From a virus: a stretch of 30,787 nucleotides of DNA. The first letter of the stretch is position 1. Each line of letters begins with the position of its first letter. Below the pieces are notes generated by a model. It was not told the origin of the DNA. It did not search any database and worked only from the letters and a program-made list of their open reading frames with translations. The stretch covers positions 1 to 30,787 of IMG/VR virus record IMGVR_UViG_3300024301_000057. One strand, 5' to 3'. Positions 1 through 30,787 of the stretch are shown here, in pieces. Both the position numbers and the translations under genes were made by a program.

Positions 1-381
1 GCAGTACAGGAAAAGAGAATCGAAGAGAACATCAAGGCATTGATGGCCGAAGGAATGGACTTTGAGGGTGCACTAGCAATGACCGCAAAGATGGATGTTG
101 GTTCCAACATGGTTACTGGTGAACATCCAGATGGAAGTTTCGGTATTGACAATTTCAAAGGGGAGAGACTTGACCAATTGAAAAGTTCTAGTCCGGACTA
201 TAATAACTTTGACAAACAGGTTGACTTCGTAAAGAGCGAACTAAATACAACCAAGGCGGAAGTCAAAGCAAACATGGGTAATAGTCTTACCAGTAAAATC
301 AAAGCAACATCCGAAGGACAAAATGTTCAACAGATTGCGAATAAAGTATATGAACTCAATGACAAGTATGGGGGTGGTTGA
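1..381 (+). CDS. Partial tail-lysozyme-like protein (5' end outside window)
   Basis: The frame is open from base 1 to the TGA at 379-381, so the 126 visible residues are the C-terminus of a gene that starts upstream. The stretch HPDGSFGIDNFKGERLDQLK (residues 42-61 from the window edge), followed by a Q-x-x-F-V-x-x-EL pattern, resembles phage tail-tip lysozyme domains, where a G-S-x-G-I-x-Q-W-x-G-x-R segment follows the catalytic AESG. Here the corresponding upstream site reads MDVG, so the usual Glu may be replaced by Asp (residue 32). If the assignment holds, this would be a peptidoglycan-directed hub component used during tail penetration. It overlaps the next gene by one base (TGATG), which fits translational coupling. 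The family call rests on pattern memory and the active-site reading is uncertain; an unrelated structural protein is possible. Confidence 0.5.
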   Translation, partial: AVQEKRIEENIKALMAEGMDFEGALAMTAKMDVGSNMVTGEHPDGSFGIDNFKGERLDQLKSSSPDYNNFDKQVDFVKSELNTTKAEVKANMGNSLTSKIKATSEGQNVQQIANKVYELNDKYGGG

Positions 382-2423
382 TGTCTGTTAGAACTGACAT
401 AAAACAGGCCCTTGATATAAAATTAACGAGGGATGGTCAAAACACCACACTCTCAAACGAAATCAAAAAAGCCAAAGAATCTGAACTGGTTAAGAATGCG
501 ACTATTCTTGGTCAGGAAGCGGGGAAGGTAGAGAAGGGTTTCAAGAATCTTGAGACAGCAGTCTCTTCTGCCGGAACGTTTGAAGCAAAGGGCGAAGCGC
601 TGGTAGAACTAACCGATCAGGTTGACGGTCTTGGTAAGACGTTTGATCGTGCAGCTACCGATATCAATTTAAGTGTTCCCGAATTGGGTGGAATTTTCGG
701 TGAGGGTGAGGGAAGTCTTGAGAATCTTATTGATGGACTTGGATCCGGTGACTCAGCTTCACTGTTAGACGGTCTTACCTCTACGGTAGAGGCAATCGGT
801 GGTGACATTGCGGGACAGATTGCACAGATCATCACACTCCTAACCGGACTCGGTGCAATGCTTGATAACCTTAGCGCTGCGGGTGTATCTGGTAGTGGTA
901 TGGATGCATTGTCTAAGACTGGGGAAACAATGGCTGCAAAGGCAGATGGACTCATGGGAAGTCTGGAAACTGCAGCGGGTAGTCTGAGTAGTATCTCCGA
1001 TGTTTCTAGTTTATCAGAATTGACCGGAACAATCAACAACTTTGCACAAGATATTAGTAATGTTGCGAGTGAAATATCTGCGATTCAAAATATCAACCCT
1101 GCATCCGAATTCACCAACAACCTCTTACAGGATGATGTTGGCGGACTGTCAGAACTTGGAAAGACATTTGAAGATGCGAAGTCAACGGTTGACGGAATTA
1201 CAGGTGAAGTCAATAGTGTTCTTGCCGAGGTGGACAAAGCTAAATCTTTTGTAGATGAAAATGTTAGTAAAGCAAGAGGTTTAGTGAATGAGGGGAAGGC
1301 TCTAGTTGGTGATCTTCAGACCGGAGGGGGTAAGTTACAAGACCTCGCTGAGAACACAACCCTGCAAGCCTCTGGTAAGGTCAATGACCTTCTTGGCGCA
1401 ACAAGTCTTCGTGGTACAGGAGTAACTCCTAAACCCCAAGGCGGTGGCGGCGGAAGAGGTGGTAGTGGTAGTCTGAGTAAATCAGCAATATCCAATGTCA
1501 TCAAACAAACACAAAGTGGTGCTCCTGTCGATCTTGCGAAGGCAGTTCAGACCGTGGGTGGTGGAAACGTTGGTGTCGATCCTTCAATCAAACCCATCCT
1601 CGCTAAACAAAAAGGATTCTCTAATACACGTGAGTTGGTAGAGAAGGTTGTCGCAGAATGTAAAACTAAAGGAATTGATCCAACTTTGATTAGTGACTTT
1701 GTGAAAGTCATGGGTGTCGTGGAAGTGGGTGTTACCACAATCGACACAACAATCACAGACCAAATTAAAGTCGGTTCTCAGGAAAGAAGTATCTGGAAAG
1801 AGTCTTTCGATGTTGTTGGTTATCCAAGAGAATTTGATACGTATCAACGGTTTGAGACAGGGGAAATTACTGCAGCGACACAGGCAAATTCGGTTACCGC
1901 AGAAAAGAAACCTATTGTATTCCAGACGTGTGATACCAAAGAAGAACTTCAGGCTGAGGTTCGTCTATTCAAACGTGAGATTCGATCTTTGATCATTCAC
2001 TCTACAGAGTCGTTTAAGAATCAATACTTGACTGCAGAGATGTTACACGAAGATGCAAAGGCCCGTGGATTCCCCACCATTCAGTATCACTATGTAATTC
2101 GCAGAGATGGTACGATGCAGAGGGGTATTCCAACAACATTGATTTCAGAACTTGACCCTAGAGAATACAGAAACACATCCATCAACATTGCTATGGTCGG
2201 TGGTATTGATGCGCCTAGTGGTACAGAGGGTGCAAACTCGTTTAGATCGGGTAACTCGTTCACTCTTGCACAGTATCAAACTCTAGACACTTTCCTAGAT
2301 ACATTCTTTAAAGGATATCCTGGCGCCAAAGTATATGGTTATGGTGAACTGGTAGATACTACTAACGAACCGTACTTTAACGTGGAGAAATATGTGCAAA
2401 GGAAATTTGGTAAAATACGATGA
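381..2423 (+). CDS. Tail hub protein, long helical N-terminus plus C-terminal amidase-like domain
   Basis: This is a 680-residue protein from the ATG at 381; a TTG lies one codon upstream, but the ATG follows a GGGGGTGG stretch and overlaps the previous stop. Residues 1 to about 350 are Ala/Ser/Gly/Leu-rich and predicted helical, with many short heptad-like segments. A Gly-rich linker with five consecutive Gly follows at about residues 353-366. The C-terminus (about 530-680) looks like an N-acetylmuramoyl-L-alanine amidase (Amidase_2/PGRP fold): LIIHST with His540, QYHYVIRRDGTMQRG with Tyr569 where T7 lysozyme has its catalytic Tyr, then SINIAMVGG. The second zinc ligand, normally the His of a G-H-R segment, reads VYGYGE with Tyr654, and no CPG-like third ligand is evident. 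The domain may therefore bind cell wall without cutting it. It lies directly before the spike gene, which fits a role in the hub or central tail tube. The T4 gp5 lysozyme role may be divided among this and its neighbours. Confidence 0.65.
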   Translation: MSVRTDIKQALDIKLTRDGQNTTLSNEIKKAKESELVKNATILGQEAGKVEKGFKNLETAVSSAGTFEAKGEALVELTDQVDGLGKTFDRAATDINLSVPELGGIFGEGEGSLENLIDGLGSGDSASLLDGLTSTVEAIGGDIAGQIAQIITLLTGLGAMLDNLSAAGVSGSGMDALSKTGETMAAKADGLMGSLETAAGSLSSISDVSSLSELTGTINNFAQDISNVASEISAIQNINPASEFTNNLLQDDVGGLSELGKTFEDAKSTVDGITGEVNSVLAEVDKAKSFVDENVSKARGLVNEGKALVGDLQTGGGKLQDLAENTTLQASGKVNDLLGATSLRGTGVTPKPQGGGGGRGGSGSLSKSAISNVIKQTQSGAPVDLAKAVQTVGGGNVGVDPSIKPILAKQKGFSNTRELVEKVVAECKTKGIDPTLISDFVKVMGVVEVGVTTIDTTITDQIKVGSQERSIWKESFDVVGYPREFDTYQRFETGEITAATQANSVTAEKKPIVFQTCDTKEELQAEVRLFKREIRSLIIHSTESFKNQYLTAEMLHEDAKARGFPTIQYHYVIRRDGTMQRGIPTTLISELDPREYRNTSINIAMVGGIDAPSGTEGANSFRSGNSFTLAQYQTLDTFLDTFFKGYPGAKVYGYGELVDTTNEPYFNVEKYVQRKFGKIR

Positions 2424-3937
2424 GTAAGAAGACAGAAGCCGAACAGGGTACTATTCAGGAAAATGAGGGAACTAACCTCTATGGGTTTCAAGACCCCACA
2501 GGAGAATTCCCTCGTGAAGATTATTGGGGAGAGAGTTCTATCAACCGTGCAGCACGTGGTGCTGGTGGTGTAGGACAAAAGGACAAACCCAATGATCTCA
2601 CTATGTCTGCGGTGTTCCCCAATATCGACATGGGTCTTGGTACTGCAACACAGGGCGAAGATGGAACCATTGAGTTCGAAACTAACACGGGACGTTCCAA
2701 GTATCCTTATAACAAGGTAACAGAGACTTACTCAGGACATGTCATTGAGATTGACGATACCGAAGGTAACGAACGTGTCCTGATTCGTCATCGTACTGGT
2801 TCTGGTATTGAGATGCGTAAGGACGGGTCTATTTGGATCAGTGCAACCAAGGACAAGTATGAGACTGTCGGTGCGGACTGTAAGATTGTAGTCGAGGGTA
2901 ACACGGAGATTGCCTATGAGGGCAACCTTGACATGTGGGTGGGTGGTAACTTCAACCTAGACGTTGGTGGTAACCAGAACATCAAGATTAAGGGTAACAA
3001 GAACGAGAGAGTTGCAAAGGATCACAAACACAGAACCTCTGGTAATTCCGAATATACCACAAAGGGGAATGCAAAGATTTCCACAATGGGCATTCACACC
3101 GATGCGTGTCTAGGTGATCTACGTAAGACCATCACAAAAGGTAAACACGAAATCTCTGCAGAGGGGGCAGTAGACTTGGTATCTGATACCACACTCCTTC
3201 TTTCGGGTAAAAAGGAGGCGGTCATGGTATCGACTGCCTGTAACATCTCTGGTACAACCGTATCTGCAATTGGTATGAAAGGATCGTTTGGTGGTGACTT
3301 CGTAGACTTCTTTGGTAAGTCTTTCTCAGGGCCACTTGGGCCCCAACCCGCATCTGGTGCTGCCTTCTACGGATCGGTGATCGGGACTTCTCTATTCTCA
3401 ACTTTCTCACAGTTTGCGGGAGAGTCATTACGTGCGGGAACTGCGGGTGCATTGGGCCCGCCTGGTTGGGGTCTTGCTGTAGTTCCTCCGGTTGTTCCGA
3501 TTCCACCTACATCACCCCCTCCTAAAGCTGCATTAGTCGGACTTCACCTTGCGGGCGGTGCGTATGCGATTCGTACCGTAACCATCGATGCGGGTGGGAC
3601 ACTGAAATCAAAAATTCTCAAAACAGACTCCTATGGTGGTGTCTTTGATGATGGTGAACCTACGACTCAAGAAGCACGATCTGCAATGCGAGATGCTTCA
3701 AACAAAGATGCGATTGGTGCGTCACTGGCAGTAGACGGTGTTATCAGTGACAAACTTGACGATGTTGTTCCACCCAACATTGGTAGAACGGCTGGTAAAG
3801 CAAGAACAACACAATTTGGTAACACGCCTTTGGGTAATACTATCAAAGGACTTGGTAAACAATTTACAGTATCGAAACTAGAAGAGGAAGTGGAGTTACC
3901 TCCGCCTCAAATAAGAGTGAGTGAGGATTCGGCATGA
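2420..3937 (+). CDS. gp5-like central spike (beta-helix), no lysozyme domain
   Basis: This 505-residue protein starts at an ATG overlapping the previous stop (ATGA). Residues about 95-145 (SGHVIEIDDTEGNERVLIRH, then SGIEMRKDGSIWISATKDKY) match the segment that leads into the spike in VgrG and gp5 proteins. From about residue 157 to 224 there are eight-residue repeats of the form V-x-G-N-x-x-x-x (VVEGNTEI, AYEGNLDM, WVGGNFNL, DVGGNQNI, KIKGNKNE), the hallmark of the trimeric gp5 C-terminal beta-helix that pierces the outer membrane. In T4, gp5 carries a lysozyme between its OB domain and helix; no such domain is present here. Downstream of the helix is a Gly/Ala region with a Pro-rich stretch (PPVVPIPPTSPPP, about residues 354-367), then a hydrophilic tail. 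No PAAR-type tip protein is recognisable in the window. The product should be the membrane-puncturing needle. Confidence 0.85.
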   Translation: MSKKTEAEQGTIQENEGTNLYGFQDPTGEFPREDYWGESSINRAARGAGGVGQKDKPNDLTMSAVFPNIDMGLGTATQGEDGTIEFETNTGRSKYPYNKVTETYSGHVIEIDDTEGNERVLIRHRTGSGIEMRKDGSIWISATKDKYETVGADCKIVVEGNTEIAYEGNLDMWVGGNFNLDVGGNQNIKIKGNKNERVAKDHKHRTSGNSEYTTKGNAKISTMGIHTDACLGDLRKTITKGKHEISAEGAVDLVSDTTLLLSGKKEAVMVSTACNISGTTVSAIGMKGSFGGDFVDFFGKSFSGPLGPQPASGAAFYGSVIGTSLFSTFSQFAGESLRAGTAGALGPPGWGLAVVPPVVPIPPTSPPPKAALVGLHLAGGAYAIRTVTIDAGGTLKSKILKTDSYGGVFDDGEPTTQEARSAMRDASNKDAIGASLAVDGVISDKLDDVVPPNIGRTAGKARTTQFGNTPLGNTIKGLGKQFTVSKLEEEVELPPPQIRVSEDSA

Positions 3938-4524
3938 TATATTTAGCAGACCCCGTTTATAATCCGGAACAACACAATCCGGTACAGATCACATCCAAGA
4001 TTAAACTTGCAAAGGGCATTTCCATTGCAACATTCTTAGGATATGGTGCACCTTCTTTGGGACACATTGGTAGTGCGGAACAGAGAGCACAGGTTGCACG
4101 TAACTTATTGTTGCACGCTGACATCATGAATATGGTCAATGCGGACAAAGACTTTTTTCGTGATGTTAGAATAAAGGTATCAGAAGGACTGTATGCTGCA
4201 GGCCCAACAGAGACCATTGCGGGTGACAATCTTCTGAAAGCAGATGGACGTATGATTGGTTATCAAGTGATCAATGGTTTTGGTAAACTTGATTTGGAAA
4301 GAACATTCGATGTTGCTGTCTATCTCAAGGACAATGCGAGATTCAAAAGACTTGTTCTGGACTACGATACGTATAATCCAGACGGTTCTTTGACAGCTAC
4401 TATCTTAGTAGAGTTTCCTATGATTCCTCCCACTTATGATGTGGTGTTCAAACAAGATATTCAGACACAATACAACGGAACCTTATTTTCCAATAAAGAA
4501 CTCGTAGAAGTCTTGCCAAAATAG
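3934..4524 (+). CDS. Hub-adjacent protein, possible degenerate M15-type peptidase fold
   Basis: This is a 196-residue protein with an ATGA overlap with the spike gene and a GAGG seven bases before the ATG. I do not recognise it with certainty. The order 'RNLLLHADIMNMV...VRIKVSEGLY' (about 56-87), 'GYQVINGFGKLDLERTFDVAVYL' (109-131) and 'NARFKRLVLDYDTY' (134-147) resembles the layout of M15_3 D-Ala-D-Ala carboxypeptidases: an Ile/Val-SxGYR segment, then S-x-H-x-x-G-x-A-x-D, then F-x-x-L-I-x-E with a final W-V-H. The zinc His residues are absent at the expected places, so if the fold is right the enzyme is probably dead or structural. T4 gp53 has the same length (196) and is also a baseplate protein, but I see no similarity to it. 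The location between spike and gp25 points to a baseplate role. This gene closes the hub operon before the late promoter at 4525. Confidence 0.55.
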   Translation: MIYLADPVYNPEQHNPVQITSKIKLAKGISIATFLGYGAPSLGHIGSAEQRAQVARNLLLHADIMNMVNADKDFFRDVRIKVSEGLYAAGPTETIAGDNLLKADGRMIGYQVINGFGKLDLERTFDVAVYLKDNARFKRLVLDYDTYNPDGSLTATILVEFPMIPPTYDVVFKQDIQTQYNGTLFSNKELVEVLPK

Positions 4525-4532
4525 TATAAATA
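4525..4532 (+). promoter_or_regulatory. T4-type late promoter before gp25
   Basis: The octamer TATAAATA, an exact match to the T4 late promoter -10 element read by gp55-bound RNA polymerase, lies immediately after the stop of the preceding gene and 27 bases before the gp25 start codon. The 12-base context GTATAAATAGAA recurs identically at 7907-7918, which argues that it is a real element and not chance. Confidence 0.85.
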
Positions 4533-4559
4533 GAATTAGTCTAACACAAGAGAACTAAG

Positions 4560-5015
4560 ATGGCAATAAAACGTGCTCTGTCAATAGAGGATCGCAATCT
4601 AGATACGGTTACCTTTAAAACTACAAGGAACCGTAAGAATCTAGATATCGACTTGGGATTCTCCCCCAAACCTACAACGGGAGACATCTACAAGAAGACT
4701 GAGGCGCAGGCAGTCAAACAGGCTGTTCGTAATCTTCTGACTACAGGTAAATACGAAAAACCATTCCAACCGGATTTTGGTGCACGTCTGTACGACTTTC
4801 TCTTTGAACTGGACACGCTATATGATGGAGAAGCAATCATCAACAACGTCTATGAGTCAATTAGAGTTTATGAACCTAGAGTTGATTTGAGGACACTGGA
4901 AGTGATTCCTAGAATTCTACCAGACCAAAACACTCTGCAAGTTGATGTTATTTTCAAAGTAATAAATTCAGGTGATGAAGTGCAGCTCACCACAACATTA
5001 AATAGGTTAAGGTAA
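4560..5015 (+). CDS. 25: Baseplate wedge protein gp25
   Basis: This 151-residue protein is a member of the GPW/gp25 family (T4 gp25 has 132 residues). Visible family features are the N-terminal FSPKPTTGDI segment, 'AVKQAVRNLLTTGKYEKPFQ' and 'PDFGARLYDFLFEL' (about residues 56-90), and the E-P-R signature in RVYEPRVDLR followed by alternating beta strands. In T4, gp25 joins gp6 and gp53 at the base of the wedge and contacts the first sheath ring. It is the sheath-initiator equivalent found in all contractile injection systems, with P2 gpW as counterpart. It is the first gene after a late promoter and overlaps the gp6 start by one base (TAATG), so the pair is probably translationally coupled. 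No unusual residues were noticed. Confidence 0.93.
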   Translation: MAIKRALSIEDRNLDTVTFKTTRNRKNLDIDLGFSPKPTTGDIYKKTEAQAVKQAVRNLLTTGKYEKPFQPDFGARLYDFLFELDTLYDGEAIINNVYESIRVYEPRVDLRTLEVIPRILPDQNTLQVDVIFKVINSGDEVQLTTTLNRLR

Positions 5016-6844
5016 TGGCGACAACTATCAAATCGTCCTCGTTGGACTTTGCAAGTATTAAGAACAACCTTAAGTCGTTCTTACAGGAGAAAGAGGAGTT
5101 CAAAGATTATAACTTTGAAGCCTCTGGTCTATCGAACCTATTGGATGTCCTTGCGTACAACACACACCTAAACGGTCTCACCGCAAACTTTGCATTGAAC
5201 GAGTCGTTTCTTTCGACCGCTCAGTTGCGTAGTTCTCTGGTGCAACTATCAGAAGCCATTGGTTATATTCCAGACTCCAAGACCGCATCCGAAGCCATTA
5301 TTCGAATGGGTATGAACCTATCAAACGTTGCGGGACGTGAAGCCACGATTACTATTGCGTCTGGTTATCAGTTCACCTCCAAGGTTGATGCTGTAAAATA
5401 TACATTCCAAACTAACGAAACGTTGATTGCTTCCGACGATGGTGCTGGTTACTATCAATTTACGACACTTGATGGGAAAGACAAGATTCCTGTCTTTGAA
5501 GGTCAGAAGAAAGTTAGAAGTTTTATTGCTGGTAGTAACGACGAAAATGCTGTGTATATCATTCCCGACAAAAATATGGATATCGATACTGCAGTGGTCA
5601 AGGTCTATGAAAACACGAGTACGACAAAATTTGTCACGTACACAAGCATTCTGAAAGCAACAACGATCAGCGAACAATCCACACTGTACATCCTCAAGGA
5701 GATGCCTAACGGTTACTTCGAATTGAGTTTTGGTAACGGTACAACATTGGGTCAGACACCAATTCCTGGCGGTAAAATTGTAGTCGACTATTTGTCTGTA
5801 AATGGTGCAGCCGCAGATAATGCGTTAATCTTTGAACCTAGTTCAACAATCAAAATTACCAATACCGTATCAAGAACTCCTGTGGTTAGCACATACTCCA
5901 AGTCTGTGGGTGGTGGAGAGAAGGAGTCTATCGAATCGATTCGTAAGAATGCTCCTTTCCAGTATGCTTCACAGAATAGGATGGTTACCTTTGCGGACTA
6001 TAATTCGCTTATCCTGCGTAACTTTTCTACGCTTATTAAGGACATTTCTAGTTGGGGTGGAGAGGACAATATCAAACCTGAGTTTGGTGTTGTCTTCACG
6101 TCTATCGAATTCCAAGATGACGTGGGCGAGAATAGAAAACAAGTAACCAAAGATGCTATCGTCGATCTCGCAGCACAAATTGCAGTCGCTACGTTTGGTA
6201 TTAAGTTTACCGATCCTGTTAAGACGTGGGTTGAAACAGAGGTGTTCTTTAGATTCAACCCTAACCTAACAACCCTGTCCCTGAACACAATTCAGGAAAA
6301 TGTCAGATCGGTAGTAAATAATTATTTTGCAAAGAACACAGGTAAGTTTGGACAGGCTTTCCGTAGATCGAACCTGTTAACTCTAGTTGACGATGTTTCT
6401 CCTGCAGTCCTTTCTTCTCGTGCAGAAGTTAAGATGCAACAGAGATTCTTCCCGTCCTTGTTAGTAGAACAAGATCACACACTTGATTTCCCTGTAGCGA
6501 TTGCATCCCCCGACGATGTTCTGTATAGAATCACATCGTCCACTTTCTCATATAAAAATCAGAACTGTCAGGTGAGAAATCAGCTCAACTCTAATAAGTT
6601 GCAAGTGATCAACCTAACAACTAATAAACCTATTGTAGATAATGTGGGTTCTTATAACGCTGACCTTGGTAAGGTAGAGATTGTCGGTCTACAGGTGGAT
6701 CAGGTTATTGGTGGTAACAACTACATTAAGTTGGCGGTAGTTCCTGCAAACCAGTCCGTTATACTTCCGACAAGAGAATACATCTTAAATCACGATTCCG
6801 CTAGATCGGTTGCACGTGCAGTAATAACGGATGCAGATAACTAA
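5015..6844 (+). CDS. 6: Baseplate wedge protein gp6
   Basis: This 609-residue protein corresponds to T4 gp6 (660 residues) and P2 gpJ. The N-terminal segment with 'NFEASGLSNLLDVLAYNTHL' (about residues 33-52), then NGLTANFALNESFLSTAQLRSS and LSEAIGYIPDSKTASEA, is the conserved gp6/gpJ N-terminal region. Later features are a beta-rich middle with 'YFELSFGNGTTLGQTPIPGG' and a region around 'NAPFQYASQNRMVTFADYNS' that matches gpJ-type domains. Gp6 dimers form the inner ring that holds the wedges around the hub and rearrange when the sheath contracts. It starts at TAATG overlapping gp25 and ends in TAATG overlapping the next gene, giving a tightly packed wedge operon. Confidence 0.92.
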   Translation: MATTIKSSSLDFASIKNNLKSFLQEKEEFKDYNFEASGLSNLLDVLAYNTHLNGLTANFALNESFLSTAQLRSSLVQLSEAIGYIPDSKTASEAIIRMGMNLSNVAGREATITIASGYQFTSKVDAVKYTFQTNETLIASDDGAGYYQFTTLDGKDKIPVFEGQKKVRSFIAGSNDENAVYIIPDKNMDIDTAVVKVYENTSTTKFVTYTSILKATTISEQSTLYILKEMPNGYFELSFGNGTTLGQTPIPGGKIVVDYLSVNGAAADNALIFEPSSTIKITNTVSRTPVVSTYSKSVGGGEKESIESIRKNAPFQYASQNRMVTFADYNSLILRNFSTLIKDISSWGGEDNIKPEFGVVFTSIEFQDDVGENRKQVTKDAIVDLAAQIAVATFGIKFTDPVKTWVETEVFFRFNPNLTTLSLNTIQENVRSVVNNYFAKNTGKFGQAFRRSNLLTLVDDVSPAVLSSRAEVKMQQRFFPSLLVEQDHTLDFPVAIASPDDVLYRITSSTFSYKNQNCQVRNQLNSNKLQVINLTTNKPIVDNVGSYNADLGKVEIVGLQVDQVIGGNNYIKLAVVPANQSVILPTREYILNHDSARSVARAVITDADN

Positions 6845-7902
6845 TGAGTCATACAGTAGTAGATAGAACTCTTATCGATATTGGGAGACGTGAACCCAAT
6901 ATCCGTGAGTATGTGATTGAAGAGGCTCTCCCACAACATATTGTAGAGAGTTATCCCAACTTTGTCAAGTTTCTTGAGGGTTATTTTGACTTTGAAGAAA
7001 CGATAGAGTCTCCTTCACATCTCATTCAAGAACTATTCTACACACGTGATATAACTCAAACAGACTTGAAATTGTTGTCCTTCATTGAGGACGAACTCCT
7101 TCTTGGACAGTCATACTTCGAAGGTTTCCAAGATAAGAGAGCGGCTGCAAAATATTCAAGTACTCTTTATAGATCGAAGGGTACGAAGTATTCTATTCAA
7201 CAGTTCTTTCGAACGTTCTTTGCTATTGACCCCGATGTGGTCTACACAAAGGAACAAATTTTCAACGTTGGTGAATCTAGAATTGGTGCAGAATCTCAGA
7301 GATACATCACCGATGATAAATTGTATCAACAATTTGCAATTCTGATTAAGAGTGAACTCTCAGTATCGCAATGGAGAAAACCATACAAGTTGTTTACGCA
7401 CCCTGCTGGTATGTACCTTGGTGCGGAAGTACAACTTGTTGGTGTGTTTGATCTAAACATTCAGGATCAACCACCTCCGGGCTTACAAGATATTCCTGAG
7501 TTCGAACTTGAAGGTTTTGCATCACTTCAGCCCAGAGCGATCACAAGTGCTACTGGTCTGTTTAATTTCAACGCACCAGATGGAACAGTACAAGTGTTCA
7601 GAACAACTCTTGGTTCAGAATCTACATATCCGAACCCTGGCGGTAACGATATTATCGACCTACAGAACAGAACGGTTGGTGAACTTGCTGACATGTACTC
7701 GTCCTTGGCTGAGTACCTTGAAGCAGATGCACCTACATTCGACGAAGATTCGGATCGTCAAGGATCGTCTATGGACTTCTCTTCTACAGAAACTATCGAT
7801 CAAGACAAGTTCGATTGGGTGGATTCAGACGGAATCACTAACCTTGATGAATTGCTGGATTCTGACTACAATAAAAATATTGACAACACATATGTACCGT
7901 AA
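6844..7902 (+). CDS. Baseplate wedge protein, gp7/gpI-like
   Basis: This 352-residue protein directly follows gp6, overlapping it by one base. The N-terminal half reads as helical: 'IVESYPNFVKFLEGYFDFEE' (about residues 33-52), then LIQELFYTRDITQTDLKLLSFIEDELL. Residues 110-126 read RSKGTKYSIQQFFRTFF, which resembles the K-G-T-x-x-A-I-x-x-x-L segment of P2 gpI-type tail proteins. In P2 the order gpW-gpJ-gpI corresponds to T4 gp25-gp6-gp7 (N-terminal part), so both the motif and the order support a gpI/gp7 role in completing the wedge. T4 gp7 is far larger (1032 residues). The C-terminal third is acidic, rich in Asp and Ser, and lacks recognisable domains. This family appears, from memory, in marine T4-like phages as an unnamed structural protein. 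Confidence 0.65.
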   Translation: MSHTVVDRTLIDIGRREPNIREYVIEEALPQHIVESYPNFVKFLEGYFDFEETIESPSHLIQELFYTRDITQTDLKLLSFIEDELLLGQSYFEGFQDKRAAAKYSSTLYRSKGTKYSIQQFFRTFFAIDPDVVYTKEQIFNVGESRIGAESQRYITDDKLYQQFAILIKSELSVSQWRKPYKLFTHPAGMYLGAEVQLVGVFDLNIQDQPPPGLQDIPEFELEGFASLQPRAITSATGLFNFNAPDGTVQVFRTTLGSESTYPNPGGNDIIDLQNRTVGELADMYSSLAEYLEADAPTFDEDSDRQGSSMDFSSTETIDQDKFDWVDSDGITNLDELLDSDYNKNIDNTYVP

Positions 7903-7907
7903 ATTGG

Positions 7908-7915
7908 TATAAATA
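7908..7915 (+). promoter_or_regulatory. T4-type late promoter
   Basis: An exact TATAAATA lies five bases after the stop at 7902 and 29 bases before the ATG at 7945, in the same GTATAAATAGAA context as the copy before gp25. It should drive the gene at 7945 and the gp8 operon behind it. Confidence 0.85.
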
Positions 7916-7944
7916 GAACTATAAGTTTTTAGGGTAAACCGACA

Positions 7945-8940
7945 ATGACTAGACAGGTAATCAACAGAGGAACAACTGCGAATGACGGAACGGGTGATAC
8001 CCTCCGTAGCGCAGGCCTGAAGATTGAACAGAACTTCCAAGAAATCTATGAGAAACTTGGTGGAGATAGTTCTGTCCTCATGCCTAAGGTTTCTTTTGAC
8101 AGTGACCACCTTATCCTAAATGGTAACATCTGGGATACCAAGATTGGTAAAGAAGAACCCACTTCTGATAACACGATTCTCTTCCCCGACTTTACGGGCG
8201 AAGTGACGGTTGACTCTGCAACTCAGACAATCGCAAACAAGACGGTTCTTACTACAACCTTGGTTCAGCCTTTCATTGCGGAGAGTGCGGATGCGGTTCA
8301 TACGTTCCACATCCATGCACTACCTTTGTCTCAGTACACAGACATCTATCTGCCTTCTCTGACAGACAGTGATGAGTTTACCTTCAACGATCACACTCAG
8401 ACCCTAAACAACAAGACAATTAATGCACCTATGTTGAACAATCCTAAGATTGGAACAGAGTTGCAAGATAGTGCTGGTAACCAACTTATTGAGTTTATCT
8501 CAACGCCTGGAGCCGTCAATCACTTTAAGATCACCAATCAAACCAACAACAACACACCTGTGTTTGAAGCAGTTGGTACAGATGCCGACATCGATCTTGG
8601 TTTGAAAGCAAAAGGTGATGGTGGTGTAGAAATTCAGAGTAAACTGAAACTTGGTTATCAGATCATGACATCTAACGGTGGAGTTGATGTTAATGTGCCT
8701 CTCACATTCTTTAACGCTGGTGGTGCTTTGACTATCACCATGCCCGATGGTGCGGAGAGAGGTGAGATCAAGTATCTGGTTAACCAGAACAGTGGTACTG
8801 CGACGATTACACCCGCAAATTTGCAGAACTTCAGTACAATAACATTACCAGTAAATCACTCATGCACTCTCGTTTGGGATACAGCTGAATGGATCGTAAT
8901 AAATACAGGCATCGATTCCGCTGGTGCAATATTAAGTTAA
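7945..8940 (+). CDS. Tail/baseplate structural protein with NDGTGDTLRSAG motif
   Basis: This 331-residue protein opens with INRGTTANDGTGDTLRSAGLKIEQNFQEIY (about residues 6-35, given here as a motif region). That N-terminal signature recurs in structural and fibre proteins of T4-like phages and is probably an attachment module. The middle contains two 'NDHTQTLNNKTINAPML'-like segments (SATQTIANKTVLTTTLVQP and its neighbour), a common repeat in phage fibre shafts. The C-terminus (about 240-331), with GGALTITMPDGAERGEIKYLVNQ and CTLVWDTAEWIVI, is a beta-rich domain typical of fibre or baseplate-decorating proteins. It is the first gene after a late promoter and is followed by gp8. It may play the role of T4 gp9, gp10 or gp11 in connecting fibres to the wedge, but I see no direct similarity to those proteins. 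Confidence 0.65.
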   Translation: MTRQVINRGTTANDGTGDTLRSAGLKIEQNFQEIYEKLGGDSSVLMPKVSFDSDHLILNGNIWDTKIGKEEPTSDNTILFPDFTGEVTVDSATQTIANKTVLTTTLVQPFIAESADAVHTFHIHALPLSQYTDIYLPSLTDSDEFTFNDHTQTLNNKTINAPMLNNPKIGTELQDSAGNQLIEFISTPGAVNHFKITNQTNNNTPVFEAVGTDADIDLGLKAKGDGGVEIQSKLKLGYQIMTSNGGVDVNVPLTFFNAGGALTITMPDGAERGEIKYLVNQNSGTATITPANLQNFSTITLPVNHSCTLVWDTAEWIVINTGIDSAGAILS

Positions 8941-8953
8941 ATAGGACAAACAA

Positions 8954-10351
8954 ATGGCAGCCGTAGTTTTTGACAGACAAAGAAAGAACTCTATCAGAGA
9001 TATCCTGATCGATATCAAGGACTCTGATAATTATTACTATGCGGGCATTGGACGTTCTGAAGACTGGAACGACTCTGATGTTGCTCCCAATCCTGAGAAC
9101 TCGTTGCGAGATGCACGTATTGCACGTCTTGCGATTCAATCAGTGAAGAATATCACTGACCAAACATTTGTGGTTCCTCGTTATAACTGGACTTCTGGTG
9201 CAGTATACTCTGCATATGATGATGACCAACAGGGTTATCCCATCAATGCATACTACGTGATGAACTCTAACCAACAGATTTACATGTGTCTACAACAGGG
9301 TAGAACAAACGCTAACCCTCCTCAAGTAGTCGCATCAACAGTGCAACCTACTGGTAACACTACAGGTACACCTTTCCGTACGGCTGACGGATATATGTGG
9401 AAATTCCTGTACTCCATCGGTGCATTGAAAGCGTCAAAGTTCATCTCAACTGCGTATATCCCCGTTTCGAAAGTACAAGACAGTGCAAATGCTACTCTAC
9501 TATTGGATGAGATTGGAGTAGACTCTGACTCTCCTGCGGAAGACGTGGAACAACAGTTGGTTCAACAGAACGCTGTGCCTGGACAGGTGTTGAGTTATGT
9601 AATAACTAACAACGGTTCGGGTTACACGTCTGCACCCACAGTTACTATTAGAGGTGATGGTAGTAACGCAAAGGCCGTTGCAACAGTTGTTGGTGGTCAG
9701 TTAACCAAGCTTACAGTACTTGACAGTTCTGACGGTTCTATTGCATTTGGTTCGGGTTATACTCGTGCAAGTGTTACACTCACCGGCGGTGGTGGTGACT
9801 CTGCACAAGCACGTGCAATCATCGGGCCTGATAATGGTATCGGTGCAGACCCTCGTGACGATCTTAAGTCTGGTGCTATCATGTTCAACACCAAACCTTC
9901 TGGTGCAGAAGATGGTTCTTTCTTAATTGATCAAGACTTCCGTCAAGTAACATTACTTAAGAATATCAAACAGTGGGACAGTGATGCAGTATTCACTCAA
10001 GAAACTGGATCAGGTCTAGACAAACTTATATTGACGGCAGTAAACGATGGCCCATTCGTGGACGATCTTATCGTTCAGGGTTCGACATCCGGAACGAAAG
10101 CATACATTGATGATGTAGACTCTAACGGAATCTTCTTCCACCAAAGCGATTACACTGGATATGGTAAATTTGATTCTGGTGAGACTATTTCTATTGTAGA
10201 GGGTGGTGGTTCAACTACTGCAACAGTAAGTAATATTCTAAGAGGAGAGTTTGATCCTATGTCGGGTGAACTCCTATATATTGATAATCGTGCGGCAGTA
10301 ATTAGATCGACTGACCAGACCGAAGACATCAAAATCGTAATTCAACTCTAA
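8954..10351 (+). CDS. 8: Baseplate wedge protein gp8
   Basis: This 465-residue protein aligns by eye with T4 gp8 (334 residues) at both ends. The N-terminus has GIGRSEDW (T4 FGRSEPW), FVVPRYNW (T4 VIPRRDW) and TADGYMWKFLYSI (T4 GDGYVWEYLFEI). The C-terminus has PMSGELLYIDNRAAVIRSTD followed by QTEDIKIVIQL (T4 HSGEMIYMENRPPIIMAMDQ, then TEEINILFTF). Gp8 dimers bind gp7 and gp10 in the wedge. The extra length is an insertion at about residues 210-310 with a Gly-rich repeat, NGSGYTSAPTVTIRGDG and SGYTRASVTLTGGG, resembling a beta-sandwich or adhesive module added to the core. An AGGA eight bases before the ATG supports the start. Confidence 0.88.
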   Translation: MAAVVFDRQRKNSIRDILIDIKDSDNYYYAGIGRSEDWNDSDVAPNPENSLRDARIARLAIQSVKNITDQTFVVPRYNWTSGAVYSAYDDDQQGYPINAYYVMNSNQQIYMCLQQGRTNANPPQVVASTVQPTGNTTGTPFRTADGYMWKFLYSIGALKASKFISTAYIPVSKVQDSANATLLLDEIGVDSDSPAEDVEQQLVQQNAVPGQVLSYVITNNGSGYTSAPTVTIRGDGSNAKAVATVVGGQLTKLTVLDSSDGSIAFGSGYTRASVTLTGGGGDSAQARAIIGPDNGIGADPRDDLKSGAIMFNTKPSGAEDGSFLIDQDFRQVTLLKNIKQWDSDAVFTQETGSGLDKLILTAVNDGPFVDDLIVQGSTSGTKAYIDDVDSNGIFFHQSDYTGYGKFDSGETISIVEGGGSTTATVSNILRGEFDPMSGELLYIDNRAAVIRSTDQTEDIKIVIQL

Positions 10352-10365
10352 GGTTGTAGAATAAA

Positions 10366-13300
10366 ATGCCAAAGATATTTAATAAACAAGTATTCCAGAC
10401 AACATACAAGGACGATCACGCTGATAGTGATGGATACCATCGTATCCTGTTTAACAGCGGACGTGCTTTGCAAGCCCGTGAGTTGACACAACTTCAGACG
10501 ATCATTCAGAAAGAGATCACACGTCTGGGACAGAATGTCTTCCGTGATGGTGCGCCTGTAAACAATGCGGGTTCTGCGTTTGAAAGAAACCTTGAGTTTG
10601 TTAAAATCAAAGCAACCACACCACTTCCTTCCAATGTTAGTATCATCGGCAACGTTTTTGTTGGACAGACAAGTAATATTAAAATTCGTGTCGAGGATGT
10701 CCTTGCGGCAACTGACACCGATCCGGAAACACTTTATGTAACTTACTTAGATACTCCTGAAGCTAGTTCGGGACAAACTGCACCTCGTGTAACTCCGGAT
10801 GAAACACTTTCGGGTACAATCGATGGTAACACATATACCTTCGATGTGCAACAGGAAAATACAGCACTCAACCCCGCAACGGGTAGAGGTATTGCATACG
10901 CAACGGGCGAAGGTTCATTCTTCGCAGTGGGACGTTTTGTCTTCTCTCCGAAGCAACGTATCTATCTTTCCAAGTATACTCAGAACTACACTGGACAAAT
11001 TGTTTTTAAAGTAACAGAAGATATTGTTACTTCGTCTGACAATGCTGCACTATTTGATAACCAAGGTGCGACACCCAACAGATCGTCGCCTGGCGCAGAC
11101 AGATATCGTATTCGTCTGACCCTTTCTAAACTGGAAGACTTGGATGCTGAAGACAACCACGTACCCTATGCAGACATTGCAGACTCTAAAGAAGTTTCTA
11201 AGGTATCTGCATCTGAGGGATACAACGAAATTAGAGAACATGTTGCAACACGTGTTCGTGAGATTCATGGTAACTTCATTAAGAAGTACTTCAAGGCAAA
11301 GTTTATACCTAACAACGATACTACGTTTAAGTTAGTCGTTGACCCTGGCCTTGCATACATCGATGGATATCGTGTAGAAAAACTTAAGTCCACACCCATT
11401 GTCGTAAAGAGATCACAGGAAACCACAACTGTAGACAATCAAGGTATTCTTGCAAACTACGGTAACTACTTCTTGGTATCTGACGCACTTGGTGCGAAGG
11501 GTATGTTGAACTTTGATGACTGTCAACAAGTAAATCTTTATGATGGTGTTGGCGCAACGGGTAGCGTAATTGGTACAACCAACGTTCGTGCATTGACTGA
11601 GTTCCAAAACTCTCAGTACAGACTCCATGTATTCAACTCAGTAATTACAGACAATACGAAGAGTCTTCGTAACGTAAGATCGGTAGGTACTGGTACTTCT
11701 AGTTATTACAATATCGATTTCAGTGATAACACAACACTAAGAGAAACCAAACAGAAAACACTTCTGTTCGATTCTCCCGTGCCTAGACCCAAGAGCTTTA
11801 GTAGCATTTCTCTTTCAGTACAAAGAAGATTCTCTGGAACAACCACGGGGTCTGGTGAGTTAACTATTGCACTGACCACTACTGGTGAAAACTTTGAAAA
11901 CGTCAATGATTGGGTGTTCGCATCGGCATCTGACGGTTTCTTGGCTGGTAGCGTTTCTCTGACAGGCGGTGGAACGTCCGCAACAATCAGCGGTCTTCCC
12001 AACAGTGCTGCAGTAGAAATTCTCGCATATGTCAAGAAGGGTCAATCAAAAATTAGACCCAAAACCTTGACAGAAACTACTGTTACTGGTAGAATAGATT
12101 CTGACGGTGATGGTGTTAAGTATCTTTCTCTAGGTGAGTCGGACATCTTCTCTTTGAATAGAGTTCGTTTGAATGACTCTGATGGCACCAACATCTTCAC
12201 CAACTTTACCTTAGACACTGGTCATCGTGATACACACTACGATGATGGTAAACTTCTTTGGAAAGGAACTGGCCCCATCACCACGGACTCCGCTGGTGGT
12301 AATGGTACAACCATATTCGCTAGATTCAAGTACTTCTCACACGGTACAGGAGATTTCTTTGCGGTCAACTCCTATACAGGTCAGGTTGACTATGTAGATA
12401 TTCCTGCTCACCGTATGAATAACCGAAGACTTGTTTCTCTTCGTGACGTTCTGGACTTCCGTCCCTCTACAGACGGTGCTGGAACTTTTGTAACAGTTAA
12501 CGAACTTCCTCAACCCACAGATACGGTTGAGATGGATGCAGAATTCTATCTGCCTCGTAAGGACAAACTGGTTCTTTCTAAGATGGGTGAACTGAGATAT
12601 CTTCAGGGAACGCCTTCTCTTGATCCTCAGTTTTCCGAAACTCCTACAGACTGTATCGATCTGTATAAGTTCGAAATGAATCCGTTCACTCTTCACACCA
12701 AAGACTTGAAGAGTCGTATCCTTCCTTTGAAAGGATACACGATGGCGGACATCAACAAGTTAGAAACCAAACTCGACAAGGTTGAAGAAATGGCCGTATT
12801 GTCGATGTTGGAACTCAAGACACAAGCTTTGAAAGCATTGGACTCTGCGGGTGCAGACAGAACCAAGTCCGGTTTCTTTGTAGACAACTTTGCAAACCAC
12901 TCTTTCACTGACACTCAGAGTCCGGAACACCGTGCCACCATTGATCCTCAGAAGAAGTTTATGAGGCCTGGCAAAAAAGAATCGGTTATCGATCTTCGTT
13001 TTGATTCTGCAAACTCTAACCAGTTGCGTGTTAAGAAGAGTGGCGATTTGATCACTCTTGATTACACCGAAGCTGATTTCTACGAACAGGGTGTTGCATC
13101 TAGAGTAGAAAACCTGAACCCCTTCTTCGTTGAGAAGTTGGTTGGTTCTATTACCATGTCTCCTGCTTCCGATTACTGGAAAGAGATTGATATTCAACCT
13201 CCTCAGATCATCGATCAACCCTCAGTACTGGATACGTCCAATGCGGTAAACTGGAACAACCATGAATGGGATTGGGGTGGTGTACCTCTTGATGACCTTC

Positions 13301-16089
13301 AAGTTGGTGCTTCACAGGGACAGGTGACTGGTACATCTACAAGTCGCACAAGTAATACCCTAGAACCTTTTGTCAGTGGTACTTCAACGTCCCAACAACA
13401 AGGCGATTGGGTTGTAACTGGATCAACCAGTAACACCACATCTTTGGGTACTCAGACCAACGTTGTTTCTCAGTCAACCGAAGAGGTTTCGACAGACTGG
13501 GGTTTAGGGGGCGAAACTGGAACAGCGGCCATTGTGGGTGTGGGTCAAGACTTGTGGGTTGCTAACAATGATGGAAGGGCTTTCGCTGGTCAGGCCGGGG
13601 GGATTACAATTCAAACTGGTCAAGTTGATACTATTCAGACCACCACTTCAGAAACTCGTGAAGCCCTTGAAACTGTTGATACAACTACCCTAGAACAGAC
13701 GACTACGACTACAACGGAAACCGAGTTTACTACAGAAACTCAGATCACAACAAATGTGTCAACAACCACAACAGTAAACCGTATTTCAGGTGAACATACT
13801 GTTCGTGAGGTTGTTGGTCAACGTGTATTTGACTTGATCTCTATTCCTTGGATGCGTTCACGCAAAGTCTCTTTCCGTGGTGATGGTCTTCGTCCCAACA
13901 CAAGATACTTCCCGTTCTTTGATGATACGGACGTGGGAACTTTCTGTATTGCGACTTCGAACTTTGTACGTCACTCCGACAGAAACCCCGAGACAAGAAC
14001 CGCAAACCTCACTCCTTCTGTAACGCACAGTGAACAGAATGCGGGTAATGAATTGCTTATTAGTGACGCTTCGGGTACGGTCAATGGTGAGTTTGAAATT
14101 CCCAACAACTCCGCTATGCGTTTTGCAACGGGTACGAGAGAGTTTGCTCTCTATGACGTAAGTGTTCCTGATACGGATGCAGCCTTGTCTTTCGCTAAGA
14201 CTAACTTCACATCTACAGGTGACATCGAACCCGTACAAGATATTATCCACAGTACTCGTGTTCTTGAAGTAACAGGAAGTACTTCTACTTCTGTGTCCAA
14301 TAACACCGAGAGTGTTTTCTCGACAAGTACAGATGTGGCTATCGTGGAGTCTACTGCACAGGATGTTCAGACGAGTTCTACACAGACTGAGGTTGTACTC
14401 GGCCAAGAAACTAACTCAGAAGTTATTGATAGTCAGGCGATCAACGTCACAATCTTCCTACCACGTGACCCTCTGGCTCAGACTTTCTTTGTGGATGTGG
14501 ATGCGCCTAATGGTGCATTCCTCACTAAAGTACGGGTATACTTTGCAACGAAGGATGATGAAGGTCTACCCGTAGAAATGCAAATCCGTCCTGTAATCAA
14601 CGGTGTTCCAGCTTCTTCTGAGATTGTGCCTGGAAGTCGTAAGTTCCTGCAGGCTTCTGAGGTAACTGCGATCACTGACACCTACACAGACCCGACTATC
14701 GATGAGATGTTGGCAAACGGTACGGACTTTGAGTTCGACGAACCCATCTATCTGAAACCTCTTACAGAGTATGCAATCGTTCTGATGACACCTTCTATGA
14801 AGTACAGAACCTACATCTCTCGTGTTGAGGACTTTGTACTTGGTTCGACAGAAAGACGTATCTCTGAACAACCTTCATTGGCCTCTCTCTTCAAGTCTCA
14901 GAACTCTTTCCTTTGGGAACCTTCTCAGACAGAAGACTTGGCGTACAAGTTGTTCCGTGCAGACTTCCAGACTTCGGGTAATGTGTTCCTTGAGAACGTA
15001 AACCAAGACCCCGTAGTACTTGCGAAGAGCCCCTTTGTTGTACGTCAGGAGAATATTGATTCTGGTGATCCAGCCACAATTACTGTGATTCATAGAGGAC
15101 ACGGTTTACGTCAGGGAGACCTCACAACTATCACAGGTCTTGATTCCGATACCAGATACAATGGTGTACTTGGATCAAGTATTATTGGTCAGAGACAAGT
15201 AACTTCTGTAGACGGTACTGGTTATGAATTCCTTGCGGACAGTGATTTCACTATCGCAGCAAGGTTTGGTAACGGTAAGTGTAGTGGTAGTTTCCAACCG
15301 ACATTCGACTTGGTATGGCCTTCTATTCAAACCATGAAGGTTCCGACTACAGACATCACATTCTCTGCTAAGTTTACTAGTAACTCTTCTCTAGTAGATT
15401 CGTCTTCGGGTAGATTTGTACAAGACTCTCAGTTCACTTTGATTAAGAACAAGTCTAACAATTACTTTAATGCACCTAGATGTATTATCAATCCGAACGA
15501 AGAGGCAACAGAACTAAGCACATACAGTTATCCTAAGTCTGCAATTGTTCAGTTGAACTTGACAACAACCGATAGTAAAGTTTCACCTGTCATTGATATG
15601 CAACGTGCGGGTCTGACCATGATCGGTAACATGATCGACAAACAAGATTCTGCATCAACAGACGGATTCAATGTGCCTCTGAGTTATGTGCCGGAATCTC
15701 ATCCGTTCTTGGGTAGTTCTTTGTCCAAACACTTAACCAAACCTGTAACTCTAGAAGAAGTTGCGACAGGTCTGAAAGTGATTCTTGCTGCGAACAAACC
15801 ACCCGAGGCAAGTTTCCAGTTGTGGTATAGAACTGGTGAGGCTGAAGACGAACTATCTAGAAAGAATTGGGTCTTGGCTTCTGCGGATAACGTTCTGCCT
15901 TCAGACACTAACAAAACCATTTTCCGTGAATATCGATATACCATCGGTGGATTTGGTGACGTGAATAACTTGAATGGTGGGGATATGTCAGACTTCCGAC
16001 AGTTCCAATTGAAAATTGTTATGAATTCGACCAATAGTGCAAAGGTTCCAGTCATTCGTGACTTGAGGGCAATTGCTTTGGCGGTGTAA
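10366..16089 (+). CDS. Giant structural protein, DUF4815-like (1907 aa)
   Basis: This is the largest gene in the window. The N-terminus (FNKQVFQTTYKDDHADSDGY, then ILFNSGRALQARELTQLQTI and FRDGAPV) matches the large 'DUF4815' structural proteins of marine T4-like phages, which are thought to be baseplate- or fibre-associated. Beyond about residue 960 comes a Ser/Thr/Gln/Glu-rich, low-complexity region to about residue 1145, with a run of six Thr in QTTTTTTETE. A conserved-looking block follows, ISIPWMRSRKVSFRGDGLRP, then YFPFFDDTDVGTFC. A second Ser/Thr/Gln/Val-rich stretch covers about 1290-1360. The block 'DPLAQTFFVDVDAPNGAFLT' and VRVYFATKDD leads to a beta-rich C-terminus. The low-complexity pieces look like flexible spacers between folded modules. 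A fibre or baseplate-connector role is inferred from family and position; the receptor is unknown. Confidence 0.75.
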   Translation: MPKIFNKQVFQTTYKDDHADSDGYHRILFNSGRALQARELTQLQTIIQKEITRLGQNVFRDGAPVNNAGSAFERNLEFVKIKATTPLPSNVSIIGNVFVGQTSNIKIRVEDVLAATDTDPETLYVTYLDTPEASSGQTAPRVTPDETLSGTIDGNTYTFDVQQENTALNPATGRGIAYATGEGSFFAVGRFVFSPKQRIYLSKYTQNYTGQIVFKVTEDIVTSSDNAALFDNQGATPNRSSPGADRYRIRLTLSKLEDLDAEDNHVPYADIADSKEVSKVSASEGYNEIREHVATRVREIHGNFIKKYFKAKFIPNNDTTFKLVVDPGLAYIDGYRVEKLKSTPIVVKRSQETTTVDNQGILANYGNYFLVSDALGAKGMLNFDDCQQVNLYDGVGATGSVIGTTNVRALTEFQNSQYRLHVFNSVITDNTKSLRNVRSVGTGTSSYYNIDFSDNTTLRETKQKTLLFDSPVPRPKSFSSISLSVQRRFSGTTTGSGELTIALTTTGENFENVNDWVFASASDGFLAGSVSLTGGGTSATISGLPNSAAVEILAYVKKGQSKIRPKTLTETTVTGRIDSDGDGVKYLSLGESDIFSLNRVRLNDSDGTNIFTNFTLDTGHRDTHYDDGKLLWKGTGPITTDSAGGNGTTIFARFKYFSHGTGDFFAVNSYTGQVDYVDIPAHRMNNRRLVSLRDVLDFRPSTDGAGTFVTVNELPQPTDTVEMDAEFYLPRKDKLVLSKMGELRYLQGTPSLDPQFSETPTDCIDLYKFEMNPFTLHTKDLKSRILPLKGYTMADINKLETKLDKVEEMAVLSMLELKTQALKALDSAGADRTKSGFFVDNFANHSFTDTQSPEHRATIDPQKKFMRPGKKESVIDLRFDSANSNQLRVKKSGDLITLDYTEADFYEQGVASRVENLNPFFVEKLVGSITMSPASDYWKEIDIQPPQIIDQPSVLDTSNAVNWNNHEWDWGGVPLDDLQVGASQGQVTGTSTSRTSNTLEPFVSGTSTSQQQGDWVVTGSTSNTTSLGTQTNVVSQSTEEVSTDWGLGGETGTAAIVGVGQDLWVANNDGRAFAGQAGGITIQTGQVDTIQTTTSETREALETVDTTTLEQTTTTTTETEFTTETQITTNVSTTTTVNRISGEHTVREVVGQRVFDLISIPWMRSRKVSFRGDGLRPNTRYFPFFDDTDVGTFCIATSNFVRHSDRNPETRTANLTPSVTHSEQNAGNELLISDASGTVNGEFEIPNNSAMRFATGTREFALYDVSVPDTDAALSFAKTNFTSTGDIEPVQDIIHSTRVLEVTGSTSTSVSNNTESVFSTSTDVAIVESTAQDVQTSSTQTEVVLGQETNSEVIDSQAINVTIFLPRDPLAQTFFVDVDAPNGAFLTKVRVYFATKDDEGLPVEMQIRPVINGVPASSEIVPGSRKFLQASEVTAITDTYTDPTIDEMLANGTDFEFDEPIYLKPLTEYAIVLMTPSMKYRTYISRVEDFVLGSTERRISEQPSLASLFKSQNSFLWEPSQTEDLAYKLFRADFQTSGNVFLENVNQDPVVLAKSPFVVRQENIDSGDPATITVIHRGHGLRQGDLTTITGLDSDTRYNGVLGSSIIGQRQVTSVDGTGYEFLADSDFTIAARFGNGKCSGSFQPTFDLVWPSIQTMKVPTTDITFSAKFTSNSSLVDSSSGRFVQDSQFTLIKNKSNNYFNAPRCIINPNEEATELSTYSYPKSAIVQLNLTTTDSKVSPVIDMQRAGLTMIGNMIDKQDSASTDGFNVPLSYVPESHPFLGSSLSKHLTKPVTLEEVATGLKVILAANKPPEASFQLWYRTGEAEDELSRKNWVLASADNVLPSDTNKTIFREYRYTIGGFGDVNNLNGGDMSDFRQFQLKIVMNSTNSAKVPVIRDLRAIALAV

Positions 16090-16090
16090 A

Positions 16091-16318
16091 ATGTCAAGAT
16101 ATCAGGATATTGAAGGACAAAACGATTTCGTCCGTGATACGAATACGGGGGCAATTTTAAATATAAATAAACAAGAGATACAGGCAGCACGTGAAAGAAA
16201 AAAGTTGTTAAAAGAACAACACCTCAAAGAGAAACAACTTGAGGAAGACGTACAATCTCTAAAAGATGAGATGTCTGATATCAAGAGTTTACTTTCGCAA
16301 ATAGTAGAGAAATTATAG
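16091..16318 (+). CDS. Small coiled-coil protein
   Basis: This is a 75-residue protein. I take the ATG at 16091, one base after the stop of the giant gene, rather than the in-frame TTG at 16073 that would sit inside that gene. Residues 1-28 (SRYQDIEGQNDFVRDTNTGA, then ILNINKQE) resemble the N-terminus of small proteins encoded beside structural genes in marine T4-like phages. Residues 30-75 are highly charged and heptad-like (AARERKKLLKEQHLKEKQLE, later LKDEMSDIKSLLSQIVEKL), predicting a parallel coiled coil. It could be a fibre chaperone or a small connector, but no function is known. A late-promoter octamer lies inside the gene at 16162. Confidence 0.75.
   Translation: MSRYQDIEGQNDFVRDTNTGAILNINKQEIQAARERKKLLKEQHLKEKQLEEDVQSLKDEMSDIKSLLSQIVEKL
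16162..16169 (+). promoter_or_regulatory. Possible internal late promoter
   Basis: An exact TATAAATA occurs within the small coiled-coil gene, about 150 bases before the ATG of the fibre gene at 16319. The other late promoters here lie 27-36 bases before their genes, so the distance is atypical and the AT-rich coding context (Asn-Ile-Asn-Lys codons) could produce it by chance. Confidence 0.4.
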
Positions 16319-18739
16319 ATGGCACGTCCAATTACAGCTTTAACAGATTCGTTTAAGATTCTTAGAGACAATCTTAACACCATCTCTAACAATGTCGGCG
16401 ACCCTGATCTTCTGACTACTACGTCTAGAGCCTTCACTGAGGGTAATACCGATGTTGCACAGAGATCAGACTCTTCCGATGTTGTAAGTGCCTTAAACGA
16501 ACTAGATTCTGACCTTCACGGGCTTGGCGGTGGTGATGTCAAGAACGATCTGAACTACCTCTCGTATGCGATTAATCGTGTACGTGACAGTGGTATGACG
16601 GGTGCGATCAATGCCATCGACGCATATATCGGTGGTGACTCCGATACTCTTAATGTTGAAGCGAATACAATCAGGGATGCGATCAACGAGATCGAAGCTG
16701 TCTTTGATGCAAGTACACTCAAGATCAATGCGGGAGGTAACTTCCGGTTTGATGGTGCGGGTGACCTAGAAGTCAACTTGGATGGGGGTGATGTTACCTT
16801 CCTCAAGGACTCTGAACAGTACGCACAACTTACTTTAGGAACAACAACCACACTCGACATTACTGTTGCGGGTAAGATCGTAACAGCAGATTCGACTGGT
16901 GGTACATTTGAGATCGATGCAGGGGGTGACATCACCCTTGACGCAGACGGTAACCAGATTCGATTCAAGAACGGTGCGGGTGGAGACGAAGTAACTCACA
17001 CTCTTGCAGACGATGCAACCTACGAGATTGACGCACCTTCTACTTACACAGTGGACGCAGTTGGGGACATTATCCTTGACGCAGACACAGGCAGAGTACG
17101 TATCAAAGACGGCGGGACTGAGGCTTATAACTTCCAGTCCAACGGTATCGTAACCTCTGCGAATGCTCTATTCGTCAATGCATCTGACTTCACCCTGAAC
17201 ACAGACAGTGCGGGTGTTGCGACTATTTCGTTTACGACTGACAGTGCGAACAGAATTGTCTACACATTGACTCCATCGAATCAAACGATGGCAGTAACAA
17301 ATGACTTGACAATTGACGCTTCTCGTGATATAATCCTAGATGCTGCCGGAGCGGATATAGATATGCAAGTTTCTGGTACATCCAGAATCAAGCATACTAT
17401 GGGTGACAGTAATACCGTTGCGGTAACTGGACACTATACTCTCGACGCATCTCAAGACATCATCCTTGATGCGGGTGGAGACAACATCTACTTTGCGGAT
17501 GGTGGTTCTAAGAGATTTACTTATACTCTTGGTACGAACCAAGAAATCGACGTTGTAGGTAACCTCACCTATGACGTGGCTGGTGACATCAACCTAGACG
17601 CTGGTGGTAATACGGTTAACCTGAAAGGTAACGGTACAACCAGAATCTCACACGAATTGGGTGCGACAAACACTACCACAGTAACAGGTAATCTGACAGA
17701 CAGTATCTCTGGTGACTACATTCGAACTGTAGGCAATCAGACGATTACTGACAGTGATTATACTCACACATCGAATACAGCCACTCACAACACTACAGGT
17801 GATTTCACCGTAGACGCAGAATTGGATATTGTCCTTGATGCAAATGGTGGAGACGTATTCCTTAAAGACGGTGGTACAACCTACGGTTCTTTGACTGCGA
17901 CAGGTTCTAACCTGATCGTCAAGTCTGGTACGACTACTGCACTGACATTCTCTGGTGCGAACGTAACGACTGGTGGTACAGTAACCACAGGTGGTAATGT
18001 CACGATGGGTGGCACAACCATTTCAAGAACTGGTGTGTTGACCCTTGACGTTTCGTCTAACATTAACCTTGACGCTGGCGGCGGTAACATCTACCTCAAA
18101 GATGATGGTACTCAGTACGGTAACCTAAAGTGGGGGGTTGGAGACAACCTTATCATTCAGTCTAAGAATGTCACTGCGGTAACATTTGACTCAGGTGAAC
18201 GTGCAACATTCGCTGGTGATGTTTATCAAGGTACTTCGCTCAACACCGAATCCGGTCACTTGGGTGGTGCGATCAACGAAGTCCATGATCAATTAGATTC
18301 TGCAGCCGGAGAGATTGCACTTCATGCGGGAAGACTAAATACCCTAGAATCTGAGATGGATTCCAACGAGACCCTTCTTGGTGCTACTCTACTTTACAAT
18401 GTAGATAATCCTTATAGTTGGGTTAAGTCTACTCCGGTTAAGACTGCAATCAATGATCTAGATAGTGCAGTTGGTACGTTATCTGATCTGGATGGAACCA
18501 CATTCGTATCTGCCTCAGACAAGGCAAATGTTGTGGCTGCACTCAACGTGCTTGCGGGTGACGTACAACAACTTCAAGACAGCGCTGGAACACTGGACGC
18601 TAGAATCGGATCACTTGCAAACCTTGCTGCATTCTTTGATAGTGCGGGAGCGACTGCAAGTATTGTAAACGCCCTGAACCATATGGCAAGTAGAGTAGTG
18701 GATATCTATGATGAGAATGGCACTCTCTTAAATACTTAA
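16319..18739 (+). CDS. Fibre-like structural protein with beta-repeats
   Basis: This 806-residue protein starts immediately after the previous stop (TAGATG). The N-terminus (ARPITALTDSFKILRDNLNT, then SNNVGD and DVVSALNELDSDLHGL) is helical. The middle, about residues 155-600, holds repeats centred on D-I-x-L-D-A-G-G-x-x-I-x-(F/L)-K-D-G-G; seven clear copies are seen. Such Gly/Asp-rich repeats predict a beta-solenoid or triple-beta shaft, typical of trimeric phage fibres. The C-terminus (about 640-806) returns to helical, coiled-coil-like sequence with repeated 'INDLDSAVGTLSDLD' and 'VVAALNVLAGDVQQLQDSAG' segments. Strong enrichment in Asp and Gly and lack of Cys fit an extracellular structural protein. 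A role as tail fibre or fibre shaft is inferred. Confidence 0.7.
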   Translation: MARPITALTDSFKILRDNLNTISNNVGDPDLLTTTSRAFTEGNTDVAQRSDSSDVVSALNELDSDLHGLGGGDVKNDLNYLSYAINRVRDSGMTGAINAIDAYIGGDSDTLNVEANTIRDAINEIEAVFDASTLKINAGGNFRFDGAGDLEVNLDGGDVTFLKDSEQYAQLTLGTTTTLDITVAGKIVTADSTGGTFEIDAGGDITLDADGNQIRFKNGAGGDEVTHTLADDATYEIDAPSTYTVDAVGDIILDADTGRVRIKDGGTEAYNFQSNGIVTSANALFVNASDFTLNTDSAGVATISFTTDSANRIVYTLTPSNQTMAVTNDLTIDASRDIILDAAGADIDMQVSGTSRIKHTMGDSNTVAVTGHYTLDASQDIILDAGGDNIYFADGGSKRFTYTLGTNQEIDVVGNLTYDVAGDINLDAGGNTVNLKGNGTTRISHELGATNTTTVTGNLTDSISGDYIRTVGNQTITDSDYTHTSNTATHNTTGDFTVDAELDIVLDANGGDVFLKDGGTTYGSLTATGSNLIVKSGTTTALTFSGANVTTGGTVTTGGNVTMGGTTISRTGVLTLDVSSNINLDAGGGNIYLKDDGTQYGNLKWGVGDNLIIQSKNVTAVTFDSGERATFAGDVYQGTSLNTESGHLGGAINEVHDQLDSAAGEIALHAGRLNTLESEMDSNETLLGATLLYNVDNPYSWVKSTPVKTAINDLDSAVGTLSDLDGTTFVSASDKANVVAALNVLAGDVQQLQDSAGTLDARIGSLANLAAFFDSAGATASIVNALNHMASRVVDIYDENGTLLNT
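16928..18100 (+). repeat. Protein-level DIxLDAGG repeats in the fibre gene
   Basis: Seven copies of a [D/N]-I-x-L-D-A motif start at 16928, 17066, 17327, 17456, 17585, 17825 and 18059. The spacings are 46, 87, 43, 43, 80 and 78 codons, that is about one or two times 40-43 residues. Most copies are followed by G-G-x-x-[I/V]-x-[F/L]-K-x-G-G. The DNA of the copies differs at many synonymous positions, so they are old repeats. Confidence 0.75.
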
Positions 18740-18754
18740 TAAAAGGACGGTGGA

Positions 18755-21244
18755 ATGCCAATTGCGAAAAGTAAACCGCTTAAACTCCAAAGTCCGGATC
18801 AAGGCGATTTAAAGAGATTAAGTAGTACCGAAGAAAACTATCTGTCATATCTGGTAGGAACTCATCTTGTCGAAACAAGTAGCGATATCGGTGATATTAC
18901 GCTTACTTCGACAGGCAATACTTCTATTGGCTCTCATTTAGATACTTTCTTTAATCAGGCGATAGGTACACACCCAGGCTCTTCGATCACTTCAGGAACA
19001 ACGGAGACCACCCTCTATCAGGTTGCGGGAACTGCATCCGAAACCGATTCGGACTTCCGTAAACCAGTCTCATACTATAATCCTCCGACAGACGGGCCTA
19101 CCAGTCTATTGGAGGGTGTGCATGAGATGGCAGATTCAGACATGAACCGTTTGGTTGACCGTCTCAACGGCCGTATCGCACTATCTGATTATATTGGTCA
19201 ATATAAACTTGGTTCTTCTTCGCCTGGCGGAGACTACACCACACACATATCTAACGTGTTCTCTGATACTCTCAATAGTGGACTTGTTGCTAATTATAAC
19301 ATATATCGTAGAACAACGCAAGCACAACCTACCAGTATTTTAGACAGTGATGGTACTGTAACCGCACTCATGTCTATTAAGAGAAGTAGCGGCCGCACAG
19401 GAACATATCAGGGTGTTGAACGGATGACGAACCGACAGATGAAAATCTCGTTGGGTCAACGTGCGAAGACTAGACGTGCAATTGCAGATAGTATTGGGTC
19501 TTATCAATTAAGGTCAAGTTCTCAGGGCGCACCTCTGACGGGTTCTTGGAGAGCCGTTGGTACTGCGACTGACACTAAACAAATCTTGGAAGAGACTGCA
19601 TATACTCGTACAAGAGTTTCGACTTACAATAGAGACCGAGCTTCAACCTATACTCGTGTATCGACACGCACCAGTACTAGAGACTTTGCTGGAGATTATG
19701 TAGGTAACTACTCAAGAACGTTTGAAGGTAATTATAACAGAACCTTCGTGGGTAATTATGTAGGCGACTTCATTGGTAACTACACCCGAACCAGACTCTC
19801 CATTTATAACAGAACCAGAACTTCTGCATACACTGGTGACTATGTTGGTAACTACACTAGACTCTTTGGTGGTAACTATACCAGAGGCTTCCTTGGAGAA
19901 TATGCCAGAAACTTTGCGGGTGACTACACAGGCAATTACTCTAGAAACTTCGAAGGTAATTATTCTCGTGCTTTTACTCGGACTAGAGCTTCTAATTATA
20001 CCAGAACGTCAACCAGAACGTCAACCCGCACAAGAACTTCTGCATATGCTGGTGATTTTGTTGGTAACTATGGTCGTTCTTTCACAGGGAATTACAGTCG
20101 TGGTTTTGTAGGAAACTATGGTAGAACCAGAGTATCCTCTTATTCCCGAAACTTTGCAGGAAACTTTTTAGGCGAATATACACGTACATCAACACGTACA
20201 TCGACAAGAGATTTCACCAGAGATGCGATTTACCCTGACTATACTCGCACAAGTGTCCGTGATGGGTACTACTTTAGATTTGGAAACCCCGATACTTGGT
20301 CTGAAGTTCAGACCTTTATCGGCCCTGCTTATTATACGGGTAACTATACATTATCTCCTAGCTTTATAGGTAATTATACTACAGTTAGGTCTTCTGCTGT
20401 ACAGTATGGTAGACTTATATTTTATATACAAGGCCCAGATAACGTAGATGCCGAAGGATTTCCTATCGGCAATATGTACAGTCGTTTTTTGTACTATGCC
20501 AGAACAGCATTCTACACTGGTAACTATACAAGAACCAGCATTACTTCTTTTACGGGTAACTACTTAGGAGACTATGCTGGTAACTTTTTAGGTGATTACA
20601 CTCGTACATCAACACGTACAAGAACGTCCGGTTATAGTAGAAACTTCGTAGGTAATTATAGTAGAACCAGAAATTCAGCATACTCACGCACCAGAAACTC
20701 AACGTACACACGTACCTCAACCCGAACAAGTTCTACAGATTTTGTTGGAGACTTTGCGGGTAACTTTGTTGGTGATTATGCTAGGGACTTTGTTGGTAAC
20801 TATTCACGATCATATACCAGAACAAGAGTCTCGGCCTACACCAGAAACTCTACTCGGACACGTCCCTCTACATATTCAAGAACAAGAGTCTCTGCCTATA
20901 CTCGTGGACGGGCATCCGCATACTCAAGAACCAGAATTACTGACTACTCACGTGATTTTATCGGGGATTACTCTAGAGGTTTCTTGGGGAACTACACAAG
21001 AAACTCACTAAATACCTTTAGTCGAGATCGTGTATCTGCATACTCCAGAAATAGAGACTCCACATATGCCAGAACGAGCACACGAACAAGGGTTTCCAGT
21101 TATGCAGGAGACTTTACTGGTGATTATGCTAGAACCTTTGTCGGAAATTATTCCAGAAGTTTCTTAGGAAACTACGTTGGAACCACGATTGGTTCTTCCA
21201 CTTCAGTCATTGAAACGTACACCTTGTATGTTCGATATGCATAA
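18755..21244 (+). CDS. Tetrapeptide-repeat structural protein A
   Basis: This 829-residue protein has a good ribosome site (AGGACGG) before its ATG. The N-terminal 280 residues are a globular, modular region: LSSTEENYLSYLVGTHLVET, GDITLTSTGNTSIGSHLDTF, YQVAGT, HEMADSDMNRLVDRL, YKLGSSSPGGDY and YQLRSSSQGAPLTG. These modules resemble adhesin-type modules of marine phage structural proteins. From residue 283 to about 808 the sequence is an almost strict four-residue repeat, such as YVGN-YSRT-FEGN-YNRT-FVGN, with variants STRT and R-x-S-x. The repeat is interrupted near residues 500-590 by non-repetitive segments. The C-terminus ends in YTLYVRYA. It is a close paralogue of the next gene (shared N-terminus, repeats, central island and C-terminus). 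A fibre or adhesin role is inferred; the molecular function is unknown. Confidence 0.75.
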   Translation: MPIAKSKPLKLQSPDQGDLKRLSSTEENYLSYLVGTHLVETSSDIGDITLTSTGNTSIGSHLDTFFNQAIGTHPGSSITSGTTETTLYQVAGTASETDSDFRKPVSYYNPPTDGPTSLLEGVHEMADSDMNRLVDRLNGRIALSDYIGQYKLGSSSPGGDYTTHISNVFSDTLNSGLVANYNIYRRTTQAQPTSILDSDGTVTALMSIKRSSGRTGTYQGVERMTNRQMKISLGQRAKTRRAIADSIGSYQLRSSSQGAPLTGSWRAVGTATDTKQILEETAYTRTRVSTYNRDRASTYTRVSTRTSTRDFAGDYVGNYSRTFEGNYNRTFVGNYVGDFIGNYTRTRLSIYNRTRTSAYTGDYVGNYTRLFGGNYTRGFLGEYARNFAGDYTGNYSRNFEGNYSRAFTRTRASNYTRTSTRTSTRTRTSAYAGDFVGNYGRSFTGNYSRGFVGNYGRTRVSSYSRNFAGNFLGEYTRTSTRTSTRDFTRDAIYPDYTRTSVRDGYYFRFGNPDTWSEVQTFIGPAYYTGNYTLSPSFIGNYTTVRSSAVQYGRLIFYIQGPDNVDAEGFPIGNMYSRFLYYARTAFYTGNYTRTSITSFTGNYLGDYAGNFLGDYTRTSTRTRTSGYSRNFVGNYSRTRNSAYSRTRNSTYTRTSTRTSSTDFVGDFAGNFVGDYARDFVGNYSRSYTRTRVSAYTRNSTRTRPSTYSRTRVSAYTRGRASAYSRTRITDYSRDFIGDYSRGFLGNYTRNSLNTFSRDRVSAYSRNRDSTYARTSTRTRVSSYAGDFTGDYARTFVGNYSRSFLGNYVGTTIGSSTSVIETYTLYVRYA
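19601..21180 (+). repeat. Four-residue (12-base) repeat tract in protein A
   Basis: Residues 283 to about 808 are written in units of four with Tyr or Phe first, Gly or Arg third, and Asn, Asp, Glu, Thr or Ser around them: YxGN/YxGD, YxRx, FxGN, RxSx and STRT. Codons for the same unit vary widely (for Gly-Asn-Tyr: GGT AAC TAC, GGT AAT TAT, GGC AAT TAC, GGA AAC TAT, GGG AAT TAC), so the repetition is far clearer in protein than in DNA. Confidence 0.9.
20282..20332 (+). other. 17-residue island interrupting the repeats of protein A
   Basis: After YYFRF, a 17-residue non-repetitive segment (GNPDTWSEVQTFIGPAY) precedes the return of the repeat at YTGN. Protein B has a segment of the same length at the equivalent place, after YYVRF (23361-23411). 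The shared frame YYxRF-17-Y suggests a homologous structural element, such as a kink or a small binding loop. Confidence 0.65.
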
Positions 21245-21247
21245 ATA
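21240..21247 (+). promoter_or_regulatory. Variant late promoter before protein B
   Basis: CATAAATA followed by GAG overlaps the stop codon of protein A and lies 34 bases before the ATG of protein B. It differs from the T4 late consensus only at the first base and has the same position relative to its gene as the exact copies at 4525, 7908 and 26735. Confidence 0.5.
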
Positions 21248-21281
21248 GAGGAAGAACTAACGATATGGATGAGAAATTTTA

Positions 21282-24200
21282 ATGTCTTCGAACATACCAC
21301 TAAAACTAGAAGGAACGAATGGCGATCTTCAGGAGATGACCTCTACTGAAGAGAACTATTTGGCCTATGTGGTTGGTAAGGATAACCTAACAGGAACATC
21401 CAATGATGTGAGTGACATCACACTGACATCTGCTGGCAACACAACCATTGGTTCATATGTAGATACGTTTTACAATCAAGCGGTTGGGACACACCCTGCC
21501 TCTTCGATTACTGGCGGATCAACCACAACGACTGTTTACCAGACTGCGGGAACGAAGACACCCTCATCTGGTTCTTTGCGTCCTGTTGGTTATACGACTG
21601 TTAGTTCAACACCAAGTTTATACGAAATGAATGACTCGGACATGAATGTCCTTGCAAGAAGACTTAACTCTCGTATCGCAACTTCCGACTATCCTGGCGT
21701 ATTCAAACTCGGATCGTCTTCGCCTGGCGGAGATTATGCAGCACACATTGCCGGTGTCTTTACTGATACACAGACCGATGGTACAAGTGTAACATACAAC
21801 ATTTATCAGAGAAATGCAATGACTGCACCAACTACGGTCAGACCTATTGGTCTTCGTAGTGATGGTGATACTCAAGAGATGGCGGATTCAGACATCTCTG
21901 ATAGTATTGGTGCGTTCGTAAGAAATATTCGTGCAACGGCTGGTGAGATTGGTTCTTATCAGTTGCGTTCTGCTTCGCAGGGTGCACCTACAGATGCTGG
22001 TACGTGGACTGCGGTAGGTACTGCCACAGACACTAAGAAAGACACAGCTGAGACATCATACACTAGAACACGTACCTCAGCTTATACTAGAAACCGTGCA
22101 TCGACATACACAAGGGATCGTGTTTCTACCTACACAAGAAACTCGACACGTACTCGCACGTCAAGTTATCTTGGGGATTATATCGGGGATTACACTCGTG
22201 GGTTTATCGGAAACTACAGCCGAGACTTTGCGGGGGATTATGTCGGGGACTATGTTGGTAACTATGCCAGAACTCGCACATCAACATACACCAGAAATAG
22301 AGTAACCAACTTTGCCGGTAACTTTATTGGCGACTATACTCGCACACGTGTTTCATCTTATACTAGAGATCGTGTTACCAACTTCACTCGTGATCGTGTT
22401 TCTACCTATAATAGAACAAGAACCTCTACGTATTCAAGAACTCGCATCACCGATTATGTTGGCGACTTCATTGGTAACTACACCAGAGACAGAATTTCTA
22501 CCTACTCAAGAACTCGTGTATCATCTTATGCGGGTGATTATGTAGGTAATTATAGTCGTGCATTCCTTGGGAATTACTCTAGAGATTTCGCAGGTAACTA
22601 CGCAAGAGACTTTGCAGGCGACTATCTTGGTAACTATGCAAGAACTTCTACTAGGGATTCTACTCTAGGTAGAGATTCTACTTATTCAAGAACGTCAACT
22701 CGTACAAGAGTTTCAACTTACACAAGAACACGTGCAACCAACTATCAACGCACACGTAATTCAGCTTACACAAGAAATTCGACTCGTACCAGAACTTCGA
22801 CTTATACCCGTGACAGAGTAACTAACTTTGCTGGTAACTTCGTAGGCAACTATGCGAGAAACTTTGCAGGCGACTTTGTGGGTAACTACGCCCGTGGATT
22901 CTTGGGTAACTATGTTGGTAACTTTGTGGGTAACTACACTCGCACGGGTTATTATGCCGGTGACTTTGTTGGAGAATATTCTCGTACAAGAACTGCTACG
23001 GGTGATTATACTCGTAACAGTACACGTACAAGTACACCAACCGGAAACTATCAAAGAACCAGAACTGCAACAGGTACGTATACTCGTACCTCTACCAGAA
23101 CAAGTACTCCGACTGGCACATACACTCGTACAAGAACTGCAACGGGTACGTATACTCGTGTATCGACACGTACAAGAACTGCAACGGGTGATTATACTCG
23201 TGTTAGAGCGGCAACGGGTACGTATACTCGGGCCCGTGCTGCAGGGGTTGCGTATACTCGCAACCGTGTTGGTGCGGTGGCTTATACCAGAACCAGAGTT
23301 GCTACGACTAGTTACACAAGAACTCAGAACTACGCCCGAACACTGTATTATGTTCGGTTTAATAATAACCCTTATGAACCAGACGTTTTAACTTATACTA
23401 GTATTGGATATTATGCACGGACAACTAGTTACAACAGATCGGCATCATATACGGGTAACTACTCTCGTAACGTAACGTATGCGGGTAACTATGCGAGAAC
23501 TGTGTACTACACTGGAAACTACACGAGAACCCTGTACTACACAGGTAACTACACGAGAACTCTATACTACGCTGGTGACTTTACGGGTAACTATCAAAGA
23601 ACCCTGTACTACGCTGGAAACTACACGAGAACTCTATACTACGCTGGTGACTTCGTGGGTAACTACACGAGAACTCTGTACTACGTTGGTGATTATACCC
23701 GTACTCTATACTACGCTGGTGACTTTACAGGTAACTATACGAGAACCCTGTACTACGTTGGTGATTACGCAAGAACGTCTACACGAACATCTACACCAAC
23801 ATTAGATTACACACGTACTCGTGCAACTGATTATACGAGAAACAGAAGTTCAGCTTATACTCGCACATCAACTCGTACTCGTGGTTCTGCATATACCCGT
23901 GACAGAGTAACTGACTTTGCCGGTAACTTTGCGGGTAACTACGCAAGAAACTTTGCTGGTGATTACACAGGCAATTACTCTCGTGGATTCCTTGGTGATT
24001 ATGTGGGTAACTTCGTAGGTAACTATGCGAGAAACTTCGCAGGCGATTATGTGGGTAACTATTCTAGAAGTTTCCTTGGCAACTTCGCAGGTAACTTTGT
24101 GGGTGAATACACAAGAACATCCCTAAGAACTCGTACTTCTTCCTACAACCGAACAAGAACTTCAGCATACACCAGAAGCAGAACATCTGCTTACGCAAGG

Positions 24201-24755
24201 ACATCTACCCGTACAAGTACGAGCGACTTCCTTGGTGAATACACTCGTGGGTTCTTGGGTAACTACACAAGAAACAGTCTTAATACATTTACTGGCAATT
24301 TCTTGGGTAACTATTCACGAGACTTTGCTGGAAACTACTCAAGAACATTCACAGGCGATTACTTGGGTAACTTCATCGGTAACTATACCCGTGGATTCCT
24401 TGGGGAGTATACTCGTGATCGTGTGACTGACTTTGCCGGTGACTTTATTGGTAACTACTCACGTGACTTTGTGGGTGAGTATACCAGAACTTCACTACGT
24501 ACCTCGACCCGCACAAGACTTTCGACCTACAGTAGAACTCGTTTGTCTACTTACACACGGAATAGTACACGTGATAGTACTAGAGACTTTGCTGGAGACT
24601 ATATAGGTGATTACCAGAGAACCTTTACTGGTGATTATTCTAGAGAATTCTTGGGTAACTACTCTAGAAGTTTCTTGGGTAATTATACAGGTACAACTAT
24701 TGCGGCCACTTCTAGTACGATTCAAACGTACACTCTTTACGTAAGGGCAGCTTGA
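21282..24755 (+). CDS. Tetrapeptide-repeat structural protein B
   Basis: This 1157-residue protein is a longer paralogue of the preceding gene. The N-terminal 259 residues share its modules: MTSTEENYLAYVVGKDN, SDITLTSAGNTTIGSYVDTF, YQTAGT, YEMNDSDMNVLARRLNSRIA, FKLGSSSPGGDYAAHIAGVF and YQLRSASQGAPTDAG. Residues 260 to about 1136 are the four-residue repeat, with three local variants: six-residue units such as RTATGD and STPTGN (about 580-660), a central island after YYVRF, and a ten-residue unit YYxGNYTRTL (about 722-831). The C-terminus ends in YTLYVRAA, like protein A. It is strongly enriched in Tyr, Arg, Thr, Asn and Gly, poor in Lys, and has no Cys. No signal peptide or membrane segment is seen. 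A surface fibre or adhesin is the likeliest product. The following genes encode a glycosyltransferase and an oxygenase that may modify it. Confidence 0.75.
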   Translation: MSSNIPLKLEGTNGDLQEMTSTEENYLAYVVGKDNLTGTSNDVSDITLTSAGNTTIGSYVDTFYNQAVGTHPASSITGGSTTTTVYQTAGTKTPSSGSLRPVGYTTVSSTPSLYEMNDSDMNVLARRLNSRIATSDYPGVFKLGSSSPGGDYAAHIAGVFTDTQTDGTSVTYNIYQRNAMTAPTTVRPIGLRSDGDTQEMADSDISDSIGAFVRNIRATAGEIGSYQLRSASQGAPTDAGTWTAVGTATDTKKDTAETSYTRTRTSAYTRNRASTYTRDRVSTYTRNSTRTRTSSYLGDYIGDYTRGFIGNYSRDFAGDYVGDYVGNYARTRTSTYTRNRVTNFAGNFIGDYTRTRVSSYTRDRVTNFTRDRVSTYNRTRTSTYSRTRITDYVGDFIGNYTRDRISTYSRTRVSSYAGDYVGNYSRAFLGNYSRDFAGNYARDFAGDYLGNYARTSTRDSTLGRDSTYSRTSTRTRVSTYTRTRATNYQRTRNSAYTRNSTRTRTSTYTRDRVTNFAGNFVGNYARNFAGDFVGNYARGFLGNYVGNFVGNYTRTGYYAGDFVGEYSRTRTATGDYTRNSTRTSTPTGNYQRTRTATGTYTRTSTRTSTPTGTYTRTRTATGTYTRVSTRTRTATGDYTRVRAATGTYTRARAAGVAYTRNRVGAVAYTRTRVATTSYTRTQNYARTLYYVRFNNNPYEPDVLTYTSIGYYARTTSYNRSASYTGNYSRNVTYAGNYARTVYYTGNYTRTLYYTGNYTRTLYYAGDFTGNYQRTLYYAGNYTRTLYYAGDFVGNYTRTLYYVGDYTRTLYYAGDFTGNYTRTLYYVGDYARTSTRTSTPTLDYTRTRATDYTRNRSSAYTRTSTRTRGSAYTRDRVTDFAGNFAGNYARNFAGDYTGNYSRGFLGDYVGNFVGNYARNFAGDYVGNYSRSFLGNFAGNFVGEYTRTSLRTRTSSYNRTRTSAYTRSRTSAYARTSTRTSTSDFLGEYTRGFLGNYTRNSLNTFTGNFLGNYSRDFAGNYSRTFTGDYLGNFIGNYTRGFLGEYTRDRVTDFAGDFIGNYSRDFVGEYTRTSLRTSTRTRLSTYSRTRLSTYTRNSTRDSTRDFAGDYIGDYQRTFTGDYSREFLGNYSRSFLGNYTGTTIAATSSTIQTYTLYVRAA
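23361..23411 (+). other. 17-residue island interrupting the repeats of protein B
   Basis: The segment NNNPYEPDVLTYTSIGY follows YYVRF and is followed by YARTTSYNRS. It has the same length and flanks as the island in protein A (20282-20332). Both contain Pro and acidic residues near their start and a Thr-aromatic pair in the middle. Confidence 0.65.
23445..23775 (+). repeat. 30/42-base tandem repeat (YYxGNYTRTL units)
   Basis: About ten consecutive units of ten residues (YY-x-GNYTRTL) or fourteen residues (with an added DF-x-GN) lie head to tail. Unlike the rest of the tract, the DNA is nearly identical between units: ACGAGAACTCTATACTACGC occurs exactly in at least two units, and ACGAGAACCCTGTACTAC in others. 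This indicates recent amplification by duplication or unequal recombination. Confidence 0.8.
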
Positions 24756-24780
24756 CAAACGATACAGAATACTGTATCAT
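24752..24780 (+). promoter_or_regulatory. Sigma70-like promoter with operator-like palindrome
   Basis: TTGACA (24752-24757, overlapping the stop codon of protein B) and TATCAT (24775-24780) are separated by exactly 17 bases, an excellent -35/-10 arrangement for host sigma70. A perfect seven-base inverted repeat, GATACAG-AATA-CTGTATC (24761-24778), fills the spacer and overlaps the -10, a classic position for a repressor operator. No T-run follows, so a terminator is unlikely. It should drive the gene at 24827 and the two enzymes behind it, separately from the late genes. Confidence 0.65.
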
Positions 24781-24815
24781 AACAATTGAACTATATACAT
24801 TGGTAGATCATTTAT

Positions 24816-24820
24816 AGGAG
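24816..24820 (+). promoter_or_regulatory. Consensus ribosome binding site
   Basis: AGGAG lies six bases before the ATG at 24827. It is one of the strongest Shine-Dalgarno sites in the window and belongs to the first gene of the promoter-led cassette. Confidence 0.75.
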
Positions 24821-24826
24821 ACTGAA

Positions 24827-25300
24827 ATGAGTTATAGAAAATGGATGGATAATGCGTTCTGGGAAAACGACGAAAAGGAAATGCTTAACTGCATCCTTGA
24901 GATGGAAGATGATGTCGGACGTGTTACCCGTCAAGTAATGAAACTTCGTAAGGCCGATGACGAAGGTAATGTAAACCCCGACTTCGCAGAGGTTGTTGAA
25001 CTTCTTGGTGAATCCATCATCGATGAGAATACAACTGAACGTAACTCACGTAAGAAGCGTGAAGCAGAAGAAGAAAAACAACGTGAACTTGAACACGCCA
25101 AGGCACGTAAATTAGAACAACTCTTTAACTACAAGCTCGAAGCGTTTGAGATTGAGGATATCAAGAACTCTAAGAATCGTCAACTCAAGTCCAAACTTCG
25201 ACGTGCAAAGAATCGTGTAGAGGTAGACCTCTATGCAATTATGATTGTCATGGAAGAAATGAAGCGCAAAGAAGAGGAAGCTGCGAGTGGAGAAGAGTAA
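24827..25300 (+). CDS. Conserved charged helical protein of unknown function
   Basis: This is a 157-residue protein from an ATG with a consensus ribosome site. The N-terminus (SYRKWMDNAFWENDEKEML, then NCILEMEDDVGRVTRQVMKL) is followed by an acidic stretch and, at about residues 68-118, a highly charged coiled-coil-like helix (RNSRKKREAEEEKQRELEHA and onward). The C-terminal part includes FEIEDIKNSKNRQLKSKLRR and a second helix. I recall similar small proteins in marine T4-like phages, without a function. It is led by a sigma70-like promoter and overlaps the glycosyltransferase gene by 14 bases, so it is probably co-translated with it. It could be a regulator, scaffold or partner of the two enzymes; nothing in the sequence decides this. 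Confidence 0.75.
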   Translation: MSYRKWMDNAFWENDEKEMLNCILEMEDDVGRVTRQVMKLRKADDEGNVNPDFAEVVELLGESIIDENTTERNSRKKREAEEEKQRELEHAKARKLEQLFNYKLEAFEIEDIKNSKNRQLKSKLRRAKNRVEVDLYAIMIVMEEMKRKEEEAASGEE

Positions 25301-26015
25301 AGGTTATGTAATTGTCGCATCCAAGAAGATCAACTTTTATCGATATGCGGTCAACCTTGCAGAGTCTATTCTAGATTTTTACGAAGACGCAAAGATCACT
25401 CTAGTCTGTGAAGAGTGGATGTTTGAGGAAGTCCATCGTGAACTTTTCGATCAAGTAATCTGGTGCAACAATCACTATCGTGCGAAACTGTGGGGCATGG
25501 CAAAGTCTCCCTATGACCTCACGATGTATATCGATGCCGATATGGAATGTGAACACGGAGATATCGAACATGTCTTCGAAGGACTAGGCGACAACGATGT
25601 CATGTTCACTGCACTCACAGATGATCGTGAGTATGTTTATGCAGAACGTAGATTCGACAGTCCCGAAGGTGAACAAATCTTCACCCTCTGTGGTGGTGTC
25701 TGTCTGTACGATATGTCTAAACCTATCGTGAAAGAATTTATCTGGGACTGGTGGGAACTGACTAGACGACAGATGGATCATGAATGGTGGCCTGAAGGTT
25801 ATGGTGAGAGTCTTCGTTCTTGGGATCAATTCTCCTTGTGGTGGTTGGTTGAGAAAGAACCGAAGTACAAAGACTTGAAGGTAGGAATCTTTGAAGAAGA
25901 CCTCCGTTGGAATTTCTACAACGCTCTGAATGAAGCAATAACACCCGCTCCTGAATCTGGTATTGTCTTGAGACACTACTCTTCTGGTTTGGATAAAGAC
26001 GGTTATATTTTATGA
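25287..26015 (+). CDS. Glycosyltransferase, GT-A fold (GT8-like)
   Basis: This 242-residue protein starts at GTG, with GAGGAAG about seven bases upstream; no ATG is available near the N-terminus, and the start lies 14 bases inside the previous gene. The N-terminus GYVIVASKKINFYRYAVNLA (residues 6-25) and the strand AKITLVCEE begin a Rossmann-like nucleotide-sugar fold. YRAKLWGMAKSPYDLTMYID leads to the D-x-D metal site, Asp83-Ala-Asp85. Further family-like features are FTLCGGVCLYDM (132-143), SWDQFSLWWLV (178-188) with the conserved Asp-Gln, and His230 near the C-terminus. It should transfer a sugar from a nucleotide donor to a protein or other acceptor in the infected cell. It overlaps the oxygenase gene (ATGA). 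The acceptor is unknown; the adjacent Tyr/Thr/Asn-rich repeat proteins are candidates. Confidence 0.75.
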   Translation: MEKSKGYVIVASKKINFYRYAVNLAESILDFYEDAKITLVCEEWMFEEVHRELFDQVIWCNNHYRAKLWGMAKSPYDLTMYIDADMECEHGDIEHVFEGLGDNDVMFTALTDDREYVYAERRFDSPEGEQIFTLCGGVCLYDMSKPIVKEFIWDWWELTRRQMDHEWWPEGYGESLRSWDQFSLWWLVEKEPKYKDLKVGIFEEDLRWNFYNALNEAITPAPESGIVLRHYSSGLDKDGYIL

Positions 26016-26710
26016 GTATGAGAACTATCCCTATCAACAGTCAAGAGTTGATTGATCTACTCAATCAATATGTTGATATTGCTAATCATGAAGCATTTGA
26101 GGATAACGTTCATGTTTGGTGTGAAAATCAGAATGATGTGGGTCACAAAGAAAAGTGGACTGGTGATGAATATCTAAACCACTTGCGATATGTCGAAGGA
26201 GAATCCCACGAAGGATTCCCTGATCACATGGTCGCTCGTTCCTTCAAACCAAACCAACCCGAAGAAATGATCAAGGCTTTCGAAAGAGATTCCGATCCTA
26301 TTGTGAGGAAAGAACTTCTAGATAGGATATATAAAGCCAATGAAGAGATGATGTTGTTTCTGGGTACGAGAAACAATGCATTATGTGCGTACTATCCCCC
26401 CGATGGATATATCTCATGGCACACCAACTGGAATGCTCCAGGCTACAACCTGATCTTCACTTGGTCTGAGACTGGGGAAGGTTGGTTTAAATATCTCGAC
26501 CCCAAGACCAACAAGGTTGTGCACTGTCAAGACCAGCCCGGATGGCAACTGAAGGCGGGATACTTTGGTCACATTAGAGAGAAGGATAAGATTGTCTACC
26601 ATGCAGCCTCAACTGATTGTAGACGTATCACCGTATCCTTTATCTTCTCAGCAAATGATATGTCCCTCGATCTCCAAGAAGATGTTATTTCTGAAATAAC
26701 CGGAGAATAA
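26012..26710 (+). CDS. 2OG-Fe(II) oxygenase
   Basis: This 232-residue protein starts at ATG overlapping the previous stop. The C-terminal half has the double-stranded beta-helix pattern of 2-oxoglutarate/iron(II) dioxygenases: CAYYPPDGYISWHTN (about 125-139), GYNLIFTWSETGEGWFKYLD (144-163), WQLKAGYFGHI and VYHAASTDCRRITVSFIF (195-212). Likely iron ligands are His137 and His197, and Arg204 or Arg205 would bind 2-oxoglutarate. The usual H-x-D reads His137-Thr-Asn139, so the acidic ligand is replaced by Asn. The N-terminal half (VHVWCENQND, WTGDEYLNHLRY) matches, from memory, a family of such oxygenases in marine T4-like phages. Prolyl or other residue hydroxylation of a structural protein is the usual suggestion. 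Only its position after the glycosyltransferase and the repeat proteins hints at the substrate. Confidence 0.75.
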   Translation: MSMRTIPINSQELIDLLNQYVDIANHEAFEDNVHVWCENQNDVGHKEKWTGDEYLNHLRYVEGESHEGFPDHMVARSFKPNQPEEMIKAFERDSDPIVRKELLDRIYKANEEMMLFLGTRNNALCAYYPPDGYISWHTNWNAPGYNLIFTWSETGEGWFKYLDPKTNKVVHCQDQPGWQLKAGYFGHIREKDKIVYHAASTDCRRITVSFIFSANDMSLDLQEDVISEITGE

Positions 26711-26723
26711 GTCCATTTTCCAG

Positions 26724-26752
26724 TTTCTTGTTTATATAAATAAAACAAGAAA
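26724..26752 (+). promoter_or_regulatory. Late promoter in the loop of a perfect 10-base inverted repeat
   Basis: TATAAATA (26735-26742) is an exact T4 late promoter octamer, 36 bases before the ATG at 26779. It lies in the nine-base loop between perfect ten-base arms, TTTCTTGTTT (26724-26733) and AAACAAGAAA (26743-26752). As RNA, a transcript from upstream would form this hairpin without a G/C-rich stem or a terminal U-run, so it is a poor terminator. The symmetry around a promoter may be regulatory. Confidence 0.75.
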
Positions 26753-26778
26753 GTATTCACTTAACACTGGAACTGGGA

Positions 26779-27138
26779 ATGGCGACTTACGAAGAACTAC
26801 TCATAGATCAAGGCGCAGACGTTGCGATTGAGATCGAACTGGTTGAACAGGACGGGTCTAAGAAAGACCTGACTGGATTTTCTGCTGCCGCAAAAATGAA
26901 AAGAAGTTTCAACTCCACGGACAGTGATGAGATCGTAGATTTCACCGCTGTCATTGGCGATCCTGCTGCGGCCGGAGTTGTTGTCCTCTCCCTCACAAAC
27001 ACCCAAACCGATGCGCTGAATACTCGTGGAAGATATTTTTATGATGCAGAGATTTCTTTCCAAGACTCCGATGGTAATACTATTATCGAAAGAGTACTGG
27101 AAGGCAAAGTAAAAGTATCACCTTCTGTGACAAGGTAA
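26779..27138 (+). CDS. Small beta-sandwich structural protein
   Basis: This is a 119-residue protein. The N-terminus (IDQGADVAIEIELVEQDGSK, then KDLTGFSAAAKMKRS) resembles the immunoglobulin-like N-terminal domains of phage baseplate upper proteins and fibre-base proteins, where a 'D-x-G-x-D-x-x-x-x-x-x-L-x-x-x-D-G-x-x-x-D-L-T-G' pattern opens the fold. The end, RYFYDAEISFQDSDGNTIIE followed by VLEGKVKVSPSVTR, gives the last strands. It leads a late operon of four fibre-type genes and could be the adaptor that anchors them to the baseplate. A GGGA just before the ATG is the only ribosome-site candidate. The Ig-like assignment is from pattern only. Confidence 0.7.
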   Translation: MATYEELLIDQGADVAIEIELVEQDGSKKDLTGFSAAAKMKRSFNSTDSDEIVDFTAVIGDPAAAGVVVLSLTNTQTDALNTRGRYFYDAEISFQDSDGNTIIERVLEGKVKVSPSVTR

Positions 27139-27142
27139 ACAG

Positions 27143-27487
27143 ATGGCCATTCAAGTACAGAACGTATCACAGAAGCGGGTCTCAATTGTAAAACGTGTTA
27201 CGGTTGGTAAACCTGTACGCAAGATTAATCCTGCCACAACGTCTATTGACAATTTGGCGGGAGTTGATACGTCCACAAAAGAGAATGGATATATTCTTGT
27301 TTACAACTCTTCTACTGAAAAGTGGGAAGCAGTTGATAACCAAGCAGCTACCAATCTTGGTGGTATTAATGATGTTGAAGTGAGCACACGTGTGGATGGA
27401 AGTATTCTCGTTTATAATGAAACTACTGAACAATGGGAATCAAAAATAGAACTAGAGAAACAAACAATTAACGGAGGCCAATACTGA
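27143..27487 (+). CDS. Small structural protein with duplicated W-motif repeat
   Basis: This 114-residue protein has a basic N-terminus (QKRVSIVKRVTVGKPVRKIN) and two copies of a 37-residue unit: VDTSTKENGYILVYNSSTEK-W (residues 41-61) and VEVSTRVDGSILVYNETTEQ-W (79-98). The unit V-x-x-S-x-x-x-x-G-x-I-L-V-Y-N-x-x-T-x-x-W is widespread in phage fibre proteins and probably forms a small beta hairpin of the shaft or collar. AAGG precedes the ATG, and the stop overlaps the next start by one base (TGATG). It is probably a connector between the preceding adaptor and the following fibre. Confidence 0.7.
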   Translation: MAIQVQNVSQKRVSIVKRVTVGKPVRKINPATTSIDNLAGVDTSTKENGYILVYNSSTEKWEAVDNQAATNLGGINDVEVSTRVDGSILVYNETTEQWESKIELEKQTINGGQY

Positions 27488-29499
27488 TGGCATCAATTAT
27501 TAGAATCAAACGAAGTGGGGTATCGGGCAATCCCACAACGCTAGCTCAGGGCGAGTTAGCGTATTCCTATTATAATGGTGCCGGCGGCGACAGACTCTAC
27601 GTAGGTACTGGAATAGAAACCGCAGGAGATGCGGTAAATCATACAGTAATCGGTGGTAAATATTACGTCGATCTGTTGGGAGGACAGGGTGTTGCCCCAT
27701 TCGGTACACTCACTGCAAACACCGCCCTAATTGCAGACTCCAACTCTAAGTTAGATCACTTAATCGTAGATAATATTGACCTGAATGGCAATACGATTTC
27801 CTCAACAACTGCCAGTTTGGTACTCGCCCCGTCCAACGGAGTAGTTTCGGTTAATGGTTCTCGTATTGCGACTGTTGCAACGCCCATTGCAGACAGTGAT
27901 GCGGTCAACAAACTCTACGTCGATACTCAGATTAGTAATGTAACATTTACTATTTCGGATGATGCGGCTGACTCGGACGAATTCTCTTCCGTTTCTGGTA
28001 CTCTTAGATTTGCTGGTGGTACTGGTCTTACTTCTACAGTAACAGACGATACCGTAACATATGACATTGATGCAACTGGTGTGGCTGCAGGAACCTATGG
28101 TTCTACAACTCAGATTCCGGTCTTCACGGTAAATGCACAAGGTCAACTTGATAGTGCGGGAACTGTACCTGTCGCAACAACTCTGACAATAAACTCCAGT
28201 CCTATCAGCATCCTCGACTCGGATATCACCTTTGCAGCCACTGGTAACATCACTCTTGATGTCAATGAAGACACCAATACATTTACATTCAACCTAAGAA
28301 ATGCAAGTACAGACAGTCATGGTGCTGCGTACTTCGAAGCCGATGACTTTGATGTTGTCTCTGGTTTCGTATCTTTGGAAGACACTGTTGTCAAAGGTGT
28401 AACTGCTGACACAGGAAGTGCAACTCCCGCTACTCATGACTTTACCATTGCGGGTACTTCGGCACAAGGGATCAATACTTCCGGTTCTGGTTCTACAATC
28501 ACAATCACCGCTGCAGACGCTGACTCTGATCAAAAGGGTGTTGCATCGTTCCGATCTGGTGACTTTGTTGCGACATCTGGTGATATCGAACTTGTGGACG
28601 AGGTACTCAAGTCTCTACAGACAGACGATGGTACTGTAACACCTACTGGGCATTCTATCGCCATCTTCGGTGGAGAGGGAATCAATGTAACCCACTCCGG
28701 TGCGGTTATTACGGTTGCTGGTGAAGACGCTGATTCTGATAACAAGGGTGTTGCATCGTTTAACTCAAACGATTTCACAGTAACTAACGGTGATGTTGTT
28801 ATTGCATCTGGTGGTGTGGATAACGCACAACTTGCCAATTCTACTGTAGTTGTCGGTAGCACAACCGTAAACCTTGGTGACACAATCACCGATGTTGTTG
28901 GTCTTACTTCTCTTGAAGTTGATAATATTCAGATCGACGGTAACACAATTAGTACTACCGATGTTAACGGCATCATGTATATTGATCCGAACCCTGTTGG
29001 GGATTCGGGTGATTTGGTTATCCTTGGTAACCTCACGGTTCAGGGAACCACAACCACGATCAACTCGACTGAGTTGTCGGTCAATGATCTCAACATCACT
29101 CTTGCGGACAGTGCTGCAAATGCGGCCGCTGCAGATGGTGCGGGTATCACGGTTGCGGGTGCAAATGCGACTATCACATATGCAGCTGCTGGTGACGAAT
29201 GGCAATTTAACAAACCCCTCGACGTTACAGGTGCGATCACTGCATCGGGTAATGTTGAAGCAGGTTCTCTCACAATCAACGGTGTCACATTTGAACAACT
29301 GGTTGATAGTGAGGTTGCAAACCTTCTTACTGCGGGTGAGGGTATTGACCTCACATACAATGACGGTTCAAATGAACTGACCATTGCCGCAGAACTCGCC
29401 ACGGTAACTAACCCTGGCGTGGCCTCCTTCGATTCGGATCAATTCACTGTAACATCTGGTGCGGTGACTGTATCTGAACTTGATGGTGGAACATACTAA
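27487..29499 (+). CDS. Tail fibre protein with KRS-type N-terminus and GVASF repeats
   Basis: This is a 670-residue protein. The N-terminus SIIRIKRSGVSGNPTTLAQG, then ELAYSYYNG and RLYVGTG, is an attachment-type module that recurs in the next gene. The body contains four copies of a shaft repeat, G-V/A-A-S/Y-F-x-[S/A]-x-D/Q-F-x-V-x-S/N-G: HGAAYFEADDFDVVSGFVSL, KGVASFRSGDFVATSGDIEL, KGVASFNSNDFTVTNGDVVI and PGVASFDSDQFTVTSGAVTV. Near residues 495-540 a segment NGIMYIDPNPVGDSGDLVIL, then GNLTVQGTTTTINSTELSV, is typical of fibre shaft-to-tip transitions. The protein is Asp/Ser/Thr/Gly-rich with no Cys, as expected for a trimeric beta-structured fibre. It ends without an evident receptor-binding or chaperone domain, so the tip may be supplied by the next gene. 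Confidence 0.75.
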   Translation: MASIIRIKRSGVSGNPTTLAQGELAYSYYNGAGGDRLYVGTGIETAGDAVNHTVIGGKYYVDLLGGQGVAPFGTLTANTALIADSNSKLDHLIVDNIDLNGNTISSTTASLVLAPSNGVVSVNGSRIATVATPIADSDAVNKLYVDTQISNVTFTISDDAADSDEFSSVSGTLRFAGGTGLTSTVTDDTVTYDIDATGVAAGTYGSTTQIPVFTVNAQGQLDSAGTVPVATTLTINSSPISILDSDITFAATGNITLDVNEDTNTFTFNLRNASTDSHGAAYFEADDFDVVSGFVSLEDTVVKGVTADTGSATPATHDFTIAGTSAQGINTSGSGSTITITAADADSDQKGVASFRSGDFVATSGDIELVDEVLKSLQTDDGTVTPTGHSIAIFGGEGINVTHSGAVITVAGEDADSDNKGVASFNSNDFTVTNGDVVIASGGVDNAQLANSTVVVGSTTVNLGDTITDVVGLTSLEVDNIQIDGNTISTTDVNGIMYIDPNPVGDSGDLVILGNLTVQGTTTTINSTELSVNDLNITLADSAANAAAADGAGITVAGANATITYAAAGDEWQFNKPLDVTGAITASGNVEAGSLTINGVTFEQLVDSEVANLLTAGEGIDLTYNDGSNELTIAAELATVTNPGVASFDSDQFTVTSGAVTVSELDGGTY

Positions 29500-29512
29500 A
29501 ATAAGTATTGAA

Positions 29513-29567
29513 GTCCCTCGAAAGGGGGACAACCCTTATATAAGGGTGTAATTAATCCAATATTGGA
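29513..29567. other. Three consecutive perfect or near-perfect inverted repeats
   Basis: The 82-base gap between fibre genes holds three symmetrical elements. The first is a seven-pair hairpin GTCCCTC-GAAA-GGGGGAC (29513-29530, one G-T pair, GNRA tetraloop). The second is a perfect 16-base palindrome, ACCCTTATATAAGGGT (29532-29547). The third is a perfect 12-base palindrome, TCCAATATTGGA (29556-29567). No U-run follows the first hairpin, so it is not a standard terminator, though it may stall transcription or protect an RNA end. Confidence 0.7.
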
Positions 29568-29581
29568 CTAGAGGATGACAA

Positions 29582-30787
29582 ATGTCAAACACATTATTTC
29601 GGCTTAAAAGAAGTTCTGTAGCCGGAAAGATACCGACAGTTGACCAACTAGAACTTGGTGAAGTTGCGATCAACACTTATGATGGACTTATGTTCATCAA
29701 AAAGAATGTTGACGGTACGGAATCGATTGTACAGATTGGTGAAGACACTGTAGAAGCTGCGGGATACGACGAATATTATTTCAGCGCAGACAGTGGCCAG
29801 ACGGTATTTACCGGAAACGATTTTGACGGGGAAACATTAGGATATTCCCCTGTACGTAGTAATGTCTATCTGAATGGTATTCTACTTGATTCAGACAAGG
29901 ACTATACTGGAACTGACGGATCGACAATAACACTTACCACGGGTGCGGACTCGGGTGACGTTATTCAGGTTCAGGCCTACACTTCCTCTCTCCAAATTGC
30001 GGAATACAATTACACCTGTAGTGCAGCACAAACAACGTTTAGTGGTCTTGACGACAACAACAGATCACTTAACTATGCTGTGGATTATCTTGAAATATAT
30101 CTGAACGGTGTACTTCTTGATCCTAAAGTTGACTACACTGCGACTAGTGGGTCATCGGTTGTACTGACAGTACCCGCTGCCCTTAACGACTTTGTACAAA
30201 TTTTCGTACTGCCTGAATTTAAGGCAGCTGCAACAAACTATCAAGCGTATCATTTTAGTTTCGTAGATAGTGGTGGTAAGACACAACTCGTTGGAAACGA
30301 CAGTGACGAAAACCTACTCACATATTCTGTAGGTTCGTTAAAAGTATTCAACAACGGTGTATTGATGAGTCCGGATACGGACTACTCTGCCATCGACGGT
30401 GTTAGTGTTAACTTTACGGCCGGTCTGGATTCTTCTGATAAAGTAGAGATTCAGGCATACGCACAGAGTGCGGAAAGACCTTCTTACGAAGACGTGAAGG
30501 TCACTGCAGGTATTTACGTTGGAGGAACTTCTAACGAATACCTGATCAAAGAATATAGAAACACTACCTTCACTCCCGTTATCGAAGGAACAACGACTGC
30601 GGGAACTGCGACATATAGTGCACAGGTAGGTAGATATACAAGAATGGGTAACGTTGTCAACTTTACCCTACAACTCGTATGGAGTGGACATACGGGTACA
30701 GGTGATTTGATTGTTACGGGACTTCCCGTGGCTTCTCTTGATGAGACTGGATTGGAGTATACTTTCTCAGTATCCTCAAATGGTCAA
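29582..30787 (+). CDS. Tail fibre/adhesin, 3' end outside window
   Basis: The frame opens at the ATG at 29582, after a good AGAGGATGA ribosome site, and stays open for 402 codons to the window end. The N-terminus SNTLFRLKRSSVAGKIPTVD, then QLELGEVAINTYDGLMFIKK, is the same type of attachment module as in the preceding fibre. Three repeats follow of the type V-Y-L-N-G-I-L-L-D-S-D-K-D-Y-T-x-x-x-G-S-x-I-x-L (about 91-125, 175-210 and 255-300), each ending with a 'D-x-I/V-Q-I/V-x-A/V' strand. This is a common beta-sandwich repeat of phage fibres. Near the visible end, YSAQVGRYTRMGNVVNFTLQ with a following G-H-T-G-T-G-D resembles C-terminal receptor-binding domains of fibres. It is likely the receptor-contacting fibre of this operon. 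Confidence 0.75.
   Translation, partial: MSNTLFRLKRSSVAGKIPTVDQLELGEVAINTYDGLMFIKKNVDGTESIVQIGEDTVEAAGYDEYYFSADSGQTVFTGNDFDGETLGYSPVRSNVYLNGILLDSDKDYTGTDGSTITLTTGADSGDVIQVQAYTSSLQIAEYNYTCSAAQTTFSGLDDNNRSLNYAVDYLEIYLNGVLLDPKVDYTATSGSSVVLTVPAALNDFVQIFVLPEFKAAATNYQAYHFSFVDSGGKTQLVGNDSDENLLTYSVGSLKVFNNGVLMSPDTDYSAIDGVSVNFTAGLDSSDKVEIQAYAQSAERPSYEDVKVTAGIYVGGTSNEYLIKEYRNTTFTPVIEGTTTAGTATYSAQVGRYTRMGNVVNFTLQLVWSGHTGTGDLIVTGLPVASLDETGLEYTFSVSSNGQ

Follow-up and report, generated by a model that had tools for sequence, protein, structure and literature searches.

The stretch of DNA analysed here (30,787 nucleotides, called the window in what follows) is the baseplate region of an uncultured T4-like phage, and its first 4.5 kb encode the central hub. 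This hub is probably a split version of the T4 device in which three peptidoglycan hydrolase folds serve, in the clade of the window, as non-catalytic parts of the puncturing apparatus. Judged from the residues present in the predicted proteins, the three folds are most likely no longer enzymes. Since the residues required for cutting have been lost and the proteins have nevertheless been conserved, they have probably taken on new roles in gripping or in structure. From sequence we infer the presence of the three proteins in the virion, the loss of their activity, and a role in wall binding or in the structure of the hub.

A T4-type spike divided among genes

The features of the locus are collected in Table 1. 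ORF1 to ORF4 are read in the same direction as a single run with overlaps of a few bases between neighbours. The three hydrolase-like genes and the spike (ORF3) are present as stated in the preliminary description. ORF1 is incomplete in the window because the record contains only 30,787 bases and its edge cuts the gene. The genes upstream, read from near-identical longer contigs, encode a tube cap, gp53, and a "tail protein" in the position of gp27. The complete gene order is tube cap, gp53, gp27 position, ORF1, ORF2, ORF3, ORF4, gp25, and gp6.

Table 1. Coordinates of the hub and adjoining baseplate features in the window.
Feature	Position	Strand	Description
ORF1	1..381	+	C-terminal 126 aa only; degenerate phi29-gp13-type tail-lysozyme domain; PF18013 E=4.6e-5
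Asp32 of ORF1	94-96	+	Two residues upstream of the catalytic Glu column (alignments)
Gly34 of ORF1 (Gly184 of the full protein)	100..102	+	Alignment column of the catalytic Glu; invariant Ser next
ORF2	381..2423	+	680 aa from ATG 381; N-terminal part helical and fast-evolving, amidase domain at the C-terminus
Amidase_2 / T7-lysozyme-like domain of ORF2	1974..2318	+	PF01510 1.5e-6; phrog_822 5.1e-21; 1aro 3.6e-10
Tyr654 of ORF2	2340..2342	+	Place of T7 lysozyme zinc ligand His122; His in L177 and most relatives
Glu663 of ORF2	2367..2369	+	Place of the third zinc ligand (T7 lysozyme Cys130); Asp in most relatives
ORF3	2420..3937	+	Needle part of gp5 (C-terminal trimeric beta-helix); OB and lysozyme domains absent
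ORF4	3934..4524	+	Degenerate M15 (Hedgehog/DD-peptidase fold) protein
DYDTYNPD motif of ORF4	4360..4383	+	Residues 143-150; most conserved stretch of the family, nearly invariant
gp25-like baseplate wedge protein	4560..5015	+	PF04965 1.8e-13
gp6-like baseplate wedge protein	5015..6844	+	phrog_219 1.7e-118, PF21379 3.3e-20; used for tree

The complete ORF1 product, found in a near-identical contig (L003:1180-2010), has 276 amino acids and begins with a gp5 OB domain (Gp5_OB, E=9.8e-6). The needle is encoded by ORF3, which matches PF22178 (Gp5_trimer_C, 6.9e-8), PF06715 (Gp5_C, 0.0022), and phrog_430 (6.5e-36). With these matches, both the OB domain and the triple beta-helix needle that characterize T4 gp5 are present. 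By contrast, a single chain with an active lysozyme is not found: the parts lie in separate ORFs in the inspected relatives as well, and the catalytic Glu of the lysozyme is absent. In T4, the OB domain, a GH24 lysozyme, and the needle are made as one gp5 chain (PMC4576200), which is later cleaved into gp5* and gp5C, and the division of genes in the window mirrors this cut. Homology thus indicates that the T4 gp5 spike is split here into an OB and lysozyme gene (ORF1) and a needle gene (ORF3), with ORF2 placed between them. This agrees with the initial suggestion that functions united in T4 gp5 are distributed in this phage, the content of one T4 chain corresponding to several genes.

The likeness to T4 gp5 extends from the homologous OB domain and needle to the place in the gene order, beside the equivalents of gp27, gp53, gp25, and gp6. 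The differences, apart from the two genes with a third in between, are that the lysozyme is of the phi29 gp13 type instead of GH24 and lacks its catalytic Glu, and that amidase-like and M15-like proteins have been added. Split gp5 genes also occur in the named phages RHph_I1_18 and Melnitz. Rhizobium phage RHph_I1_18 (MN988519) has, like the window, the OB domain and a PF18013 lysozyme in one gene and the needle in another. However, its lysozyme Glu and the H/D/H residues of its M15 domain are intact, the M15 domain is fused to the needle, and no amidase gene is present.

Catalytic sites of the three hydrolase folds

The C-terminal domain of ORF1 belongs, by homology of sequence and fold, to the phage tail lysozymes of the PF18013 or phi29 gp13 type. 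The fragment in the window scores 24.1 bits against PF18013, under the cut-off of 28.2, and relatives in the same alignment score 87-93 bits (E about 1e-24 to 1e-26). The model of the complete ORF1 product is of middling pLDDT overall (64.5), with values of 80-88 across most of the lysozyme part, and Foldseek places it with T4 gp5 (1k28) and phi29 gp13 (3csq/3csr), both at prob 1.00. In the alignments none of the lysozyme motifs is preserved: Gly replaces the Glu of the ES motif, Asn is found in place of QW, and there is no YERP. The equivalent Glu45 of phi29 gp13 has been suggested as its catalytic residue (PMC10394673). ORF1 therefore shares the fold of the N-terminal lysozyme domain of phi29 gp13 and differs from it in the Gly at this place and in being carried on a gp5 OB domain. 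The tail-lysozyme fold and the lack of the catalytic Glu had both been recognized beforehand, although the Asp then placed at the Glu position (Asp32) lies two residues upstream of it, and Gly34 is the residue that aligns. The lysozyme domain of locus L019 carries this Asp and the catalytic Glu together, so the one does not stand in for the other. The Glu is also intact in locus L068.

The C-terminal domain of ORF2 reaches 29.0 bits against Amidase_2 (PF01510), above the curated cut-off of 26.0, and is homologous to T7 lysozyme (1aro). His540 and Tyr569, numbered from the ATG, are kept at the positions of T7 lysozyme His17 and Tyr46. Of the zinc triad of these enzymes (His, His, and Cys or Asp) His540 is the only member left, the other two places being taken by Tyr654 and Glu663. 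The former residue had already been pointed out as standing where a zinc His is expected, and it falls exactly on His122 of T7 lysozyme. In the sister locus L177, the two columns hold His and Asp in an ungapped alignment, which argues that the loss of the zinc site is recent. In loci L017 and L018, Ile occupies the position of His122 and Phe that of Tyr46. ORF2 also differs from T7 lysozyme in the helical hub protein of about 470 amino acids attached to the domain. For this N-terminal part no relatives were detected among the hub proteins compared, and a comparison with those of S-SRM01 and C48C1 led to the rejection of homology (probability at most 0.9%).

Neither Pfam nor PHROG contains a match to ORF4. 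Plain BLAST against named phages gave no match either, and a single-sequence scan with the M15 domain of RHph_I1_18 gave no relatives. Its own relatives are encoded by 576 matched stretches in viral contigs. The link to M15 emerged only by way of the Rhizobium phage needle and the comparison of profiles. The needle proteins of RHph_I1_18, pf16, Melnitz, and BUCT-ZZ01 end in a Peptidase_M15_3 domain with active-looking H/D/H residues. The ORF4 profile aligned (hhalign) to the profile of these needle-tip domains with 88.3% probability and a score of 43.8, whereas control profiles (reversed, shuffled, or unrelated) stayed at or below 0.5% and 16.1. Distant relatives carry ORF4 as a C-terminal extension of the needle protein, the tip position that the M15 domains also occupy. 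The H/D/H zinc ligands are present in 46 of 46 needle-tip M15 domains and in 0 of 72 ORF4 relatives. ORF4 thus appears, from profile comparison, to be a homologue of peptidase M15 domains whose zinc ligands are gone. Both the M15-like nature and the missing zinc His named in the preliminary description, which proposed HMM-HMM comparison and structure prediction as checks, are thereby borne out. AlphaFold2 gives a confident model of ORF4 (pLDDT 91.3). The best plausible PDB matches of this model in Foldseek, Hedgehog domains and M15-fold phage endolysins, all have this fold but are weak (best E 0.14, prob 0.80, to Hedgehog domains).

Distribution and constraint among relatives

For comparison, 114 non-redundant loci were classed by the state of two sites, the catalytic Glu of the lysozyme and the zinc triad of the amidase, with L003 standing for the window. 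The lysozyme is dead and the amidase intact in 62 loci, and the opposite is found in 39; both are intact in eight and both dead in five. These five (L003, L008, L017, L018, and L245) are the lineage of the window and its nearest kin, and they form one small clade in the gp6 tree as well as in that of ORF4 plus the OB domain. In both trees, this clade is nested within a large group whose lysozyme is dead and whose amidase is intact, amidase loss within that group being confined to the small clade of the window. L177, with its intact zinc triad, is the sister of the both-dead clade in the gp6 tree, while the ORF4 plus OB tree gives no resolution of the branching order within the group formed by L177 and the both-dead loci. 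A trade-off between lysozyme and amidase, which the counts might suggest, is only a pattern: the phylogenetic sign test gives no support, because only 3 and 5 branches carry changes. The loss of catalytic residues was originally described for the hub as such; it stands for the three domains of the window, but is not a general property of these hubs, as 109 of the 114 loci keep the amidase zinc site or the lysozyme Glu. As to hosts, two MAG contigs give a lead towards Bacteroidota.

Between L003 and L008 the amidase domain shows a dN of 0.11 and a dS of about 2.5, values close to those of the needle and gp6, and ORF4 a dN of 0.10 and a dS of 2.9; with dS near saturation, the resulting dN/dS values are rough. 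Rates of change are higher in the lysozyme domain and in the helical region of ORF2 than in the amidase domain, the needle, ORF4, and gp6. By these measures, the folds of ORF1, ORF2, and ORF4 appear to be maintained proteins and not decaying genes, and the strong constraint on them fits structural or binding parts better than decay. In the lineage of the window, the loss of the amidase zinc site seems to be recent, and the domain itself has remained under strong purifying selection. Ordinary pseudogenes or sequencing errors, for which nothing speaks beyond the substitutions themselves, would leave unexplained the open frames, the strong selection, and the same losses in several lineages from separate assemblies; this explanation is of negligible probability and is regarded as already refuted.

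Possible roles in host entry

The arrangement suggests how such a hub might work. The gp5 functions would be divided between ORF1 (OB domain and tail lysozyme) and ORF3 (needle), with the amidase-bearing hub protein ORF2 alongside, and ORF4, a former needle-tip M15 peptidase, would stand beside the needle. The three inactive folds would pack around the needle or cap it. Some of them, the amidase cleft and perhaps others, would probably grip the peptidoglycan, and contraction of the sheath would supply the force that drives needle and tube through the wall. A second, non-catalytic binding role is known for T7 lysozyme (PMC4573324). In its widest form this proposal holds that three different inactivated wall-hydrolase folds, all under selection, surround one spike, and that host entry takes place without any cutting enzyme in the hub. 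The relatives, which have the lysozyme or the amidase intact and usually not both, would then be a natural series showing the stepwise conversion of hub enzymes into wall-grip or structural parts. We hold this wider account tentatively, as a real possibility that falls slightly short of being probable. Several observations stand against the reading of the folds as non-catalytic parts: the amidase retains His540 and Tyr569, zinc might in principle still be bound by Glu663, a GH24 lysozyme gene occurs in the sister genomes L017 and L018, and the Foldseek matches of ORF4 are weak.

The dead enzymes might instead serve assembly and architecture alone, by packing on the needle, closing off the hub, or chaperoning the split spike, with no contact with peptidoglycan. 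In T4, the gp5 lysozyme domain does pack against the needle, which cuts its activity about 10-fold (PMC7650644, PMC4576200). The most conserved feature of ORF4, the DYDTYNPD motif, is a new one with no relation to the zinc site of M15, and the fast evolution of the lysozyme domain (53-65% identity, versus 80-87% in the OB domain) would suit a loosely constrained spacer. However, the amidase domain keeps a high identity, and its equivalents of His17 and Tyr46 have survived the loss of the zinc ligands, which suggests a conserved cleft; a purely architectural role is rather unlikely, though it deserves attention. It is more doubtful that penetration by enzymes has moved to another virion protein, either a GH24 lysozyme or a domain not recognized in the long tail proteins. 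In L017 and L018, a GH24 lysozyme of 152-153 amino acids adjoins a PhoH-like gene, replacing the M15_3 enzyme that other members have beside it. Both kinds of enzyme show the usual catalytic residues, as judged by eye. But in position and size the GH24 protein corresponds to a free endolysin substituted for another, and the small enzyme at this place is most likely the endolysin. Moreover, Pfam finds no hydrolase domain in the other proteins of the window. In seven longer contigs, whose completeness is unproven, the only Amidase_2 and PF18013 matches are those of the hub, and M23 and SLT have no match.

Least credible among the functional alternatives is that one of the domains still cuts the wall by means of unusual residues, for instance zinc held by Glu663 and His540, or the upstream Asp of the lysozyme. 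In its favour, the amidase retains His540, Tyr569, and a carboxylate at position 663, Glu663 is conserved in every member of the clade of the window, and the lysozyme has a conserved Asp two residues before the Glu column. On the other side, the substitutions in L017 and L018 affect the His122 and Tyr46 positions themselves, and the ORF1 lysozyme has lost its QW and YERP motifs too. In addition, replacing the equivalent His in the Amidase_2 enzyme Ts2631 leaves 3.0% of the activity, and replacing the Cys leaves 11.8% (PMC4573324). Such residual catalysis is considered quite improbable.

The preferred reading, a split hub with non-catalytic hydrolase folds, has partial counterparts in other phages. 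The hub protein gp15 of Anabaena phage A-1(L) also brings three hydrolase-type domains into the hub; unlike those of the window, they lie in one chain (lysozyme, endoglucanase, and peptidase), and the endoglucanase and peptidase have been shown to be active (PMC10966104). Phage phiCD508 of C. difficile offers a precedent for a myovirus baseplate without recognisable wall-cutting activity, with the difference that wall-cutting domains are absent there, whereas in the window they are present and seem inactivated (PMC11948020). A caution follows for annotation: labels such as "tail lysozyme" or "amidase", when assigned by domain matching, may be attached to proteins without cutting activity. Whether contractile phages cross the peptidoglycan by enzymes or by force is an unsettled question. 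The family described here comprises hundreds of natural hub variants that differ in which enzyme sites are working or broken, with one clade in which all three appear broken, and comparing the hub proteins of these variants would make the question testable.

Muralytic-type domains in related hubs

In Methylophilales phage Melnitz, a VanY-like domain forms part of the OB protein. The needle of this phage bears a second M15-type domain, in which the zinc ligands (His, Asp and His) are intact. These domains contrast with the published description of Melnitz, in which, apart from the endolysin, no lysin-like genes were reported (PMC9004378). In Synechococcus phage BUCT-ZZ01, gp5 is a single chain: besides the OB domain and the needle it contains a GH19-type domain, and its tip is an M15 domain.

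Variable and repeated segments of the window

The helical stretch of ORF2, the gene that also encodes the amidase domain, is fast-evolving and had no match among the hub proteins compared. One relative (L046) has an additional ORF that separates the amidase gene from the needle gene. A short segment of the needle gene is repeated, with 89% identity, inside another ORF of the window.

Features of the window and of compared phages
Feature	Coordinates	Length	Domain match
ORF2 helical stretch	window 378-1890	~470 aa	
Needle-gene segment	window 2939-2973	35 bases	
Second copy of the segment	window 17576-17610		
Tail protein	window 10366-16089	1907 aa	DUF4815, strong (7e-51)
ORF containing the second copy	window 16319-18739	806 aa	DUF2345, weak
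Additional ORF of the relative	L046:5809-6516	235 aa	
Melnitz OB and needle proteins	L094:2320-5363		VanY-like; M15-type
BUCT-ZZ01 gp5	L095:2538-5357	939 aa	OB, GH19-type, M15

Possible host and probable free endolysin

Two family members (L235 and L236) are found on contigs of 142 kb and 44 kb binned with Bacteroidota MAGs, a weak lead to Bacteroidota as host. A probable free endolysin adjoins a PhoH-like gene, being of the GH24 type in relatives of the window clade (L233, L234) and M15_3 in other members (L230-L232); this would be an endolysin swap at a single locus.

Follow-up and report, generated by a model that had tools for sequence, protein, structure and literature searches.

Two tetrad-repeat proteins encoded beside T4-like baseplate genes and the mirror-order pairing of their arms

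The locus, its relatives and the linked genes

The window (the whole stretch of viral DNA that was analysed, equal to the record length of 30,787 bases) carries baseplate hub and wedge genes of T4-like type upstream of two intact open reading frames, ORF A (18755-21244, + strand, 829 aa) and ORF B (21282-24755, + strand, 1157 aa). The gene order is T4-like baseplate genes, a 1907-aa phrog_358 gene, a fibre-like ORF, A, B and then small genes, and a PHROG scan found further tail-fibre-like genes downstream of A and B. The features are given below with the evidence used for each.

18755..19600, + strand: candidate N-terminal anchor domain of ORF A, residues 1-282 (AlphaFold confidence; profile self-similarity)
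19601..20224, + strand: arm 1 of ORF A, residues 283-490, the putative outgoing tetrad strand (held-out pairing with 600-807)
20225..20551, + strand: putative tip of ORF A, residues 491-599, mid-chain and mostly irregular (midpoint listing; unpaired stretch)
20552..21175, + strand: arm 2 of ORF A, residues 600-807, the putative returning strand (held-out pairing with 283-490)
21149..21244, + strand: putative C-terminal closing strand of ORF A, ending in ETYTLYVRYA and overlapping the end of arm 2 (pLDDT; structural match range)
21282..22040, + strand: candidate N-terminal anchor domain of ORF B, residues 1-253 (identity to A; alignment A1)
22041..23291, + strand: arm 1 of ORF B, residues 254-670 (held-out pairing with 725-1141; shuffle z)
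23292..23453, + strand: putative tip of ORF B, residues 671-724, around RFNNNPYEPDVL (midpoint listing; arms of 456 and 453 residues to the landmark)
23454..24704, + strand: arm 2 of ORF B, residues 725-1141 (held-out pairing with 254-670)
24705..24755, + strand: putative C-terminal closing strand of ORF B, QTYTLYVRAA (sequence)
24827..25300, + strand: conserved charged coil-like protein of 157 aa, a linked neighbour (present in 46 of 57 records)
25287..26015, + strand: GT-A-like protein with an invariant DxD (D83, D85), a weak assignment (PF00535 below cut-off; alignment)
26012..26710, + strand: oxygenase-like protein with an invariant HxN ... H ... R (alignment; label by motif only)
26779..27138, + strand: conserved neighbour resembling an L-shaped tail fibre assembly family (phrog_3304, E 3.6e-13; the stronger match is phrog_1084, function unknown, E 6e-19)

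No characterised family was found for the two proteins: A and B had no match in Pfam or PHROG, and a PDB sequence search with A returned chance-level matches only (best E 0.04, a dehydrogenase). An earlier note on this DNA likewise knew of no described function or structure for such proteins. When alignment A1 (30 members) was compared with PHROG, eight members each matched the unnamed families phrog_22039 and phrog_15773 (best E 2.3e-5 and 3e-5), two matched the unnamed phrog_22557 (best 3.1e-9), two matched the likewise unnamed phrog_30731 (best 1.1e-6) and one matched a tail fibre family (E 0.04). A pattern scan of genome contigs yielded 21 pattern matches and 0 relatives. Among the open-licence papers listed by literature searches, none describes this repeat family, judged by title and abstract opening.

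The family is present in at least 55 IMG/VR loci. Among 50,697 named phage records, a match to A or to the anchor of B was found in one, Phage C48C1 (Kyanoviridae); the low-complexity filter was on in this search, which would therefore miss relatives whose anchor is different. The C48C1 protein WJE88074.1 (OQ984149) is a homologue (36.5 % over 97 % of A) which differs from A and B in having 3,347 residues in one chain and several non-repeat inserts, and is annotated as a hypothetical protein. It is adjoined by homologues of the coil-like, GT-like and oxygenase-like genes, and among the named phage records these three genes match C48C1 only.

The coil-like, GT-A-like and oxygenase-like genes follow the repeat gene wherever the contigs reach. 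The first two were found after it in 46 of 57 records (window and near-copies included) and the third in 42; in the 11 records that lack the first two, the contig stops before the repeat ORF is complete, and in four further records, which lack only the third, it stops in the GT gene or at the final bases of that gene. When the best 80 of 98 GT-anchored loci were viewed, a repeat ORF lay upstream in 76 of the 77 with at least 1.2 kb of upstream sequence (three were too short). Another protein stands in between in L105 (counted as positive, 4.3 kb away) and L106 (negative, with a short upstream stretch).

Both Asp residues of the DxD motif are invariant in 31 aligned members of the GT-like family. 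We take DxD as a mark of GT-A, and the label of the 25287-26015 gene comes from this motif together with a weak PF00535 match (E 3.9e-4 in the window, below the curated cut-off). A weak PF00535 match was obtained for 26 of the 31 members, and a comparably weak match to the unrelated ExbD for 21. In the oxygenase-like family HxN...H...R is invariant in 33 aligned members; the label of the 26012-26710 gene is our assumption from this motif, with HxN where HxD is usual. PF13640 did not match the oxygenase-like proteins in 10 records, and the oxygenase phrogs were weakly matched by only 2 and 1 of the 33 members. PDB sequence searches with the proteins and profiles of both families gave nothing convincing.

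Periodicity, grammar and selection in the four-residue code

The arrays of A and B, rich in Tyr, Arg, Gly and Ser and with net basic arms, consist of tetrads of the form [Y/F/R/S]-x-[G/R/S]-x. They lie where the earlier note had placed them, A from residue 283 (nt 19601) and B up to about residue 1136 (nt 24690), and the four-residue period that it had proposed was recovered as a lag-4 autocorrelation peak above 200 shuffles (z 5.2 in A, 9.0 in B). The identity autocorrelation was higher at lag 8 (z 14.4 in A, 18.0 in B; 200 shuffles) and in B was strongest at lag 24 (z 22.8; 200 shuffles); thus, a working unit comprises at least two tetrads, not one. The [YF]x[GR]x units of A fall mostly in one common register (80 of 89), and those of B in two (70 and 57 of 149). 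As a correction to that note, the code is interrupted once in each array, by an irregular stretch near the midpoint (A, unpaired residues 491-599; B, 671-724).

In 89 distinct family sequences, which include the pair of the window and five proteins of a second repeat family, the lag-4 comb persists to lag 120. The order of tetrads obeys a grammar, with YxR directly after YxR in 33 of 4090 cases. A beta-solenoid with one fixed rung was rejected because these 89 sequences share no period (commonest best lags 12, 8, 24, 28 and 44), and a meander turning at each G[ND] was rejected by inspection because the spacing is too short and irregular.

A was compared with three orthologues and B with four. 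Tetrad positions 1 and 3 were identical in 85.1 % of 1080 and 89.7 % of 947 aligned residues, positions 2 and 4 in 45.2 % of 1080 and 52.7 % of 946, and non-repeat positions in 67.9 % of 2771. Synonymous differences from the same orthologues were saturated (proportions 0.62-0.99). These comparisons indicate that the tetrad repeats are real and under position-specific selection. Indels of even length made up 360 of 433 in the arrays versus 79 of 197 elsewhere, a difference to which the aligner contributes by itself favouring even lengths somewhat.

Mirror-order pairing and the mid-chain break

The earlier note's reading contained neither a fold-back, nor a domain built from two ends, nor the linked gene set. 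Within one chain, residue i predicts residue (constant - i), i.e. the arms pair in the antiparallel sense with i+j=S. Midpoints were set by conserved motifs outside the array (the W after a QGAP-like motif and the T in YTLY); the final version of this anchor pattern covered 84 of 121 distinct sequences, 52 of them non-redundant, the other 37 being without one motif (many are cut at contig ends), and the second version had covered 54 of 121 (37 non-redundant). On the odd face, the mutual information between residue i and S-i peaked at 0.60 bits over a background of about 0.2. The best shift lay within +1 to +4, a range fixed after the pooled scan, for 39 of 48 usable proteins (four of the 52 had too few pairs). 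The same range held the best shift for 1 of 47 proteins in the parallel control, for 2 of 45, 3 of 48 and 0 of 45 when arm 2 was taken from another protein, and for 2 of 45 and 0 of 46 when the octads of arm 2 were shuffled.

The even face gave a weaker mirror signal (21 of 48 proteins). Since the odd face hardly separates s=2 from s=4, the register is uncertain by two residues there; the even face sets it at s=2, or at 1 in one subgroup. The earlier note had pictured a strand with two different faces. This picture agrees with the conserved odd and drifting even positions, and with the covariation of both faces with the partner strand, clearer for the odd face. Favoured pairs (log-odds) were Y:Y +2.3, R:F +1.9, R:G +1.9, R:S +0.9, D:I +2.5 and D:V +1.7, and disfavoured ones R:R -1.9, Y:G -2.2 and F:G -2.4. 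For the cation-pi stacking that the earlier note had suggested, the picture is mixed: in the favoured register the residues across from which Arg is enriched are Phe, Gly and Ser, and Tyr joins them only when the register is moved by one step.

Pair matrices were trained on 37 of the 39 proteins with a best shift of 1-4 (L013 and L029:5058 were left out) and, for each protein, only on those sharing less than 5 % of 10-mers with it. With relatives left out in this way, the best antidiagonal fell at the sum predicted by the flanking anchor motifs in 44 of 52 non-redundant proteins, with arms of up to 932 residues each (L037). Five of the 44 were barely ahead of the runner-up (L027:124, L042:7995, L135:800, L141:560 and L143:1089), and in 12 of the 44, more than 280 residues were unpaired between the arms in the top segment. 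Among the eight proteins with the best antidiagonal elsewhere, six have a strong hairpin at another sum (L027:3272, L049, L056, L082, L085 and L088), in our reading the usual hairpin, moved by inserts or shifts on one side (L027, L049, L056 and L082 were inspected); the cut protein L072:39 misses the predicted sum by one or two, and in L142 the hairpin signal is too weak to call.

In the window, residues 283-490 of A pair ungapped with 600-807 (held-out score 185.6 versus 72.9 for the next separate antidiagonal), and residues 254-670 of B with 725-1141 (327.3 versus 140.0); in zero-based numbering the sum S for B is 1393. Against 60 octad shuffles each, z was 12.0 for A and 19.2 for B. A simple pair rule, derived from the whole family, is obeyed by 85 of 104 odd-face layers in A and 159 of 209 in B, compared with 60 and 91 at the best other shift tested. 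Class changes among orthologues coincide at paired sites (37 of 91 changed arm-1 sites, odds ratio 7.7); with the partner shifted by 16 the odds ratio is 2.6, itself above 1, so part of this co-change signal is general. B contains no DNA inverted repeat of at least 20 bases, and reverse-complement matches between the DNAs of the two arms reach 9 bases at most, in A as well as in B; thus, the symmetry of the arms lies at the protein level. By these computations, the second half of each chain behaves as the antiparallel mirror-order partner of the first. For the second repeat family (L016, L021, L022, L040 and L048) we claim no hairpin: its mirror scores of 33-54, set against the shuffles of A and not its own, are below A's shuffle mean of 88.3.

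The array breaks at mid-chain in most members. In the 52 non-redundant proteins the mean regularity was 0.278 at the midpoint versus 0.740 (sd 0.041) at random positions, the averaged profile was nearly symmetric around the midpoint, and 46 of the 52 were less regular there than their own average (the other six, L029:5058, L069, L074, L135:800, L142 and L143:1089, at least as regular). With the first version of the anchor pattern (22 proteins, 16 geometries), 6 of 16 midpoints had fallen in irregular sequence (2.0 expected) and the arm correlation was 0.36 for 13.

The midpoint of B would be a tight turn, while A has about 109 mostly irregular residues there and many relatives have about 90-155 non-repeat residues; relatives show GGTGYEPE, PAPYGS, GGGKGG or a non-repeat stretch at this place. 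Arms measured to such landmarks came to 456/453 (B), 435/431, 448/445, 281/285 and 795/794 residues. In ten of 16 landmark rows the landmark is a tight turn and the two arms differ by no more than 8 residues, six were set aside because their motif lies away from the tip or within a tip domain (L141:560, L042:7995, L010, L013, L035 and L044), and the arm-length correlation across all 16 was 0.86; the landmarks were chosen after the midpoint listing, so these equal arms illustrate rather than test the symmetry. In five B-type proteins, that of the window included, arm 1 varies by 29 residues and arm 2 by 28.

Non-repeat stretches of at least 45 residues numbered 109 in 39 clusters, a count that includes irregular repeat stretches, anchor pieces and stretches of the second repeat family, and some relatives bear further domains on one arm. 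A Pfam scan of ten stretches identified one in L049 as a ConA-like lectin domain (PF13385, E 1.2e-15, above cut-off); matches below cut-off were PA14/GLEYA in L069, fn3 in a second stretch of L049 and DUF5023 in L142, and the other six gave no match, including the mid-chain tips of L022, L039, L044 and L081. The tips would be variable sites of host contact. The lectin-type domain of L049 lies on an arm and not at the tip (the L069 domain is likewise off the tip), which slightly lowers our confidence in the explanation preferred below.

A candidate out-and-back fibre and its alternatives

AlphaFold, run on A with 30 sequences, gave ten-residue mean confidences mostly of 80-96 over residues 11-280 (weaker blocks 77, 55 and 74) and blocks of pLDDT 61, 89 and 97 from residue 801 to the C-terminus; the array was without confident structure (blocks mostly about 25), and residues 260-551 of B modelled alone were unconfident (28.9). 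Long predicted strands (265-291 and 799-827) flank the array of A, with low confidence at their array-side ends. Both chain ends of A are predicted to lie in one domain, which is consistent with structural matches of the model ranging over 44..829, and the two end strands may pair with each other. The ETYTLYVRYA-type motif ends the repeat ORFs of most relatives. Within the anchor, modules 2 and 3 (104-200 and 198-290) are alike with 94 % probability in profile self-similarity, and module 1 is weakly so (76.65 % with module 3, 5.99 % with module 2); the N-terminal region of B has 58 % identity to A over B residues 4-336. Structural resemblance to MABP/beta-prism folds is weak (2qp2, 3tow and 6u23; Z 6.6, 5.7 and 3.8, all below 8) and implies no functional link; Foldseek found no match at E<=0.001 in BFVD and PDB, and its own scores did not support the beta-prism matches.

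We consider it quite likely that A and B are giant out-and-back fibre proteins of a T4-like phage, with an anchor from both ends and a tip at mid-chain. The anchor domain would be assembled from both chain ends, and the chain would leave it between its last two strands as one beta strand, turn through the tip and come back antiparallel. The tetrads would act as a pairing code in which the odd-face residues of the two arms are matched across the ribbon (Tyr to Tyr, and Arg to Phe, Gly or Ser), whereas the variable, Ser/Thr/Asn-rich even face would probably face the solvent and may be modified by the linked enzymes. The anchor would sit at the baseplate and the tip would touch the host, so that A and B are probably host-contacting fibres of the virus. 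Full extension would give the ribbon of A a length of about 69 nm and that of B one of about 138 nm. As to the oligomer, our guess is a six-stranded trimer like that of T4 gp37.

Among the closest known systems is the C-terminal needle of T4 gp37 (domains D10/D11), the tip of the long tail fibre. There, gp37 has D11 inserted in D10, stem arms at 882-931 and 960-1009 and, inserted mid-stem, a tip at 932-959 which is the probable receptor-binding pole (PMC6957217); the needle is six-stranded and antiparallel, formed by three chains (PMC9659904), with iron atoms held by His (PMC6957217). gp37 and A/B would be alike in an elongated stem inserted in an anchor, arms running out and back and a mid-stem tip; the arms are 50 residues long in gp37 versus 208 in A, 417 in B and 932 in L037, and A/B, unlike gp37, have a regular tetrad pairing code. 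A stem inserted in a two-sided anchor is predicted for A by the model; symmetric antiparallel arms with a tip insertion appear in the sequences of the A/B family, and for the D10 collar fold the anchor of A offers only the weak beta-prism matches. HxH iron-binding motifs occur along the gp37 stem. A and B contain 0 HxH motifs, and a trimer and a collar fold are conjectural for them; for these reasons membership is not claimed, although A and B most likely work in a similar manner. The triple-stranded beta-helix of T4 gp5 is another regular beta repeat in a phage needle, made of octapeptides (PMC3004832); the A/B chain differs in that it appears to fold back with i+j pairing. No run of five G-x-x, as expected for collagen-like Gly-X-Y, was found in A and B.

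The same out-and-back fibre could instead sit elsewhere on the virion, as a head or neck fibre or a whisker making reversible surface contact rather than binding a receptor. The other tail-fibre-like genes downstream are compatible with this, but the baseplate wedge genes upstream and the fibre-assembly-like gene downstream suggest the tail, and we regard such a placement as unlikely. Slightly less likely still is an antiparallel homodimer of extended chains lying head to tail, in which residue i pairs with S-i of the other chain, the mid-chain domain is central in a filament of double length and an anchor stands at each end. The same i+j=S signal would be expected from it, and strand exchange is compatible with a monomer prediction. 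However, the model is confident at both ends of a single A chain and one structural match range takes in both, the mid-chain features of B and its relatives are turn-like (NNNPYEP, GGGKGG), and a baseplate fibre would need one anchored end.

Between the two options in the earlier note, a repetitive beta fibre and a sticky, phase-separating coat, the fibre is favoured. Disordered proteins of the sticker-and-spacer type are the model for a Tyr/Arg low-complexity coat, and the composition, the net basic arms and the very low AlphaFold confidence for the array agree with one. Composition alone gives neither the tetrad class order kept at saturated synonymous divergence nor mirror-order pairing that holds against its controls, and even-length indels predominate in the arrays (partly an aligner effect); the coat is thus unsupported and very improbable. 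That the pattern is a mere by-product of recent DNA repeat expansion is scarcely credible: there are short direct DNA matches between the arms (longest 18 bases in A, 21 in B), but the pattern stands though synonymous sites are saturated, duplication gives no mirror-order protein pairing, and no DNA inverted repeat was seen.

We know of no description of long protein ribbons with a self-encoded strand register. On balance, we favour the view that the out-and-back fibres are a new fibrous protein class with a decodable pairing code, arms of up to 932 residues and their own glycosyltransferase-like and oxygenase-like enzymes. The code would then be a protein analogue of complementary strands, with the chain's second half as antiparallel complement of its first, and would offer a rule taken from nature for designing regular beta fibres of great length. 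If this is true, strand register, tip position and fibre length could be read from sequence alone, also for uncultured phages and together with one-sided decorations of their fibres, and the code would point to the host-recognition tips of a phage group spread over the IMG/VR loci reported here.

Giant and split versions of the repeat protein

Single-chain giant versions of the tetrad-repeat protein were observed at two related loci, one of them in Phage C48C1 (L056), and the orthologue of ORF B was found in two pieces at a third.

L056, 14995-25038: giant single-chain version, 3,347 aa
L049, 4298-16003: giant single-chain version, open reading frame roughly 3,900 codons long
L005, 8001-11517: orthologue of ORF B as a pair of frames (815 aa and 368 aa) that overlap

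Both giant chains contain several non-repeat inserts, which were placed on one arm of the proposed hairpin. The split at L005 is due to a frameshift or to an error in the assembly.

Other proteins near the repeat gene

The ORFs located 5' of the main repeat gene in L016, L021, L022, L040 and L048 represent a second protein family with different (MSYGL-like) N-termini and weaker tetrad stretches. When mirror pairing between two arms was checked in these ORFs, none was convincing.

In L105 and L106, a 422-423-aa protein of a different kind precedes the GT-like and coil genes. In L105, a repeat ORF with a C-terminus of another type lies 4.3 kb 5'.

Upstream and downstream genes in the window

378-2423: ORF, 681 aa, amidase-like stretch at the C-terminal end (phrog_822, E-value 5.1e-21)
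16319-18739: fibre-like ORF, 806 aa, recurring (I/V)xLDAGG-type motifs

The first ORF is immediately 5' of the baseplate hub gene. The second is similar to regions of Pelagibacter phage HTVC008M, with the annotation baseplate wedge initiator in one record (29.2 % over 55 %).

Downstream, the oxygenase-like protein (26012-26710) carries HxN at the putative iron site, as do all aligned members (33/33); the usual motif at the oxygenase iron site is HxD.
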